From Psychrobacter cibarius (GTDB lineage: Bacteria > Pseudomonadota > Gammaproteobacteria > Pseudomonadales > Moraxellaceae): DNA of 64,000 nucleotides. Both the position numbers and the translations under genes were made by a program. The number at the start of each line of letters is the position of its first letter. Within the stretch, counting starts at the first letter, position 1. Below the pieces are notes generated by a model that was not told the DNA's origin, did not search any database, and saw only the letters and a list, made by a program, of their open reading frames with translations. Location of the stretch: the NCBI RefSeq assembly GCF_016107535.1, contig NZ_JABASQ010000001.1:124001-188000 (forward strand). Reading direction: 5' to 3'. Of this stretch, positions 1 through 64,000 are shown piece by piece.

Positions 1-1125
1 CTATCGGCGATGGATGGTTATGCGATCGCTAAAGACAGCATACTCTCAGCAGATAGCACGATTGATATCGTGGGTGAATCACAAGCGGGCAGTCCTTATA
101 GTGGCGACATTTCAGCAGGACAAGGGGTGCGTATCTTTACCGGTGCGGTCGTTCCTGATAGCTGTGATACGGTCATCATGCAAGAAAACACCAACTTTGC
201 CGCCATAAAATGCAGCATTGATAAATCGCAGCTTTATGCTATTACCCTCAGTCAAGACGCTAAGCATGATGACAATATCCGTAAACAAGGCGAAGAGATT
301 GAAGCTGGTGAAGCGGTTTTATTAAAGGGTAAACGCCTAAATCCTGCTGATATTAGCTTATTGGCTAATTTGGGCTTTGGTCAAGTGACGGTATATCAGC
401 CTTTAATCGTTGGTGTGCTCGCAACCGGTGATGAGCTGGTTGTGATTGGTAATGAGCTGACCACCTTGGCGCAAATCTATAACTCGAACACGCCTACCCT
501 AAAAAGCTTACTCGCTGATTTGCCCATCACTATTCGTGATTATGGCATTATCCCTGATGACTTAGATAAAACCACCACCGCCGTAACCCAAGCCATGCAA
601 GAGTGCGACGTCCTTATCTCTACCGCTGGTGTATCGGTTGGCGACTATGATTTTTTAACCACTGTCATTGGGCAGCTTGGGCAAATTAATCACTATAAAG
701 TTGCGATGAAGCCCGGTAAGCCATTTGTCTTTGGCGAGCTAACTAAAGATCTTGCCAAGCCCGTACTATATTTTGGCTTACCCGGCAATCCGCTATCGAC
801 CATCGTTGGTAGTCTACAATTTGTGATCCCAGCCTTGTGGCAAATGGCAGGCGCTGCGCCACAAGAGCGACCTATGCAGTTAAGTCTCACTGCAACGCTT
901 AAAAATGATGTCAAAAAATCAGCGGGACGGATGGATTTTCAAAGAGGCATATTGTCCCAAAACGAACTTGGTGATTTCCAAGTTGAAAGCTTTACTAAGC
1001 AACAATCACACCGTATCAAACAACTAAGCCATGCCAATTGCTTTATTGTACTAGCACAAGATTCTGGCAATGTAGCCGCTGGTGAAACCGTAAAAGTGCA
1101 ACCTTTCCCTTGGTTACATTGCTAA
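1..1125 (+). CDS. moeA: MoeA molybdopterin molybdenumtransferase (5' truncated by window edge)
   Basis: MoeA inserts molybdate into adenylylated molybdopterin, the last general step of Moco synthesis in the cytoplasm. The frame is open to base 1 and the first residues read LSAMDGYA. That is the conserved SAMDGYA motif, normally about 40 residues in, so the true start lies outside the window. Later motifs include GVLATGDEL, a typical SNTP-like stretch (YNSNTPTLKSLL), STAGVSVGDYDF, KPGKPFVFG and GLPGNPLSTIV, which mark the MPT-binding domain, followed by the C-terminal beta-barrel domain. It is the first visible gene of a Moco cluster in one orientation. About 370 residues are present of the usual 400 or so. 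Identification is firm. Confidence 0.95.
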   Translation, partial: LSAMDGYAIAKDSILSADSTIDIVGESQAGSPYSGDISAGQGVRIFTGAVVPDSCDTVIMQENTNFAAIKCSIDKSQLYAITLSQDAKHDDNIRKQGEEIEAGEAVLLKGKRLNPADISLLANLGFGQVTVYQPLIVGVLATGDELVVIGNELTTLAQIYNSNTPTLKSLLADLPITIRDYGIIPDDLDKTTTAVTQAMQECDVLISTAGVSVGDYDFLTTVIGQLGQINHYKVAMKPGKPFVFGELTKDLAKPVLYFGLPGNPLSTIVGSLQFVIPALWQMAGAAPQERPMQLSLTATLKNDVKKSAGRMDFQRGILSQNELGDFQVESFTKQQSHRIKQLSHANCFIVLAQDSGNVAAGETVKVQPFPWLHC

Positions 1126-1185
1126 ATAATCGCTAAACAACAGCTAAATAATTGAGTCATTAATAACGGTATAGCTAAAAAGCCG

Positions 1186-1250
1186 CATGGCTAATCAATG
1201 GTATAAAGCGTTACACAGTTAATCATTCTTTATACTGTTGATTAGCCATG
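1186..1250. repeat. 23-bp imperfect inverted repeat (large hairpin)
   Basis: The arm catggctaatcaa followed by gtataaag is repeated in reverse complement, with a two-base difference in the middle. The loop is about 19 nt. There is no T-tract after it, so it is a poor Rho-independent terminator. It could be a palindromic repeat element or an RNA structure at the 3' end of the moeA transcript. Confidence 0.6.
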
Positions 1251-1308
1251 AATCATGAGAAACTGCTTGGGGCGTATCTTGATTTTAAAAATCATAACCA
1301 AGTAGCAT

Positions 1309-1331
1309 CTACTACTTTAGTGGTAGTTTTT
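1309..1331 (+). terminator. Weak terminator-like hairpin before moaA
   Basis: A stem of about seven pairs (ctactac / gtggtag, one mismatch) with a 4-nt loop is followed directly by TTTTT. It sits about 130 bases before the moaA start, so it could end moeA transcription or act as an attenuator in the moaA leader. The stem is short and AT-rich, so confidence is low. Confidence 0.35.
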
Positions 1332-1459
1332 GGGTCACTTACGGTGAATGGTTATTTGCTAGCAAGCTGTCATAATCGTGTTTAAATAGAACTTCCCACT
1401 CACAACCTGAGGCAACGCCTAAAAGTACACACTATACTTAATATTAATGGTAATCATCT

Positions 1460-2575
1460 ATGAACCATCTTGCCCCTACCCTAGGTAATGCGCAATTGTA
1501 TTCGCCTGCCGCTGCACCCGTTATTTTTGATGGTGACTCATCATCGAACGTTGCGACAAAAGCTGCTAGCACGTCGACGTATTTTCCGGTCACGCTCTCT
1601 CAACCATTAACCGATGGTTTCGCACGACGTCTCACCTATTTGCGTCTATCGATTACTGATTTCTGTAATTTTCGCTGTGAATATTGCCTGCCAGATGGCT
1701 ATCAAGGCAAACCACCACAAAACGAGCTCAGTGTCAGCGAAATTGCCACGTTAATCCGCGGCTTTGCCCAAGTTGGCACTAAAAAAGTCAGAATTACTGG
1801 CGGTGAACCCTCTATACGCCGTGATGTGGTAGAGATTATTAAAACCATCAAAAACACCAAAGGCATTGAAACGGTTGCCATGACCAGTAATGGTTATAAA
1901 CTTGGTAAGCACTTAGCCAGCTGGCAAGCGGCTGGACTGAATCAGCTTAATATCAGTATGGACAGCTTTGATGCCGCAACCTTCCATAAAATGACTGGCT
2001 TTGATATGTTGCCGCAGCTCTTGGCTGATATGGATACTTTGCTTGCAACCACAGATATCAAGCTAAAAATAAACAGTATTTTAATGGCAGAAACCGCCTT
2101 TGAAAATTTGATGAATGCCATCGAATATATCAAAGATAGAGCGGTCACTTATCGCTTTATTGAATTTATGCAGACCAGTGATAATAGCGATTTATTTTTT
2201 GCGCAGCATGCACAGTCCGATATTATTACCAATTACTTATTAAAAAATGGCTGGCAAACTCATATACGTGGCAGCAACGATGGACCAGCGATAGAATACA
2301 GCCATCCAGATTATCAAGGGCGTATTGGCATGATTGCCCCTTATGCTGCGCATTTTTGTGATAGCTGCAATCGCTTGCGGGTCAGTAGTCAAGGCAAGGT
2401 GCATTTGTGCTTGTTTGATCAAGGTAATTACGATATTCGTCAGCACCTAGAGCAAGACGATGTCGCAGGACTTGTTAATACCCTCCATAGCTTTATGCCA
2501 ATCAAACCTGAACATCATCATCTTCACGAATCAAACAGCGGCATGATGAATAATTTGTCGATGATTGGTGGATAA
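1460..2575 (+). CDS. moaA: GTP 3',8-cyclase MoaA (radical SAM)
   Basis: MoaA converts GTP to the cyclic intermediate that MoaC turns into cPMP, using two [4Fe-4S] clusters. The radical-SAM cysteines are C69, C73 and C76 in FCNFRCEYC. The second-cluster cysteines are C300, C303 and C317 in FCDSCNRLRV...HLC. The protein ends in Gly-Gly, as MoaA should. The MoaA core begins around residue 50 (LTDGFARRLTYLRLSITD), so there is an N-terminal extension of roughly 45 residues rich in Ala/Ser. No internal ATG lies nearer the core, so the first ATG is kept although its Shine-Dalgarno is poor. A shorter product from a non-ATG codon is possible. Confidence 0.95.
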   Translation: MNHLAPTLGNAQLYSPAAAPVIFDGDSSSNVATKAASTSTYFPVTLSQPLTDGFARRLTYLRLSITDFCNFRCEYCLPDGYQGKPPQNELSVSEIATLIRGFAQVGTKKVRITGGEPSIRRDVVEIIKTIKNTKGIETVAMTSNGYKLGKHLASWQAAGLNQLNISMDSFDAATFHKMTGFDMLPQLLADMDTLLATTDIKLKINSILMAETAFENLMNAIEYIKDRAVTYRFIEFMQTSDNSDLFFAQHAQSDIITNYLLKNGWQTHIRGSNDGPAIEYSHPDYQGRIGMIAPYAAHFCDSCNRLRVSSQGKVHLCLFDQGNYDIRQHLEQDDVAGLVNTLHSFMPIKPEHHHLHESNSGMMNNLSMIGG

Positions 2576-2641
2576 AATCAATAATTTACCAATAATAAAA
2601 ACTTCTATTTCCATAACAAGCGTATTTATTAAGGATTATTC

Positions 2642-3172
2642 ATGAGTAAGCTGCAAGCACCCTTTACCCCGCTTAATATCTCCATCTTAACGGTTTCTGA
2701 TAGTCGTACTCTTGCAGAAGATACCTCAGGGCAGTATTTGGTTGACCAACTGACCACAGCAGGTCATCAGCTGGCTGATCGTCAGCTGATTATTGATGAT
2801 ATTTATAAAATCAGAGCCGTCATCAGCGGTTGGATTGCCGACCCAGATGTGCACGCTATTATCACCACTGGCGGTACTGGCTTTTATATTAGAGACAGCA
2901 TGCCAGAGGCGGTTGGCGTATTGTTTGATAAATCGGTCGATGGTTTTGGTGAGATGTTTCGCTTAATCTCAAAAGACGATATCGGCATGTCTACCATCCA
3001 ATCTCGCGCTGTGGCTGGCATGGCAAATGGCACGGGCATTTTTTGCTTACCCGGCTCATCAGGCGCTTGCCGCACTGCTTGGGAAGGTATCTTACAAGAG
3101 CAGCTTGATAGCCGCACACGCCCCTGTAATTTTGTCCCACACTTTATGCGCACCAATCCAGGTCACGATTAA
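2642..3172 (+). CDS. moaB: MoaB/MogA-family molybdenum cofactor protein
   Basis: This family binds molybdopterin and adenylylates it before molybdate insertion; MoaB proteins often substitute for MogA. The sequence shows TVSDSRT near the N terminus, TTGGTGFYIRDSMPEA in the middle and CLPGSSGACRTAWEGIL near the C terminus, all hallmarks of the MoaB/Mog fold. The length of 176 residues is normal. The start is supported by AAGGA about 6 bases upstream. The stop lies 3 bases before the mobA ATG, so the two are probably co-translated. MoaB and MogA cannot be separated with certainty by eye. Confidence 0.92.
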   Translation: MSKLQAPFTPLNISILTVSDSRTLAEDTSGQYLVDQLTTAGHQLADRQLIIDDIYKIRAVISGWIADPDVHAIITTGGTGFYIRDSMPEAVGVLFDKSVDGFGEMFRLISKDDIGMSTIQSRAVAGMANGTGIFCLPGSSGACRTAWEGILQEQLDSRTRPCNFVPHFMRTNPGHD

Positions 3173-3175
3173 TTC

Positions 3176-3943
3176 ATGCTTGAAGTTGCGGATAGCTTAA
3201 TAAAGATAGATAAATGCAATCATTTAGTAGGTATTGTGATTTTGGCAGGCGGCGCGTCCAAACGTATGGGAACGCCAAAAGCTGAGTTGATACTCCCGAC
3301 AGGTGAGCGTTTAGTTGATTATCATGTTAGACAAGCGCTTGAATTGAGTGCTGCATTGACAAGTAACTTACCTATTATGATTGCGGATAATGGGCGTGGA
3401 TTTAGTATCAATCCAAATTTGATTAAGAGTTCGAAGTCATCAATTTTTCATATTAGGGATTATCTATCTGCTAACAGTCTTTCTAACAAGATTCTGTCAA
3501 GCAATGATGATAAGCCGATTGAAACAGGTGGCGCGTTGGTAGCGATTGAGTCAGCGTTGCAGTCATTGAAGATATTAGCAAATGCGCCTGAACTAACCGA
3601 AATGCCAGACATACAATCCTCTTGGCTGCTGGTTATTAGCTGTGATAGCTTGATTCCTGTCACCGATTTATGGCAAAAACTGCAACCTTATATTACGCAA
3701 GCTGATGGTAAATCTGTCATCTGCCTAACCGATGAACATCACCTATACCCCTTGTTAGGTTTATATCGTTTAAGTATTGAGCCTGAGTTAAAGCAGTATA
3801 TTGACGCTGGACAGCGGCAAGTGATGAAGTTTATTCAGCCGCTTGTGCAGCCTGTCCCTTTTGCAAAAGACTGGCAGTATTTAACCAATTTTAATACGCC
3901 TAAAGATTTTGAGCATGCCTATTTAGCTTTAAACGACTTATAA
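3176..3943 (+). CDS. mobA: Molybdenum cofactor guanylyltransferase MobA
   Basis: MobA adds GMP to Mo-molybdopterin to form the MGD cofactor used by DMSO-reductase-family enzymes such as nitrate reductase. The nucleotide-binding signature LAGGASKRMG..K begins at residue 23. SCDSLIP corresponds to the metal-binding (P/S)CDxP region, and NFNTPKDF near the end matches the conserved NxNTPxDL motif. At 255 residues it is longer than the typical 190-200, with a variable insert between residues about 60 and 125. It starts 3 bases after moaB. Confidence 0.88.
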   Translation: MLEVADSLIKIDKCNHLVGIVILAGGASKRMGTPKAELILPTGERLVDYHVRQALELSAALTSNLPIMIADNGRGFSINPNLIKSSKSSIFHIRDYLSANSLSNKILSSNDDKPIETGGALVAIESALQSLKILANAPELTEMPDIQSSWLLVISCDSLIPVTDLWQKLQPYITQADGKSVICLTDEHHLYPLLGLYRLSIEPELKQYIDAGQRQVMKFIQPLVQPVPFAKDWQYLTNFNTPKDFEHAYLALNDL

Positions 3944-4001
3944 AAAGGTTTATTGAGAGAAACTAGCTTTCAGAAAAACTGACCATTTAAGAGAAATAAA
4001 A

Positions 4002-4535
4002 ATGAATAGCGATAGTCAAAAAAACAGTAATCCACCAAGCAAGCAGCCAAGAAACCAATCTGGTCTCTCCCATTTAGACAGCGACGGTGATATCACCATG
4101 GTCGATGTGAGTGGCAAAACGCCCACCACCAGAGAAGCACATGCAAGCGGACAAGTGGTTTTTCCTACAGACATTTATATGCAAATCAAAGCCGCTGACG
4201 GCATGACAAAAAAAGGCAGCATCACTCAGACTGCTCATATTGCCGGTATCATGGCAGCCAAACGTACCCACGACTTGATTCCACTTTGCCATCCTCTGCC
4301 CTTAGATAAAATCAGCTTAAGCTTTGCATACGATGATGCAAACCATAGCATTGCCGTGACCGCCACGGTTAAAGTTACTCATAAAACTGGGGTAGAAATG
4401 GAAGCATTAACCGCCGTCAGTGTCGCTTGCTTGACCATTTATGACATGACCAAAGCCATCTCGCATGACATTGTGATTAATAATATTCATTTGATGAAAA
4501 AAACGGGCGGTAAGTCCGACTATCAACATACCTGA
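4002..4535 (+). CDS. moaC: Cyclic pyranopterin monophosphate synthase MoaC
   Basis: MoaC rearranges the MoaA product into cPMP. The sequence contains LSHLDSDGDITMVDVSGKTP, the conserved LCHPLPL motif, KVTHKTGVEMEALTAVS and YDMTKAISHDIVI, which together define the family; KTGGKS closes the domain. About 20 polar residues precede the conserved LSHLD core. An AGAGAAA sequence lies upstream of the ATG. It sits between mobA and moaD in the same operon-like run. Confidence 0.96.
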   Translation: MNSDSQKNSNPPSKQPRNQSGLSHLDSDGDITMVDVSGKTPTTREAHASGQVVFPTDIYMQIKAADGMTKKGSITQTAHIAGIMAAKRTHDLIPLCHPLPLDKISLSFAYDDANHSIAVTATVKVTHKTGVEMEALTAVSVACLTIYDMTKAISHDIVINNIHLMKKTGGKSDYQHT

Positions 4536-4587
4536 AAGTAATTTGAAAACTATAAAGTTAAGCAGTTTATAAATAAGGGAGATTGCT

Positions 4588-4878
4588 ATGAGCACTTTAA
4601 TAGAAAGCAATACAAATTCTAAGCTAGACACCACGATGAATATTAACGTCTTATATTTCGCTAGCTTAGCTGATGAAGCCAATTGTCATGAAGAAACAGT
4701 CACTGTGCCCCAGTCGACTTCATTGACCGAGCTGTATGAACAGCTGAGCCAAAAGCATCGCTTTAGTCGTCCGCAGTCGGAGCTACGCGTGGCGGTCAAT
4801 GACTATTTTGCCAAGTGGACAGATGAGATTTATGAGGGTGATAGTGTGGTTTTTATCACCCCAGTGGCTGGTGGTTAA
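4588..4878 (+). CDS. moaD: Molybdopterin synthase small subunit MoaD
   Basis: MoaD is the ubiquitin-like sulfur carrier of MPT synthase; its C-terminal Gly-Gly is thiocarboxylated and feeds sulfur to cPMP in complex with MoaE. The protein ends in VAGG, preceded by VVFITP, typical of MoaD. AAGGGAG lies at 4575-4581, well spaced for the ATG at 4588. An internal ATG at 4636 would give the more usual 80-residue protein, so the first 16 residues may be an extension. moaE follows after about 50 bases. Confidence 0.92.
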   Translation: MSTLIESNTNSKLDTTMNINVLYFASLADEANCHEETVTVPQSTSLTELYEQLSQKHRFSRPQSELRVAVNDYFAKWTDEIYEGDSVVFITPVAGG

Positions 4879-4931
4879 AACCATTTAAATATCATTTGTA
4901 TCACTAAGAATCTTAAAAACAATAAGAGAAA

Positions 4932-5429
4932 ATGGTTATGACAGACAATGTACACGGTCAATCGATGAGCATTAAACGTACCATTGATGAGGCATACCTC
5001 ATCGCTGAACGTGATGGTTTTGCGCTGTTAGATACCGATATTGATGAAACTCGTCTTAAAAGCACCCTTGATAATGACAGTTGCGGCGCGTTTGTCTGCT
5101 TTGAAGGACGGGTACGCAATCACAATAATGCCAGTAGCGTCAATCGTTTGACCTATTATGGCTACGAAGATCTTGCCATTAATCAAGGTCGCGCCATTAT
5201 TGAAGAAGCCAAAAAGCGCTTTGAGATTACCCATGCCATTGCCATCCATCGTATCGGTGCATTAGAGATTGGTGATGTCGCTATTTGGGTTGGCGTGGTT
5301 TCCGCCCATCGCTATCCTGCCTTTGATGCTTGTCGCTGGATATTGGATACGATTAAAGCCGACATTCCAGTTTGGAAGCAAGAATATTACCAAGACGATT
5401 CATCTAAATGGCTTAGTAATAATGGGTAA
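4932..5429 (+). CDS. moaE: Molybdopterin synthase large subunit MoaE
   Basis: MoaE is the catalytic subunit of MPT synthase and pairs with MoaD encoded just upstream. Family motifs are GAFVCFEGRVR, YYGYEDLAINQG, IHRIGALEIGDVAIWVGV, SAHRYPAFDACRWILDTIK and PVWKQEY, the last matching the conserved lysine-containing IPIWKKE region. An ATG at 4938, two codons downstream, is an equally plausible start. Length 165 residues is normal to slightly long. Confidence 0.95.
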   Translation: MVMTDNVHGQSMSIKRTIDEAYLIAERDGFALLDTDIDETRLKSTLDNDSCGAFVCFEGRVRNHNNASSVNRLTYYGYEDLAINQGRAIIEEAKKRFEITHAIAIHRIGALEIGDVAIWVGVVSAHRYPAFDACRWILDTIKADIPVWKQEYYQDDSSKWLSNNG

Positions 5430-5523
5430 TAATGCGCTTCAAATGACTACTTAAAGCGATAGCTAACCTTTAGCAATAACAGTGAGCGACACTGGCGAGC
5501 AATAATAAGAAGGCTTCATAATA

Positions 5524-6369
5524 ATGATTAAAATAATAACGATATCATCAGCTTGCTTAGCATTAACGCTAACCGCTTGTAGCAAAGAGCAAACCGCTGA
5601 GCTTGTTCAATCGGACGCCAACAATGCCACTGAGCAAAGTCAAACACTGCGCATCGCAGCGGCTGCCAACTTATCAGATGTATTGCCTGAAATTATTGCG
5701 GGTTATAAAATGGATAAGAACTTGCCTGCACAAGCGATTGACGTGACTTATGCCTCTTCAGGTAAGTTATATGCGCAGATTACCTCTGGCGCACCTTACG
5801 ATATATTTTTATCCGCCAATCAAGAATTTCCTGCCAAGCTTGCCACAGAAAAACTAGATAACGCAAAATCTGCTGACGAAGCAACCCACGAGCCCTTTAC
5901 TTATACCCAAGGTCAGCTGGCACTTTATAGTGTTAACAAGTCTCTTAAAGGACTCAACCCTACTACTTTAAATGCATTATTGATGTCTGAGTCTGATAGC
6001 AAAATCACCATTGCCAATCCAGAACTCGCCCCTTATGGCAAGTCGGCACAAGCCTATCTACAAACGCAAAATATCTTTGACACGCTCACTGAGCAAAGTC
6101 GCATTATTCAAGCTGAAAATATAGGGCAAGCGTTTCAATATGCGCACACTGGTAATGTCGATTATGGCTTTGTCGCTCAATCACAACTGACAGCGATTAA
6201 AGCCACGCCTGAGCAGTTCTATACGTTAGCGCCAGACGCTTATCCTCCTATTTTGCAAGACGGGTTGGTGATTAGTGACACTACTGCCGCGACCGATTTT
6301 TCAAACTATCTGCGCTCGTCTGCTGGACAACAGTATTTTTCTGACGCAGGTTATCTTGCTATAGAGTAA
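5524..6369 (+). CDS. modA: Molybdate-binding lipoprotein ModA
   Basis: This is the periplasmic substrate-binding component for molybdate uptake. It begins with a lipoprotein signal ending in LTLTAC, with the lipidated Cys at residue 19. The mature part has AAAANLSDVLPEI, VTYASSGKLYAQITSGAPYD and IFLSANQEFP, the ModA ligand-binding segments. Length 281 is typical. An AAGAAGG sequence precedes the start. The permease and ATPase partners (modB, modC) are not next to it: the following gene is a convergent hemerythrin gene, so modBC must be elsewhere if present. Confidence 0.92.
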   Translation: MIKIITISSACLALTLTACSKEQTAELVQSDANNATEQSQTLRIAAAANLSDVLPEIIAGYKMDKNLPAQAIDVTYASSGKLYAQITSGAPYDIFLSANQEFPAKLATEKLDNAKSADEATHEPFTYTQGQLALYSVNKSLKGLNPTTLNALLMSESDSKITIANPELAPYGKSAQAYLQTQNIFDTLTEQSRIIQAENIGQAFQYAHTGNVDYGFVAQSQLTAIKATPEQFYTLAPDAYPPILQDGLVISDTTAATDFSNYLRSSAGQQYFSDAGYLAIE

Positions 6370-6393
6370 GACAACTTTGATAAAAAATGCGCT

Positions 6394-6873
6394 CTAGCGG
6401 TTCTCATCGGAGCGTTTAATACTGTCTGGACTGGCATCATAAATAGCCTCTAATTCTTCTGTTGTCAGATAGCGCTCAACGATAGGAAACAATTCTCGTT
6501 CTTCAAAACGAATATGATCATATAGCAAGGTGGCGAGTTTTTTGACTTGTCCAACGGTGACGTGATTGCTTTGAGAGTGCGGCAAATCTTGAACCTCTGC
6601 CATGAGTGCATGCAGGGACTTGTGCTGCGCATCAAGTGTATTTAGTACCGATGCCACCTCAGGTTTGGAGCTGCTATGAGGCTGTAAGGCATGAGCCATT
6701 AGATTGTCTTCAATCTGAAAATGCTGTTGCATCTCGTTAATATAAGACGTGATATTTAGCCAATGCTCGGCAATTGCGTTAGGTTCATCAGCACACTCTT
6801 TAGCATGGCGAGATAGATTCAGACCTAGATGATGTTGACGAGATAATGGTTGTAACTGTGCGACGCGTTTCAT
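6394..6873 (-). CDS. Hemerythrin HHE domain protein
   Basis: The protein is expected to be a four-helix bundle binding a diiron centre through His and Glu/Asp. Candidate ligands are seen in LSRQHHLGLNLSRH near the N terminus, HFQIEDNLM, LDAQHKSLHALM and YDHIRFEERELFPIVE, in the order expected for the HHE family. Members act in oxygen, NO or iron handling; the precise role here is unknown. No signal peptide is seen, so it is cytoplasmic. GAGG lies upstream of the ATG. It is convergent with modA and divergent from the CopD-like gene. Confidence 0.85.
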   Translation of the reverse strand: MKRVAQLQPLSRQHHLGLNLSRHAKECADEPNAIAEHWLNITSYINEMQQHFQIEDNLMAHALQPHSSSKPEVASVLNTLDAQHKSLHALMAEVQDLPHSQSNHVTVGQVKKLATLLYDHIRFEERELFPIVERYLTTEELEAIYDASPDSIKRSDENR

Positions 6874-6936
6874 GATTAAGTACCTCAGTTAATCGACATA
6901 AAGCCCTATGTCAGTGGCATTTAAGGATTGTTATCT

Positions 6937-7377
6937 ATGCTTAACTATATACTCATACTACACTTGTTAGGCGCTACTGTCTGGACAGGTGGTCATCTGA
7001 TTTTGACCTTGGTGGTCTTACCAAAAGCGCTATCATCCCGAAATATTGATGGCCTGATGCAATTTGAGCAGCTGTTTGAAAGGGTTGGGATGCCAGCTTT
7101 GGTGCTGCAAATAATCACTGGACTTTGGATGGCCTACCAGCTATTACCCAACATTGCTGCATGGTTTAAACTTGATAATGATTTTAGTATTCTTATTACT
7201 CTCAAATTACTATTATTACTAATGACTGTTCTGGTTGCCTTGCACGCTCGTTTCTATCGAATACCCAGATTGTCTATTCACACCCTGCAAGGATTTTCAA
7301 TCAATATCATATTGGTCACTTTGTTTTCTGTCGCCTTTGTTGTCGTTGGCACGCTCTTTCGCACAGGTTTAAATTAG
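6937..7377 (+). CDS. CopD-like integral membrane protein
   Basis: A 146-residue protein with four predicted membrane helices. The first helix carries HLLGATVWTGGHLI, the pattern of the CopD/YozB-type copper-resistance or haem-binding membrane family, and a further His lies in VALHARFYR. I chose the ATG at 6937 over the TTG at 6928 because AAGGA lies at 6923-6927. It is divergently arranged with the hemerythrin-like gene, so the two may share a role in metal or oxygen chemistry, but this is inference. Confidence 0.7.
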   Translation: MLNYILILHLLGATVWTGGHLILTLVVLPKALSSRNIDGLMQFEQLFERVGMPALVLQIITGLWMAYQLLPNIAAWFKLDNDFSILITLKLLLLLMTVLVALHARFYRIPRLSIHTLQGFSINIILVTLFSVAFVVVGTLFRTGLN

Positions 7378-7401
7378 GATGTGTCATCGTTTAGGTTATT
7401 A

Positions 7402-7667
7402 GGGTCTGTTGAACATTCGACCACGGCACTGACAGTGACTATTTTTTAGTCGATTTTAGATTAAAAATATCTAGTTTAGTCGTTCTAAGCGGATGTTTTT
7501 AATGACGAAGCGGCAAAAAAGAGTCCTGTCTCTTTGAGCTGATGTTAAAATCGCTTCATACTGTGTTGCAAGTCTAGCTAAGGCACGAGCATTATCTTCA
7601 ATTTGCGCCTTGTCTGAAACGATTTGATCAATCAGCAGTGCCTATTTGTGAATGTTCAACAGACCCT
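7402..7667. mobile_element. IS relic or MITE with perfect terminal inverted repeats
   Basis: Positions 7399-7418 and 7650-7669 are perfect 20-base inverted repeats with the core gggtctgttgaacattc. If the element is taken as GGG...CCC it is 266 bp flanked by TA on both sides. On the minus strand an open stretch at 7471-7641 encodes 56 residues ending in CRFVIKNIRLERLN. It begins right after an in-frame stop and looks like the tail of a lost transposase or a passenger fragment. No intact transposase remains. The element sits directly upstream of the eptA promoter region. Confidence 0.75.
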
Positions 7668-7700
7668 AATATGTCCTAATATCTTATTGAATTCAACCAC

Positions 7701-7717
7701 CTTAACATCTTCTTAAC
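7701..7717 (+). promoter_or_regulatory. PmrA-box-like operator before eptA
   Basis: CTTAAC at 7701-7706 and CTTAAC at 7712-7717 form a direct hexamer repeat with a 5-base spacer. This is the geometry of the PmrA box (YTTAAK-N5-YTTAAK), although the last base here is C. A plausible -10 (TACTGT, 7729-7734) lies about 11 bases after the second half-site, which fits activation from the -35 region. The regulator encoded two genes downstream is of the OmpR/PmrA type. Confidence 0.7.
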
Positions 7718-7775
7718 AGCGTACTTGTTACTGTAAGGCATTACACTCCTTACCATCCTGTTGAGAAGTACTTGT

Positions 7776-9488
7776 ATGTCAATATCTCAAGCCGCCAAAA
7801 TCAATGCGCCCAATGCTAATAAAAAAAGCCGCTCCCTAAGCAAGCTCTATAATCGCGAGATTAATCTCAATCATCTGATCATAGTCGTTGCTCTGTATTT
7901 AGTAGCGTCGGCGAATATTGGCTTTTTTGAGCAAGTACTCAGCGTTTATCCATTTAGCACAAACGCGGGCTTTATTTTTTCCATCATAGGCTTATTATTT
8001 GGGCTGATATGGTTGGTGTTGTCACTGCTGTGTTATCGCTCAACAGCAAAAGTAGTGCTTATCATAATGGTGCTGATTGCAGCTATCTGTGGTTACTTTA
8101 CCGACGCCTACGGGACGATATTTAATCGTGATATGCTCATTAACGGCTTACAAACCGATCAAGCAGAAGCTATGGGATTAATGGCACCCAGTCTATTTAT
8201 TCGCCTGTTTTTATTAGGTATAGTGCCTGCTTTTATGATTGGTAACATTCGTCTAAAGCGATTGTCTTGGCAACAAGCAACCCTTCAAAAATCAGTCACC
8301 CTATTATTACCTATCGTATTGGTAGCGGTGTGTCTAGTGCCATTTGGTGACCAATACGCCAGCTTTTTTCGCCAGCACAAAATAGTCCGTAGTTATGTCA
8401 ATCCTATTACCCCTGTTTATTCTGTTATCAAACTGGGTACTGATTATATCGCTGAGCGCCGTCGTCCCGATACGCTAATCCCCCATGCCACAGATGCAAA
8501 ACGCAGCATTTCTTTTAACACTAGCAACAGCGCTGTAAAACCTAAGTTGATGGTATTTGTAGTAGGAGAAACCGTCCGCGCTGACCATATTGGCTTAAAC
8601 GGTTATGAGCGCAACACCACGCCTTTGCTTTCAAAACAATCAGACATTTACAGCTTTAAAGACGCCTCGTCATGCGGCACATCCACCGCCTATTCAGTAC
8701 CTTGCATGTTTAGCTACGCCAATAGAGAAAATTATGACCCTGATAGCGCTAGCTATAATGAAAACGTGCTCGATACACTACACAAGCAAGGCGTCAAGGT
8801 CGTTTGGCGAGACAATAACTCTAGCGCCAAAGGGGTGGCTGACCGCGTAACTTTTGAGGATTATAAAACAGCCGCGCTCAATCCAGATTGTGATATTGAG
8901 TGTCGAGACATAGGCATGCTTGATGGTTTTGATAAACTGGTTAAGTCAGGCAGCTCACAGAAAGAGACACCTAAAGACACACTTATTTTGCTGCATCAAA
9001 TGGGCAATCATGGACCCGCTTATTTTAAGCGTTACCCTAAAGATTTTGCAGAATATCAGCCCGTCTGTATGACCAATGAGCTATCAAAATGCGACAACCA
9101 ATCGGTTATCAATGGTTATGACAATGCCATTCGTTATACAGATTATTTTTTAAATAGCGTGATCGACATCTTAAAACCTTATGAGCAAGATTATGAGGTG
9201 GTGATGGTATATATTAGTGATCATGGAGAAAGTTTGGGCGAAAACAATATTTACTTGCATGGTCTGCCATACGCTATTGCGCCAAATGCTCAAAAGCACG
9301 TGCCAGTGATTATTTGGTCACCGAATGGCAACGGCATTGATAGCAGCACTATTGCTAAGACTAGCCTAGCTAACATGATTGATCAGCCCGTATCACATGA
9401 TTTTATTACGCCAACCTTGCTTCAGTTTTTTGGTATCACCACTGACGAAACCAAAGCAGCACCCACCTTTTTTAAAGTGGCTAATTGA
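7776..9488 (+). CDS. eptA: MCR/ICR-like lipid A phosphoethanolamine transferase
   Basis: This inner-membrane enzyme moves phosphoethanolamine from phosphatidylethanolamine to lipid A, lowering negative charge and polymyxin binding. The first 200 or so residues carry five membrane helices. The periplasmic sulfatase-fold domain has VVGETVRADHIGLNGYER with Glu265 as a metal ligand, then SCGTSTAYSVPCMFSY with Thr304 as the predicted nucleophile, LLHQMGNHGPAYFKRY, and ISDHGESLGENNIYLHG with the Asp-His ligand pair. These match MCR-1-type motifs closely, including YFTDAYGT, LQTDQAEA and YASFFRQHK in the membrane-proximal part. The ATG at 7776 is preferred over TTG at 7761. It heads a locus with its own two-component system. 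Confidence 0.93.
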   Translation: MSISQAAKINAPNANKKSRSLSKLYNREINLNHLIIVVALYLVASANIGFFEQVLSVYPFSTNAGFIFSIIGLLFGLIWLVLSLLCYRSTAKVVLIIMVLIAAICGYFTDAYGTIFNRDMLINGLQTDQAEAMGLMAPSLFIRLFLLGIVPAFMIGNIRLKRLSWQQATLQKSVTLLLPIVLVAVCLVPFGDQYASFFRQHKIVRSYVNPITPVYSVIKLGTDYIAERRRPDTLIPHATDAKRSISFNTSNSAVKPKLMVFVVGETVRADHIGLNGYERNTTPLLSKQSDIYSFKDASSCGTSTAYSVPCMFSYANRENYDPDSASYNENVLDTLHKQGVKVVWRDNNSSAKGVADRVTFEDYKTAALNPDCDIECRDIGMLDGFDKLVKSGSSQKETPKDTLILLHQMGNHGPAYFKRYPKDFAEYQPVCMTNELSKCDNQSVINGYDNAIRYTDYFLNSVIDILKPYEQDYEVVMVYISDHGESLGENNIYLHGLPYAIAPNAQKHVPVIIWSPNGNGIDSSTIAKTSLANMIDQPVSHDFITPTLLQFFGITTDETKAAPTFFKVAN

Positions 9489-9528
9489 ATTCTTTATCAT
9501 CGCTCCGCCTTTTTAGGTAATAATACTC

Positions 9529-10215
9529 ATGTACAAGATACTCATCATTGAAGACAATCCCGATATCGTCGCCAATATTTATGCTTTTTTTGAGCCGAAA
9601 GGCTTTGAGCTAGACAATGCCCATAATGGCATTAGTGGCTTAACGCTCGCATCAAATAATCGATATGACGTCATTTTGTTAGATGTCATGCTGCCGGGTA
9701 TGGACGGCACTAAACTGTGCAAAAAGCTCAGGGAAGAGCGGCATGACAAAACGCCAGTATTGATGCTGACCGCTCGCGATACGATTTTAGATAAAGTGGC
9801 AGGATTCGATAGTGGCGCTGACGATTATCTGGTTAAGCCTTTCTCATTGGTGGAATTAGAATCTCGTATTAAGGCTCTCATACGCCGACATAAAGATGAT
9901 CATTTTGAGCATAGTTTAACTGTTGGCACGTTGTCTTTAAACCATAGTGAGCATACGATTACACGTGAAGGCAAGTCGCTAAAACTCACACCAACAGGCT
10001 TCAAAATACTACATACCTTGATGAGTGCGGCGCCGCGCGTGGTTAGCAAAACCGAGCTGGAAGAAAAGGTATGGGGCGAAGACATACCAAGCAGTGATGC
10101 ACTGCGCACTCACATGCATGGGGTCCGTGCGCAGGTAGATAAGCCGTTCGATAAAATCATGATAGTCACGTTGCCCGGTGTCGGTTACCAGATTATCGAT
10201 CCAGATAAAGCCTAA
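9529..10215 (+). CDS. PmrA-like OmpR-family response regulator
   Basis: The N-terminal receiver domain has the acidic pocket (IIEDNPD) and phospho-acceptor Asp52 in VILLDVMLPGMDG, with a conserved Thr in MLTARD and Lys in DYLVKPF. The C-terminal winged-helix domain spans roughly residues 125-225 (LTPTGFKILHTLM, RTHMHGVRAQVDK, GVGYQI). It lies 40 bases after eptA and before a histidine kinase, so it very likely answers to that kinase and binds the CTTAA(C/T) repeats found before eptA and dgkA. Calling it PmrA is inference from context. Confidence 0.92.
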   Translation: MYKILIIEDNPDIVANIYAFFEPKGFELDNAHNGISGLTLASNNRYDVILLDVMLPGMDGTKLCKKLREERHDKTPVLMLTARDTILDKVAGFDSGADDYLVKPFSLVELESRIKALIRRHKDDHFEHSLTVGTLSLNHSEHTITREGKSLKLTPTGFKILHTLMSAAPRVVSKTELEEKVWGEDIPSSDALRTHMHGVRAQVDKPFDKIMIVTLPGVGYQIIDPDKA

Positions 10216-10287
10216 AAAACCATCGTCTGATGTCCTTATTTGACTCTCAACGTCTTTCATATCGTCTTTCACAACGAAGTAAATACC

Positions 10288-11634
10288 ATGTTTAATATCG
10301 ACTCCATCGCCAATAAGTTTCGACTCTCCTACTTGTTATTTGCCCTATTACTGTGTGCCACTTTCGTCAGTATTTTCATGTATGCCGAAGTCAGAATGGA
10401 GCAACAGCTGGTCAAAGCTCGCTTATTGCAACAGTTAGAGCTTAGCCAAGAAAAAGAAGGCGATCAGCCTATTTATAGCGCTGAACCGGGTATTAAAATT
10501 TATCGCTTCGATAACGCACCGAGCAATCTGCAAAAACTGACCACCCAAACCGTACAAGAAATGCCCGTCACTGTCACCACTAAAAATGGTCAATCGACAA
10601 CAGAGTTACATTTTTTTAACTATAAAAAAGACAAAGAAAACTACATTTTAACCTACTTAGAAAATACTGAAATGGTGATGGGGAATTACCCTGTTTTAGC
10701 CATATTTGAGCATTTAGAAGACATATTTGCCAACGCCCTAAAAATAGCGGTCATTTTGAGCTTATTGATTGCAGCGATATTTTCATCGCTGTCCTCCAAG
10801 CAAATCATTAAACCTTTATTAGACTTAAAGCAAGCCGTAGAAACAGATCATCGCAACTTGACGGAATTGACGCATCTGCCCTCCGAGGTTGGCGTGTTAG
10901 CACGCGCAATCGATGAAAAAAACCACAAACTTGAGCAGTACCTCAAACGCGAGCAGCTATTTACTGGTGATGTCAGTCACGAGCTGCGCACGCCTTTGAC
11001 GATTATCATGGGGGCATCAGAGGTATTGTCCTCACAACTAGAAAACGACCCTCACTTGAGCGCATTTGCCACTCGTATCAGTACGACCGCCAAAGAAACC
11101 TCGGAGATTATCAGCGCCTTATTATTGCTGTCTCGTGCTCCTGAAAAACTGGATGCACCGCCAACGTCTATCAATGACATCGCGTTAAATGAAGTACAGC
11201 GCTTAAATTACTTGCTTCGCCATAAGTCAGTCACTTGTAAAATAGTCGCAGAACAGCTGTATGTCGCACACGTACGACCTGAACTGCTAAAAATGGCACT
11301 GGGTAATTTGATAAAAAATGCGTTTCAGTACACCGATGAGGGTGAGGTCATCATCACTATCGATGCTGAAAAAATCACCGTCACTGATACTGGTCTAGGT
11401 ATTCCTGAGGTGATGATGCAGCTGCTATATGAGAGATTTGAACGTCTAGAGCAGCAGTATAAAGACATCTCATTGGATACAGAATCGTCATTGGCAGCTG
11501 ACGCCCATTATCCAGTAGAAGGCACAGGCTTGGGGCTCAGTATTGTACAGCGCATCATGACACATATGGGCTGGCAGCTTACCCATCAAGTCAATCCGTT
11601 AGGTGGCAGTACTTTTATCATCAATTATCATTAG
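10288..11634 (+). CDS. PmrB-like sensor histidine kinase
   Basis: Membrane helices at about residues 12-34 and 148-168 bracket a periplasmic sensor region of roughly 115 residues. A HAMP-like linker follows, then the dimerisation box DVSHELRTPLT with His231, the N box LGNLIKNAFQYT, the G1 box VTDTGLGIP and the G2 box GTGLGLSIVQRI. The ATG at 10288 is preferred: the TTG 48 bases upstream would add residues that do not fit a signal-anchor start. It probably phosphorylates the regulator encoded just before it. The signal sensed cannot be read from sequence. Confidence 0.9.
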   Translation: MFNIDSIANKFRLSYLLFALLLCATFVSIFMYAEVRMEQQLVKARLLQQLELSQEKEGDQPIYSAEPGIKIYRFDNAPSNLQKLTTQTVQEMPVTVTTKNGQSTTELHFFNYKKDKENYILTYLENTEMVMGNYPVLAIFEHLEDIFANALKIAVILSLLIAAIFSSLSSKQIIKPLLDLKQAVETDHRNLTELTHLPSEVGVLARAIDEKNHKLEQYLKREQLFTGDVSHELRTPLTIIMGASEVLSSQLENDPHLSAFATRISTTAKETSEIISALLLLSRAPEKLDAPPTSINDIALNEVQRLNYLLRHKSVTCKIVAEQLYVAHVRPELLKMALGNLIKNAFQYTDEGEVIITIDAEKITVTDTGLGIPEVMMQLLYERFERLEQQYKDISLDTESSLAADAHYPVEGTGLGLSIVQRIMTHMGWQLTHQVNPLGGSTFIINYH

Positions 11635-11657
11635 AGCAGATCTCTATTTAAAAAAAG

Positions 11658-11674
11658 CTTAACGTTTTCTTAAT
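11658..11674 (+). promoter_or_regulatory. PmrA-box-like operator before dgkA
   Basis: CTTAAC (11658-11663), five bases, then CTTAAT (11669-11674) reproduce the repeat seen before eptA. TATACT at 11686-11691 is a good -10, placed 11 bases after the second half-site, as expected for an activator site occupying the -35 position. The match in both sequence and spacing to the eptA site argues that the same regulator controls both units. Confidence 0.72.
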
Positions 11675-11739
11675 GCCTGCCCGCTTATACTTAATATCTG
11701 CTGATTTATTTTGTCCATTTATTTTTTCCACGATTACAT

Positions 11740-11827
11740 AGTTAAATAGTTAAATAGTTAAATAGTTAAATGATTGAATGATTGAATGATTGAATGATTG
11801 AATGATTGAATGATTGAATGATTAAAA
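11740..11827. repeat. Octanucleotide tandem repeat array in the dgkA leader
   Basis: Four perfect copies of AGTTAAAT (11740-11771) run directly into six perfect copies of GATTGAAT (11772-11819) and one decayed copy (11820-11827). That makes eleven 8-bp units of two related sequences. The array lies between the predicted promoter (-10 at 11686) and the dgkA ATG at 11871, so it would be in the transcribed leader. Perfect short tandem repeats such as these are prone to slipped-strand copy-number change. Confidence 0.9.
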
Positions 11828-11870
11828 TTTATCGCATACCTTGATATTAATAGACTGTGAAGCATTTGAC

Positions 11871-12344
11871 ATGAATAAAGCAAATCCTATTAATCTTGAA
11901 AACCAGTCGACGAGTGGTGGGGGTTTAAGCCCAATAACAGGCAAAAAACAACTGCTACCTCATAGCTATGCCAGTGATGCCAAGGGTAAAACAGGATTTT
12001 ACCGTATTATAAAAGCCGCTGGTTACTCTCTGGACGGCTTCAAAGCAGCTTACAAATTTGAGGCGGCTTTTCGACAAGTATTTTGGCTCAATCTCATATT
12101 ATTGATGGCTATTATATTGTGCCCTTTCACTATCAGCGTCAAAATGCTTCTGGTCGTCGCTTCTTTTGTATCATTAATCGTCGAACTCATTAACACTGGA
12201 ATCGAAGCCAGTGTCGATCACACATCGACCGTCAAGCATCCACTCGCAAAGATAGCCAAAGATGTTGGCTCTGCGGCGCAATTTCTGGCATTAATACTGC
12301 TATTTATCTTGTGGATGATGGCATTATTGAGTGTTGTATTTTGA
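11871..12344 (+). CDS. dgkA: Diacylglycerol kinase DgkA
   Basis: DgkA is a small trimeric inner-membrane kinase that converts diacylglycerol to phosphatidic acid. The core matches the family well: GFYRIIKAAGYSLDGFKAAY, EAAFRQVFWLN, VELINTGIEASVDH with the catalytic and metal-binding Glu residues, and AKDVGSAAQFLAL, with three membrane helices. At 157 residues it is longer than the usual 120 because of a polar N-terminal extension of about 45 residues (MNKANPINLEN onward). The ATG at 11871 is chosen over a TTG 30 bases upstream. Its role here is probably recycling the diacylglycerol that EptA releases. Confidence 0.92.
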   Translation: MNKANPINLENQSTSGGGLSPITGKKQLLPHSYASDAKGKTGFYRIIKAAGYSLDGFKAAYKFEAAFRQVFWLNLILLMAIILCPFTISVKMLLVVASFVSLIVELINTGIEASVDHTSTVKHPLAKIAKDVGSAAQFLALILLFILWMMALLSVVF

Positions 12345-13132
12345 AAACATATTCAGCCAATGGAGTCTGGCTTAAACTCCTATGCTTGACCATCATAGCG
12401 ACACTGTTGTTTGAGCACAGCCAATTAGACATTCATATTAGTGAGCTTTTTTACACTAATGGACACTGGCTACTAGAAAAAGGCACACAACCTTTTGCCT
12501 TTATTTTTTATGACTTGCCTAAATTGCTACTCATCTTACTTGGCATTTATCTCATAGCCGTTCTAATTCTGAGACATAAACAGGATTCAGATATCAATCT
12601 GGTAATAAAAAATGCTAAGTACGATAAACTGCTCACGCCTTTATCCACGCGTGAAATAAGTTATCTACTGCTTGTTTTAATTGCCGTTCCCAGTATGATT
12701 GCGCTACTCAAAGGTGTGACTCATGTCAGTTGCCCCAATCATTTAATACTATTTGGTGGCGACTTGCCTTATCTAAATATTTGGCAAAACATAGTCGCTA
12801 ACACGCCTGCTAAGTGCTTCCCAGCGGCTCATGCCAGTGCAGGATTTTCTCTGTATGGCTTGGCCTTTTTACCCACTCTGCATCAGTATCGCTATAGAAT
12901 ATTTGAAATAGTCACGGTCATAGGATGGACGATGGGACTGTATAAGATGCTATTTGGTGATCACTTTTTTAGTCATACATTAGTATCGATGCTACTGTCA
13001 TTGACCATAACCTGCGCACTTGCAACGCTATTTTTTAAATACCCAGCAGCGAATAAAGCCAACAGTATCAATGCTAATGGCAAAAAATCTGATACGGCAA
13101 GCTTTCAAAAATCGTCGAAAACCCAATCTTAA
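12341..13132 (+). CDS. PAP2-family membrane phosphatase
   Basis: The three PAP2 motifs are recognisable in order: KGVTHVSCPNHL (motif 1 region), FPAAHASAGFSLYG (motif 2, with the catalytic His) and LFGDHFFSHTLVS (motif 3, with the nucleophile His). At least five membrane helices are predicted. The TTG at 12341 overlaps the dgkA stop as TTGA, which suggests translational coupling; a GTG at 12311 is the alternative start. PAP2 genes of this type accompany mcr-1-like genes in Moraxellaceae. Likely substrates are lipid phosphates such as phosphatidic acid, undecaprenyl pyrophosphate or lipid A 1-phosphate; the true one is unknown. Confidence 0.85.
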   Translation: MKTYSANGVWLKLLCLTIIATLLFEHSQLDIHISELFYTNGHWLLEKGTQPFAFIFYDLPKLLLILLGIYLIAVLILRHKQDSDINLVIKNAKYDKLLTPLSTREISYLLLVLIAVPSMIALLKGVTHVSCPNHLILFGGDLPYLNIWQNIVANTPAKCFPAAHASAGFSLYGLAFLPTLHQYRYRIFEIVTVIGWTMGLYKMLFGDHFFSHTLVSMLLSLTITCALATLFFKYPAANKANSINANGKKSDTASFQKSSKTQS

Positions 13133-13306
13133 CTGTTGAATAATAGCCAAATTAACAATGATACCCTTATGAAAATAAAGCTACTAAGCATTTGATAAAT
13201 AATGTATAAATAGTTATTGCTGACTGACTTAATATTGAGTAACAGCATGGATTGCGCTCGTCGACGACGTTCTTTATTTATCAATAGCCCGCAAAGGAAT
13301 GTAGCT

Positions 13307-13945
13307 ATGAGCATCCTATCTTTTATTCTAAAAAAATCAAATATCTACCCTTTACTGACATTGACATTGACATTGACATCGGCACTGCCATTATTAATAA
13401 TAAGCGCTGCACATAGCAGCCATGCCGCCAGTTATACCATCAATCCTGCTGGCACCCATGTGCGCTTTGCCATTGAACGCTTCCAATCCCCTGCCACTGC
13501 GGGCGGCTTTTATAATGTCCAAGGTCAACTGCAATATGACTCAAGTTTAAAAACTGGCAATATCTCCTTAGTCATTCCGATCAGCTCTCTAAATACGGGA
13601 AATAAAGCATTTAACCAGACTTTGACAGGCCCTAGCTTCTTTGATATGCAACGCTTTCCGTTGGCACGTTTTGATTCTAACAAATGGTATTTTAGCCAAG
13701 ACAAATCACGCCCAATGGTCACAAAAGTAGAAGGTCATCTAACGCTGCATGGCGAAACCCACCCTATTAGCTTAACAGCGACTAAGTTTGACTGTTATCT
13801 ACACCCTGCGCTCAAAAAAGATATTTGTGGTGGGGATTTTACGGCGATGATTGATCGCACCAAATGGAATATCGATAAATATGCGTGGTTTGGCGTCACT
13901 AAAAACCTTCACTTAAACATTCAGGTCGAGGCAACCAAACAGTAG
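13307..13945 (+). CDS. YceI-family periplasmic protein
   Basis: The precursor has a long signal peptide ending near SSHA and then a YceI lipocalin-like domain (ASYTINPAGTHVRFAIERF, GNISLVIPISSLNTG, FFDMQRFPLARFDS, GHLTLHGETHPISL). YceI proteins bind polyisoprenoid-type lipids in the periplasm. The ATG at 13307 has AAGGAA at 13294-13299, so upstream start codons were rejected. The hydrophobic part of the signal peptide is encoded by a run of four TTGACA-like hexamers (13355-13378), giving alternating Leu-Thr. A link to the preceding lipid A locus is possible but not shown. Confidence 0.9.
   Translation: MSILSFILKKSNIYPLLTLTLTLTSALPLLIISAAHSSHAASYTINPAGTHVRFAIERFQSPATAGGFYNVQGQLQYDSSLKTGNISLVIPISSLNTGNKAFNQTLTGPSFFDMQRFPLARFDSNKWYFSQDKSRPMVTKVEGHLTLHGETHPISLTATKFDCYLHPALKKDICGGDFTAMIDRTKWNIDKYAWFGVTKNLHLNIQVEATKQ
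13355..13378 (+). repeat. In-frame hexamer repeat in a signal peptide
   Basis: CTGACA followed by three copies of TTGACA encode a Leu-Thr run in the hydrophobic core of the YceI signal peptide. Gain or loss of a unit would keep the frame but change the length of the hydrophobic core by two residues. Confidence 0.8.
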
Positions 13946-14000
13946 CAGTCCTTATCAGCGTTAATTTTATGACATTAATTTTTATAGCACTGCTTTTTTA

Positions 14001-14040
14001 GAGCCTATCCTCATTTTAAAAATGGGCTAAAAATAGCTAA
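14001..14040. repeat. Fragment of the MITE-like repeat seen near tRNA-Asn
   Basis: The stretch starting gagcctatcctcatttt, flanked by TA, and continuing with aatgggctaaaaatagcta is the reverse complement of the tttagccatttttagccc...gaggacacgccc end of the elements at 29073-29126 and 29495-29664, but shortened. It fills the space between the convergent YceI and thioesterase genes. Confidence 0.45.
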
Positions 14041-14450
14041 ACGTGCTGAGGCGGTACGGAATACGTACCAACTACGTGAGCCACCATGTCGCGAGAACCT
14101 TCTGAGTAAAGAGAAACCTCGCCTACGATAAGCGTGCGCCCGACTTTCATCAACGTGCATTCAGCGATAATACGTGCCTCTGCTGAGGGTTTACGCAAGA
14201 AATTAATAGTCAAACTCGTCGTTACCGTTAATGGTACGATGCCAATCTTGCCAAGTATCGCCACATAGATAGCCACATCAGCAATGCTCATCAATACTGG
14301 TCCGGAGACCGTACCACCGGGACGCAATTCATCCGTACCAATATTATGCGCTAACGTCGCGCCATTATCGCCGACTGCTTCAATCACGCATTTGGTTTGC
14401 GGAAACTCTAACGCCATAAAGGCGACAATCTCTTCTTTGGTTGCAGACAT
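14037..14450 (-). CDS. PaaI-type hotdog-fold thioesterase
   Basis: A 137-residue hotdog-fold protein. The segment DELRPGGTVSGPVLMSIADV contains the conserved Gly-rich turn and the Asp of the central helix, typical of PaaI/YdiI-like acyl-CoA thioesterases. VTTSLTINFLRKP is the following core strand. The ATG at 14450 has an excellent AAGGAAGG upstream; a TTG start 33 bases further out was rejected. Substrate unknown. It follows the DUF3124 gene on the same strand with a small gap, so the two may be co-transcribed. Confidence 0.85.
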   Translation of the reverse strand: MSATKEEIVAFMALEFPQTKCVIEAVGDNGATLAHNIGTDELRPGGTVSGPVLMSIADVAIYVAILGKIGIVPLTVTTSLTINFLRKPSAEARIIAECTLMKVGRTLIVGEVSLYSEGSRDMVAHVVGTYSVPPQHV

Positions 14451-14479
14451 ATTCCTTCCTTGGATTTCATTATCCTTGA

Positions 14480-15022
14480 TCAATGCACCACTGGTGTGCC
14501 TTCTGTACTAAATGAAAAGCCTTTATTGCTAAAATTACCGATCATCACCGCCTCAATGACGGGCTTGACCGTCTCGTCTATCCCTTCGACTTCAATGATA
14601 AAGTTGGCACCCGATCCGCCTTTATCCTCTTCTTTTTCGACGATATAATTGAGCGTAGCCATTGCTGGAAGCTCAATCGGTTTGTTTAAATAGGATTTAA
14701 TAAAGGTTCCATCAGTGCCATAGTAGTCAATTTTATTGATATATAGCGATTTTTTTAGCGTGGTATTGCGTACGCTTAGTGTCGCTGATAGCAATACTTT
14801 ACGATTGTCTCTATCGGTATAAATATCAGAATAAATCGGCACATAAAAGGTTTGTTTATAGGCGAACTGACTTCGATCGACAGCTGTCGTCATCTCAAGT
14901 TCTTGAATGGGGTCTTGGTGCTTCTCTGAATATAAAACATTTGGGTTTTGTGTTGGCTGATCACAGCCAGACAACAGCCCCATCGTAGCGATTAGTAATA
15001 TAGAGATATTGCGCTTATTCAT
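14480..15022 (-). CDS. DUF3124 lipoprotein
   Basis: The first 20 residues form a lipoprotein signal ending LLSGC. The rest matches the DUF3124 pattern: YVPIYSDIYTDRDNRKVLLS, ATLSVRNTT, INKIDYYGTDGT and PAMATLNYIVE, then a C-terminal strand-rich segment. The strand pattern suggests an Ig-like or beta-sandwich fold anchored in the outer or inner membrane facing the periplasm. Function is unknown. The start is supported by AAGGGGGAG just upstream. Confidence 0.8.
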   Translation of the reverse strand: MNKRNISILLIATMGLLSGCDQPTQNPNVLYSEKHQDPIQELEMTTAVDRSQFAYKQTFYVPIYSDIYTDRDNRKVLLSATLSVRNTTLKKSLYINKIDYYGTDGTFIKSYLNKPIELPAMATLNYIVEKEEDKGGSGANFIIEVEGIDETVKPVIEAVMIGNFSNKGFSFSTEGTPVVH

Positions 15023-15064
15023 AAGCTCCCCCTTGCCTTTTTATGTCACAGCCATTGCAAATAG

Positions 15065-15766
15065 TTACTTAATTTTTACACCGACACTGCGTAGAAACTC
15101 ATTGATATGCTTGTTAGCACCATAAATAATCAATACGTCTTTGTCTTGCAATACTTGCTCAGGTGCCGCCATACCTTTAATACTAGGCTTACGCTGCATA
15201 CGACCGAAGCTGTCCTCATAATACTCATAGCGCAGGGTACTAAGCAATCGAATATTAAACTTTTGCTCCAGCTGCAAGTGATCAACCGTCTGACCAATCA
15301 AGGCGCTTGGAATACTAATCTCTACGATACTAAAGTTATCGCTCAGCTCAAACGAGTCGACGAAGTAACGTAGTGACAGCCGTTTCGCCCAGCGGTTGGC
15401 GGCTTCTTTTTCGGGATGAATCAAATCATCAACGCCGATGGCTTGCAGCACTTTTTCGTGCAGCGGATTGATACTACGACTGATCAGACGCTTGGCTTTT
15501 AGCGTTTTAAATAGTGCCGTCGCCATGACATTTGCACCTTGGTCTTCACCGATGGCAACGATGACGATATCCGTATCGATAATTGGTAAGCCCATGACCG
15601 TATATTCATCTGTCGCATCCATACAGATGGTATGAGAAATGACTTCCTTATACGCTTCGACCTTTTGCATACTGCTATCAATAGCAATCACTTCATGACC
15701 TTGACTGGTCAATGCCATACCTAACGATGAGCCAAAATTCCCTAATCCTACGATGATATATCTCAT
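15065..15766 (-). CDS. ktrA: KtrA/TrkA-type potassium channel regulatory subunit
   Basis: This is a cytoplasmic RCK protein that gates the membrane subunit encoded directly upstream. The N-terminal Rossmann domain starts YIIVGLGNFGSSLGMALTSQ with the GxGxxG dinucleotide-binding loop, followed by VIAIDSS and VIVAIGED. A C-terminal RCK-C domain spans roughly residues 145-230 (VEISIPSALIGQTVDHL). Length 233 is normal for KtrA; TrkA is about twice as long. ATG 15766 is preferred, with AAGG upstream; a TTG 21 bases earlier is the alternative. Confidence 0.88.
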   Translation of the reverse strand: MRYIIVGLGNFGSSLGMALTSQGHEVIAIDSSMQKVEAYKEVISHTICMDATDEYTVMGLPIIDTDIVIVAIGEDQGANVMATALFKTLKAKRLISRSINPLHEKVLQAIGVDDLIHPEKEAANRWAKRLSLRYFVDSFELSDNFSIVEISIPSALIGQTVDHLQLEQKFNIRLLSTLRYEYYEDSFGRMQRKPSIKGMAAPEQVLQDKDVLIIYGANKHINEFLRSVGVKIK

Positions 15767-15823
15767 AACTTTATTAACCTTGTTCAATATTTCTTAATGA
15801 TGAAATAGTTTTTTTGCGAGCAT

Positions 15824-17584
15824 TTAGTTAATCGTAATTTCTTCCGTTGGATAGCGATAATTGCGCTGACGACTGTTTTTGAGCAGGGCAATAAAGATGG
15901 TCAGCATACTGACTCGCCCAACGAACATAATGACAGACACCACCATTTTGCTAAAATCTGATAAGTCAGCGGTTAAGTTTAGACTTAGCCCTACCGTGCT
16001 ATAAGCTGAAAAGCACTCAAACACTACTTTAATTAAATCAAGCTCTGGCTGGTTATAACTGATGAGCGTCACGCCCATACCGATGACCAATAAAGACAGC
16101 CACATGATAGAAAACGCACGGCGAATCGAGATATCAGCAATCTGACGTTTGAACACTTCTACTTTGGTTTGACCACGTGCTAGGCTCAAAGTGTTGAGTA
16201 GCGCTATCGCAAAGGTGCTGGTCTTGATACCACCACCCGTTGAGTTAGGAGACGCACCAATCCACATTAAAAAAATGGTCAGCATGATGGTAGGAAATGC
16301 TAGCCCGCCCATATCAACGGTGTTGAAACCTGCGGTTCGCGGCGTGGAAGCAGTGAACAGTCCCGTCACTAACTTACCAAAAAAGCTGGTATGGTCTGCG
16401 AGTACATTATTATATTCAAATATCATGACCCCGATTAGACCTATCAGTAGCAATGCGCCTGTTGTAATCAGAGTAATACGGCTATTGATATTCAGCAGCC
16501 AAGGTCGATAGACGTAACGTTGATCATGGCGATAGATCAAGCGCTCAGCGCGATAGCGCAAGTAACGTAGCACATTGACCACAATAACAAAGCCCATGCC
16601 ACCGAAGATAAAGGTCGTCGCGATAATCAGTTGTAGCGGATAGTTAAAACGTAGCGCGTCATCGTACATGCCAGCGCTAAATGTAGAAAATCCAGCATTA
16701 CAAAAGGCGGAGATAGCATGGAAGACTGAGAAGAATAGCTGCTCAGAGAGGTCCATATTTGGCAAATCATAAATGCTAATATAAATGAGTGCCGCAGCCA
16801 CTGCCTCAACGGCAAATGTCACATAAAGAATGGATTTCAGGGTCGATACCACATCGCCCATACCGGGCATATAAGACATCTCACTGATGCTCGCCTGCGT
16901 CTCGTAACTGACACCGCCTTTAAAGAAATAACTAAAATAGGTCACAAAAGTCAAAATACCTAAGCCACCAATCTGTATCAGCCCCATGATAATGACTTGC
17001 CCAAATGTGGTGAAATAAGTCGCCGTATCTACCACGATAAGACCAGTCACACAGACGGCACTGGTCGCGGTAAAGAGCGCATCAATGAAAGACAGCGGCT
17101 GCGTCGTTGCATTGGGCATCATCAGTAGCAATGCACCGACCAATACCAATGACAAGAAGCTTAAGATAAAAAACTGTGCAGGGTTTAAAAAGGTACGATT
17201 GAGATTAAAATCGTGGTCAGATATTTCACGAATAAAGGTCACAAAGACGGCAATTTTGATGGCAACAAAGCCATCAACAGCGACCGACATCCCAGAACGC
17301 ACTAAATCAGTGAAATGTGCTGCCAATAGGATAACAATCGCGATACTGGTCAATAAGTCAAAGACGGCGACTTTATTTAGGGTCAGCGGCTTTTTGCTAT
17401 AGAGGTAACGACCTGCCGTCACAACAAAGCCTAAAAAGATAATCGCCAGATAAAAAATATGGAAAACCTGTTGTAGCCACATCGGCAGCGTGAAACCACT
17501 GTCTAATAAAGCAATGGCTACGCCGATAATACTAATGACAATCGTGACATTATTTAACAATCGATAACGCTTGGCTGCATGCAT
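15824..17584 (-). CDS. ktrB: KtrB/TrkH-family potassium transporter
   Basis: A large integral membrane protein of 586 residues that forms the ion pathway. The four selectivity-filter loops of the TrkH/KtrB fold are visible: TATSAVCVTGLIVVDT, SAFCNAGFSTF, STPRTAGFNTVDMG and FSAYSTVGLSLNL. An N-terminal set of extra helices (residues 1-130) precedes the core, making it longer than Bacillus KtrB. It precedes ktrA by about 58 bases on the same strand, so they are probably one unit. The long region upstream holds 16-bp tandem repeats. Confidence 0.9.
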   Translation of the reverse strand: MHAAKRYRLLNNVTIVISIIGVAIALLDSGFTLPMWLQQVFHIFYLAIIFLGFVVTAGRYLYSKKPLTLNKVAVFDLLTSIAIVILLAAHFTDLVRSGMSVAVDGFVAIKIAVFVTFIREISDHDFNLNRTFLNPAQFFILSFLSLVLVGALLLMMPNATTQPLSFIDALFTATSAVCVTGLIVVDTATYFTTFGQVIIMGLIQIGGLGILTFVTYFSYFFKGGVSYETQASISEMSYMPGMGDVVSTLKSILYVTFAVEAVAAALIYISIYDLPNMDLSEQLFFSVFHAISAFCNAGFSTFSAGMYDDALRFNYPLQLIIATTFIFGGMGFVIVVNVLRYLRYRAERLIYRHDQRYVYRPWLLNINSRITLITTGALLLIGLIGVMIFEYNNVLADHTSFFGKLVTGLFTASTPRTAGFNTVDMGGLAFPTIMLTIFLMWIGASPNSTGGGIKTSTFAIALLNTLSLARGQTKVEVFKRQIADISIRRAFSIMWLSLLVIGMGVTLISYNQPELDLIKVVFECFSAYSTVGLSLNLTADLSDFSKMVVSVIMFVGRVSMLTIFIALLKNSRQRNYRYPTEEITIN

Positions 17585-18005
17585 CGCCCTAATCCATGAT
17601 AGGAATAACCACGATATTTATACTCCTTTTTTGTGTTACTCACAAAAACTGATTTGAGATAATCGTAACCAATTATGATGCCCTGTTGAACACTCATACC
17701 TAGCCATGCTGATTGCTAAAATGGTTGCAGATAAATTATAGATTGGCAGTGACGGTAATATTTACGTTTTAACGAGGTTTTGTGAGGTTGGATTAGATAA
17801 AAAATGATCACTATGAGGGTTGCATAGTGGCATTTTTAAAGAGTGGCATTTTTAAAGAGTGGCATTTTTAAAGAGTGACATTTTTAAATAGTGACATTTT
17901 TCCATGGCTACACTTTTGGATAGTTGCAGTGCAAACATATGCTCTAGTAGGGTCATTAGTCTATAGGTTGGCGTATTTATGAGCGCTATATCCCAATAAT
18001 CATAT
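17585..18005. other. ktrB upstream intergenic region
   Basis: This 421-base gap holds no credible gene. Its main feature is the tandem repeat at 17826-17903. The remainder is AT-rich and must contain the ktrB promoter reading leftward, but I see no clear consensus pair. Confidence 0.6.
17826..17903. repeat. 16-bp tandem repeats, about five copies
   Basis: Three perfect copies of agtggcatttttaaag (17826-17841, 17842-17857, 17858-17873) are followed by a variant agtgacatttttaaat (17874-17889) and a partial agtgacattttt (17890-17901). There are no spacers, so it is not a CRISPR array. It lies about 240 bases upstream of the ktrB start, between the EamA and Ktr genes. Confidence 0.9.
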
Positions 18006-18947
18006 TTACGTAGTTTCTGTCGATGTGGTCGCCATTTTCACCCCGCCCCATGTCACCAAACCAACGCCCAGTGCGATCAATGAAGCACCCAAAAACAAAC
18101 CTTCTGGCGGCATCTCACCCTGCAAAAAAATAGCCACTGGCACACCGACAACTGCGCCGACCGAGCCTAATAAACTTAATAAAACAGGACCACCGGTTTT
18201 TTGTAATAAAAACAACAATAAGAATTGACCCGCAAATACGGCGGCTTGTATGCCAATCAAACCTAGCGGCAACCAGTCTAGCGGCATATTCACTGAAAAA
18301 TTAGGCAATACACTAAATGACAGCAGCAACAGCGACGCCGCGATTAGCATACCTGGCGCGAGTGCGCTAGGTGATGCCTTATCAGGCCAGCGTAAGGTAC
18401 GATATATATTACCAATAGCCAATAATACTGGCCCGCAAAGCGCGATCAAAATCCAAAAAGTACTGGCGTCTGGCGTCGAAAACTTACGCGCTGCCAATAC
18501 TCCTGCACCAAGAAGCGCCGCGGCCACACCCAAAGCACGGACGATATTAAACTGCTCCATCCGCAGTGCCAATGCGCCAAGATAAGTCAACAATGGTGGA
18601 AGCGAGATAATGAGCGCGACGAAACCTGCACCCACATGTGGGATAGCCGAAAACAGTAGTAAATTAGAACCTGCAACACTGATGAGCGCGGCCACAAAAT
18701 AGTATTCAAAGCTACGCGCATTTAAGGGAGGTAATTCGTGCCGTATTAATGCAACGATCAATAAAATAGCAGCAGCGCCCGTGATGGACCAAAAGAGAAA
18801 TGCCAGTGGTGTAATACCTATCTCACCAGCATATTTTGCCAAATTGGTAGAAATACCAATCAGACCTCCTCCGCCTAACAAGCAAGCAAAAGGGATGAGC
18901 CATGTGCTGGTGTTGCGAGAAGCTTGCTGTTCTAAAGACTCACTCAT
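18006..18947 (-). CDS. EamA/DMT-superfamily transporter
   Basis: A 313-residue membrane protein with about ten predicted helices in two repeats, the EamA (DUF6) architecture of metabolite exporters. Glycine-rich helix starts such as LLGGGGLIGISTNLAKYAG and IPHVGAGFVALIISLPPLL are typical. ATG 18947 is chosen over an adjacent TTG. It begins only 3 bases after the stop of the upstream amine oxidase gene, so the two are probably co-transcribed and may share a substrate. The substrate is not deducible. Confidence 0.85.
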   Translation of the reverse strand: MSESLEQQASRNTSTWLIPFACLLGGGGLIGISTNLAKYAGEIGITPLAFLFWSITGAAAILLIVALIRHELPPLNARSFEYYFVAALISVAGSNLLLFSAIPHVGAGFVALIISLPPLLTYLGALALRMEQFNIVRALGVAAALLGAGVLAARKFSTPDASTFWILIALCGPVLLAIGNIYRTLRWPDKASPSALAPGMLIAASLLLLSFSVLPNFSVNMPLDWLPLGLIGIQAAVFAGQFLLLFLLQKTGGPVLLSLLGSVGAVVGVPVAIFLQGEMPPEGLFLGASLIALGVGLVTWGGVKMATTSTETT

Positions 18948-18950
18948 CAA

Positions 18951-20135
18951 CTATCCTATTGGTAGCGACGCTGATGACGATAGCTCATCAGACAAACCTA
19001 AATCTAAACCTTGTACTGCCTTATTTGCTGCGTCGATAGCACCAGCAATATAACCAGGAAACGCCTCTGACCATTCGCTTGCGCTACCCGTTAGGCAGTT
19101 TTGCCATGCACCTGTATTCGGCTTAGCGGTAGGTGCTACGGCATGTTGACCTGCGCCACTGGCATCAGCAGGCGTCGCGGTCAATGAATCTTGCGCCCAG
19201 TCTTTCAGATACTCAGCCGTTGGCGTCTCTGCCTGTGCGCCAAATAAACGTACCAACTGCGCGCGGCAATGGGCTTTTAGCTCCATTTCTGAGACGCTTT
19301 GACGGACGTGAGCAGGAACCCCAAAAAAGCCAAACAATGCACCTTTGCCCTCTACCAAGGACGCATCATGAATCTCAGTAAGTGGCCCTACTGCACTTCT
19401 CGCTGAACCCGATAGTCCTTGATTGCGCCAAAATGGCGAATCATAAACCGCCACATATTTGGCATGTGGCGCCATCCATGTCGCGGTCTCTTGCCACTCT
19501 GTTATCAACGCCTGTGGTAAAGCAGGTTCAAACTTGATGTTACTCGCCGCCAAACGAGGTGGTAGCGCAAGGAGCACATGTTGCGCTTGATAAGTAGTTA
19601 TTTGACCAGCTGTCATCTGTTCAGAGCTGCATTCGCTCTCTATGTCGATATAGTGATCAGTCTTGATTACACACTTTACGATTTGCCCCGTGATAATGCG
19701 CGTAGGATTTAAGCGCGCATACAGAGCATCAATGAGCGCTGCCATACCACCGACGAGGCGCATAGACGGTGGCGAGCTTTGATAGCCTTGGGTACGGATA
19801 GGCAGCTCATTGGCAGCACGTTCAATCATCATGTCGCCGTCTTCGAATTGCGCAAAACGTGGTAAACCTAATGCCTCGATAAGACTACTCAACTGCGGCT
19901 GATACTCTGGCCAAAACCACGATGGCCCTAAATCAAAGCCATCGTTTGATTTTTCATTATCGACACTTTGTCTACTAGCATTCTGATCTACTGATGATTT
20001 CGCAACAGCGATGCGCCCGCCCAATCTATCACGCGCCTCAAGCAATATATAATCGATACCTTGTTGCTCTAACAAAAACGCTGCATATAAGCCACTCAAG
20101 CCACCACCGATAATTGCAATAGGTAGGTTTTGCAT
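18951..20135 (-). CDS. Flavin-containing amine oxidase-family protein
   Basis: The N terminus carries the FAD-binding fold PIAIIGGGLSGLYAAFLLE and the following LLEARDRLGGRI, the signature of the monoamine oxidase/protoporphyrinogen oxidase superfamily. Conserved LVGGMAALIDAL and HVLLALPPRLA segments lie in the middle, and the C-terminal FAD-contact region includes NCLTGSASEWSEAFPGYIAGA. It has 394 residues and no signal peptide, so it is cytoplasmic. AGGAA precedes the ATG. The amine substrate is unknown; pairing with an EamA transporter suggests metabolite turnover and export. Confidence 0.82.
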   Translation of the reverse strand: MQNLPIAIIGGGLSGLYAAFLLEQQGIDYILLEARDRLGGRIAVAKSSVDQNASRQSVDNEKSNDGFDLGPSWFWPEYQPQLSSLIEALGLPRFAQFEDGDMMIERAANELPIRTQGYQSSPPSMRLVGGMAALIDALYARLNPTRIITGQIVKCVIKTDHYIDIESECSSEQMTAGQITTYQAQHVLLALPPRLAASNIKFEPALPQALITEWQETATWMAPHAKYVAVYDSPFWRNQGLSGSARSAVGPLTEIHDASLVEGKGALFGFFGVPAHVRQSVSEMELKAHCRAQLVRLFGAQAETPTAEYLKDWAQDSLTATPADASGAGQHAVAPTAKPNTGAWQNCLTGSASEWSEAFPGYIAGAIDAANKAVQGLDLGLSDELSSSASLPIG

Positions 20136-20185
20136 AACAAATCATTCCTGCTTAGTTGAAGATTTTTCAGTACTCAGTATCGAAG

Positions 20186-20608
20186 TTACTCAGCCAACAA
20201 CTTGGTAAGCAGCTCGTCTATCTCAACCTTAAATTCTTTATCTTCAATCTTATTAGCCGTAATTTTGGCATTTTGTAGACTTTGAATAGCCGCTTCTTTG
20301 TTACCTGTCTCAAGCTGTAACACTGCCATAGAAAAAGCAATCGACGACAAATGATCTTTTGAATTAATCGCAGTCGCTTTGGCTAAGGCCTTGTCATAAA
20401 TAACTAAGGCTTCGTCTAAATCTTCGGTAAAGTCAGCCAATGTTTCCCACTGTTCTGGATGGTCTTTATCGGTATTTTCATTATCGTTACAAATGGCTTC
20501 TAATTCAGCATAAAACCCATCAAATGCTGCTTGATTGCCTATACGATCAGCTTCCAATAACTCTTCAGCTAAAGTATAAATTGCTTTATAAATTTTGGTA
20601 TTAATCAT
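20186..20608 (-). CDS. Small TPR-like helical protein, unknown function
   Basis: A 140-residue acidic, almost fully helical protein with repeated Ala-rich helix pairs (EALVIYDKALAKATAIN, SIAFSMAVLQLETGNKEAAI, LQNAKITANKIEDKEFK). This looks like two to three tetratricopeptide-type repeats from about residue 55 onward. There is no signal peptide and no catalytic motif. AAAGG lies upstream of the ATG. TPR proteins mediate protein contacts; no partner is suggested by the neighbours. Confidence 0.7.
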   Translation of the reverse strand: MINTKIYKAIYTLAEELLEADRIGNQAAFDGFYAELEAICNDNENTDKDHPEQWETLADFTEDLDEALVIYDKALAKATAINSKDHLSSIAFSMAVLQLETGNKEAAIQSLQNAKITANKIEDKEFKVEIDELLTKLLAE

Positions 20609-20738
20609 TGCTCATAACCTTTTATGAATTAGGATCTATGGTACTTGTTTTTCAGCCAAGAGTACTTGGCGAATATTACTTGGTAAACAGTGCTTAGCTG
20701 GGATTATAACGCAATTCCACTAGCCAAAATGACTGACA

Positions 20739-20776
20739 CAAAAAAAGGATGCGATAGTCGATATCACACCCTTTTT
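20739..20776 (-). terminator. Terminator after the DsrE-like lipoprotein gene
   Basis: A 15-base stem (20742-20756 with 20762-20776, including two G-U pairs on the minus strand) closes a 5-nt loop and continues into a T-rich run on the minus strand. Confidence 0.75.
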
Positions 20777-20808
20777 ATTCATCAAACTACTAATTATTTT
20801 TTATCTGC

Positions 20809-21294
20809 CTAAAAGCTCATTATCTTGGTGGTTTGATCGACCATTAACGCCCCGATGTCAGCAGGATCAGCAGCACTCACGCCGTCAATCAGTGCCGATT
20901 GGTCAATACCCTTACCCGGTAGATAAAGTGCACAAACCTCAACCTTGGTATTGGTATTCTTCATAACCATTTGCATCAAACCCTGTGGGCTCATACTTCT
21001 AGGCGGTTGTGCTGTGGTCACACTTTTTGGCGCATCACGGAGTGCCATATCACCGGCTGGACCGCAGAGCAATACTCGAGTATTGGCACCTTGCTGCGCT
21101 GACTGCATGGTCAGTACCATCGACATGAGCTGCACTTGAGCATCGTCTGATGTCACATTTATCAACACCGATGGCGTCGGTTTTTTATTCTCTGGAATGA
21201 CGTCACTCTTTTGTGACATGGCATTGGTCGCTGTACAGCCAACCATCAGTGAGGCGGTGCTTATAGCAAGTGCAGTTGCAACTATCCGTTTCAT
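20809..21294 (-). CDS. DsrE-like lipoprotein
   Basis: The precursor begins MKRIVATALAIS and has a lipobox ending LMVGC. The mature part resembles the DsrE/DsrF fold: VLINVTSDDAQVQLMSMVL, then TRVLLCGPAGDMAL with a Cys in the DsrE-type position, and TKVEVCALYLPGKG with a second Cys. DsrE proteins normally handle sulfur in the cytoplasm; here the domain would be exported and lipid-anchored. I chose the ATG at 21294 because GGAG lies six bases ahead of it; ATGs at 21297 and 21306 are alternatives. A terminator follows the gene. Confidence 0.72.
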   Translation of the reverse strand: MKRIVATALAISTASLMVGCTATNAMSQKSDVIPENKKPTPSVLINVTSDDAQVQLMSMVLTMQSAQQGANTRVLLCGPAGDMALRDAPKSVTTAQPPRSMSPQGLMQMVMKNTNTKVEVCALYLPGKGIDQSALIDGVSAADPADIGALMVDQTTKIMSF

Positions 21295-21457
21295 CATCTT
21301 CTCCATTTATCAACAATTATTAAAATCATCGTTATTAAATTATATACTAAAACATATTAATAAAAGGTATAATATTATTTATGATAAGAAAGTTATGATA
21401 AGAAATACAATCTGTGGCGTGGCCTCATTTTAAGAAGAAAAGAATACAGCACTGCGA

Positions 21458-21949
21458 TCAACTCAGTTCGCGCCAGTGCAACCACAACCGCGTATCAAGC
21501 TCAAACTGATGATACTCTGGTTCCATATGACAGCACAGTTGATAAAAAGCTTTGTTGTGCTCATGCTCTTTAAAATGCGCCAACTCATGCACGACAATCA
21601 TGCGCAAAAACTCAGGCGGCGCTTCTTGAAACAAGCTCGCTACCGTGATGCTGTTATGCGATTTTAGCTTACTGCCCTGTATGCGAGACTGGGTGGTATG
21701 AATACCTAGCGCATGTTTGAGAACCGTTAATTTACTGCTATAGCTGACATTCGATAGCTGTCCCACTTTGCGCATATACTGGTTTTTTATCTCATTGATA
21801 TACTGATAAAGCGCCTTATCACTTTTTATTTGGTGCTGAGTGGGATACTTTTTTTCTAGATATGCGCCCAATTTACCATCGCTAATCAGCAATGCCGCTT
21901 GGGTCTGAACTTGCTCAGAATAATGAGCGATGTACTTTAATGTGGTCAC
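21458..21949 (-). CDS. YgjP-like zinc metallopeptidase domain protein
   Basis: The C-terminal half carries MIVVHELAHFKEHEHNKAFY, with the HExxH zinc motif and a downstream His as in the YgjP/DUF45 (M48-like) family, followed by LDTRLWLHW. The N-terminal half is helical and charged. It has 163 residues, shorter than E. coli YgjP-type proteins in general. The start is GTG at 21949 with AGGAT upstream. No signal peptide is seen. Its substrate is unknown. Confidence 0.78.
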   Translation of the reverse strand: MTTLKYIAHYSEQVQTQAALLISDGKLGAYLEKKYPTQHQIKSDKALYQYINEIKNQYMRKVGQLSNVSYSSKLTVLKHALGIHTTQSRIQGSKLKSHNSITVASLFQEAPPEFLRMIVVHELAHFKEHEHNKAFYQLCCHMEPEYHQFELDTRLWLHWRELS

Positions 21950-22043
21950 AAACTTATCCTTTGCTAATATTTCGAAACTGATAATCCGAAACGTATCTTT
22001 ATATATTTTACCCTATATCTACTTATTTTATTTTTCATAAAAT

Positions 22044-22075
22044 AACCCCATAAGCTGCATTCAACTTACGGGGTT
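22044..22075 (-). terminator. Terminator after betT
   Basis: An 11-base stem (22044-22054 with 22065-22075) has a 10-nt loop. On the minus strand the one imperfect position becomes a G-U pair, and the stem is followed by ATTTTAT, so it best fits the end of betT. Confidence 0.7.
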
Positions 22076-22139
22076 GTTTCTTACGATATTTTTACTTAAG
22101 TGTTTTTACTTAAATATTCAGGACGTGTTGATAAATCAA

Positions 22140-24185
22140 TTAACGCTCTAAATGTAGATACTGCAAATGGCGCTCGTACTGATTTAAGATATCGACCAAC
22201 ACTTGCTCTTTGGAGTAACCAACCAAGTCATACTCTTGCGAGCCTTCACTTAAGAACACTTCCGCACGATAATAGTACTCTGCATTCTTAGTTGAGGTGC
22301 TCAATGTAAAGTTAGGACGCTCAGCTTTGATCAAATTCACTTCATAAATAAAGTCGTCTTCATCACCGTGTCCAACCCGTAATTTTAGACCATCTATTTG
22401 ACCGCTACTCTCATCCATGCCTTCATCTATATCTTGTCCGATATGTTCAGGGTTACGGATGTCCAAAGAGGTTTTTAGACCGCCTGCCGCAAATTCTTTT
22501 TCAACTTCCGTCATGGCAGGTCTAACCACATTTTGTAAAAAGCGTTCAACTTGTGCATGTCTAGGGAAACTGACAATACGTTGCAAGCGTGCTTTCCAGC
22601 TCTTACCACTATCAAGCACATTAGCCGTACCAATCGCGCTGGCTTTACGTTTATTGCCTTCCTCTTTTAGCGACTTCCACATTGACATCATATAGAGCAC
22701 AAGAATGAGTGAGAATGGCAAACCTGCAATTACAGATACTGACTGCAATGACGCAAAGCCACCAGCAAATAATAATCCCAAAGTGATAAGACCTGTTGCT
22801 GCTGCCCAAAACAGGCGCAACCAAACAGGAGCGTCAGTGTCATTGGTCATGCCACGTGAGCTCAAATTCGCTAATACTAACGCGCCTGAGTCCGCTGAGG
22901 TCACAAAAAACACTAAACCAATGACTACACCAGCGAATGATAAAACGTCACTGTAAGGAAAATACTCAAACAAGGCAAACATGCCCATCGCGGCATCATT
23001 GACGGCGATTTCGCCAAGCTCAGTTGCCCCATTAGCAACCAAGTCTATCGCCGAATTACCAAAGATAGAGAACCAGGCAAAAATGAAACCAAGCGGAATA
23101 AACATCACGCCAAAGACAAACTCACGTAAGGTACGACCACGGCTAATACGCGCGATAAACAAGCCTACAAACGGTGCCCAAGCGACCCACCATGCCCAGA
23201 AAAATATCGTCCATCCTGACTTCCAATCAGCACCAGCAGTACCGTCATATGCATATACATCAAAAGTTTTAAAGAGAATGGTTTGGAAATATTGACCAAT
23301 ATTTTGGGTAAAAGTATTCAGCAAGTACACCGTATTACCCATCACCAATATGGCGATTAATAGCAATATCGACGATAACATATTAAATTCAGATAAGCGG
23401 CGGACGCCCTTTTCCACACCTGTCATCGCCGAAATAGCCGCAGCAGCAACGACACCTACAATAATAAGCGTCTGCACTGTTTTGCTAGATTCAATACCGA
23501 AAACATGGGTCAATCCAGCATTGGCCTGCAATACCCCAATGCCTAAACTGGTCGCAATACCCATCAAGGTGCAAACAACACCAAAGGTATCAATGCCATC
23601 GCCAAGCCAGCCTTTGATCAAGCGCTCGCCAAAGATAGGCGTCAGTGGTGAACGCAGTGCCAATGGCATGTTTTTACGATACGCAAAGTACGCCAATGCC
23701 ATACCGATTAAGGCATAAATACCCCAACCATGTAGACCCCAATGTAAAAAGGTTTGCGCAAGTGCTTCGCGCATCGCTTCTGCACTGGCAGGCTCCAGCC
23801 CCGTATGCGGCGTTAAATAATGCATCAATGGCTCAGAGGCACCAAAAAACAGTAAATCAATACCGATACCCGCGGAGAACAGCATCGCGGCCCATGCTAG
23901 GAAAGGAAACTGGGCTTTTTCGTGGTCTTGCCCAAGCTTGATATCGCCGTATTTAGAAAAACCAACAAATAGTGCAAATATACTATAAGCGGCAACCACC
24001 AGCATGTAATACCAGCCAAAACTCTCTGATACCCATGCCATGCTTGAGCTTAATAGTGTCTCACTATAATCTGGAAACGCAATCGTCCAGATAATTAATA
24101 AAATAGAAATAATAGCTGAACCTAAAAAAACCGTCTTGTTTAGAGTCAGGGGTTTCGTCGCATCTTTTGATGGCGAACTGTACAT
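22140..24185 (-). CDS. betT: BCCT-family choline/betaine transporter BetT
   Basis: A 681-residue secondary transporter with about twelve helices. The BCCT signature WAWWVAWAPFVGLFIARISR is intact, and SAGIGIDLLFFGASEPLMHY contains the conserved Gly-rich helix 1 region. A long C-terminal cytoplasmic tail of about 170 residues (from near EEGNKRKASAIG) is typical of BetT-type choline transporters with osmotic regulation. The ATG at 24185 with GAGG upstream was chosen; an in-frame start 129 bases further out would add a non-homologous leader. It lies next to betA and betB, so choline is the likely substrate. Confidence 0.92.
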   Translation of the reverse strand: MYSSPSKDATKPLTLNKTVFLGSAIISILLIIWTIAFPDYSETLLSSSMAWVSESFGWYYMLVVAAYSIFALFVGFSKYGDIKLGQDHEKAQFPFLAWAAMLFSAGIGIDLLFFGASEPLMHYLTPHTGLEPASAEAMREALAQTFLHWGLHGWGIYALIGMALAYFAYRKNMPLALRSPLTPIFGERLIKGWLGDGIDTFGVVCTLMGIATSLGIGVLQANAGLTHVFGIESSKTVQTLIIVGVVAAAAISAMTGVEKGVRRLSEFNMLSSILLLIAILVMGNTVYLLNTFTQNIGQYFQTILFKTFDVYAYDGTAGADWKSGWTIFFWAWWVAWAPFVGLFIARISRGRTLREFVFGVMFIPLGFIFAWFSIFGNSAIDLVANGATELGEIAVNDAAMGMFALFEYFPYSDVLSFAGVVIGLVFFVTSADSGALVLANLSSRGMTNDTDAPVWLRLFWAAATGLITLGLLFAGGFASLQSVSVIAGLPFSLILVLYMMSMWKSLKEEGNKRKASAIGTANVLDSGKSWKARLQRIVSFPRHAQVERFLQNVVRPAMTEVEKEFAAGGLKTSLDIRNPEHIGQDIDEGMDESSGQIDGLKLRVGHGDEDDFIYEVNLIKAERPNFTLSTSTKNAEYYYRAEVFLSEGSQEYDLVGYSKEQVLVDILNQYERHLQYLHLER

Positions 24186-24365
24186 AAAAGACCTCAATAG
24201 GTAAATTAAACAGGGTCTGATATTGATTTGTCCGTCATAACTTAATGACTGTATGACGCACAAAGCAGTACCAATAAATGAAAACTGCAATGTAAATAAA
24301 AAATTAAATGACAATCAAAGGCAGCCACAACAGTATTAAAAATACTTAATACGTTAGTGCTGATG

Positions 24366-24392
24366 AAAAAGACCTTTGCGTGGAAAGGTCTT
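24366..24392 (-). terminator. Terminator after betA
   Basis: A 9-bp perfect stem (24369-24377 with 24384-24392) has a 6-nt loop, and TTTTT follows on the minus strand. It separates betBA from betT, so betT probably has its own promoter within 24186-24365. Confidence 0.75.
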
Positions 24393-24418
24393 CTTATTGA
24401 AATTGCTTATATAGTTAT

Positions 24419-26119
24419 TTAGACAGTAGATCGGTAAGCGCGCATCGGCTCAGTTCTAAGCGGTGCACCATTAGCAACGTAATAATCTACGGTCGAGCGT
24501 GGTAGCTGCTTGCCGCGCATCTTATCGACGATTTTTTCGGCAAGCATAATGGTGGTGGCGTTTAGATTGCCACTGATGATATTTGGCATAATCGACGCAT
24601 CAACGACGCGCAAGCCATCGATACCATGTACGAGCCCTTCGCCATTGACCACTGAATCATTACCTTCACCCATCGCACAAGTACACGACGGATGATAAGC
24701 CGTTTCGCTATGATTACGAACATATTCGTCTAGCTGCGCATCGGTCACCAAGTCATCGGTTGGCGCAATGGCGCGACCACGATAAGGATCAAGTGCTGGC
24801 TGATGCATAATCTCACGAGTGATGCGCATTGCCGCACGGAACTCGTGCCAGTCTTGGTCGTGAGACATGTAGTTAAACAAGATGCTCGGATGCGCGCTTG
24901 GGTCTTTTGAGGTCAGCTTGACGCGACCGCGACTTGGCGAGCGCAATGAGCCCACATGCGCTTGGAAACTGTGCGACTTCACTGCACTACGACCATCGTA
25001 GCGCACTGCTAATGGCAAGAAATGGTACTGAATATTAGGATGGGTAAATTTCTCATCGGTACGAATAAAACCGCCACCTTCGAATTGATTTGAGGCGCCA
25101 AGTCCTGTGCCATTGAACAACCATTCGGCACCAATGGCTGGCTTATTCCACCATTTATTGGCAGGCGCAATCGACACTGGTAGCTTACATTCGTACTGCA
25201 TATACAGCTCTAAATGGTCTTGTAGATTATTACCAACACCCGGTAAATCTAAAATCTCATTGATACCCAAATCTTTGAGCCATTGACCAGGACCAATACC
25301 AGAGCGCTGCAATAATTGCGGCGAGGCAATCGCACCTGATGAAACAATCACCTCACGAGACGCGTAAAAATTCTTGGTTTGACCTTGATGGGCGACTTTA
25401 ACGCCGACAGCACGTTTGCCATCGAACAAAATCACGTCAGTCAATGCACCCGTTAAAATGGTGATATTGCTACGCGGTTTGGCACGGTCGAGATAACCGC
25501 GAGCAGTCGAAGCGCGGCGACCATTAGGCGTGACAAAGCGGTCCATCGGCCCAAAACCTTCTTGCTGATAGCCGTTTAAATCATCCGTGCTTGGATAGCC
25601 TGCTTGCACGCCTGCTTCGATCATCGCTTGGAACAGCGGATTGACTCCTGGCTTTGACGTGGTCATCTCGACGGGACCACCGACGCCATGATAGTCATTT
25701 TCACCAGCATCGCGATTTTCTAACTTTTTGAAATAAGGCAGGCAGTCCAAATAGGTCCAATCTTCTAAACCTTTAATCTCAGACCAATCGTCAAAATCTA
25801 AGGCATTACCACGGATATAACACATCCCATTAATCAGAGACGAGCCACCTAACCCTTTACCGCGACCACAATCCATGACGCGGTTATTCATATAGGGTTC
25901 AGGATCGGTTTTATAACCCCAGTTATAAGTAGTACCTTGCAACGGCATAGCGAGCGCTGCTGGCATCTGCGTGCGAAAGTCTAAGCGATGGTCTGGACGA
26001 CCCGCTTCTAGCAGCAACACCTTAATGTTGGCATCTTCGGTCAAACGGGTGGCCAGCACATTGCCTGCTGAGCCTGCGCCGACGATGATGTAGTCATATT
26101 CAGGTGTGGTTGATGTCAT
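24419..26119 (-). CDS. betA: Choline dehydrogenase BetA (GMC oxidoreductase)
   Basis: BetA oxidises choline to betaine aldehyde and can continue to betaine, using FAD at the inner membrane. The FAD motif [20 protein letters not shown] is at the N terminus. [19 protein letters not shown] is GMC signature 1, [17 protein letters not shown] is signature 2, and [12 protein letters not shown] holds the catalytic His. [19 protein letters not shown] closes the FAD domain. The second ATG (26119) is preferred because GGAG sits six bases upstream; 26131 is the alternative. Its neighbours betB and betT fit choline catabolism. Confidence 0.94.
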
Positions 26120-26236
26120 AAAACGCTCCATAATATTAAAAAATCCATCATTTCATATCAGTAAGGCGGTGCCAAAAAGACAAATTAGTCCTAACACGCA
26201 AACCTTACCGTTTTAAAAATTTCACAGCGCAAGTGA

Positions 26237-27751
26237 TTAAAATACCGATTCAAACTTACCAAGCTCTACTTGGATAGACTTGGTCTGCGTATAATGCTCA
26301 AGGGCTTCAATGCCGTTTTCGCGGCCGATACCTGAGTGCTTATAACCGCCCACTGGCATTTGTGCAGCCGACTCGCCCCATGTATTTAACCAGCAGATAC
26401 CCGCTTCAATCTGTGCAATCACGCGATGCGCTCGGGTCAAATCTGCGGTCACGACCCCTGCAGCCAAACCATACTCGGTATCATTGGCACGGCGAATCAC
26501 TTCTTCTTCAGTCTCATAAGTCAATATCGACATCACTGGACCAAAGATTTCCTCACGTACTATAGTCATATCGTCGCTACAATCGGTAAATACGGTTGGT
26601 GCGACAAATGCACCATTCGCAAGCCTTTCAGTCGTAACACGGTCACCGCCTGTTAGCAGACGAGCGCCCCTCGCTTTACCTTGCTCGATATAGCCAAGTA
26701 CTCGCTCCATATGTGGGAAGCTAACCAATGGACCCATATTAATACTCTCATTTATCGGATCGCCCAATTTAATACGCTCGACACGCAATAATATGGCTTC
26801 TTCAAACTTGGCTTGTAAGGCTTTAGGGATAAACACGCGCGTGCCATTGGTACAGACTTGACCACTGCTATAGAAGTTCGCCATCATCGCAATATCAGCG
26901 GCGGTATCGATGTCCGCATCATCAAATATAATCAAGGGCGACTTACCGCCAAGCTCCAAGGTCACGTCTTTGAGCGACGAAGATGCGGCACTTGCCATCA
27001 CTTTTTTACCCGTTGGTACGCCACCCGTAAATGATACCTTTGCGATATCAGGATGCTGTGTTAACGCTTCGCCGACTTTATAATCCCCTTGCACGACGTT
27101 GAATACGCCATCTGGCAGACCTGCTTCTGTCAATATTTCTGCCAGTTTTAGCGCAGTTAGAGGCGTGACTTCAGAAGGTTTAAAAATCATCGCATTGCCA
27201 GCGGCTAATGCTGGTGCTGCTTTCCACATCGCGATTTGAATAGGATAGTTCCACGCGCCGATACCTGCGACGACGCCAAGTGGCTCGCGGCGAGTATAGA
27301 CAAAGCTAGTATCACGCAATGGAATCTGACGACCTTCAATCATCGACGCAAGCCCTGCATAATACTCAACGACATCAGCACCAGTCACGATATCGACATA
27401 TTTGGTTTCAGAGAGCGCTTTACCCGTGTCTTTGGTTTCAAGCAATGCGAGTACATCATTGCGCTCGCGTAATATCGCAACCGCCTTTAACAATATACGA
27501 CTGCGTTCAACCGCGGTCATCGCCGCCCAAACTTTTTGACCTTTTTGTGCTGCTTTTACGGCTTCATCAATCTGTTCACTGGTCGTTTGCTGAACGGTAG
27601 CTAACACTTCACCCGTGGCTGGATTGATGTCTTCAAAAGTAGCAAGCGATTCGTCGATTGCTAAGTAACGACCATTAATATAAGCAGTTTGAACCTTCTG
27701 TAAATCAATGATGTCTGTTAAGTTGTTTAGGTGTGTTTTTGAATCTGTCAT
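26237..27751 (-). CDS. betB: Betaine-aldehyde dehydrogenase BetB
   Basis: BetB is an NAD(P)-dependent enzyme that turns betaine aldehyde into glycine betaine. Aldehyde dehydrogenase motifs are present in order: [35 protein letters not shown], the general base Glu in [11 protein letters not shown], and the nucleophile Cys in [23 protein letters not shown] and [15 protein letters not shown] near the end are typical of BetB. Length 504 is slightly over the usual 490. AGGAG precedes the ATG. betA follows after 117 bases. Confidence 0.94.
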
Positions 27752-27922
27752 GCGGTGCTCCTATTAACGACTGGCAAAAGCCTTATAAGCAAGCTAATGC
27801 TAAATGATGTCGTCATGGGTTAAATGTTTAAAATAAATTTATATAGCCTATTGCTACAAGCCTGTCTTTCAATGATTTTTTAATAAAAAAGCTTATTTGA
27901 TCAATCATTTAAGAACAGTGTT

Positions 27923-28495
27923 TTATTCATTCTCAGGTTGCGTCATTTTTATCAAACGCTTATGAATAGAGGTTTTATCTGAGATACTAATGCCTGAAAA
28001 ATCAGAGAGCCAAATACCATCAGCCACCAGACGCACCATACATAATGTTTCGGTATTGTCGGTTGCTTGATGTTTCTTTAATTGTGCATTTGCCCACTTG
28101 GCCCACAACTCACGTAACTCGCTATCGCCTAGCATCAATGCATATAAGGTTGCTTGACTATCGAGCTCTTCCTGCCCCTTTTCGCCTAAGCTAATCGTGG
28201 CATTGATATAGGCACGAGTAAAAGAGCCGTAACGCACAGGGTCTTCTGCCATGGCTTGATTGACTTCTGCCTCAAACCTCGCCATCGCATCATGAAACAC
28301 TTCAAGAATGAGTGCATTTTTAGTGGTGAAATGATGCATCACCCCGCCTTTGGTCACCCCGACCGCATCAGCGACCGCCTGAAACGTCACTTTTGATAAG
28401 CCCTGCTCTAACGTGATTCGCGCTGCCTGATCGAGTAGCGCACGACGGACAACTTCAGGCTGTTTTTTACGTTTGTAAGCGTTTTCCATTTCCAT
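27923..28495 (-). CDS. TetR-family repressor paired with SMR efflux gene
   Basis: The N-terminal helix-turn-helix is clear: RRALLDQAARITLEQGLSKV then FQAVADAVGVTKGGVMHHFT. The C-terminal ligand-binding part resembles multidrug-type TetR regulators rather than BetI: the BetI-type N terminus and SxGIISHYFG helix are missing. It starts 1 base after the SMR gene stop (TGATATG), so the two are co-transcribed. It probably represses this operon and may sense a quaternary ammonium compound. It could still also act on betB, which lies 170 bases downstream. Confidence 0.85.
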   Translation of the reverse strand: MEMENAYKRKKQPEVVRRALLDQAARITLEQGLSKVTFQAVADAVGVTKGGVMHHFTTKNALILEVFHDAMARFEAEVNQAMAEDPVRYGSFTRAYINATISLGEKGQEELDSQATLYALMLGDSELRELWAKWANAQLKKHQATDNTETLCMVRLVADGIWLSDFSGISISDKTSIHKRLIKMTQPENE

Positions 28496-28496
28496 A

Positions 28497-28841
28497 TCAG
28501 TGCACCACAGAGTTAGAGAATAAGTTCATCACCACGACACCGCCCACAATCATAGCGATACCAACCACAGCTGCTGTATCAAGACTTTGCTTAAAAAACA
28601 TCAAGCCAACGAACGATGTCAGCACAATTCCTAATCCACCCCACAGTGCATAAGCAATACCAAGCGGTATGGTTTTGATGGTTTGTGTCAATAAGTAAAA
28701 TGAGATGGCATAAAGCACACCCATAATCAGCGTCGGCACCAAACGCGTAAACTGCTCTGACTTGACTAAAAAGGTCGTGCCAACCACTTCGCAAATAATG
28801 GCGATGGCTAGATAACCGTAGGCAATAGTGGTGGGACTCAT
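28497..28841 (-). CDS. SMR-family (EmrE/QacE-like) efflux protein
   Basis: A 114-residue protein with four membrane helices. The essential Glu of the SMR family lies at about residue 18 in IAIICEVVGTTFLVKSEQFT, followed by IPLGIAYALWGGLGIV in helix 3, the family signature. It works as an antiparallel dimer that exchanges protons for lipophilic cations. E. coli EmrE is reported to move betaine and choline, so a place beside the bet genes is suggestive. AGGTAA lies upstream of the ATG. Confidence 0.92.
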   Translation of the reverse strand: MSPTTIAYGYLAIAIICEVVGTTFLVKSEQFTRLVPTLIMGVLYAISFYLLTQTIKTIPLGIAYALWGGLGIVLTSFVGLMFFKQSLDTAAVVGIAMIVGGVVVMNLFSNSVVH

Positions 28842-28878
28842 AATTAGGTTACCTGTTTAAAGTTGATCACATATTAAT

Positions 28879-28914
28879 AATGTATATACATTAAAGAAAC
28901 CATACGGTCGGTAT
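28879..28914. promoter_or_regulatory. Candidate operators before the SMR-TetR operon
   Basis: A perfect 14-bp palindrome aatgtatatacatt covers 28879-28892. Seven bases further, accatacggtcggtat (28899-28914) contains the ACCGACCGT-type core on the opposite strand, a pattern common in TetR-family operators. Both lie within 75 bases of the SMR start codon. Either could be the site of autorepression by the TetR gene product. Confidence 0.5.
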
Positions 28915-29242
28915 TCTATAGAAATATTCTAGCAATGTGAAGGGCTGTTTCTGATTTTTTTGTTTCGAGGGAGGTACAGATTGTTTTACTATTCAAAAAG
29001 ATAGGCGACTTGTCTAATCAAATTACCGCTAGATTTTATATCCAACTTACATAAATAAGGGTTTTGACCACTTTTAGCCATTTTTAGCCCATTTAGAGAT
29101 TTATCGATTGAATTGAAGACACGCCCTAGTCAGCAAATAATATTTTAGCGGTCAAAATCTGCCAAAACAGCCCGCTTTATAAGGGCTTATTGGTTATTTT
29201 TGACAGTTAACAACAATATTTATAATTAATGGCATAATAAGG
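28915..29242. repeat. Intergenic region with truncated MITE-like end
   Basis: No gene is visible. Positions 29073-29126 closely match 29611-29664 (tttagccatttttagcccattt ... gaattgaagacacgccc), the right end of the MITE-like element beyond tRNA-Asn. They are followed by TA, as in that copy. I find no matching left end, so this is a truncated copy. Confidence 0.6.
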
Positions 29243-29271
29243 TTGACAGCCTATAACAACTTGGCTAAAAT
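29243..29271 (+). promoter_or_regulatory. Sigma-70 promoter of tRNA-Asn
   Basis: TTGACA (29243-29248), a 17-base spacer and TAAAAT (29266-29271) form a near-consensus promoter. A GC-rich gtgccccac follows the -10, as is common in stable-RNA promoters under stringent control. Confidence 0.8.
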
Positions 29272-29337
29272 GTGCCCCACATAACGCAAACAAGACAAGC
29301 AATAGCGCTTATCTAACTTATCGTTATACCAACTTAT

Positions 29338-29413
29338 TCTCCAATAGCTCAGTTGGTAGAGCAACGGACTGTTAATCCGTGTGTCCCTGGTTCGAGCCCA
29401 GGTTGGAGAGCCA
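29338..29413 (+). tRNA. tRNA-Asn (GTT)
   Basis: The 76-nt sequence folds as a cloverleaf. The acceptor arms tctccaa and ttggaga pair over seven bases, the D arm has agctcagttggtagagc, the anticodon loop ctgttaa carries GTT (29371-29373), the T loop is ggttcgagccc, and CCA is encoded at 29411-29413. It has its own promoter and a strong terminator. Confidence 0.98.
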
Positions 29414-29420
29414 TATACTA

Positions 29421-29454
29421 AAAACCTTCATCATTATTTGATGAAGGTTTTTTT
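29421..29454 (+). terminator. Terminator after tRNA-Asn
   Basis: A 12-bp perfect stem (29422-29433 with 29439-29450) has a 5-nt loop and is followed by a run of seven T. Strong intrinsic terminator. Confidence 0.93.
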
Positions 29455-29494
29455 ATGGTTGCCGTTTTCAATTAAGAGGATAGCCGCAATCTTA

Positions 29495-29664
29495 GAGCGT
29501 GTCCTCATTTTAAAAGTGGTGACAAAAATGAGATAAATTGCCGTCAGACAAGGACAGTAGCACAAATAATATCGAGATATTAATAAGCTATTTGACGATG
29601 TTTGGTAAAATTTAGCCATTTTTAGCCCATTTAAAGGTTAATAGATTGAATTGAGGACACGCCC
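29495..29664. mobile_element. 170-bp MITE-like element flanked by TA
   Basis: The left end gagcgtgtcctca and the right end tgaggacacgccc are inverted repeats (12 of 13). Each is bordered by TA (29493-29494 and 29665-29666), the target duplication expected for IS630/Tc1-type elements. There is no coding capacity. Related fragments occur at 29073-29126 and 14001-14040, so it is a dispersed family in this genome. Confidence 0.72.
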
Positions 29665-29787
29665 TAGTACGATTGGCATGGCTACGGTGTTCTTTTAGGC
29701 ATTTTTGTTGTATGGTAAGGATAGTTTTGATTGGGTTAGTTTTTGTCTGAGTGCTTTACTCCTACTCACTAAAAATAATGGTTTATT

Positions 29788-30129
29788 ATGATACCTGTAC
29801 GTGTGAAAAATAAGTTTTCTGATCATCCGCAAAAAATCATGCGCCCGATCAGTATTCGTTTGTCTGAAGAGATGATTTCGCTATTAGAAGCCACTTCAAA
29901 AGAGTTGGGGTTTAAACGCATCCAAGGGCTTATTCGTTTATATATTCGCCAAGGGCTTGACCGCGATCATCAAGACTACACCCTAGCCCATGACGAGGTG
30001 TTCATCGAAAGCCTGCGTAAACGCGGAGTCAGCCAGCGTATTATTGATGAGGCCATTGTTGTGACCCACAATAATAATATTACTCACTCACTATCTGAGC
30101 TGCAAGAAAATGACCAAGCTCATGACTGA
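29788..30129 (+). CDS. Ribbon-helix-helix-like small protein
   Basis: A 113-residue protein. Residues about 20-55 (RPISIRLSEEMISLLEATSK, then GFKRIQGLIRLYIRQGLD) look like a ribbon-helix-helix DNA-binding unit: a short strand followed by two helices, as in CopG/Arc-type regulators. A charged C-terminal part follows. No toxin gene is adjacent, so an antitoxin role is not supported. No strong Shine-Dalgarno precedes the ATG. It is followed by a good terminator, so it is probably monocistronic. Confidence 0.65.
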   Translation: MIPVRVKNKFSDHPQKIMRPISIRLSEEMISLLEATSKELGFKRIQGLIRLYIRQGLDRDHQDYTLAHDEVFIESLRKRGVSQRIIDEAIVVTHNNNITHSLSELQENDQAHD

Positions 30130-30165
30130 CTATTCAAACAGTCGTTAGCTGTTACTGCTGTTAAT

Positions 30166-30207
30166 AAAAAAGACTGAGTGCTGTTAAGCAAACTCAGTCT
30201 TTTTTTG
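30166..30207 (+). terminator. Terminator after the RHH-like gene
   Basis: The stem aagactgagt / actcagtctt is perfect, with an A-rich left flank and seven T after the right arm. A strong intrinsic terminator that could work in both directions. Confidence 0.9.
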
Positions 30208-30358
30208 TGGGCGTAATAAAAATATACCTATTTTGCTTGCGATACAGCATTTAGCGATAATTAAACACAACCTCTCATCAAACGAGGTATATTAAGAAAA
30301 AGCTCATTATTTTGTTGTCATTCTTTATTATCCATAAAGATTTTTAAGGAGGTGTACG

Positions 30359-31093
30359 ATGGCGAGTTTACATCAACGCTTGAATAAAGCTTTGTTATTG
30401 ACGATTGCCTTAGCGATACTACCAATCGTTTCTGGTTGCTCACAGCCAACCGCTGATCCAACCAAAAAAACCATACCGACCAACTCTGACCAGTGGCAGA
30501 AAAAACTCGGCACCACTTTTGAGCAGTTACCTCAATCTGAGCAGCAATTACTCAGCCGCTACATGTTGCGAATGAAACTCAGCGGTGCATATGAGTCGGG
30601 GGCGATGCCGCGTACCACTATCAAGCAAGCCCTTGTGCAACAGCGTGAATACGAACGACTACATCCAAACAATCCAACAGGTAAAAAAAGCCCCATCGTC
30701 AGCAGCCAGCCAGCTTATAGTGCCAATGCGCAAAACTACCCTGTCGCTCTACTACCAGTCAAAACCAGCGATAGTGACAGCTTAAATCAAGTAAAACTGC
30801 AGTTTATGCTCTCTAATCACGGCAAGGTCGCCATTCGAAGCTTTAAGGGCACACTGACCATGCAAGATGCTAACTTGGCGCAGGGCAAAAGCTTTAAAGT
30901 ACCACTAACACAGTTTGACCCGCCTATTAAACCAGAGCAGTCTGGCAAGATCATCATCGAGAGCAGTATTGAAGACATCAACGTTATGCGTGCCATTAAA
31001 AACACCAAAGACTTGACCATCATGATCAGTAAAGGCACATTGATATTGGAGAATGGGCAGGAAATTAAGTTTGATGAGTCGTTAATGAAATAA
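30359..31093 (+). CDS. Lipoprotein of unknown function
   Basis: The start has an ideal AAGGAGGTG upstream. The first 29 residues are a signal ending in ILPIVSGC, a lipobox. Residues about 35-110 are helical and polar (EQLPQSEQQLLSRYMLRMK). From about residue 125 the sequence turns to beta strands (VKLQFMLSNHGKVAIRSFKG, TLTMQDANL, SGKIIIESSIEDIN), suggesting an Ig-like or FxLYD-type domain. I do not recognise the family with certainty. It is likely membrane-anchored in the periplasm. A bidirectional terminator at 31142-31178 ends it. Confidence 0.75.
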   Translation: MASLHQRLNKALLLTIALAILPIVSGCSQPTADPTKKTIPTNSDQWQKKLGTTFEQLPQSEQQLLSRYMLRMKLSGAYESGAMPRTTIKQALVQQREYERLHPNNPTGKKSPIVSSQPAYSANAQNYPVALLPVKTSDSDSLNQVKLQFMLSNHGKVAIRSFKGTLTMQDANLAQGKSFKVPLTQFDPPIKPEQSGKIIIESSIEDINVMRAIKNTKDLTIMISKGTLILENGQEIKFDESLMK

Positions 31094-31141
31094 AAAAACG
31101 CTACAGAATATTTATAAAATAATAGGATAAATATCCAGCAT

Positions 31142-31178
31142 AAAAAAAGCCCCAATCATCACTGATTGGGGATTTTTT
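31142..31178. terminator. Bidirectional terminator (lipoprotein gene and tRNA-Ser copy 1)
   Basis: The stem ccccaatca / tgattgggg (31150-31158 with 31163-31171) has A-runs on the left and T-runs on the right. It can stop the lipoprotein gene on + and the tRNA-Ser on -. Confidence 0.88.
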
Positions 31179-31184
31179 TGAATT

Positions 31185-31275
31185 TGGAGGAGACGGAGAG
31201 ATTCGAACTCTCGAAGGGCTACAAACCCTTGTCGGTTTTCAAGACCGGTGCATTCAACCACTCTGCCACGTCTCC
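31185..31275 (-). tRNA. tRNA-Ser (TGA), copy 1
   Basis: On the minus strand the sequence starts ggagacgtggcagagtgg and has the anticodon loop cttgaaa with TGA. It has the long variable arm typical of serine tRNAs and ends cgtctcc-t-cca with encoded CCA. The length of 91 nt fits a class II tRNA. The tRNA sequence is identical to the second copy 174 bases away. Confidence 0.96.
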
Positions 31276-31286
31276 ATTTGTGCATT

Positions 31287-31314
31287 ATTATAACGATATA
31301 AAATAAAAATGCAA
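31287..31314 (-). promoter_or_regulatory. Promoter of tRNA-Ser copy 1
   Basis: Read on the minus strand: TTGCAT (31314-31309), a 16-base spacer and TATAAT (31292-31287), placed 12 bases before the tRNA. Confidence 0.75.
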
Positions 31315-31315
31315 C

Positions 31316-31352
31316 AAAAAAAGCCGCAATCATTAATAATGATTGCGGCTTT
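31316..31352 (-). terminator. Terminator after tRNA-Ser copy 2
   Basis: The stem agccgcaatcat / atgattgcggct is a perfect 12 bp with a 5-nt loop and is followed by a T-run on the minus strand. It separates the two tRNA-Ser genes, so each is its own unit. Confidence 0.9.
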
Positions 31353-31358
31353 CGAATT

Positions 31359-31449
31359 TGGAGGAGACGGAGAGATTCGAACTCTCGAAGGGCTACAAAC
31401 CCTTGTCGGTTTTCAAGACCGGTGCATTCAACCACTCTGCCACGTCTCC
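31359..31449 (-). tRNA. tRNA-Ser (TGA), copy 2
   Basis: Same 91-nt sequence as copy 1, with the TGA anticodon, long variable arm and encoded CCA. The flanking promoter sequences differ at a few positions from copy 1, showing an older tandem duplication with drift outside the tRNA. Confidence 0.96.
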
Positions 31450-31460
31450 ATTTGTGCGTT

Positions 31461-31488
31461 ATTATAGCGATATAACATAAGAATGCAA
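31461..31488 (-). promoter_or_regulatory. Promoter of tRNA-Ser copy 2
   Basis: TTGCAT (31488-31483), a 16-base spacer and TATAAT (31466-31461) on the minus strand, matching the copy 1 promoter in layout. Confidence 0.75.
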
Positions 31489-31611
31489 GCAATTAATTGC
31501 ACGAATTTAAATTATTTTGATGCTATCGTTGATTCAGTTTAAAAAAGAGTCAAGGCAACTGCATGCAGAGGTATATATGATACTTGCAGCGAGGTTAGCG
31601 CGGTCACTCTA

Positions 31612-32802
31612 TTATAGAGAATTGACGATAGGTTTTTTATGAGAAGCCAGATGTAGACACATATCTAGTAATCTATTGGCATAACCCCATTCGTTGTCAT
31701 ACCATGCAAAAACCTTGTACTGGCTACCCACTTGCATGAGCTGCTGACCATCAATGATCAAAGACTCAGTCTGATGGATAAAATCGCTAGAGACCAGTGG
31801 CTCATCCGTATAAGCCATGATGTCACGCAAATGTGCCTGACTGGCAGATTTGAGTGCCTCGCGGACTGCCTCGACAGACACATCGGGCGTATCAAAAACA
31901 AAAGTCACATCAATAGCTGCGACATCAATGGTAGGTACGCGTATCGAATGCCCATTTATCTTGCCTACCATAGCAGGTAGCACACGCTCTGTCGCCGCGA
32001 TACTGCTAGAGGTGGTCGGGATAATGTTGTAACCAGAAGCTCGTGCGCGTCTTGGGTCACGGTGCGCTTGATCAAGCACTGTCTGATCAGCGGTGACAGC
32101 ATGAATCTCCGTCATCATCGCTGACTTTACCCCAAATGCGGTATCAAGCGTCGCAATCAAGGGAACCAAGGCCTGCGTGGTACAAGAAACGCTCGATATA
32201 ATCGGCAACTCACGTGTTAGCTCATCAGTATTAACGCCCATAACGATACAAGCATCGACATCATCGAATGGCGCTGCGCCGATAATCACCTGCTGCGCGC
32301 CAGCCTCTATGTGCAGTTGTGCTTGCTCATAAGAGCGAAAATGTCCGGTACACTCTAGCACCACATCGACACCCAGCGCCTGCCAAGGCAACTGTACAGG
32401 GTTAGATTCTGAGAATAAATTGATACAGTAGGTATAATTGTTTTTTGTGAGACAAAGCTGTGTGGCGCTGTTATTGTTACCGTCATCGCTCGCTTCATCG
32501 TTGCTACTCGCCACAATATCAGCACTGACCCCAAGGCGACTTAGGCGACCATGCGTGCTGTCAAACTTTAATAAATGCAGCAAAATATCCGCTGGTGCTA
32601 AATCATTAATTGCCACGACATGGATCGCACGGCCTAATACCTCAAAGCGCTCTAGCAATGCCCGCAAAACGTTGCGTCCTATACGTCCAAAACCATTGAT
32701 AGCAATCCTCAGTGGTTGTGTATGCTCACTAGATGCATGAAACGCCGCTGCTGCTACTGGGTCAGACGTTAATTGATAAGTGGCGCTCGAAAAATCAGGC
32801 AT
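31612..32802 (-). CDS. Glyceraldehyde-3-phosphate/erythrose-4-phosphate dehydrogenase family protein
   Basis: The NAD-binding start LRIAINGFGRIGRNVLRAL begins about residue 32, after an unusual N-terminal extension. The catalytic Cys is in ISSVSCTTQALVPL. RRARASGYNIIPTTSSS, IRVPTIDVAAIDVTFVF and FAWYDNEWGYANRLLDM complete the family pattern. At 396 residues it is about 60 longer than typical GAPDH or Epd, from the N-terminal extension and an Asp/Asn/Ser-rich insert near residues 98-115. GAPDH and Epd share these motifs, and the sequence has features of both, so the substrate is left open. Confidence 0.85.
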   Translation of the reverse strand: MPDFSSATYQLTSDPVAAAAFHASSEHTQPLRIAINGFGRIGRNVLRALLERFEVLGRAIHVVAINDLAPADILLHLLKFDSTHGRLSRLGVSADIVASSNDEASDDGNNNSATQLCLTKNNYTYCINLFSESNPVQLPWQALGVDVVLECTGHFRSYEQAQLHIEAGAQQVIIGAAPFDDVDACIVMGVNTDELTRELPIISSVSCTTQALVPLIATLDTAFGVKSAMMTEIHAVTADQTVLDQAHRDPRRARASGYNIIPTTSSSIAATERVLPAMVGKINGHSIRVPTIDVAAIDVTFVFDTPDVSVEAVREALKSASQAHLRDIMAYTDEPLVSSDFIHQTESLIIDGQQLMQVGSQYKVFAWYDNEWGYANRLLDMCLHLASHKKPIVNSL

Positions 32803-32977
32803 AAAAAGATATCGCTATAAAGGGATAAAAAATTGAGCACTACAAAGTCAGCGCTACAATGAGACAAAACCAACAAGTCGTTAATCGGCTCTAAGGATTG
32901 TTATATAAAAGCTAAATGGCTTTGGTGAATGCTTGAACCCTGAATTGTCATACTCAGTATCAAGACGCCATTCAGTA

Positions 32978-34906
32978 TTAGGGCGTTATAAAAATCAGTG
33001 CCAAACGAATGGCATTGTAATCAATACTTTGCTTAAGATGATCGAATATTGGACGCAATTTAATACTGCCATCATCATTGAAATCATTTGGATTATTGGC
33101 GACTTTAATCGCGACGTAGACATTACCAACGGCCGTCATCACCTCATCCTCTGGACGCAAATGATCACAAGCGAGACTTGGATCTTGAGATTTTAGGTCA
33201 GCAATATGACGCATGATGGTCGATTGTGAAAGCTGACGGGCTTGTGAGATTTCTGCAATCGATAAGCTCTCCTCTAATAATAATCGCGTCGCAAGCAAGG
33301 TACTGTCTGACTTATCAGAAACTTGATTGCCCAGTTTCTGTTTTTTGTCTATTTGCGCTTGTTGTTGCTCGCGGCGCTTTTTTTGCAAAGTGGCATAAGC
33401 ATCAATCACTGATTTACTCAGCGTACCACCCGATTTTAAAATAAACTTCTCATGTGCCTGCGTCATGCTCTCTTCATCAAGCATCGAATAATTGGCATCA
33501 GCTTCTTCTGACAGCACCAAAAACCGTTTGTCCGCGCCGCGTGCTAGCGGATCAAGCTGCAAACTCATGTCGTTCATACCGAGCAGCTGCAGACCAGCCA
33601 GCGACTTTAACCGTGACAATGCGACATAGCCTTGTCCAAGCTCAAAGGTGCGTGACAAATCAATCTCAGCGGCTTCTAGCGTCATGCCTTGTGACTTATG
33701 AATGGTAATTGCCCAAGCCAGACAAAGCGGTACTTGCTCATAGCTTGCTAGCACGTCACCGGTCTCATCTTCGATAATCCATTCTTCAGGCTCAGCGACA
33801 ACTTCACGCCCTGAATTGAGCCGAACCACGGGCATTTTTTGCGTCGTTGGCTTTTTGGCTTTGGGTTTCTCTTTTATGGCTTTTTTACTTTTGCCTTTTA
33901 CATTCTTATCAGTCTCACTTTCAGCACTGTCGTCATCGTCTGCGATTAAATCATCACTGCTGTCTTTGCTATCATCATTAATTTTTACTGCGGCAAAACC
34001 AATCAGCTCACCCATCGTACCGTTAGAGACGCCAAGTTCGGTATTGTTTTTGATAAACATCACCTTAGCACCGACTTTTAGTACCAAATCGTCTTGGGTA
34101 CGTACCGTTTTTTTAAGGGTCTCAACCAATTTACTGTCGCCCGTAGACGTGGCGGTAAAGCGCATCATCTCGCCCTCTAACGCGGCAAGCTCTTTATCAT
34201 TGATACTATTAACGTTGAGATTATGGGTATAAAGGCGGGTACGTTTGATATCGACATTTTGATCAAAAGTCGCCTCCAGCGCGGCAATCGATTCAAAAGT
34301 GACTTCCTGACGGCGAATTTGGTTGAGAATATCGTCCAAATCAAGCCCGCCATTTGCCGCTTCACTAACCTGCCTGTGTTGCTCAGACAGATAGCAAATA
34401 TGGAACTTGGCATCAAGCCACGCTTCAGACATAAAGGCAAATTTTTCACGGTTGGTTTCACCCTTACTACCAATCGGTGGCAGCTGAAAAAAGTCCCCTG
34501 CCACGACCACTTGAATGCCACCAAAGGCTTTGTCATTTTTGCGGACATGCTTGAGTACTTGGCTGACCAAATTGAGCTGCTTAGCATGCAACATCGATAT
34601 CTCATCAATGACCAATACCGCAGTATCTTTTAGTCGGTCTGCCAAAAACTGCTTGCGTGATAACGTAGTCAAATCGCGGTCGCTTAACTCATCTTTGATA
34701 CCGATGCCGGACCAGCTATGAATCGTTGTGCCATTCATGTGTGTGGCAGCAATACCAGTACTCGCAGTGACGGCGACAGGCACACGGCGCGCACGCAGGT
34801 AGTCGATATATTGATTGAGAGTATAAGTCTTACCTGAACCTGCTGAGCCAGTCAAAAAGACATTTTGACCCGTTTTTAAGATATCAAGAGCAGAAGATTG
34901 ACGCAT
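32978..34906 (-). CDS. Pif1-like superfamily 1 helicase
   Basis: The Walker A motif is GSAGSGKT (residues 20-27), followed by VTASTGIAATHMNGTTIHSW, Walker B in VLVIDEISML, GGIQVVVAGDFFQLPPIG, and the C-terminal helicase motifs AITIHKSQGMTLEAAEID and GQGYVALSRL, all typical of the Pif1 5'-3' DNA helicase family. A long acidic then Lys-rich linker splits the helicase core at about residues 300-360. The C-terminal 150 residues end in a helix-turn-helix-like segment (LLLEESLSIAEISQARQLS), as in the HTH_40 domain of related helicases. It probably works in DNA repair or fork progression. Confidence 0.88.
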   Translation of the reverse strand: MRQSSALDILKTGQNVFLTGSAGSGKTYTLNQYIDYLRARRVPVAVTASTGIAATHMNGTTIHSWSGIGIKDELSDRDLTTLSRKQFLADRLKDTAVLVIDEISMLHAKQLNLVSQVLKHVRKNDKAFGGIQVVVAGDFFQLPPIGSKGETNREKFAFMSEAWLDAKFHICYLSEQHRQVSEAANGGLDLDDILNQIRRQEVTFESIAALEATFDQNVDIKRTRLYTHNLNVNSINDKELAALEGEMMRFTATSTGDSKLVETLKKTVRTQDDLVLKVGAKVMFIKNNTELGVSNGTMGELIGFAAVKINDDSKDSSDDLIADDDDSAESETDKNVKGKSKKAIKEKPKAKKPTTQKMPVVRLNSGREVVAEPEEWIIEDETGDVLASYEQVPLCLAWAITIHKSQGMTLEAAEIDLSRTFELGQGYVALSRLKSLAGLQLLGMNDMSLQLDPLARGADKRFLVLSEEADANYSMLDEESMTQAHEKFILKSGGTLSKSVIDAYATLQKKRREQQQAQIDKKQKLGNQVSDKSDSTLLATRLLLEESLSIAEISQARQLSQSTIMRHIADLKSQDPSLACDHLRPEDEVMTAVGNVYVAIKVANNPNDFNDDGSIKLRPIFDHLKQSIDYNAIRLALIFITP

Positions 34907-35196
34907 ATATCTAAACCAATTAAGTTAATAGTAATAAGAAAAACAGCTTAAGAGCAAATAATAAGAGAAAAAGCTGCCAACAATTATAGCAGCTACTTGC
35001 GTTTTGCGGACGACTTTAACCCTGATAAGCCACATAACTTAAAGTTATACGATACGAAATATATCATTATAAAAAGTCATTATCGCTCATCGCTAAAGCT
35101 CAGTACGATAGGGTCATAGCTTGGTCAGGATGGCCAAATATTTATGCTTAAGTCGTTTGTTCTTAACTAGCCATAATACACAACAAGGAGTCGTTA

Positions 35197-36723
35197 ATGT
35201 TATACGCCTATCCCAATACTGAAAATAGTCCTGTTCAATTCCGCAAAAAATATGACAACTTCATCAATGGTGAGTGGGTCGCACCAATCGATGGTGAATA
35301 CTTTGACAACTCAAGTCCAATCGATGGTAAAACCTTCTGTCAGATTGCGCGCTCTAAAGCTGCCGATGTCGAAGCGGCGCTAGATGCCGCTCATGCAGCA
35401 AAAGACGCATGGGGCAAAACTAGTGTCACTGATCGCTCTAATATGTTGCTCAAACTTGCTGACGGTATCGAAGCCAATTTAGAGGCAATCGCTATCGCTG
35501 AAAGCTATGAAAACGGTAAACCAGTTCGCGAAACCCTTGCCGCTGATATCCCAATCGCCATTGACCATTTGCGTTATTTTGCGGGCGTTATCCGCGCGCA
35601 AGAAGGCGGCATTAGCCAAATTGATGAAGACACGGTTGCCTATCATTTTCATGAGCCGCTTGGTGTCGTTGGTCAAATCATTCCTTGGAACTTCCCTATT
35701 CTAATGGCGATTTGGAAAATTGCCCCAGCCCTTGCTGCGGGTAACTGTATCGTCCTCAAGCCTGCCGAGCAAACGCCAGCTTCTGTTTTATACATGCTTG
35801 ACATCATAGGCGCGGCGGATATTTTACCGAAAGGCGTACTAAACGTCATTAACGGTTTTGGCGTTGAAGCTGGTAAACCAATCGCTTCCAACCCACGTAT
35901 CGATAAAGTATCCTTTACGGGTGAAACCACCACTGGTCGCTTAATTATGCAATACGCCAGTGAAAATATCATTCCAGTCACGCTAGAGCTGGGCGGCAAA
36001 AGCCCAAATATCTTCTTTGCTGATATCATGGACGAAGACGATGACTTCTTAGACAAAGCAGTCGAAGGCTTGGTCATGTTTGCGCTAAACCAAGGTGAAG
36101 TTTGTACTTGCCCATCACGCGCCCTCGTACACGAAAGCATCTATGATGAATTCATGAAACGCTGTATCGCTCGCGTAAAAGCTATCAAAATGGGCAACCC
36201 GCTTGATACCGACACCATGATTGGCGCGCAAGCCAGCTCAGATCAGTTAGAAAAAATCCTATCTTATCTCGATATTGGCAAGAAAGAAGGTGCAAAAGTC
36301 CTTGTGGGCGGTGAACTTGCCAAACATGATGGCGATATGGCAAACGGTTATTATGTGCAGCCGACTATCTTTGAAGGCACGAATGATATGCGTGTGTTCC
36401 AAGAAGAAATCTTTGGCCCCGTACTCGCTGTCACCACTTTTAAAGACGATGAAGAAGCGATGGCGCTAGCCAATGACACTTTATATGGTCTTGGTGCTGG
36501 CGTCTGGACGCGTAATGGTACTCGTGCTTATCGTTTCGGTCGTGGCATCAAAGCTGGCCGCGTTTGGACGAATTGCTATCATCTCTATCCTGCGCATTCT
36601 GCGTTTGGTGGCTATAAGCAATCTGGTATTGGCCGTGAGAACCATCTGATGATGCTTGATCATTATCAACAAACCAAAAACATGCTGGTCTCTTATAGTC
36701 CTAAAGCGATGGGCTTCTTTTAA
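35197..36723 (+). CDS. Aldehyde dehydrogenase (ExaC/AldB-type, probably acetaldehyde)
   Basis: NAD-dependent aldehyde dehydrogenase of 508 residues. Motifs: [34 protein letters not shown], the base Glu in [14 protein letters not shown] and the nucleophile Cys in [14 protein letters not shown]. The N terminus ([12 protein letters not shown]) and C-terminal [15 protein letters not shown] match the AldB/ExaC group that oxidises acetaldehyde from alcohols. The start has AAGGAG. The next genes, a zinc alcohol dehydrogenase and a DUF779 protein, are the usual companions, supporting the role. Confidence 0.9.
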
Positions 36724-36820
36724 TTCTGTTTTTCAAAGCACTTTATGGCAAAAGCGTAAAATGCGACCTCGATGCTCGCCGAGCATCTTAATGTAAAGAA
36801 CGATGACAAGGAGTTACAAC

Positions 36821-37849
36821 GTGAGTAATAAAATGAAAGCGGCCGTGCTGCATGAATTCGGACAACCTTTAGAAATTGAAGAAGTAGATATTCCAACCGC
36901 AGGTGCTGGTCAAATCGTCGTAAAAATGCAGGCATCAGGTGTCTGTCATACCGATTTGCATGCCATTGAGGGCGATTGGCCAGTCAAACCTAGCCCACCT
37001 TTTATCCCAGGTCACGAAGGCGTTGGTCTTATCACTGCCGTTGGCGAAGGTGTCACTCACGTCAAAGAAGGCGACCGAGTCGGTATCCCTTGGCTCTACT
37101 CTGCTTGTGGACACTGTACCCATTGCTTAGGTGGTTGGGAAACCTTATGCGAAAGCCAACAAAACTCTGGTTACTCTGTAAACGGCAGCTTTGCAGAATA
37201 TGTACTAGCAGATGCCAACTATGTCGGCATCATTCCTGAAAGCGTTGACTCTATTGAAATTGCACCAGTGTTATGTGCAGGTGTCACGGTCTACAAAGGT
37301 CTTAAAATGACCGACACCAAGCCAGGCGATTGGGTTGTTGTTTCAGGTATTGGCGGACTCGGTCATATGGCAGTTCAATATGCCATTGCGATGGGATTGA
37401 ACGTTGCTGCTGTTGATATTGATGACGAAAAACTGGCATTCGCTAAAAAACTGGGCGCCAAAGTCACTGTCAATGCGAAAAATACTGACCCTGCTGAATA
37501 TCTACAAAAAGAAATCGGCGGTGCTCACGGTGCGCTCGTGACAGCAGTATCCTCAAAAGCCTTTGATCAAGCACTAGGCATGTTACGACGCGGTGGTACT
37601 TTGGTCTGTAACGGTCTACCAACGGGCGAATTCCCAGTATCTATTTTTGATACTGTTTTAAACGGTATTACCATTCGTGGCTCAATCGTTGGTACGCGTC
37701 TCGACTTGCAAGAGTCGCTAGACATGGCAGCAGCAGGCAAAGTAAAAGCCACCGTTGCCGCTGAGCCACTAGAAAATATCAATGATATCTTTGATCGTAT
37801 GCGTGATGGCAAAATCGAAGGTCGCATTGTCATTGACTATAGTCTGTAG
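36821..37849 (+). CDS. adhP: Zinc-dependent alcohol dehydrogenase AdhP
   Basis: A 342-residue medium-chain dehydrogenase. Catalytic zinc ligands are in [14 protein letters not shown] and IPGHEGVG; the structural zinc cysteines are in [16 protein letters not shown]. The NAD-binding loop is [14 protein letters not shown]. The GTG at 36821 is chosen as start because AAGGAG lies at 36808-36813, seven bases away; the ATG at 36803 lies before that site. It probably oxidises ethanol and similar primary alcohols to aldehydes for the upstream dehydrogenase. A long hairpin at 37931-37994 may end the pair. Confidence 0.92.
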
Positions 37850-37930
37850 CAACCATTATCTAGCCACATGCTTTATGATATTTTGAGATTCATAACATCG
37901 TCTCAATGACTGGCTAGAGTAATCATCAGT

Positions 37931-37994
37931 AAAGGGTCGTATCGTTTTCAACCACATATGATAAATCATGTGAGTGAATATGATGCGACCCTTT
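37931..37994 (+). terminator. Long hairpin terminator after adhP
   Basis: The outer stem aaagggtcgtatc / gatgcgacccttt (13 pairs, one G-U) encloses a second hairpin (cacatatga / tcatgtg region). ATTTTC follows. Its size exceeds a simple terminator. Confidence 0.65.
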
Positions 37995-38055
37995 ATTTTC
38001 TATTCAGTATGATTATGAAAGACATTCGTTCGGGTCTAACGATAAGGAAATCATT

Positions 38056-38382
38056 ATGAAAGTCACGGCAACAGAGTCCTGCAAAGCATTAATCGACTTA
38101 CTAAAATCTAAGCACGGCGAGCTGATGTTTCATCAATCAGGCGGCTGCTGCGATGGCAGTTCACCCATGTGTTATCCATTGGGCGAATTTAAAGTAGGCG
38201 GACAAGACGTACTCATCGGTGAGCTGGTTGGCTGTCCATTTTATATGGGTAAAGCTCAGCATAAGCTCTGGCAACATACCGATCTAACGATAGATGTGGT
38301 CGATGGACGCGGAGCCAGTTTTTCGCTTGAAATACCAGAAGGTAAGCGCTTTATCGTACGTTCAGAGATATGTGCTATATAA
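38056..38382 (+). CDS. DUF779 protein
   Basis: A 108-residue protein of the DUF779 family. The conserved cysteine cluster FHQSGGCCDGSSPMC occupies residues about 26-40, with further segments GCPFYMGKAQHKLW and DVVDGRGASFSLE. The family is usually encoded next to acetaldehyde dehydrogenase, as here; the Cys residues suggest metal binding or redox activity, but function is not established. AAGGAAA precedes the ATG. Confidence 0.88.
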   Translation: MKVTATESCKALIDLLKSKHGELMFHQSGGCCDGSSPMCYPLGEFKVGGQDVLIGELVGCPFYMGKAQHKLWQHTDLTIDVVDGRGASFSLEIPEGKRFIVRSEICAI

Positions 38383-38578
38383 GTTTAAATAGTATCCACC
38401 AGCGTTTTAACGACCTAGTATTGTTTTGCCATGCCATATGTTGATCGATAAACACCCCTTAGTCATTTTTATTTTATTATTCCAGCAAAATAATAGATAC
38501 TGTAATGCGTACCCTATTTCAATAAACGCGTTTTAACGAGCACGTTTTACTCAGCATGGATGCTAGAAGGAATGTAAA

Positions 38579-40210
38579 ATGGAATTTGATAAAAAATTTG
38601 ATTACGTCATCGTTGGTGGTGGTTCAGCTGGCTGCGTACTTGCTAGCCGATTAACAGAAAACCCAGACATTAGTGTCTGTTTATTAGAATATGGTGGTGA
38701 AGGCAAAGACCTTGCTGTCCGTGTCCCTGCCGGACTGATTTTGATGGTGCCAGGCAAGCCGCTGAAACTGAATAATTGGTGCTTTCAAACTACGCCGCAA
38801 GCGCATCTGAACAACCGTCGTGGCTTCCAACCACGTGGTCAATGCTTGGGTGGCTCATCGGCTATTAATGCCATGATTTATACGCGTGGTAGTGCGCTCG
38901 ATTATGAACGTTGGGTTGAGCAAGGCTGCGAAGGCTGGGGATTTGATGATGTACTGCCCTACTTTATCAAAGCAGAAAATAATATTCATGGTAGCGGCGA
39001 GCTACATGGTGATAGCGGACCGCTGCATGTAAGTGACTTACTGAGTCCGCGTGATATCTCCAAAGCATTCGTAGAAGCCGCCATCACCAATGGTTTAGAT
39101 CATAATCAAGATTTTAATGGCGAAAAGCAAGACGGTACAGGGCTATATCAAGTCACCCACTTTCATGGCGAAAAACAAGGTCAACGCTGCTCTGCGGCAG
39201 CGGCTTATCTACATCCAGTACAAAACCGATCAAATCTGACCGTCATCACCCACGCCCAAGCCAACCGCGTCATCTTTGAAGACAAACAAGCCGTTGGTGT
39301 CGCTTATGAAAAAGATGGCGTCGAGCATGCGGTTATGGCGCGTCATGAAGTGATATTATCTGGGGGCACTTTTGGCTCACCCAAAGTCCTGATGTTGTCA
39401 GGTATTGGACCTGCTGAGCATCTACAATCGCATGGCATCGACGTCGTGGTAGATGCGCCCGATGTTGGTGGTAATCTACAAGATCACTTAGATGTCGTTT
39501 TTGATTACGAGGTCAATACCACTGACGTCATCGGTATTGGTATGGCGACAATTTCGACATTGACCAAAAGTATTCGGCAGTGGAGAAAGGATGGTACAGG
39601 ACTCTTGTCTACCAACTATGCTGAAGCGGGCGCGTTCTTTAGTGTCGGTGATGATCCAAAAGAGTGGCCAAATACCCAACTGCACTTTGTCATATCCCGC
39701 GTGATTGAGCACGGTCGTGATCTCAGACGTGGCTTTGCGGTCTCTTGTCACAGTTGCTACCTACGCCCTGAAAGCCGCGGTACGGTCAGACTGGACTCCG
39801 CCGACCCCTCAGACGCGGTATTGATTGATCCAAACTACCTCTCGCACCCAAAAGATGTGGAATATATGATTGCAGGCGCGGAGCGTACGCGCGCCATCAT
39901 GCAAGAATCACCCATCGCCAAATATATTACTGAAGACTACCCTGCTCCCTATATCGAAAAAGACGGTATGCTCGGCTATATTCGCAACAAGTCAGATACC
40001 ATTTATCATCCTGTCGGCACTTGCCGTATGGGTTCAGATGACCAGTCCGTGGTTGATTTGCAATTAAAAGTACGCGGCGTAAATGGCTTAAGGGTCATCG
40101 ATGCCTCAATCATGCCGACTTTAATCAGCGGTAATACCAATGCGCCAACGATTATGATTGCCGAAAAACTCGCAGACCTTATCAAAGCAAATCATGGTCA
40201 TATCGAATGA
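38579..40210 (+). CDS. GMC-family alcohol dehydrogenase (AlkJ-like)
   Basis: FAD-dependent oxidoreductase of 543 residues. Motifs: [20 protein letters not shown] (FAD), [19 protein letters not shown] (GMC signature 1), [18 protein letters not shown] (signature 2), [10 protein letters not shown] (catalytic His region) and [19 protein letters not shown]. It is a paralogue of the betA product but is placed with alcohol and aldehyde dehydrogenases, and it resembles AlkJ-type alcohol dehydrogenases that pass electrons to the quinone pool. The start has AAGGAA. Choline cannot be excluded as substrate. Confidence 0.88.
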
Positions 40211-40679
40211 TATCACGCCATAAAACATGGGAAGATATGCCTATTATAATTAGTATTTTTATTTAAGAAGCTTATATATTAAAACTTTATATTCAATAAA
40301 ATGAAAATAAGCGAATTATATAAAACTTTAACCTTTGTTTTTTCGTGATTATTTTATCAGCATTTCTAAAATAAGGAGGAACTCTAACCAATTCAGCAAT
40401 AAAGATATTAAAACAGAACGTTTTCTATCAAATTAGCTTACGGATGTCTTGCATTACCACTGTTGAACAGAGTATATTTAAACCACTTATTTATATCGAT
40501 ATTTTTTGCAAATCTGAATAATGGTTAATATAACCTGAAATATTTTTTATTTTGCATATTAGAAACACGATATAAACAATTGCTTTAAAGGGAATTAAAA
40601 GCACGCTCATTATATTTATAGGTCAAAAATGATTTTATAAATATATTGGCGACTATTTATCATTACATAGGATGTAATA
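40211..40679 (+). other. Long AT-rich upstream region of the dpp-like operon
   Basis: A 469-base gap without a credible gene. It is AT-rich and must contain the promoter of the transporter operon, but several TATAAT-like strings make a single choice unsafe. An isolated AAGGAGGAA at about 40374 has no start codon at proper distance. Confidence 0.5.
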
Positions 40680-42320
40680 ATGCAAAAATCACTCTTCAAA
40701 TTGACGATGTTGGCGACAGTTATTCTAGGCATCAGTGCCTGTAGCGGCGACAACAAAACCACCGATGAATCTGCTGCCAGCTCAGATGCTAAAGCAGCCA
40801 AAACCTTACTTTATTGCTCAGAAGGTAGTCCGGCTGGATTCGATCCCGCACAGTACACTGCAGGTACAGATTTTGATGCGAGCGCCTTTCCCATCTACAA
40901 CGGCTTAGTGGAATTCAAAAGAGATGGTACTGAGATTCAGCCAGCCTTAGCCGAAAGCTGGGATATTAGTGAAGACGGCAAGACTTATACCTTTAACCTA
41001 CGTAAAGGGGTTAAATATGGTAAGACCGATTACTTTACCCCAACCCGTGATTTCAACGCAGATGACATTGTCTTTACGCTAGAGCGTATCACCAATCCAG
41101 AGTTTGAATTTAATAAAGCCTATCCTGCTGAGTTCCCTTATTCGGTAGGTATGGGGCTACCTGATATTATCTCCAATATCGAAAAGGTTGATGACTCTAC
41201 CGTCAAAATCACCCTCAGCGAAACCAATGCACCATTTTTACAGAACCTAGCGATGCCCTTCGCTTATATCGATTCTGCTGAGTATGCAGAAAAGTTAATG
41301 GCTTCTGGTAATGCTGCTGATATCAACACTAAACCCGTTGGTACAGGACCTTTCGTCTTTACTTCTTATCAAAAAGACGCGCAAATTCGTTATACCAAAA
41401 ATCCAGACTACTGGAACAAAGACGATATTCATATCGATAATCTCGTGTTTGTTATCACCAAAGATTCGGCGGTTCGTGCGCAAAAAGTGCAAGCAGGCGA
41501 ATGTCATGTGTCCGCTTATCCAAAACCTGCCGAAATTGACTCTGTCAAAAAATCTGGTAAGGCCACCGTTCTCGATCAACCTGGCTTTAACGTCGGTTAT
41601 GTGGGCTATAACGTTGAAAAACCGAAGCTTAGCGACCTTAAAGTTCGCCAAGCATTAGATATGGCCATCAATAAAGACGCCATTATCAATGCGGTTTATC
41701 AAAGCGAAGGATTAAAAGCCACCAATCCTATGCCGCCCACACAATGGGGTTACGACAAATCTATCAAAGATGCGCCTTACGATGTAGAAAAGGCCAAGTC
41801 CCTTATCAAAGAAGCAGGCGCGGACAAACTTGCCATTAATCTATGGTATATGCCAGTGCAACGCCCATACAATCCTAATGCCAAACTCATGGCTGAAATG
41901 CTACAAGCAGATTGGGCGAAAATTGGTGTCGATACCAAGCTTGTGACCTATGAATGGGGCGAGTATCTAAACCGCGCTGCTAAAGGTGAGCCTGATGTCA
42001 TTCTAGCGGGCTGGACTGGTGACAATGGGGATCCTGATAACTGGCTTGGTACGTTGCTATCTTGTGATGCGGTCGGTGGCAATAACTACTCACGCTGGTG
42101 TAATAAAGACTTTGACACTTTGGTGACTAACGCCCGTCAGATTACCAATCAAGATGAGCGCGTCAGCGACTATGTACAAGCTCAGCAGATATTCAAAGAG
42201 CAGCTGCCTTGGACGACAATGGCGCATTCGGTGGTCACGGTATTCACCGCACCAAACGTCGTCGATTATAAAATTAGTCCGCTTGGCTCAATACGCTTCG
42301 ATGGTGTAAAGGTTGAATAA
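40680..42320 (+). CDS. dppA: ABC transporter dipeptide-binding lipoprotein DppA-like
   Basis: The precursor has a lipoprotein signal ending ILGISAC (Cys at residue 21). The mature SBP family 5 domain includes LLYCSEGSPAGFDPAQYTAG, the family signature YTFNLRKGVKYGKTDYF, KPVGTGPFVFTSYQKD and LKVRQALDMAINKDAIINAVY. This matches DppA-type dipeptide-binding proteins, which also bind haem or other small solutes in some species. It is the first gene of a dppABCDF set. 546 residues is typical. Confidence 0.92.
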   Translation: MQKSLFKLTMLATVILGISACSGDNKTTDESAASSDAKAAKTLLYCSEGSPAGFDPAQYTAGTDFDASAFPIYNGLVEFKRDGTEIQPALAESWDISEDGKTYTFNLRKGVKYGKTDYFTPTRDFNADDIVFTLERITNPEFEFNKAYPAEFPYSVGMGLPDIISNIEKVDDSTVKITLSETNAPFLQNLAMPFAYIDSAEYAEKLMASGNAADINTKPVGTGPFVFTSYQKDAQIRYTKNPDYWNKDDIHIDNLVFVITKDSAVRAQKVQAGECHVSAYPKPAEIDSVKKSGKATVLDQPGFNVGYVGYNVEKPKLSDLKVRQALDMAINKDAIINAVYQSEGLKATNPMPPTQWGYDKSIKDAPYDVEKAKSLIKEAGADKLAINLWYMPVQRPYNPNAKLMAEMLQADWAKIGVDTKLVTYEWGEYLNRAAKGEPDVILAGWTGDNGDPDNWLGTLLSCDAVGGNNYSRWCNKDFDTLVTNARQITNQDERVSDYVQAQQIFKEQLPWTTMAHSVVTVFTAPNVVDYKISPLGSIRFDGVKVE

Positions 42321-42374
42321 CCTGAGCTGATGACGTCCGGTAAGACATGCATGCATGATTGTTTAATTTATATT

Positions 42375-42403
42375 CGGCTGGGTCAGACACTCTGCTCCAG
42401 CCG
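42375..42403 (+). terminator. Hairpin between dppA and dppB
   Basis: A 7-bp GC-rich stem (cggctgg / ccagccg) with a 15-nt loop, followed by tattt. In SBP operons such a structure often stabilises the upstream message or attenuates read-through, raising SBP over permease levels. Confidence 0.5.
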
Positions 42404-42530
42404 TATTTATATGAATTAAGCGCCTTATTAAGCATTTTTTAAGCATTTTGTCACCGACTCTCTCATCTCTGCCAACATTCTACTCATCGATCTCAAACGA
42501 TTGAACCACAACTATTGAATTGAGCAGCCC

Positions 42531-43547
42531 ATGCTACTTTACATTTTGCGTCGCATTGCCATTCTAATTCCTGTCTATCTTGGCTTAACGCTATCGACAT
42601 TCACCTTAATTCGGCTCGTCCCTGGAGATGCTGTCGAGATTATGATGGGTGAGCGTATGGTCGATCCAGAGCTACATGCTCGAGCGTTAGAAAGACTTGG
42701 CTTAGACAAACCCCTCATTGTCCAATACTGGGATTACTTAACTGGAATATTGACTGGTGATTTTGGTCAATCCTTTCGTACTCGTACTCCAGTATTACAA
42801 GACTTCTTTGCTCATTTCGTACCAACCTTAGAGCTGGCTTTGTGTGCCATTGTCATTGCCAGTGTTGTCGGTGTGAGCTTAGGTATCTTTGCCGCGCTAC
42901 GACGTGGTACATGGATTGACTACACTCTAATGTCAGGGGCGCTGGCTGGCTACTCTATGCCCATCTATTTATTGGGGCCTATCCTGACTGGTATATTCGC
43001 CCATTATCTCGGCCTGTTGCCCGTCGCTGGCGTCATATCTGTCGCGCAGTTTTTAGACGTCAAACCTTTATATGGATCATGGCTACTTGGCTCTTTAACA
43101 TCAGGCGAACCTGGCGCATTTTGGGATGTGGTCAAACACTTTATCCTACCGTCTATTGCCTTATCGACCATACCACTCGCGATGATTGCACGGATGACAC
43201 GCTCGGCGATGCTAGAGGTGTTAGATGAGGACTACGTGCGTACAGCGCGCGCCAAAGGCCTATCGCCGCGCCGCGTGATATTGGTACACGTCATGCGTAA
43301 TGCCTTAATCACTGTGGTGACGGTGATTGGCTTACAGATGGCGACCTTGCTCGCGGGGGCTATTATCACTGAGACTATTTTTAGTTGGCCAGGTGTTGGT
43401 AATTGGCTGCTCGATGGGTTTTTCACTCGTGATTATCCTATCGTGCAAAACGGTATTTTATTGGTCGCCACTGCCCTGATTTTGGTTAGTTTATTTATTG
43501 ATATTTTGTATGGTCTTATCAATCCGCGTATTCGACATACTTCTTAA
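42531..43547 (+). CDS. dppB: Dipeptide ABC transporter permease DppB-like
   Basis: A 338-residue permease. Its N terminus (MLLYILRRIAILIPVYLGLT) is typical of DppB/OppB. Six helices are predicted. The EAA loop, which contacts the ATPases, is seen in YVRTARAKGLSPRRVILVHV. ETIFSWPGVGNWLLDGFFTR is a conserved C-terminal segment. It pairs with the DppC-like permease downstream. Confidence 0.94.
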   Translation: MLLYILRRIAILIPVYLGLTLSTFTLIRLVPGDAVEIMMGERMVDPELHARALERLGLDKPLIVQYWDYLTGILTGDFGQSFRTRTPVLQDFFAHFVPTLELALCAIVIASVVGVSLGIFAALRRGTWIDYTLMSGALAGYSMPIYLLGPILTGIFAHYLGLLPVAGVISVAQFLDVKPLYGSWLLGSLTSGEPGAFWDVVKHFILPSIALSTIPLAMIARMTRSAMLEVLDEDYVRTARAKGLSPRRVILVHVMRNALITVVTVIGLQMATLLAGAIITETIFSWPGVGNWLLDGFFTRDYPIVQNGILLVATALILVSLFIDILYGLINPRIRHTS

Positions 43548-43688
43548 TTTAACATTGATAAATACTCATATTATAAATAGTGGTTATTGGTGTTTGTATG
43601 GTCTTGAGTAAGTTTTAGCACATTTTAAATGCTTGCTAAAAACGAGACTGGCATACTTTCAACGCGCTAGCCACTATAGGAACTGCTC

Positions 43689-44603
43689 ATGAAGCCTTCT
43701 GTTCTTCCCTCTGATGTCAATCTTATGGCCGCCACACCGCCGTCATCTTGGCAGTTATTTTTATCGACGTTTTGCCGTAACAAAGGCGCGGTGCTTGGTT
43801 TTATTGTACTGGCATTGATGGTCATTATTGCCATCCTTGCGCCTGCCATTGCGCCCCATGACCCTTACGAGTTATTTACTGGTCAAGAGCAGTTGCCGCC
43901 TGCCTTTCTGGATGGCGGCAATACCATGTTTTGGCTGGGCACGGATGATGCTGGACGAGACACCTTGTCTCGGGTGATGTATGGCGCGCGTTATTCTCTA
44001 TTTATCGGTCTGAGCGCGACGACTCTTGCCATGTTAGTCGGTGTTTCATTAGGACTTAGTGCTGCATTTTGGCCCAAGGTTTGGGGCAAAGCGGTCATGC
44101 TGGTCAATGATATTTTGATGTCTTACCCGAGCTTACTGTTGGCGATCATCATTGCCGCTATCTTAGGGCCTTCTATGACCAATACGATTATTACCATCGC
44201 TTTGGTCTGTACGCCACCTTTTATTCGTCTGACGCGCGCAACTGCGATGGTAGAGCTACAGCGTGAGTATTTTATCTCTTCACAAGTGATGGGCGCTGGT
44301 GTGCTTAGATTGTTATTTATCACCATTTTGCCCAACTGTATGGCACCGCTCATCGTGCAGGCGACGATGATTTTCTCCTCTGCTATTTTAGAAGCAGGTG
44401 CGATTGGTTTCTTAGGCTTTGGTGTACAGCCACCCGATGCAGAATGGGGCGCGATGCTCGGTACAGCACGTCAATATATTCAGAGTAATGTTTGGCTCGC
44501 TATTTGGCCCGGTGTCGCTATTTTCTTAGCCGCATTGTCAATTAACTTGACTGGTGATGGCCTACGCGATGCGCTAGATCCCAAATTAAAGCAGGTGACC
44601 TAA
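43689..44603 (+). CDS. dppC: Dipeptide ABC transporter permease DppC-like
   Basis: A 304-residue permease with an N-terminal oligopeptide-transport permease domain ([20 protein letters not shown]), the conserved HDPYELF and [20 protein letters not shown] segments, and an EAA-like loop around [32 protein letters not shown] is a DppC hallmark. The stop is one base before the dppD ATG. Confidence 0.94.
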
Positions 44604-44604
44604 G

Positions 44605-45687
44605 ATGACTGAACCATTAATTAAAACGCCTACCACTCACACTTCTATGAATGACGCATCAAAAAAAGAATCACCATTGCTGTTAGATATTGAAAATCTT
44701 TCAGTGACTTTCGGGCAAGGGGTGCGCGCTTTTCGTGCAGTCGATGATGTGTCGTTAAAGGTTACACAAGGTGAGGTCATCGCAGTCGTGGGTGAATCTG
44801 GCTCGGGTAAGTCAGTTACTATGATGGCACTAATGGGGCTACTACCACCCTCTGCAACTGTCCGTTCCAAGCGCGTTATGTTCGATGATAAAGACATGCT
44901 CAGTATGTCAGCCAAAGAAAAACGCGGCATCATTGGCAAAGATATCTCAATGATCTTTCAAAATGCCATGTCTTGCTTAAACCCAAGCTTCACGGTTGAG
45001 ATGCAATTGGGTGAAGTATTACGTAAGCATCTAGGCTTGCGTGGCTCAGCCGTACAGGCGCGTATCCTAGAGCTGTTAGAGTTGGTCGAGATGCCCGATG
45101 CTAAAAACCGACTCAAGGTTTATCCGCATCAGCTATCAGGCGGTATGAGTCAACGAGTTATGATTGCGATGGCAATTGCTTGTGAGCCAAAGCTTCTGAT
45201 CGCCGATGAACCTACCACCGCGCTCGATGTCACCGTGCAAGCGCAAATCATGGACTTGCTAAGCCGATTGCAACGCGAAAAACAAATGGCGATGGTGCTT
45301 ATTACCCACGATTTGGGTTTGGTCGCGCAAAACTCGCGTGATGTCGCGGTCATGTATGCCGGACAAGTGGTCGAAAGCAGTACCGTGCCGGAGATTTTCC
45401 AAAAGCCTGCTCACCCTTATACTGAGGCGTTGCTGCAAGCCATCCCAGAGCTGGCTATCGGTCAAGATCGACTGAATAGTTTGCCGGGTGTGGTGCCAAG
45501 CCAGTATGACCGCCCAAGCGGTTGCTTACTCTCTCCTCGTTGTCCGTATAAAGAAGCCGCTTGTGAGGTTCCACCGCCCATTTTAGATACGCCCAATGGC
45601 AAAGTACGCTGTATTCACGCTGACCTACCAAGCTCACCTTCTCACCTATCTACCTCTCACGCTGCTATATTGGAGTCACAAGTATGA
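44605..45687 (+). CDS. dppD: Dipeptide ABC transporter ATPase DppD-like
   Basis: ATP-binding subunit of 360 residues: Walker [11 protein letters not shown], signature [12 protein letters not shown], Walker [13 protein letters not shown] and the H-loop [10 protein letters not shown]. The oligopeptide-transporter C-terminal region carries the Cys cluster [15 protein letters not shown], which binds an iron-sulfur cluster in related proteins. The N terminus is about 25 residues longer than usual. It overlaps dppF by 4 bases (ATGA). Confidence 0.95.
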
Positions 45688-46655
45688 GTAATAAAGTGGT
45701 CCTAAAAGCAGACAATCTACACAAGCATTACCCTGTATCTCAAGGTTTGGGTAAAGCAAAAGCCTATGTTAAAGCGCTAAATGGCGTGTCGTTTGAGCTT
45801 GAGGCTGGCAAGACACTGGCCGTCGTCGGTGAATCAGGCTGCGGTAAATCTACCCTTGCCCGCCAGCTCACACTCATCGAAGAGCCTACTGATGGCGAGC
45901 TATTTATCAATGATGAAGCCACCACTGGCTATAGCAGAAAAGCGCTAAAAGAGCTGCGTACCGAAATCCAAATGGTGTTTCAAAACCCTTATGGCAGTCT
46001 CAACCCACGCCATACCATTGGCTATCAATTGACTGAACCACTGGATATCCATACCAAACTGTCTAAAGACGACAAGCGTGACAAAATCAACGAGATGATG
46101 AGAAATGTTGGCCTACGTCCTGAACATGCTGGCCGCTATCCACATATGTTTTCAGGGGGTCAGCGCCAACGTATTGCTCTCGCCCGCGCCATGATGCTCA
46201 ATCCTAAAATTGTCGTCGCTGATGAGCCAACTTCCGCGCTCGATGTTTCCATTCAAGCGCAAGTTCTAAATCTATTCATGGACTTGCAGGACGAGTATCG
46301 TACTGCTTACGTTTTTATCTCGCATAACTTATCAGTCGTGCGTCATGTCGCTGATGATGTGATGGTGATGTATTTAGGTCAAGCGGTCGAACACGGCCCG
46401 AAAGAGGCAATCTATAATGCGCCAAAACACCCATATACCATCGCCCTATTGGCTGCTGCACCGACTGTGAATGGCCACAAGAACGATCTGACCCTACAAG
46501 GCGAGTTACCAAGTCCGCTTAATCCACCAAGTGGCTGCGCCCTGCACAAACGCTGTCCCTATGCCAAGTCGCAGTGCAGCGAAATAGAGCCACAACTGCG
46601 AGAGTGGGACGGTCGATTGGTGGCTTGTTTACGTTTAGAAGAAATATATGGATAA
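45684..46655 (+). CDS. dppF: Dipeptide ABC transporter ATPase DppF-like
   Basis: Second ATPase subunit, 323 residues: Walker [14 protein letters not shown]-loop [16 protein letters not shown], signature [13 protein letters not shown], Walker [13 protein letters not shown] and [12 protein letters not shown]. The C-terminal Cys motif is [16 protein letters not shown]. It starts within the dppD stop, and its own stop lies inside the start of the DUF4424 gene, so translation is coupled across three genes. Confidence 0.95.
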
Positions 46656-47619
46656 GCGCCATCTGATGTTTAGCGGTACATTAGCTTACACTGTGCTGCT
46701 AGCAATGACTGCTGCCCAAGCAAACGACTCTACTGGCTACATAGGTACAGGCGGTGTTGAATATCTTAAAAATAAAAATATCAGCATGCACAGTGAAGAC
46801 TTATATATCTCCAAAGATAAAATCCGCGTCAATTATGAGTTTAAAAACTTAAGCAATAAGGATATTACCGAAACCGTTTTATTTCCTATGCCCGCTGTTC
46901 CTAGTTTTACAGGCTCAGATTTTGCTGATACTAGCGAAACTTATAATAATTTTAAACTTTGGGTCAATGGCAAACTCATTAATCCAGAACTACATGTTCG
47001 CACTTTTATGTACCCAATAGTCGTCAAAGACGGTGATAGAACCTATGCGAACACCTCTGTCGATACGACTGAAATATTCAAGTCCTGTGGTCTTAACGAG
47101 GCTGATATGATGGGGCCTTGGACATATCAAGTGGACACTGAATATGTCAATCAACAGCTTTTAGATTGTAATAACAAGGCATTAGATAAATTCATCTATG
47201 ATAGAGAAAGTCTTGATATACCTTGGGATTCGCAGATGATTTATAGCTGGAAGCAAAAATTCAAAGCCAATGCGATGACCAAAATCAAGCATTCATATAC
47301 ACCGCTTGTGGGTGGCTCAGTTCATCTAGGTGAGGAACAATTCCCAGATTTTTGCGTGGATGCTTCAACCCAACGAGGGTTTCACAAGAATGGTGGTCGC
47401 CCCTATCATGCCTTGAGTTATATATTGACTACGGGGGCTAACTGGGCCAAACCTATTGCCAATTTCAAACTTACCGTAGAGCGCGATCCTGATGAATTAG
47501 TGTCGTTTTGCTGGGAAGGAAAGGGTAAGGTCAAAAAGGTAAGCGCGACGACGTTTGAGATTAAAGAGAGCAATTTTATTCCAACGCACGATTTTGATGT
47601 GGCTTTTATTATGAAATAG
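46648..47619 (+). CDS. DUF4424 exported protein
   Basis: The first 25 residues are a signal peptide (LLAMTAAQA). The mature part fits DUF4424: GGVEYLKNKNISMHSEDLYI, VNYEFKNLSNKDITETVLFP, MPAVPSF and, near the end, IANFKLTVERDPDELVSFCW. The family is of unknown function, mainly beta-stranded and periplasmic. The ATG overlaps the dppF reading frame by 8 bases, unusual for a protein with no known link to peptide transport. Confidence 0.8.
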   Translation: MDKRHLMFSGTLAYTVLLAMTAAQANDSTGYIGTGGVEYLKNKNISMHSEDLYISKDKIRVNYEFKNLSNKDITETVLFPMPAVPSFTGSDFADTSETYNNFKLWVNGKLINPELHVRTFMYPIVVKDGDRTYANTSVDTTEIFKSCGLNEADMMGPWTYQVDTEYVNQQLLDCNNKALDKFIYDRESLDIPWDSQMIYSWKQKFKANAMTKIKHSYTPLVGGSVHLGEEQFPDFCVDASTQRGFHKNGGRPYHALSYILTTGANWAKPIANFKLTVERDPDELVSFCWEGKGKVKKVSATTFEIKESNFIPTHDFDVAFIMK

Positions 47620-47680
47620 CGGTTAGTTTGTAGAGTATGCTCAGCGCATTGATAAAACACTTAATCTTTTAATAATCCGA

Positions 47681-47953
47681 CTAAGTCCTATATCTTCTTC
47701 TAAAAATTACTCTATCTTTAGCTTTTATACGCATATATATGAAGCCAACAATTAGGGCAATAAAAAAAGCTGTATTAGCAAAAATTCCTATAGTGCTATC
47801 GACTATTATTGCTAAAACACCCGCTCCTATGAATAAGAAACAGTAAGCCTTTACCGAATATCCGTAGTGCACTTCTGCATGACAACCTCTGCATATCGAA
47901 GCACCTCTAGGCACTTCATCATTGTGACAGTGTGGACAAGTCAAATGCGGCAT
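47681..47953 (-). CDS. Zinc-ribbon two-helix membrane protein
   Basis: A 90-residue protein. The N terminus holds two CxxC knuckles (TCPHCHNDE and ICRGCHAE), a zinc ribbon. Two membrane helices follow (AYCFLFIGAGVLAIIV and TAFFIALIVGFIYM), then a basic tail. The ATG at 47953 starts the ribbon directly; an in-frame TTG 21 bases upstream was rejected. Function unknown. It is convergent with the DUF4424 gene. Confidence 0.7.
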   Translation of the reverse strand: MPHLTCPHCHNDEVPRGASICRGCHAEVHYGYSVKAYCFLFIGAGVLAIIVDSTIGIFANTAFFIALIVGFIYMRIKAKDRVIFRRRYRT

Positions 47954-48070
47954 ATTAAAAACTCTTATTAACAATTATCAAAGTTTATCTACCAATATCA
48001 ATAATAAACATGTTTTAGAGTGGATACACTAGGCACGTACTATCGTCATTTCAACATAAAACCCATGTGT

Positions 48071-48166
48071 TCATAGTGATATGCGACTGGCATAAGTTTT
48101 CCTTGCTTGCCGCCACTTGTTGATGGTCTCACCTAGCAAACCTTTGAAAGTTGATTTTAGGGTCAT
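48071..48166 (-). CDS. Possible 31-residue ORF or gene remnant
   Basis: A short ORF with a strong AAGGAAAGAG before its ATG, encoding a basic peptide (MTLKSTFKGLLGETINKWRQ then ARKTYASRISL). It is not similar to anything I recognise. The good ribosome site suggests either a real small protein or the surviving 5' end of a decayed gene, since the next frames also stop soon after. The location beside the disrupted Shedu gene marks this as an accessory spot. Confidence 0.3.
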   Translation of the reverse strand: MTLKSTFKGLLGETINKWRQARKTYASRISL

Positions 48167-48262
48167 CTCTTTCCTTAAACTAGAAAATACTTAATACTAG
48201 CAATCATACTTATGATACATTCTACTATAAACAATAGTCTATAAAGTAGTGATAAACCAATT

Positions 48263-48415
48263 ATGTTTCCTTTAACCAAACCCACCGAAGAAGAAATTAT
48301 TTTCAACTCAAAACTGGACACAATCTATCAACATGAATTTGAAGGAGGAAAGTTCTTTTCGATAATTTCTGAAGAACTCCTAGAAGATAGATCAATTCAC
48401 TTGATTAAACTTATA
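48263..48415 (+). pseudogene. sduA: 5' fragment of a Shedu (sduA) gene
   Basis: The ATG at 48263 opens a frame encoding MFPLTKPTEEEIIFNSKLDT and then about 31 more residues, up to the IS630-like element, where a stop follows two codons inside it. Joined to the frame that resumes at 49320, the total is about 377 residues, the size of a full Shedu protein. The fragment itself has no diagnostic motif, so its assignment rests on position and length. Confidence 0.6.
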
Positions 48416-48474
48416 GTCTAATCCAAATAAAACCGATACAACCCTATTAACAATTGCATTTAATGAAATAAACG

Positions 48475-48825
48475 ATGACTTATTCAATAGACTATCGCAA
48501 ACAGGTACTTTCTAGCATCACTGATGGTATGACCATACGAGAAGCTGCGCTATTTTATGGACTTAGCACCAGCACCATTCACAGCTGGCAGAAGAAATTA
48601 GCGCCTAAAACAACCAGAAATAAAGCACCGACTAAAATACCTGATGACGCATTGATTGAAGACGTAAAAAGATACCCAGATGATTATAACTATGAAAGAG
48701 CTCGTCGCTTGAACTGTAGTAAAACGGGCATCTTTAATGCTTTAAAGCGTCTTGGTATCAGTCAAAAAAAAGACCTTGGAACATCCAAAAGCGTGTCCGA
48801 TAAAAAGAGCGATATTCCAGAGTAG
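48475..48825 (+). CDS. IS630-like transposase, DNA-binding part (frame A)
   Basis: A 116-residue frame with a helix-turn-helix (YRKQVLSSITDGMTIREAAL, then FYGLSTSTIHSWQKKL), typical of IS630 transposase N termini. The tail after GISQKKD is in the wrong frame for the catalytic domain. Frame change is required near the eight A at 48764-48771. Confidence 0.85.
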   Translation: MTYSIDYRKQVLSSITDGMTIREAALFYGLSTSTIHSWQKKLAPKTTRNKAPTKIPDDALIEDVKRYPDDYNYERARRLNCSKTGIFNALKRLGISQKKDLGTSKSVSDKKSDIPE

Positions 48826-49318
48826 GCTTGATCGCTTTACGCAGCAAGGCTATCCCATTGTCTATATGGATGAAAGCGGCTTTGAGGCTGAAACCATTCG
48901 TTCTCATGGCTATGCACCGATTGGTAAACCCTGTATCGATAGCTACAACTGGCAAGCAAAGAAGCGTACTAATGTCATCGGAGCTCTCTATGAAAAAATG
49001 CTATTTGCGCTTGATTACTTTGAACACAATATTAACAGCAGCATATTCTACCACTGGTGCAAATACACGCTAATCCCAAGTCTTAAAACTAAATGCGTGA
49101 TTGTCATGGATAATGCTCGATTTCATAAGAGTAAGCGTATTCAAAAGCTACTTAATAGACATGGTCATCGTATTTTATGGCTGCCGCCGTACAGCCCTGA
49201 TCTAAACCCTATCGAGAAAAAATGGGCACAGGCTAAGTTTCTACGCCAAGGATGGATGGAGAATAATCTACCTAAACTGTTTCATGATATGGGCTGTATC
49301 GATTTTATAAAGACTTAA
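48752..49318 (+). CDS. IS630-like transposase, catalytic part (frame B)
   Basis: The frame carries the DDE core: YMDESGFE (first Asp), VIVMDNARFHKS (second Asp) and PPYSPDLNPIEKKWAQ (catalytic Glu). It overlaps frame A by 74 bases and has no convincing start of its own; the apparent start is TTG. It is probably produced by frameshifting or transcriptional slippage at the A8 tract, or the element has decayed by one base. The stop lies inside the right inverted repeat. Confidence 0.88.
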   Translation: MVSVKKKTLEHPKACPIKRAIFQSRLDRFTQQGYPIVYMDESGFEAETIRSHGYAPIGKPCIDSYNWQAKKRTNVIGALYEKMLFALDYFEHNINSSIFYHWCKYTLIPSLKTKCVIVMDNARFHKSKRIQKLLNRHGHRILWLPPYSPDLNPIEKKWAQAKFLRQGWMENNLPKLFHDMGCIDFIKT

Positions 49319-49319
49319 C

Positions 49320-50300
49320 TATACTTCAAGAACTCAGATAAAAGTCATATTTAGCAATAATAGCAGTGAAGCTCGAACACTGGAAATAGCAAAATTTGTT
49401 AGAGGAAAAGAAAAAGAGACTTTGCGTCTAAATAAGGTTTGTACTGCTCAACTTAAAGCCTTTCTATCTTTTCTAATCGATATTGATGTTAGTAGCTTTA
49501 ATGAAAAACAAACAACTCTTTCTTCAAATCACGATAATGCAGAAATATTCAAAAATTTTATTGAAATAATGAAAAACGGAGAAGGTGAAGATATTTTGAA
49601 GCAAATATTAGCATCTGATAATATTACCTCTCACGATATCGTCAGTACTGGCTACAGAAAGACTCAGCTAGAAATATTTAGAATGTTACTAGATGAGGAT
49701 TATATAAGTGAATATAAAAAAGATATTTTAAACAATCCTTCCACTCAAGACGAGAAGGCTTGGCAGGAATTTTTTACCTCAAACCAGTGGATATTCGGCT
49801 ACGGGCTAGATTATAAATTTCAAAGCATACTTCAAAAAGAGTTTCACACTTCTAATACGGATGCTGCAGGTAAAGGTTCAGTTATAACAGACTTTTTGAT
49901 TGGTGATAAAAGGTTTACTTCCTTTGTAGAGATCAAATTACCAAACACTGCGTTGTTCAGTGGTCGACAAAATCGTTCCGGCTGTTGGAAGCTATCTTCT
50001 GACTTACTTGACTCTTATTCTCAGATTCTTGAACAAAAAGCTTGTGGTGAGATTAAAATAGAACAAGAAGAGCTTTACGATGAGAATGAAGAGTTAATTA
50101 CTCAACGTGCTTATGATTCTAAAACATTCTTAATAATTGGATCATTGAAGAGCTTAGAAGAAAGCAATTGTTCAGCTAAAGAGAAAAAGATAAAGTTTAA
50201 AACATTTGAGTTATTTCGTAGAGACTCAAGGAAAGTAGATATCATTACCTATGATGAGTTATATGAAAGAGCTAAATTTATCGTTGAACATACATCGTGA
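49320..50300 (+). pseudogene. sduA: 3' part of Shedu (DUF4263) anti-phage gene
   Basis: The frame is open from the end of the IS element; the first usable start codon in it is TTG at 49422, giving 292 residues. The C-terminal DUF4263 (Shedu) domain is clear: WQEFFTSNQWIFGYGLDYKF, VITDFLIGDKRFTSFVEIKL and PNTALFSG form the PD-(D/E)xK nuclease core, with Asp and the ExK pair. SYSQILEQ and KTFLIIGSLKSL follow. Shedu proteins are single-gene nuclease defence systems. Separated from its N-terminal part by the IS, it is probably inactive, although a shortened protein could still be made from the TTG. Confidence 0.82.
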
Positions 50301-50321
50301 TTTTTCTACTATAGAATATAA

Positions 50322-50357
50322 CCCCCCCCCCAAGCTAATAAATCAGCTTGGGGGTTT
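50322..50357. terminator. C10 tract and hairpin between sduA and tkt
   Basis: Ten consecutive C (50322-50331) form the left edge of a stem cccccaagct / agcttggggg (50327-50336 with 50345-50354) with an 8-nt loop and TTT after it. It could end the Shedu gene on + and, reading the other way, tkt. Confidence 0.7.
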
Positions 50358-50378
50358 CACGTTTTTCTAAAAGAATTT

Positions 50379-52376
50379 CTAAACCAAACTATTTACCGCT
50401 TCAACCACAGCGTCAGTGGTAATACCGAACTCTTCGTATAACTGATCTGCAGGAGCAGATTCGCCATAAGTCGTCATGCCGATGACTTTGCCATCTAGAC
50501 CAACGAACTTATACCAATAATCTACATGCGCGGCTTCAACTGCTACGCGAGCACGGATATTGGCAGGCAACACGGCTTCACGATAGCTAGCATCTTGCTC
50601 TACGAAAATCTCAGCACATGGCATAGAGACCACACGGACGCCAACACCGTTTGCACTTAATGCTTCATACGCTTCCATCGCTAGGCCAACTTCTGAACCA
50701 GTAGCGATGATGATGGCCTGTAGCTCGCCTTGCTCTTTCGCCAGTACATAACCACCTTTGGTGATATTGGCTACTTGCTCGCTATCACGTGCTTGATGCG
50801 GCAAGCTTTGACGGCTAAAAATCAATGCTGACGGGTTGTTTTCAGACTTAATAGCTTCTACCCAAGCGCTTGCAGATTCAGTCGCATCACACGGACGCCA
50901 TGTACGTAGATTTGGCGTGGTGCGTAGGCTAGTCAATTGCTCAACTGGCTGATGCGTTGGGCCATCTTCACCCAGACCGATAGAGTCATGCGTATAGACA
51001 TGGATGACACGCTGCTTCATCAATGCGCCCATACGTACCGCGTTACGTGCGTATTCCATAAACATGAGGAACGTTGCTACGTAAGGGATAAAGCCGCCAT
51101 GCAGTGCGATGCCATTGGCAATCGCGGTCATGCCGAACTCACGTACACCGTAATAAATGTAGTTACCGTCAGCATCTTTTTCGATACCCTTAGCGCCTTT
51201 GAATAGCGTCAAGTTCGAGCCAGCTAGATCTGCTGAGCCGCCTAGCAATTCTGGCAATAATGGCTGTAAGGTATTGATGGCATTTTGACTGGCTTTACGA
51301 CTAGCAACATCGCCGCCCGCTTCTTGCGTTTGCTGAATATAGGCTTGTGCTTGGCTATCAAAGTTAGCAGGTAAATCACCATTTAAACGACGCAATAACT
51401 CAGATGCCAGCTCAGGATAGGCTTTCTTATAAGCGTCAAAGTCCGCATCCCAGTTCTTCTGTTGTACATCGCCTTTGGCTTTAGCATCCCACGCTTCATA
51501 GATTTCATCATCTAATTCAAATGGGGCATGTTTCCAAGATAACGCATCACGAGTCAAGGCGATTTCGTCATCACCTAGTGGCGCACCATGACTGGCTGCT
51601 AGACCTTGTTTGTTCGGGCTACCAGCACCAATCGTGGTTTTGCAAATCAGAAGACTTGGTTTAGCAGTCTCTTTAAGCGCTTGTTCAGTTGCCTGAGTAA
51701 TAGCATCGGCATCATGACCATCTACTTTGATAACTTGCCAGCCATAAGACTCAAAACGCGCTTGCGTATCATCAGTGAACCAGCCTTCGACATTACCATC
51801 GATAGAGATACCGTTGTCATCATAGAAGAAGACCAGCTTACCAAGACCTAACGTGCCAGCCAGTGAGCACACTTCATGACTGATGCCTTCCATTAAGCAA
51901 CCATCGCCTAAGAATGCGTAGGTGTTATGGTCAACGATGTTATGGCCGTCACGATTGAACTGCGCGGCTAAAGTTTTTTCTGCAATTGCAAAACCAACGG
52001 CATTGGCGATACCTTGACCTAGTGGACCAGTCGTGGTTTCGATACCTGGTGTATAACCAAGCTCAGGATGACCTGGGGTTTTTGAATGCAACTGACGGAA
52101 ACCTTTCAGGTCATCAACGCTGACGTCATAGCCAGATAAATGCAGCAATGAGTAAATAAGCATCGAGCCATGACCGTTCGATAAGACAAAGCGGTCACGG
52201 TTGTGCCACTGTGGATCGGTTGGGTTGTGCTTCAGAAACTTGCGCCACAAAACTTCGGCAATATCGGCCATACCCATTGGCGCGCCTGGATGTCCAGAGT
52301 TGGCTTTTTGAACCGCATCAAACGACAGTACACGGATGGCATTGGCTAATTTACGTTCGCTAATTGGAGCTGGCAT
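50379..52376 (-). CDS. tkt: Transketolase
   Basis: Transketolase moves two-carbon units between sugar phosphates in the non-oxidative pentose phosphate pathway, using thiamine diphosphate. The sequence has [19 protein letters not shown], the TPP/Mg motif [35 protein letters not shown] and SDS-type pyrimidine-domain segments such as [20 protein letters not shown] and [12 protein letters not shown]. 665 residues is normal. AGGACA precedes the ATG. Confidence 0.97.
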
Positions 52377-52578
52377 AGAGTGTCCTAGTATTGGGCTAAG
52401 AGGAGAGTTTACTCAAAGGAGTATAAGCATAAGGACGCCAAATGCGCCCCTAAGTTATAGACTATAAAATCAAAGTGCAATATTAACATATTTGCTATGA
52501 GGCTAGCCAAGAAATGGTATGACAGAATCGTTTGTGTTTAATAATTATTCATATCAGTTTTATCAAACTACCCTATAT

Positions 52579-52613
52579 TAAAAAGCTGTGAGTCATCTTA
52601 GTAACTCACAGCT
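52579..52613 (-). terminator. Terminator after serS
   Basis: A perfect 10-bp stem (52584-52593 with 52604-52613) is followed on the minus strand by five T. Confidence 0.88.
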
Positions 52614-52632
52614 AGTATAAGCAATATAGCTA

Positions 52633-53919
52633 TTAAACTGAAATAGTCTCAGCACCGCCCATAAACGGACGCAATACTTCTGGAATCGTGATGCTACCAT
52701 CAGCATTTTGATGGTTTTCCATGACTGCCAATAGCGTACGACCAACGGCCAAACCTGAACCGTTCAAAGTATGAGCCAAGCTGGTTTGCTTGCCATCTTT
52801 GACACGAGTTCCCATACGGCGCGCTTGAAAATCACCGCAGTTAGAGCAGCTAGAGATTTCACGATACGTATCTTGGCTCGGTAACCACACTTCGATGTCA
52901 TAAGTCTTTTGTGCCGCAAAGCCCATATCGCCCGTACATAACTGGACGGTGCGGTATGGCAGATTCAACTGCTGTAAGATATATTCGGCTTGTCCTGTCA
53001 TCGCTTCTAGCAACGCATCAGACTGCTCAGCCGTAGTAATATTGACCATCTCAACTTTTTCAAACTGATGCTGACGGATTAGACCACGAGTATCACGACC
53101 ATGAGAGCCCGCTTCACTACGGAAACAAGGCGTATGCGCGGTAAACTTAAGCGGTAATTCACTGATGTCCAAACGCTCGCCACGTACCAAATTGGTCATT
53201 GGCACTTCAGCAGTAGGAATGAGATAGAAGTCCATGTCTTCATTGTTTGTGTGATTTTTCAGCTTAAATAAATCATCTTCAAACTTAGGCAGCTGTCCTG
53301 TTCCTTTGAGACTGTCTGAATTCACAATATAAGGCACATAGGTCTCAAGATAGCCGTACTTCATCGTATGGGTATTGAGCATAAATTGAATCAACGCGCG
53401 ATGCATTTGCGCCAACTGTCCTTTTAGTACATTAAAGCGGCTGCCAGTCAGCTTAGTCGCGGCTTCAAAGTCGAGCATACCAAGTGTCTCGCCAATATAA
53501 GTGTGATCTTGAATTTCAAAATCAAAAGTACGTGGCGTACCCCACTTTCGCACTTCTAAGTTATCCTCTTCTGACGTACCCACTGGCACATCGGCTGCTG
53601 GAATATTTGGAATTTGCATAGCAGCTTTGTTGATACGCTCTTGTAAAGTGCGCAGCTCGTCTTCGGCTGTTTTAATCTCACCGCTGACATTCTGCATCTC
53701 AGCCAATAGCGCACTGGCATCTTCGCCTGACTTTTTCAAAGCACCCACTTGCTTAGCACCCGCATTACGGCTCGACTGCAACTCTTCGGTTTTGATCTGC
53801 AAAGATTTACGTTCTGACTCAACCGTTTGCCAAAAATCTATGTCAAGTGCATAACCACGAGTGGCCAGTTGCTGTTGTAAATCGCTTAAATCGCCGCGTA
53901 AGAGTTTTGGATCAATCAT
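52633..53919 (-). CDS. serS: Seryl-tRNA synthetase
   Basis: Class II synthetase of 428 residues that charges tRNA-Ser; two of its substrates are encoded at 31185-31449. The N-terminal coiled-coil arm spans about residues 28-100. Motif 2 is [20 protein letters not shown] followed by QFEKVE, and motif 3 is [30 protein letters not shown] is the serine-binding region. AGGCAA lies before the ATG. Confidence 0.97.
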
Positions 53920-54356
53920 AATAGTTGCCTGTAACGCTAGAAGTGAGGAAGAGGTTCGAAAGTGTTATTTTTAAAGATACTGTTTTTAAAGGTGCTGATT
54001 TTATCAAAATAAGTGATAGCCGCTATAATACCAAGACACAGCAGATTTGACCATGTTTTGACCTCTGCTGATTGAATTTTCATTTATTACTTTCATTATC
54101 CGTAGCCAGTTAGTTATATTTGCTTTAAATGCATCTCTCAAAGTTCAGCTCACCTCAATAAGCCTCGCCCATCCTTATTAAAACCATTAATATCACCTCT
54201 ATCAACGAACAGAGCGGCTTATATGTTTCATTTAGAGGTACTTTTCGGTAAGATAAGCGCATACCTTTTATTCGACTTCTAGCCTAGTACGACGTAGCTG
54301 CTACGTTTTGTCGATTTAAACCCAACACTTTCAATACAAGTATTTGAGAAACCTTT
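53920..54356. other. Intergenic region between serS and the YcxB-like gene
   Basis: A 437-base gap between divergent genes. It contains no ORF or repeat I can support; both promoters must lie here, but no consensus pair stands out. Confidence 0.5.
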
Positions 54357-55016
54357 ATGGCCTTGTACCCCTATACGCTACAACCTGTCGCCTTAAACCT
54401 AACTGAGGCAGAATTTCACCGAGCACAATACGAGCTATTTGCCAGTGCCAGCCCTTCTTTCGGTTTAAAAAGTATCAAAATGAAAGAATGGATCATTATG
54501 GCGGTAACCGTGGTACTAGCGATCGCAGGGTTGGTTTTTGTGACAGGCTACTCAACCATTATCTTTTGGCTGATGCTAGTTTCAGTCGTCATTTATTTAC
54601 TGGTTCGTACCCTTGGCTTTAAATGGTATGTCAAAAGAGAGTTTGACAAGCAAGTGGCCGATCAAGAAATGCCGGATGAGATGCGTCAGATGAAATTGGG
54701 CGTACAAAAGCATGGCCTCGTCATGGCGATGCCAGTGAATCAGCCTGACACATTTAATAACAACCAAATGCGCGGCATGCAAATGCGAGCAGGCACGACC
54801 CAGCAAGCCGTCATTCCATGGTCAGCTGTCAAAAGCTGGGATGAGACGGACGACTATATCTTTATGATGTTTGAGATGAAAGGTCAACAAGGCAGCCAAA
54901 TTGTGCCAAAGCGCTTAGAAGCACAGAAGTTTCCGATCGATACGGTACGTCAGCATTTGCAAGAAGTTATCCCCGTTAAAGGCTTAAATCCTGAAAACTT
55001 ACAGCCACCAGCATAA
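54357..55016 (+). CDS. YcxB-like membrane protein
   Basis: A 219-residue protein with two adjacent membrane helices (residues about 45-85: IIMAVTVVLAIAGLVFV and IIFWLMLVSVVIYLLV). The following cytoplasmic YcxB-like domain contains VIPWSAVKSWDETDDYIFMM, the conserved part of the family, and ends with IVPKRLEAQKFPIDTVRQHL. Function is unknown. It is followed by a perfect 12-bp inverted repeat. Confidence 0.75.
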   Translation: MALYPYTLQPVALNLTEAEFHRAQYELFASASPSFGLKSIKMKEWIIMAVTVVLAIAGLVFVTGYSTIIFWLMLVSVVIYLLVRTLGFKWYVKREFDKQVADQEMPDEMRQMKLGVQKHGLVMAMPVNQPDTFNNNQMRGMQMRAGTTQQAVIPWSAVKSWDETDDYIFMMFEMKGQQGSQIVPKRLEAQKFPIDTVRQHLQEVIPVKGLNPENLQPPA

Positions 55017-55029
55017 AATAGTAGAAGAC

Positions 55030-55062
55030 TTCTTTATCGCTTATTATATGAGCGATAAAGAA
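55030..55062 (+). terminator. Perfect 12-bp hairpin after the YcxB-like gene
   Basis: ttctttatcgct (55030-55041) and agcgataaagaa (55051-55062) pair fully with a 9-nt loop. No T-tract follows, so termination is uncertain; it may protect the message end. Confidence 0.5.
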
Positions 55063-55391
55063 ATGATCAATAAAAAATAATTTTTACAAAACCAATCATA
55101 ATTATAAATTTATTGAAATTAACTTATTGATGGTGCTCTGCTATTATGATAGTCATCAGAAGAAAGGTGGTAATTGCTCTAAATTACATGAATGTATAGT
55201 TATGATTTTAGTTTAAGCTGACGCCATTCTATATGGCAGTTTTATCATACTATTTTCTAAGATTGTTACTTTTTAAGGCTGAAAAGCGTTAATATATTAA
55301 CGAGCATAGTAATGCAGCACACGAGTTGCTACACTTCTCATCTTCTTCATTTAATGTTTTATATCAACACTCAAACTATAAGGATAATATT
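55063..55391 (+). other. Region upstream of dps
   Basis: About 330 bases without a gene. The dps promoter should lie here. I see no clear OxyR or Fur site by eye. Confidence 0.45.
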
Positions 55392-55868
55392 ATGAGTAAC
55401 GCTACTAATCAAATCGGTCTAGAAAAAGCTGACATGAGCGAAGTCATTGCACAACTAAACAATTTATTATCAACTTATCACGTCTTTTATTTAAACGTCC
55501 GTGGCTATCACTGGAATGTAAAAGGCGAGCATTTTTTCACCTTGCATCCAAAATTTGAAGAACTGTATACCGTGCTACAATTACAAATTGATGAAATCGC
55601 TGAGCGTATCTTAACTTTGGGCGGCACACCGCTGCATGCTTATAGCGATTTTACTCAACATACTAGCATTCAAGAAGATAAAAACGTCAAAGATGGCAAT
55701 GCTTGTGTGAAAGGTGTGGTAACTGGTTTACAAGCTTTGATTACAGAGCAGCGTAAAGTATCTGCTCTAGCAGCAGACAGCGAAGATCAAGGGACAGCTG
55801 ACCTCGTAGATGCCTATGTACAAGAGCAAGAAAAGCTCATCTGGATGTATAACGCCTTTTTGGGTTAA
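55392..55868 (+). CDS. dps: Dps-family ferritin-like DNA-protection protein
   Basis: A 158-residue Dps/miniferritin. The ferroxidase ligands are in NVRGYHWNVKGEHFFTLHPK and the downstream EELYTVLQLQIDEIAERI, the conserved His and Asp/Glu set of this family. It forms a 12-mer that oxidises and stores iron and shields DNA. The ATG at 55392 has AAGGAT upstream, so the longer in-frame start at 55326 was rejected. A strong terminator follows at 55910. Confidence 0.93.
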   Translation: MSNATNQIGLEKADMSEVIAQLNNLLSTYHVFYLNVRGYHWNVKGEHFFTLHPKFEELYTVLQLQIDEIAERILTLGGTPLHAYSDFTQHTSIQEDKNVKDGNACVKGVVTGLQALITEQRKVSALAADSEDQGTADLVDAYVQEQEKLIWMYNAFLG

Positions 55869-55909
55869 TCATTGCTAAAAAAACAGTACGTCACTAAAAT
55901 CTAGATCAT

Positions 55910-55939
55910 AAAAAAGCACCTACTTTAGGTGCTTTTTTT
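55910..55939 (+). terminator. Terminator after dps
   Basis: Stem aaaagcacct / aggtgctttt with a 5-nt loop, followed by a long T-run; A-rich on the other side, so it may also serve the convergent DUF2057 gene. Confidence 0.92.
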
Positions 55940-55963
55940 GTGCTTGCTGTTGCTAATGAAACC

Positions 55964-56653
55964 TTATTTCTGCATCCATTGACGCATTTTTTCGCGCTCG
56001 GCAGGCGTGGCTTGTAACCAAATTTGCATAAATTGATCTAAGGTATTAGCAGATGAATTAACGCTAGTGGTTTGCTTAGTAGTCGCTACCGTACCCGTAT
56101 TCACACTTGGTTGATCTAATGCGGCAATCGCACGCTGATTCTGTAGCTCTGCATCATCTGCCCCGCCAAACACACCGCCGAACGCCTTGCCTAAACCTGA
56201 CAACAATCCACCTTGATTACCAGCGATACCTTGCTGACTTGCAACCACAGTATTGTTTTTCTCTACTGCCAGTATCGGACGCTTGGCATATTCTTTAGCT
56301 GCTGCATACTCTTCTGGCTGATTCGGCATGGTCAGACGATAGGTTTGATTGTCCGCCAATTCTGCCGTCACGCTCACATTACCCGAACGTAAATAGTCAT
56401 GCTCATCACGGCGCAAGTCATATAAGCGATCATACTTCGCAGTAATCGCATGTTGACCTGGCTGAAGCGTGAACTTTTTAGTCAATGGTTGAAAAGCGCT
56501 CTGCTGCACTTCTTGCCCATTGATAGCCGTTACTTTGATATGGTCATCAACCAGTAGCGTTACTTCAGCATGCGACAGCATAGAGACAGAGCCTGCACCA
56601 ATAAGCAACGTGCTGATGGTCAGTTTTTTTAGCAAAGAAGCATTGGATTTCAT
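55964..56653 (-). CDS. DUF2057 exported protein
   Basis: The precursor has a signal peptide ending SMLSHA. The mature protein matches DUF2057 (YccT-like): VTLLVDDHIKVTAINGQEV, FTLQPGQHAITAKYDRLYDL and QTYRLTMPNQPEEYAAAKEY. A low-complexity region (Ser/Thr/Gln-rich) precedes a helical C terminus (PAEREKMRQWMQK). The ATG at 56653 is chosen because GGAA lies ahead of it; 56665 is the alternative. Function unknown, probably periplasmic. Confidence 0.82.
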   Translation of the reverse strand: MKSNASLLKKLTISTLLIGAGSVSMLSHAEVTLLVDDHIKVTAINGQEVQQSAFQPLTKKFTLQPGQHAITAKYDRLYDLRRDEHDYLRSGNVSVTAELADNQTYRLTMPNQPEEYAAAKEYAKRPILAVEKNNTVVASQQGIAGNQGGLLSGLGKAFGGVFGGADDAELQNQRAIAALDQPSVNTGTVATTKQTTSVNSSANTLDQFMQIWLQATPAEREKMRQWMQK

Positions 56654-56728
56654 AAGTGATTCCATTAATAGTGAAAACGTTTTGGCAATAGTAAAAGCGC
56701 TTTGGATAAAAGACTTTAGTTTTTAATG

Positions 56729-57532
56729 CTAAAAATCAAGTGGCATCGTATGTTGATCTTGTTCCGCTGAATCGTTATCTACCTGTGTCTCTTGCGCAAT
56801 ATCAGCAAGCTCTGCTGCTAGTGTCTGCTCATCAATGGTACGCAATGCGTCAGTGATGACTGCTTTGGATATATTGCTACGCCCAAGGTTCGAAAACATC
56901 GGCTGAATATAATTGAGTACTTCCATCATCGCACCGATACGATGCGGTCCTTCAGTAAGCAAATAATCAATAATTCGATCATCAAACTGCCAACCACGTC
57001 GACGTAAGATAGATTGTAATAACGCCTGACGGTCGGCTAAGTCATGACCATTGGGTACTTTAAACGTAGGTGCTTGTGCCAAACGAGTCAGCAAATCCCT
57101 TAACTGAAACGGCAAATCACCAGCAGGCTTATTGGCTGCAAACAACAATTGACGCTGACCTTCACGACTGCGGTTAATCAAATGAAATAAGGCTTCTTGC
57201 CATTGACTGCTTTGCTCCAGCACCTCTAAATCATCGATCGCGATTAGATCGAAGTTTTCTAGAGATGAGAGGACGTGCACATCGGTATGAATCAACTCAT
57301 TGAGTGACAAACAAATCGCTGACTTGTCCATCTCAATAAATGACTCACAGATAGCAGATAATAAGTGCGACTTGCCCGTAGCAGGACTGCCAAATAGGTA
57401 CAGCTGACCGATCAGGCCGACATGTAGTTGCCGCACTGCATCAATAATCGACATCCAACCAGGACCGGCGAAGTCACTTAGACTTGCATCATGCTTAATG
57501 TCCAGATTGAGACTTAGCTGTGCTTCTGCCAT
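56729..57532 (-). CDS. hda: Hda, DnaA regulatory inactivator homologue
   Basis: Hda works with the beta clamp to trigger ATP hydrolysis by DnaA and so prevents re-initiation. The N-terminal QLSLNLDI matches the clamp-binding motif of Hda. The AAA+ domain includes LYLFGSPATGKSHLLSAI (Walker A with Ser-Pro-Ala in place of the usual GPxG), LIAIDDLEVL (Walker B) and LRDLLTRLAQAPTFKV. It has 267 residues, about 30 more than E. coli Hda, from an acidic C-terminal tail. perM, purM and purN follow, the usual gammaproteobacterial neighbourhood. Confidence 0.88.
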   Translation of the reverse strand: MAEAQLSLNLDIKHDASLSDFAGPGWMSIIDAVRQLHVGLIGQLYLFGSPATGKSHLLSAICESFIEMDKSAICLSLNELIHTDVHVLSSLENFDLIAIDDLEVLEQSSQWQEALFHLINRSREGQRQLLFAANKPAGDLPFQLRDLLTRLAQAPTFKVPNGHDLADRQALLQSILRRRGWQFDDRIIDYLLTEGPHRIGAMMEVLNYIQPMFSNLGRSNISKAVITDALRTIDEQTLAAELADIAQETQVDNDSAEQDQHTMPLDF

Positions 57533-57864
57533 GAATCATCAACTCGTTTTGCGTAATGCAATAAATAAAAGGATAAATTATTAATAACTGTCTTTGAGAT
57601 GCTCTTATACTACCTGATATAAACTTGCTGCGTTAGCATCTCGTTGTTTTAATCGAGAGTATATCTGAGAATCACCTAATCAAAAGTCATCTTGTTAACG
57701 ACCAACTGGATAACGGCTGATACTGTCAATACTGCGCCTATATATAACATATTTGCAAAATGACTGACAAGTCTTTTACCTATTAAGCCTTATCCATCAC
57801 TGTTTACCTCTCACACCATTTACTATTAATTTCCCATGACTCTATCAATTTAACGATAAAATAC
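57533..57864. other. Intergenic region between hda and perM
   Basis: A 332-base gap between two genes on the minus strand. No ORF, RNA or strong repeat seen; the hda promoter presumably lies here. Confidence 0.5.
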
Positions 57865-58971
57865 TTATCTCTTCTCGAATAAAGCCAATTGCTTACGACC
57901 TTTATAAAAATCTGTCGAACGATAGTAGATGTATAAATGGCGAAACAGTACATTAAGCACGGCAGAGACAGGCAAAGCAATTAGCATACCAACGAAACCC
58001 AATAAGCTTGCACCTGCCAATACGGCAAAAATCACCCACAGCGGCGATAGACCTATCTTATCACCCAATAGTAACGGCTGTAGAATATAACCTTCGGCGG
58101 CTTGCCCAACTAAAAATGCTCCGACGATCAACGACAAATACGTCCAATTTAGCCCAAACTGGAACAGGCAGGCGATAATGGCAGCGATAAAACCAATGCC
58201 AAAACCCAAATAAGGAACAAAGCTAGCAATACCGGCAACCATACCAATAATAAGCCCAAGCTCAAGCCCAATAAGCTGTAATTGTACTGCATAAATAGCA
58301 CCCAATAATACCATTACCAATAGCTGGCCTTTGATAAATGCCATCAACGCAAGGTCACACTCTCGAGCAATTTGAATGACTTTTTCGCTATACGCAGCGG
58401 GAATCGCCAGCTTCCATGTCTGCAGACGCTGATCCCAATTGAACAAAAAATAAAAGGTAAGAATCGGCACCAGCACAATGAGTCCAGCATTATTGATAAA
58501 GTTCATGCTCGACACCAATATTTGGTTCATCATGGTACTGGCATCTTCAAACTTATAATTGGTCTGCATGTATTCAACCAATGTCTCAGAAAACCCTTTA
58601 GACTCCAACTCTGGCAGATTGATACGACTGTTGTTAACGAACCATTCACGTACGACTTCATTATACCAAGTTAAGACCTTAGGTAGGTACTCCCAAGCCG
58701 CTTGCAACTGATGCCACAAGGTCGGTATCAACCACCATAGCAGTAGCACCATTCCTAAAGTGATGGTGGAGTAGACAATGATAATCGCCACCCAGCGTTT
58801 GATATACTTCGATAAGCGTTTGACCAGCGGATTGAACAAGTAAGCCAATACGAAAGCAAAGACAAACGGTATAATGACTGGCATCATCAGATACAGTAAC
58901 AATATACCCACCACCATCGCAACGACAATAAATAAGCGCCGAAAAAAAGGATCTATTGGTTGGTTCATCAT
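57865..58971 (-). CDS. perM: AI-2E family (PerM-like) transporter
   Basis: A 368-residue membrane protein of the AI-2E exporter/PerM family, with about eight helices. The family motif region is IGMVAGIASFVPYLGFGIGF, followed by FLVGQAAEGYILQPLLLGDK, IGLSPLWVIFAVLAGASLLG and FVGMLIALPVSAVLNVLFRH. It lies back to back with purM and on the same strand as hda. The substrate is unknown; family members are linked to Na+/H+ antiport or signal export. Confidence 0.88.
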   Translation of the reverse strand: MMNQPIDPFFRRLFIVVAMVVGILLLYLMMPVIIPFVFAFVLAYLFNPLVKRLSKYIKRWVAIIIVYSTITLGMVLLLWWLIPTLWHQLQAAWEYLPKVLTWYNEVVREWFVNNSRINLPELESKGFSETLVEYMQTNYKFEDASTMMNQILVSSMNFINNAGLIVLVPILTFYFLFNWDQRLQTWKLAIPAAYSEKVIQIARECDLALMAFIKGQLLVMVLLGAIYAVQLQLIGLELGLIIGMVAGIASFVPYLGFGIGFIAAIIACLFQFGLNWTYLSLIVGAFLVGQAAEGYILQPLLLGDKIGLSPLWVIFAVLAGASLLGFVGMLIALPVSAVLNVLFRHLYIYYRSTDFYKGRKQLALFEKR

Positions 58972-59222
58972 GACAAGGAATCCTATGATAGGCTGATTTA
59001 AGATGGGAGCATAATTGAAAGAAATGATACGTTTTATCGTACAACAACGGCGTAATAGCGAACTGTTATCGACAATAAATTTAGCGTTCCATTATCGCAG
59101 AGTACAGCAAAAAATCCGTCATTTTTTGTTTCTTAACTTTTTATTTGCCACTTAAAGTCAGTCTTCGTGAAATATCCGCCAAATATCCGCAAGTTGCTTT
59201 GCGAGTAAGGGTCATTTTTGGG

Positions 59223-59228
59223 TATAAT
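59223..59228 (+). promoter_or_regulatory. Candidate -10 of purM
   Basis: A consensus TATAAT lies 79 bases before purM and is followed by gcgccc. No good -35 is found at 17 bases, so it may depend on an activator. I see no PurR-type operator. Confidence 0.45.
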
Positions 59229-59306
59229 GCGCCCACTATATTCAGAATTAACACGACCAACTCGATTTTCTACTGACAGACCTTCATTCCCTATAAAATT
59301 TGTGAG

Positions 59307-60362
59307 ATGACCATGAGTAACAAGCCTTCTTTAAGCTACAAAGATGCTGGTGTTGATATTGATGCTGGCGATGCGTTGGTACAACGTATTAAATCAGTGG
59401 CAAAAGCCACCTCTCGCCCTGAGGTTGTGGGCGGACTTGGCGGCTTTGGAGCGCTTTGTCGTATACCAACTGGTTACACCTCTCCTCTACTCGTGTCAGG
59501 CACTGACGGCGTCGGTACTAAGCTCAAGCTGGCATTACAGCTGAATCGTCATGACACTATCGGCATTGATTTAGTCGCCATGTGCGTCAACGATTTATTG
59601 GTGTGCGGTGCAGAACCATTATTTTTCTTAGACTATTATGCAACTGGCAAGCTTGATATTGATGTAGCAGCGACTGTGGTCACTGGTATTGGTGAAGGCT
59701 GTAAGCTATCAAACTGTGCTCTGATCGGCGGCGAAACCGCTGAGATGCCAGGTATGTATCAAGACGACGATTATGACTTGGCAGGCTTTTGTGTCGGTGT
59801 GGTTGAAGAAGCGGAAGTCATCACTGGCGAAAACGTCGCGGAAGGCGATGTATTGATCGCTCTTGCTTCAAGTGGTGCACACTCAAACGGTTATTCATTG
59901 GTACGTAAAGTCATCGAAGTCAGCGGCATTGATGTGACGAGCAGTGATGAGCAATTAGACGGTCAGCCTATCCAAGACGCGTTAATGGCCCCTACTCGCA
60001 TCTATGTTAAAGCGATTAAAGCGCTACAAGATACTCTTGGTAGCTCAGCGCTGCATGCAATGTCACATATCACTGGTGGCGGCTTAACCGATAATTTACC
60101 ACGTGTATTACCAGAGAATTTAGCTGCTAGTATTGATACGACTAGCTGGAAGTTCTCAGAGCTATTCACTTGGTTACAAACCCAAGGAAATATCGAGCAA
60201 AGTGAGATGTACCGCACCTTTAACTGCGGCGTCGGTTTCGTCATTATCGTGCCTAAAGATAAAGCAGATGCGGCCATTAGCACTTTAAATGAGGCTGGTG
60301 AAAAAGCTTGGCAATTAGGCGAAATGGTGAAGCGTGAAGCGGACGCAGTGGTGTACCGTTAA
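59307..60362 (+). CDS. purM: Phosphoribosylformylglycinamidine cyclo-ligase
   Basis: PurM closes the imidazole ring to give AIR in purine synthesis. Motifs: [72 protein letters not shown] and [18 protein letters not shown]. Its 351 residues match the family. An ATG two codons downstream is an alternative start. The stop overlaps the purN start (TAATG), so the two are coupled. Confidence 0.97.
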
Positions 60363-61054
60363 TGTTAGACAGTCAAAAGAAAATTGATAATAACCCTTTA
60401 CGGATTGCTGTACTGGTCTCTGGTAGTGGTAGCAACTTGCAAGTACTGATAGATGCGATGCAAGCTGGCGCACTGCCAATTGAGATTGTTGGCGTCATTA
60501 GCAACCGCGAGGATGCTTATGCCGTCACCCGTGCAAAAGACGCTAACATTCCAGTGGCAGTATTGTCACATGTTGCTAGCGGCAAACGCATGGGAATCAA
60601 GACTTTTGAGAGTCATGCCAGCGAGCAATTAAGCGCATGGCAGCCAGATCTCATTGTGTTAGCTGGTTTTATGCGTGTCTTGAGTGCAGATTTTATCGAT
60701 AATGCACCAGCGACGATGATTAATCTGCATCCCTCTTTGCTACCTATCTATAAAGGCCTTGATACCCATCAACGTGCGATACAAGCAGGTGAGCGACATC
60801 ATGGCTGTAGTATTCATGTCGTCACCGCTGAGCTGGACGCGGGTACTGTTTTGACCCAAGCGCTGTTAGAGATACATCAAAAAGACACTGCCGATAGCTT
60901 GCAAGCACGCGTGCAAAAGCTTGAGCATCAATTGCTCCCTTGGACGATTTTATTATTGGCCAAAGGCGCACTCTCGCTAGACCATGCTCAAGCATCCAAT
61001 CAACAAAGTATGTCTTTACCAACGCTACCGTTAAAACTATATTTGAACGACTGA
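60362..61054 (+). CDS. purN: Phosphoribosylglycinamide formyltransferase
   Basis: PurN transfers a formyl group from 10-formyl-THF to GAR, the third step of purine synthesis. LVSGSGSNLQVLIDA binds the phosphate, GFMRVLSADFI and MINLHPSLLPIYKGLDTHQR contain the catalytic Asn and His, and HVVTAELDAGTVL holds the conserved Asp. It has 230 residues, slightly longer at the C terminus than E. coli PurN. The start overlaps the purM stop by one base. A terminator follows. Confidence 0.96.
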   Translation: MLDSQKKIDNNPLRIAVLVSGSGSNLQVLIDAMQAGALPIEIVGVISNREDAYAVTRAKDANIPVAVLSHVASGKRMGIKTFESHASEQLSAWQPDLIVLAGFMRVLSADFIDNAPATMINLHPSLLPIYKGLDTHQRAIQAGERHHGCSIHVVTAELDAGTVLTQALLEIHQKDTADSLQARVQKLEHQLLPWTILLLAKGALSLDHAQASNQQSMSLPTLPLKLYLND

Positions 61055-61113
61055 GTAAATAGCGACAATCACAAATTATCAGGCACCAACTATCAAACTT
61101 AAACTCTTCGCAT

Positions 61114-61149
61114 AAAAAAGCCCAGTCACTCAATGAATGACTGGGCTTT
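61114..61149. terminator. Terminator between purN and the aldehyde dehydrogenase gene
   Basis: A 12-bp perfect stem (aaagcccagtca / tgactgggcttt) with a 9-nt loop and A-rich/T-rich flanks. It separates two convergent genes and may work in both directions. Confidence 0.85.
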
Positions 61150-61204
61150 CTAATAGCTACCCTTAAAATCTTCTAAAACATATTAATCCCGAAGACTTCA
61201 GCTA

Positions 61205-62587
61205 TTATTGACTTTTATGAACATGTAGCCCTTTAATATTTACAAATTCTTTGATACCAAAACCGCCATGCTCGCGACCATGACCTGAGTTTTTCACTCC
61301 ACCAAATGGCAACGCTGGATTTGCAAGACCGTAACCATTGATGTAAACCATGCCCGTATCAAACTCTTCGCGCGCTAGGCGAATGGCTTTGTCTTCGTCT
61401 TTAGAAAAGATAGCACCGCCCAAACCGTAGCGACTGTCATTGGCAATGCGTAATGCATCATCTTGGTCTTTGGCTCGTATTAATGAGGCGACAGGACCAA
61501 ATAATTCGTCATCATAGGCAGGTTGTCCTTTTTCGACATTCTCCAAGATAGTTGCTGGATAAAAACTGCCTTTACCTTCTGGCAATTGACCACCAACAGC
61601 AATCGTTGCGCCTTTTGCCACACTGTCTTCTACTTGCTCATGCAATTTTTCTTGTAAATCTTTGCGGGCTAATGGACCAAGATCAGAGCCATCATCCATC
61701 GGATCGCCAGATTTAGCGTCTGCAAATTTTTTGACAATGCGTTCACGAAAATCATCGTATAGGCTATCAACGACGATAAAGCGCTTAGCGGCGACACAAG
61801 TTTCACCATTATTAATGAGACGCGCTTGGGTACAAGTTTCTACCGCTAACTCTACATCCGCATCTTCTAAGACAATAAAGGCATCGTTTGAGCCTAATTC
61901 TAGCACCACCTTTTTAATGGCTTTTGCTGCTTGCTGACCCACAATGCTACCAGCGCCGTCGCTACCTGTCAGTGTGACACCGCGCACTTTGTCATGACCG
62001 ATTAATGCTTCTGATTGGTCGTGATCGATTAAAATCGTACGGAACAAATCGTTTGGTAACTCTGACTCATGGAAGATTTTTTCGATTAACAAGCCTGAAC
62101 CAGTCACGTTTGACGCGTGCTTGAGTAAAATACTATTACCTGCCATCAGATTTGCGATGGTATAACGGAATACTTGGTAAGCAGGAAAGTTCCATGGCTG
62201 CATGCCATAGATGACACCGATGGGCTGATAAGTCACAATACCTTTCTTCAAGCCTTCAATATCACGTTCATCGTCAGCAAGTGCAGCCACCCCTTTTTCT
62301 GCGGTATAGTCGCAAATTGCTTTACACAAATCTATTTCTTGCAAACTCTGACTATAGAGCTTACCACGCTCCTCAGTCATAAGTTTAGACAACTCTTCTT
62401 TGTACTTAAGCAATGTCTCACCGATGGAAATGATGACTTTTGCACGCGCCTCATGGCTGGTTTTACGCCACTCAGTAAATGCTTGGTGCGAGGATTCAAC
62501 AATCTTGTTCACCTCGTCATTACTCATGTAATCGTATTCTTTGATCGCTTCACCCGTTGCTGGGTTTATAGTAGTAATATCTGCCAT
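61205..62587 (-). CDS. Succinate-semialdehyde dehydrogenase-type aldehyde dehydrogenase
   Basis: A 460-residue NAD(P)-dependent aldehyde dehydrogenase. Motifs: YQPIGVIYGMQPWNFPAYQV, TLTGSDGAGSIVGQQA, the base Glu in VVLELGSNDAFIVLED and the Cys in NNGETCVAAKRF. The LELGSNDAF form and the short length resemble the Sad/YneI succinate-semialdehyde group rather than GabD. AAGGAT precedes the ATG. It lies downstream of a LysR-type regulator gene on the same strand, which may control it. The aldehyde substrate is inferred. Confidence 0.85.
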   Translation of the reverse strand: MADITTINPATGEAIKEYDYMSNDEVNKIVESSHQAFTEWRKTSHEARAKVIISIGETLLKYKEELSKLMTEERGKLYSQSLQEIDLCKAICDYTAEKGVAALADDERDIEGLKKGIVTYQPIGVIYGMQPWNFPAYQVFRYTIANLMAGNSILLKHASNVTGSGLLIEKIFHESELPNDLFRTILIDHDQSEALIGHDKVRGVTLTGSDGAGSIVGQQAAKAIKKVVLELGSNDAFIVLEDADVELAVETCTQARLINNGETCVAAKRFIVVDSLYDDFRERIVKKFADAKSGDPMDDGSDLGPLARKDLQEKLHEQVEDSVAKGATIAVGGQLPEGKGSFYPATILENVEKGQPAYDDELFGPVASLIRAKDQDDALRIANDSRYGLGGAIFSKDEDKAIRLAREEFDTGMVYINGYGLANPALPFGGVKNSGHGREHGGFGIKEFVNIKGLHVHKSQ

Positions 62588-62989
62588 GATTATTATCCTT
62601 ATTTATTTAACTATTTTATTGGTTTGAAAATTGATCGCTTAAACATCTGAAACCTTAGAAACACATAAGCCAAGAATGGTCATTTTTGTGAACGCATATG
62701 ATTAAATTGAACAACTTCATCAACGATTTTATGAAATCCGATACTGTCGTATAACTTAACAATAGGCTATGTATTTGTCTTTTTTCTTAAGTGGGATTTA
62801 TCATAGCAAAATGTGCAACGAGTAGTTTTACAAGTTATAAAGAAGTGTTCGTAAGATGTTAAGAATGTGACTGACTGATTTATTGGGTCAAAATCTTGGA
62901 CGAGATTTTTCAGTAAAATTACGCCAATAAAAAAACCAGCGCTTGGGCTGGTTTAATAAATAAGCAATCGATAACCAAAAATAAATGGC
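62588..62989. other. Region between lysR-type gene and aldehyde dehydrogenase gene
   Basis: A 402-base gap holding the terminator of the LysR-type gene at its right side and presumably the promoter of the dehydrogenase. No ORF seen. Confidence 0.5.
62929..62954 (-). terminator. Terminator after the LysR-type gene
   Basis: The stem aaaccagc / gctggttt with a 6-nt loop is followed on the minus strand by seven T. Confidence 0.85.
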
Positions 62990-63979
62990 TTAAAACAAAT
63001 GATTCATCACAGGAATTTCTTGTGGTGGATTCTCTTCTTCGTCAACAATTTGACGAGCCACATGCATGATAAGCTGACGCAACCAACGATGGGCGGGATG
63101 ATGCTGCAACAAAGGCGACCACGCCATTGTTAGCTCAAATTCAGGGATAAAAAATGGTGGCTCGACCATCATGATACTATCGTTATTAGCCTGCATTTTT
63201 GCCACACGCGTAGGCAAAGTTGCAACCAAATCTTTATTGGCTGCAAGCATGGCTGGCATTTGATAGTGGCGGGTAAAAACACTGATTTGACGTTTTTGAC
63301 CTAAACGTTGCAGTGCTTGATCAATTGAACCTAGGCCACCAGATTTTTCTGGATTGACACCAAATCCCACACCCATACCAGTTTTAGAGACCCAAACGTG
63401 CTGCGCCTTAAGATAATTTTTGAGATTAAAGCGATGAGCATAGGGACTGTCAGAGGACAATAGGCAGCTAAAGGTATCACGCCAGACCAAAACTTGGTGG
63501 AAACTTTGCGGAATTTCATTAAAGCGGTTGATCGCCAAATCCACTCGCCCCTGCTCCATATCACGATATGAGACGTCCGATGGCGTTAGGAAATCCAAGA
63601 TGACATTTGGTGCCTCTGAGCGCAATGCTTTGACCAATTTTGGTACCAATGTCGCTTCAGCATAGTCTGAGGTCATGATACGAAAAACGCGCGAGGTACT
63701 ATAAGGACGAAACTCTGTGCGTGGCTCTAATACTTGTGTCAAATCTGCCAGTATTTCACGAATACGTGGTTGCAGCTCAAGCGCACGCTCAGTTGGCGTC
63801 ATGCCTTCGGATGAGCGTACCAGCAACGGATCATTAAATAGCTTACGCAGCCGGCGCAAAATATTACTCATCGCAGGTTGGGTAATGCCAAGCTGCTCAG
63901 CTGCACGAGTAACGTTTTTTTCTCGTAACAACACATCTAGATGTACCAATAAATTTAAATCTACCCGCTGCAAATTCAT
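62990..63979 (-). CDS. LysR-type transcriptional regulator
   Basis: A 329-residue regulator. The N-terminal winged helix-turn-helix is clear: LNLLVHLDVLLREKNVTRAA, EQLGITQPAMSNILRRLRKL, FNDPLLVRSSEGMTPT. The C-terminal effector-binding region spans residues 90-310. The NPAMS-type helix resembles the NodD/LinR subgroup. The start ATG at 63979 lies close to the window edge, so its promoter region is mostly outside. The effector is unknown. Confidence 0.92.
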   Translation of the reverse strand: MNLQRVDLNLLVHLDVLLREKNVTRAAEQLGITQPAMSNILRRLRKLFNDPLLVRSSEGMTPTERALELQPRIREILADLTQVLEPRTEFRPYSTSRVFRIMTSDYAEATLVPKLVKALRSEAPNVILDFLTPSDVSYRDMEQGRVDLAINRFNEIPQSFHQVLVWRDTFSCLLSSDSPYAHRFNLKNYLKAQHVWVSKTGMGVGFGVNPEKSGGLGSIDQALQRLGQKRQISVFTRHYQMPAMLAANKDLVATLPTRVAKMQANNDSIMMVEPPFFIPEFELTMAWSPLLQHHPAHRWLRQLIMHVARQIVDEEENPPQEIPVMNHLF

Positions 63980-64000
63980 ATATGTCTCTTTACCTTAAAA

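What the first reader, a model, noticed from the sequence alone, without database searches (positions are those of the whole stretch)
7701..13132. MCR/ICR-like transferase locus with two matching PmrA-box repeats
Seen: an MCR-like phosphoethanolamine transferase, an OmpR-type regulator and a kinase are followed by dgkA and a PAP2 gene. CTTAAC-N5-CTTAAC stands before eptA and CTTAAC-N5-CTTAAT before dgkA, each about 11 bases upstream of a possible -10. Known: PmrA boxes have this repeat and spacing, and chromosomal Moraxellaceae genes are considered the source of mcr genes. Inference: both units form one regulon that combines lipid A modification with recycling of the diacylglycerol released by EptA.
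Basis: partly seen in the sequence, partly recalled or inferred. Interest (0 to 1): 0.72.

Follow-up and report, generated by a model that had tools for sequence, protein, structure and literature searches.

The report
Self-regulated lipid A modification gene cluster
A Psychrobacter-type bacterium carries a polymyxin-resistance-type enzyme gene with its own sensor and regulator, and the same DNA switch also sits before genes for a membrane-lipid recycling kinase and a probable lipid A phosphatase, an arrangement that also appears on a clinical resistance plasmid.

Summary
The boxes before eptA and dgkA are two of only three such sites in the 3.24-Mb genome, each 11 nt before a -10. Across the genus (Psychrobacter, inferred) a box precedes 42 of 43 fetched eptA loci and 34 of 35 clustered dgkA loci, but 0 of 12 dgkA genes without eptA or PAP2 beside them. 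A refined motif occurs in 75 of 80 eptA+ genomes and 0 of 25 eptA- genomes. One regulon is well supported; binding was not tested. 'PmrA' is wrong: the regulator lacks PmrA's DNA-contact residues and falls in the ColR branch (48.6% identical to Pseudomonas ColR, 37% to BasR). Its kinase has ColS's ExxE motif before TM2. Published ColR targets in Pseudomonas include PAP2, dgkA and zinc-induced eptA. EptA is sister to MCR-1/2, not Acinetobacter PmrC; PAP2 shares a family with mcr-1's hPAP2. The clustered dgkA is a separate lineage from a housekeeping copy and is the only dgkA found here. Two leads go further: Klebsiella mcr-8 sits with a ColR-branch regulator and dgkA, with one identical 22-bp site before mcr-8 and before dgkA; and the whole cluster lies on a plasmid-like Psychrobacter contig.

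The parts
7397..7671 (+). MITE-like element with 22-bp perfect terminal inverted repeats, ending 29 bp before the eptA box
   Evidence: also at the same place in three close relatives
7701..7717 (+). regulator box before eptA, CTTAACATCTTCTTAAC
7729..7734 (+). -10 of the eptA promoter (TACTGT), 11 nt after the box
   Evidence: inferred promoter
7776..9488 (+). eptA, lipid A phosphoethanolamine transferase, sister group of MCR-1/MCR-2
9529..10215 (+). ColR-type response regulator
10288..11634 (+). ColS-type sensor kinase; ExxE (EHLE) at 10708-10719 just before TM2
11658..11674 (+). regulator box before dgkA, CTTAACGTTTTCTTAAT
11686..11691 (+). -10 of the dgkA promoter (TATACT), 11 nt after the box
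   Evidence: inferred promoter
11734..11823 (+). two adjoining arrays of 8-bp tandem repeats in the dgkA leader
11871..12344 (+). dgkA, diacylglycerol kinase; only dgkA found in this genome
12341..13132 (+). PAP2-family probable lipid A phosphatase, same NCBIfam family (NF028538) as the mcr-1-linked hPAP2; start inferred

Best explanation
A self-contained lipid A remodelling regulon. The sensor kinase (ColS-type, ExxE before TM2) probably senses excess metal such as Fe3+ or Zn2+ and phosphorylates the ColR-type regulator. The regulator binds the direct repeat TTAAC-N6-TTAAY at two promoters, overlapping the -35 region, and turns on (1) eptA together with its own regulator and kinase genes and (2) dgkA-PAP2. 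EptA moves phosphoethanolamine from phosphatidylethanolamine to lipid A and leaves diacylglycerol; DgkA turns that into phosphatidic acid for re-use; PAP2 acts on lipid A phosphates. Shown here: sequence, conservation, co-occurrence, spacing, homology. Inferred: binding, signal, direction of regulation, enzyme reactions.
For: Box rarity in the genome. Box before 42 of 43 eptA loci and 34 of 35 clustered dgkA loci, 0 of 12 dgkA loci without eptA or PAP2 beside them (Fisher p 2.5e-10 for the dgkA contrast, not corrected for relatedness). Refined motif CTTAACRYYTTCTTAAY in 75 of 80 eptA+ and 0 of 25 eptA- genomes; reversed control 1 match in all 105. The one fetched eptA without a box (G196) has no regulator or kinase beside it. 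Box to -10 spacing of 11 nt in 31 of 34 dgkA and 27 of 42 eptA promoters, about 5% expected after shuffling. Regulator found in 20 of 20 eptA+ and 0 of 6 eptA- genus genomes of the family sample, E<=1e-45. Regulator 48.6% identical to ColR taken next to a footprinted ColR site; trees put it with ColR, away from PmrA/QseB. ExxE before TM2 in 30 of 30 genus kinases aligned, in register with ColS. Published: ColR activates PAP2 PP0900 and dgkA PP1636 (PMC2689224 passages); ColS senses Fe3+/Zn2+ through ExxE (PMC4074579 passages); ColRS drives zinc-induced eptA in P. aeruginosa (PMC9952513 passages). MdoG absent from 105 of 105 genus genomes, E. coli control found. eptA and dgkA together in 75 of 105 genomes, eptA alone 5, dgkA alone 2, neither 23.
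Against: No binding or expression data. The box consensus alone fits PmrA as well as ColR, and the boxes score lower on the ColR matrix (eptA 12.5, dgkA 11.6) than the seven ColR sites themselves (17.6-23.7). In the larger tree the regulator is sister to, not inside, the group of ColR proper (81/78 and 93/86 forks). The first tree warned of long branches. The kinase is only about 30% identical to ColS. The PAP2 of Pseudomonas colRS loci is below the NF028538 cut-off (89 against 275 bits). Two genomes hold dgkA without eptA and five eptA without dgkA. Five of 80 eptA+ genomes lack the refined motif, and five of the 42 eptA boxes lack the leading C. Lipid A of P. cryohalolentis showed only bis-phosphate forms in significant amounts (PMC4113819 passages; whether that strain has the cluster was not checked).
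Confidence: 0.8

Rival explanations
1. One reading: a PmrAB system and PmrA boxes.
For: The box fits HTTAAD-N5-HTTAAD with 2 (eptA) and 1 (dgkA) mismatches (consensus from PMC12654582 passages). Acinetobacter-type loci of the family have eptA-regulator-kinase with TTTAAG-N5-TTTAAG-like boxes before eptA and PAP2.
Against: At the six base-contacting positions of Klebsiella PmrA (PMC4660055 passages) the window has S D T H G P, E. coli BasR T N V H N R, the nine Acinetobacter-type regulators S N V H H/N R. NCBIfam PmrA 170 bits against a cut-off of 330. Trees separate the groups.
Confidence: 0.1
2. The boxes are read by a second, QseB/PmrA-like regulator found near the locus in some relatives.
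For: That regulator (L132_14, L149_6) has the PmrA/QseB contact residues.
Against: It is absent from the window's genome at E<=1e-60 and present in only 42 of 105 genus genomes, including four eptA- genomes that lack the motif (G070, G157, G179, G181).
Confidence: 0.03
3. DgkA and PAP2 are co-regulated with EptA but serve another task, such as undecaprenyl phosphate recycling.
For: Published work on mcr-1-hpap2 and mcr-3-dgkA discusses undecaprenyl pyrophosphate phosphatases (PMC7559476 abstract and passages). In some relatives boxes precede DedA-type (VTT domain), YceI and PepSY genes.
Against: PAP2 is over the cut-off of the lipid A phosphatase family; Vibrio eptA needs dgkA for its effect (PMC12064563 passages).
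Confidence: 0.2
4. Chance repeats without regulation.
For: One unrelated exact site exists in the genome.
Against: Conservation, spacing and co-occurrence.
Confidence: 0.01

Closest known systems
ColRS regulon of Pseudomonas (and RaxRH of Xanthomonas)
   Same: Regulator branch, kinase ExxE motif before TM2, target set of PAP2, dgkA and a phosphoethanolamine transferase
   Different: Here the targets and the two-component genes lie in one locus, eptA shares the regulator's own operon, the box has TTAAC half-sites rather than TTSAC, and the transferase is of MCR-1/2 type
pmrCAB / eptA-basRS
   Same: eptA-regulator-kinase gene order and 11-bp-period direct repeat
   Different: Regulator is of the ColR branch with other DNA-contact residues; dgkA has its own box
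mcr-1-hpap2 cassette
   Same: Transferase clade and PAP2 family (NF028538)
   Different: The cassette fetched (L208) has no regulator, kinase or dgkA, and no such repeat within 250 bp before mcr-1
mcr-8 module of Klebsiella plasmids (mcr-8, regulator, kinase, dgkA)
   Same: Regulator branch, dgkA, one identical 22-bp site before mcr-8 and before dgkA, 11 nt to a -10-like hexamer
   Different: Transferase belongs to another EptA clade; regulator gene is divergent from mcr-8; kinase has no ExxE in its first 130 residues; no PAP2 annotated in the stretch
Vibrio dgkA-eptA operon under RstAB/CarRS
   Same: A two-component system controls eptA and dgkA together, shown by experiment
   Different: One dgkA-eptA operon and RstA-type regulator

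Membership tests
ColRS | Regulator in the ColR branch | tested here: met
   48.6% identity to ColR, 100/96 and 100/99 clades; but sister subgroup to ColR proper, forks below the star level
ColRS | ExxE in the periplasmic domain just before TM2 | tested here: met
   30 of 30 genus kinases, aligned with ColS
ColRS | Targets include PAP2, dgkA and eptA | tested here: met
   By boxes and gene order only
ColRS | Box YYNASNNYTTTTTSAC | tested here: inconclusive
   2 and 3 mismatches; scores higher on the ColR than on the Acinetobacter-type matrix in 76 of 76 sites, but below true ColR sites
ColRS | Activation by Zn2+/Fe3+ | not testable with these tools
   needs an experiment
PmrAB | PmrA base-contact residues T/S N V H N/H R | tested here: not met
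   S D T H G P
PmrAB | NCBIfam PmrA equivalog cut-off | tested here: not met
   170 bits against 330
MCR-1/2-type EptA | Same clade as MCR-1 and MCR-2 | tested here: met
   100/100 clade, as sister group
MCR-1/2/6 proper | NCBIfam MCR-1, -2, -6 cut-offs | tested here: not met
   531-554 bits against 1100-1235
PAP2 lipid A phosphatase NF028538 | Equivalog cut-off 275 bits | tested here: met
   361.9 bits; activity not tested
Prokaryotic DAG kinase | Pfam PF01219 cut-off | tested here: met
   88.1 against 22.3 bits

The most novel reading that the evidence does not exclude
Phosphoethanolamine transferase genes of two distant EptA clades (the MCR-1/2 sister clade here, and mcr-8) travel as self-regulated modules: transferase, ColR-branch two-component system and a dedicated dgkA, with one and the same regulator box before transferase and dgkA. 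The Psychrobacter module sits on a plasmid-like contig with metal-resistance genes, and near-identical copies occur in six species' genomes. If so, the plasmid-borne mcr-8 unit would be inducible, and the mcr-1-hpap2 cassette would be the regulator-less remnant of such a set.
Probability: 0.45. Interest if true: 0.75.

Novelty: new variant of a known kind. Interest (0 to 1): 0.55.

Why it matters
The roles of hpap2 beside mcr-1 and of the two-component genes beside mcr-8 are stated as open in the papers seen (PMC7559476 abstract; PMC6887894 passages). A natural locus in which one ColR-type regulator appears to control an MCR-1-like transferase, a diacylglycerol kinase and a PAP2 phosphatase gives a testable answer: they are one lipid A remodelling and lipid-recycling programme, probably induced by metals. 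It also says which regulator to test for mcr-8.

Tried and rejected
PmrA as regulator: rejected. Second QseB-like regulator as box reader: rejected. More regulon members in this genome: a scan allowing 2 mismatches gave 83 matches against 44 for the reversed control; only the two boxes had 0 mismatches and the four 1-mismatch sites lie inside genes or at 3' or odd positions; the 77 two-mismatch sites were not examined one by one. Box consensus or matrix as a way to tell ColR from PmrA: inconclusive. E. coli dgkA upstream: no such repeat. mcr-1, -2, -3, -5 upstream 250 bp: no repeat by the pattern used; mcr-9 one TTAAG-type match. The MITE has no match in the plasmid collection. PAP2 in viral contigs: none. 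Circularity of the plasmid-like contig G130:C10 by exact end overlap: not shown, although both its ends lie between kinase and dgkA of one cluster. No structure predictions were run.

Searches for prior description: 'Psychrobacter'+'mcr-1'+'PAP2' (1 paper), 'Psychrobacter'+'PmrA' (9 papers), 'ColR'+'Psychrobacter' (2 papers), 'mcr-8'+'dgkA'+'two-component'+'histidine kinase' (51 papers with at least 3 terms, 20 listed). I saw no description of this regulon in those listings; passages of two mcr-8 papers name the neighbours copR and baeS and do not contain 'ColR'. Only open-licence papers are held.
Full report
Observation. The two repeats and their genes are as described. Genome-wide the pattern CTTAAY-N5-CTTAAY has three matches, two of them these; the third faces the 3' end of an unrelated gene. 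Both boxes lie 11 nt before a -10 hexamer.

Conservation. I fetched dgkA, eptA and neighbouring regions from relatives. With the pattern TTAAC-N6-TTAAY within 320 bp upstream, a box precedes 42 of 43 fetched eptA loci of the genus (41 genomes; five of the 42 lack the leading C) and 34 of 35 dgkA loci that have eptA or PAP2 beside them; it precedes 0 of 12 other dgkA loci, one of which (L181) does have a regulator and kinase of this type nearby. The loci were chosen for gene hits and in part for extra box hits, so these are not random samples. The unbiased count is: the refined motif CTTAACRYYTTCTTAAY occurs in 75 of 80 genomes with eptA and 0 of 25 without; the reversed control gives one match in 105 genomes. 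The five eptA+ genomes without it are G088, G128, G171, G195 and G196; the first four have a looser box. The spacing of box to -10 is 11 nt in 31 of 34 dgkA and 27 of 42 eptA promoters, against about 5% in shuffles. Genomes are related, so the Fisher values overstate the evidence.

The regulator. It meets no NCBIfam equivalog cut-off. At the six positions by which Klebsiella PmrA touches bases (PMC4660055 passages) it has S D T H G P, where BasR has T N V H N R and the Acinetobacter-type regulators S N V H H/N R. Using a published, footprinted P. putida ColR site I fetched the colR-PAP2 locus of P. putida-group genomes; ColR there is 48.6% identical to the window's regulator, against 37% for BasR and 32-39% for Acinetobacter-type PmrA. 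Trees put it with ColR and apart from PmrA/QseB (100/96, with long-branch warnings; 100/99). In the larger tree the Psychrobacter regulators and the mcr-8 regulator form one subgroup (93/86, under the star level) beside ColR, Xanthomonas and other family members (81/78). In two other genera of the family a ColR-branch regulator and kinase lie next to eptA (L226, L227) or PAP2 (L228). The kinases of the genus share ExxE just before TM2, in register with ColS, 30 of 30.

The box. It is intermediate. It scores higher on a matrix of seven ColR sites than on one of 26 Acinetobacter-type sites in 76 of 76 cases, but below the ColR sites themselves, and mismatches to the published consensus do not separate the two. 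The identity of the regulator therefore rests on the protein. A QseB/PmrA-like regulator found near the locus in some relatives is absent from this genome (E<=1e-60) and present in four eptA- genomes without the motif.

The enzymes. EptA is sister to MCR-1, MCR-2 and their chromosomal relatives (100/100) and separate from Acinetobacter PmrC, E. coli EptA and MCR-3, -5, -8, -9. PAP2 passes the lipid A phosphatase model NF028538, as does the mcr-1-linked hPAP2; the PAP2 of a Pseudomonas colRS locus does not. dgkA is found in 75 of 80 eptA+ and 2 of 25 eptA- genomes. Clustered dgkA forms a lineage (92/85, not starred) apart from a stand-alone one that has similar neighbours in another genus of the family; the window's genome has one dgkA match only. 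MdoG is missing in 105 of 105 genomes, so the best-known other source of diacylglycerol is absent. In some relatives the same box also precedes genes for a VTT-domain (DedA-type) protein, cytochrome b561 and PepSY, a DUF347 protein and YceI.

Relatives of the mcr genes. In genus g7 of the family the MCR-like eptA is followed by PAP2 and preceded by TTAAG-N6-TTAAG (4 of 4 loci); two g10 loci with near-identical relatives of MCR-1 and MCR-2 have no such repeat; none of six reference regulators matched these six loci. On Klebsiella plasmid NZ_CP141679 mcr-8.2 lies with a regulator (50% identical to the window's), a kinase and dgkA. One 22-bp word, GATCTTAACAAGATCCTGACAT, stands before mcr-8.2 and before dgkA on that plasmid, and before mcr-8.1 on a second plasmid; shuffled intergenic pairs share at most 13 bp (300 shuffles). 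In both promoters GATAMT follows after 11 nt (read). The mcr-8 kinase has no ExxE in its first 130 residues, so its signal may differ. Papers whose passages I saw call these neighbours copR and baeS and leave their role open.

Mobility. A second, near-identical cluster recurs in six genomes of the genus: G062, G130, G133, G142, G145, G161 (stretches of 98.7-100% identity). In G130 it lies on a 49-kb contig with Rep3, MobA/MobL, KfrA-type and ParA-type genes and metal-transport genes; its backbone matches 37 named plasmid records, 22 of them Psychrobacter. No plasmid record holds an eptA at 60% identity or more to the window's.

Function. The mechanism given is inference built on published systems: ColR activates PAP2 and dgkA (PMC2689224), ColS senses Fe3+ and Zn2+ (PMC4074579), ColRS drives zinc-induced eptA but without colistin resistance (PMC9952513), and dgkA is needed with Vibrio eptA for resistance in E. 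coli (PMC12064563). All were seen as passages.

Noticed in passing
window 7397-7671: MITE-like element with 22-bp perfect inverted repeats; six near-full copies in the genome at 69-100% identity, also at this place in three close relatives.
   Followed up: partly
window 11734-11823: Two adjoining arrays of 8-bp tandem repeats (4.8 and 6.9 copies) in the dgkA leader; box-to-start distance is 212 in the window but 117 in three close relatives.
   Followed up: partly
L234-L236 (G130:C10): Plasmid-like 49-kb contig carrying the whole eptA-regulator-kinase-dgkA-PAP2 cluster beside metal-transport genes; near-identical copies in five other genomes.
   Followed up: partly
L246 3597-3618 and 6994-7015; L210 868-889: Identical 22-bp ColR-like site before mcr-8 and before dgkA on Klebsiella plasmids.
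   Followed up: partly
L132, L133, L134, L136, L141: The same box also precedes DedA-type, cytochrome b561/PepSY, DUF347 and YceI genes in relatives.
   Followed up: partly
L152, L153, L154, L156: TTAAG-N6-TTAAG repeat before MCR-like eptA-PAP2 without a matching regulator nearby.
   Followed up: no
L044 and L060 (G066): Two complete, divergent copies of the cluster in one genome.
   Followed up: no
window 31188-31449: Two tRNA genes of equal length and score in tandem on the minus strand.
   Followed up: no
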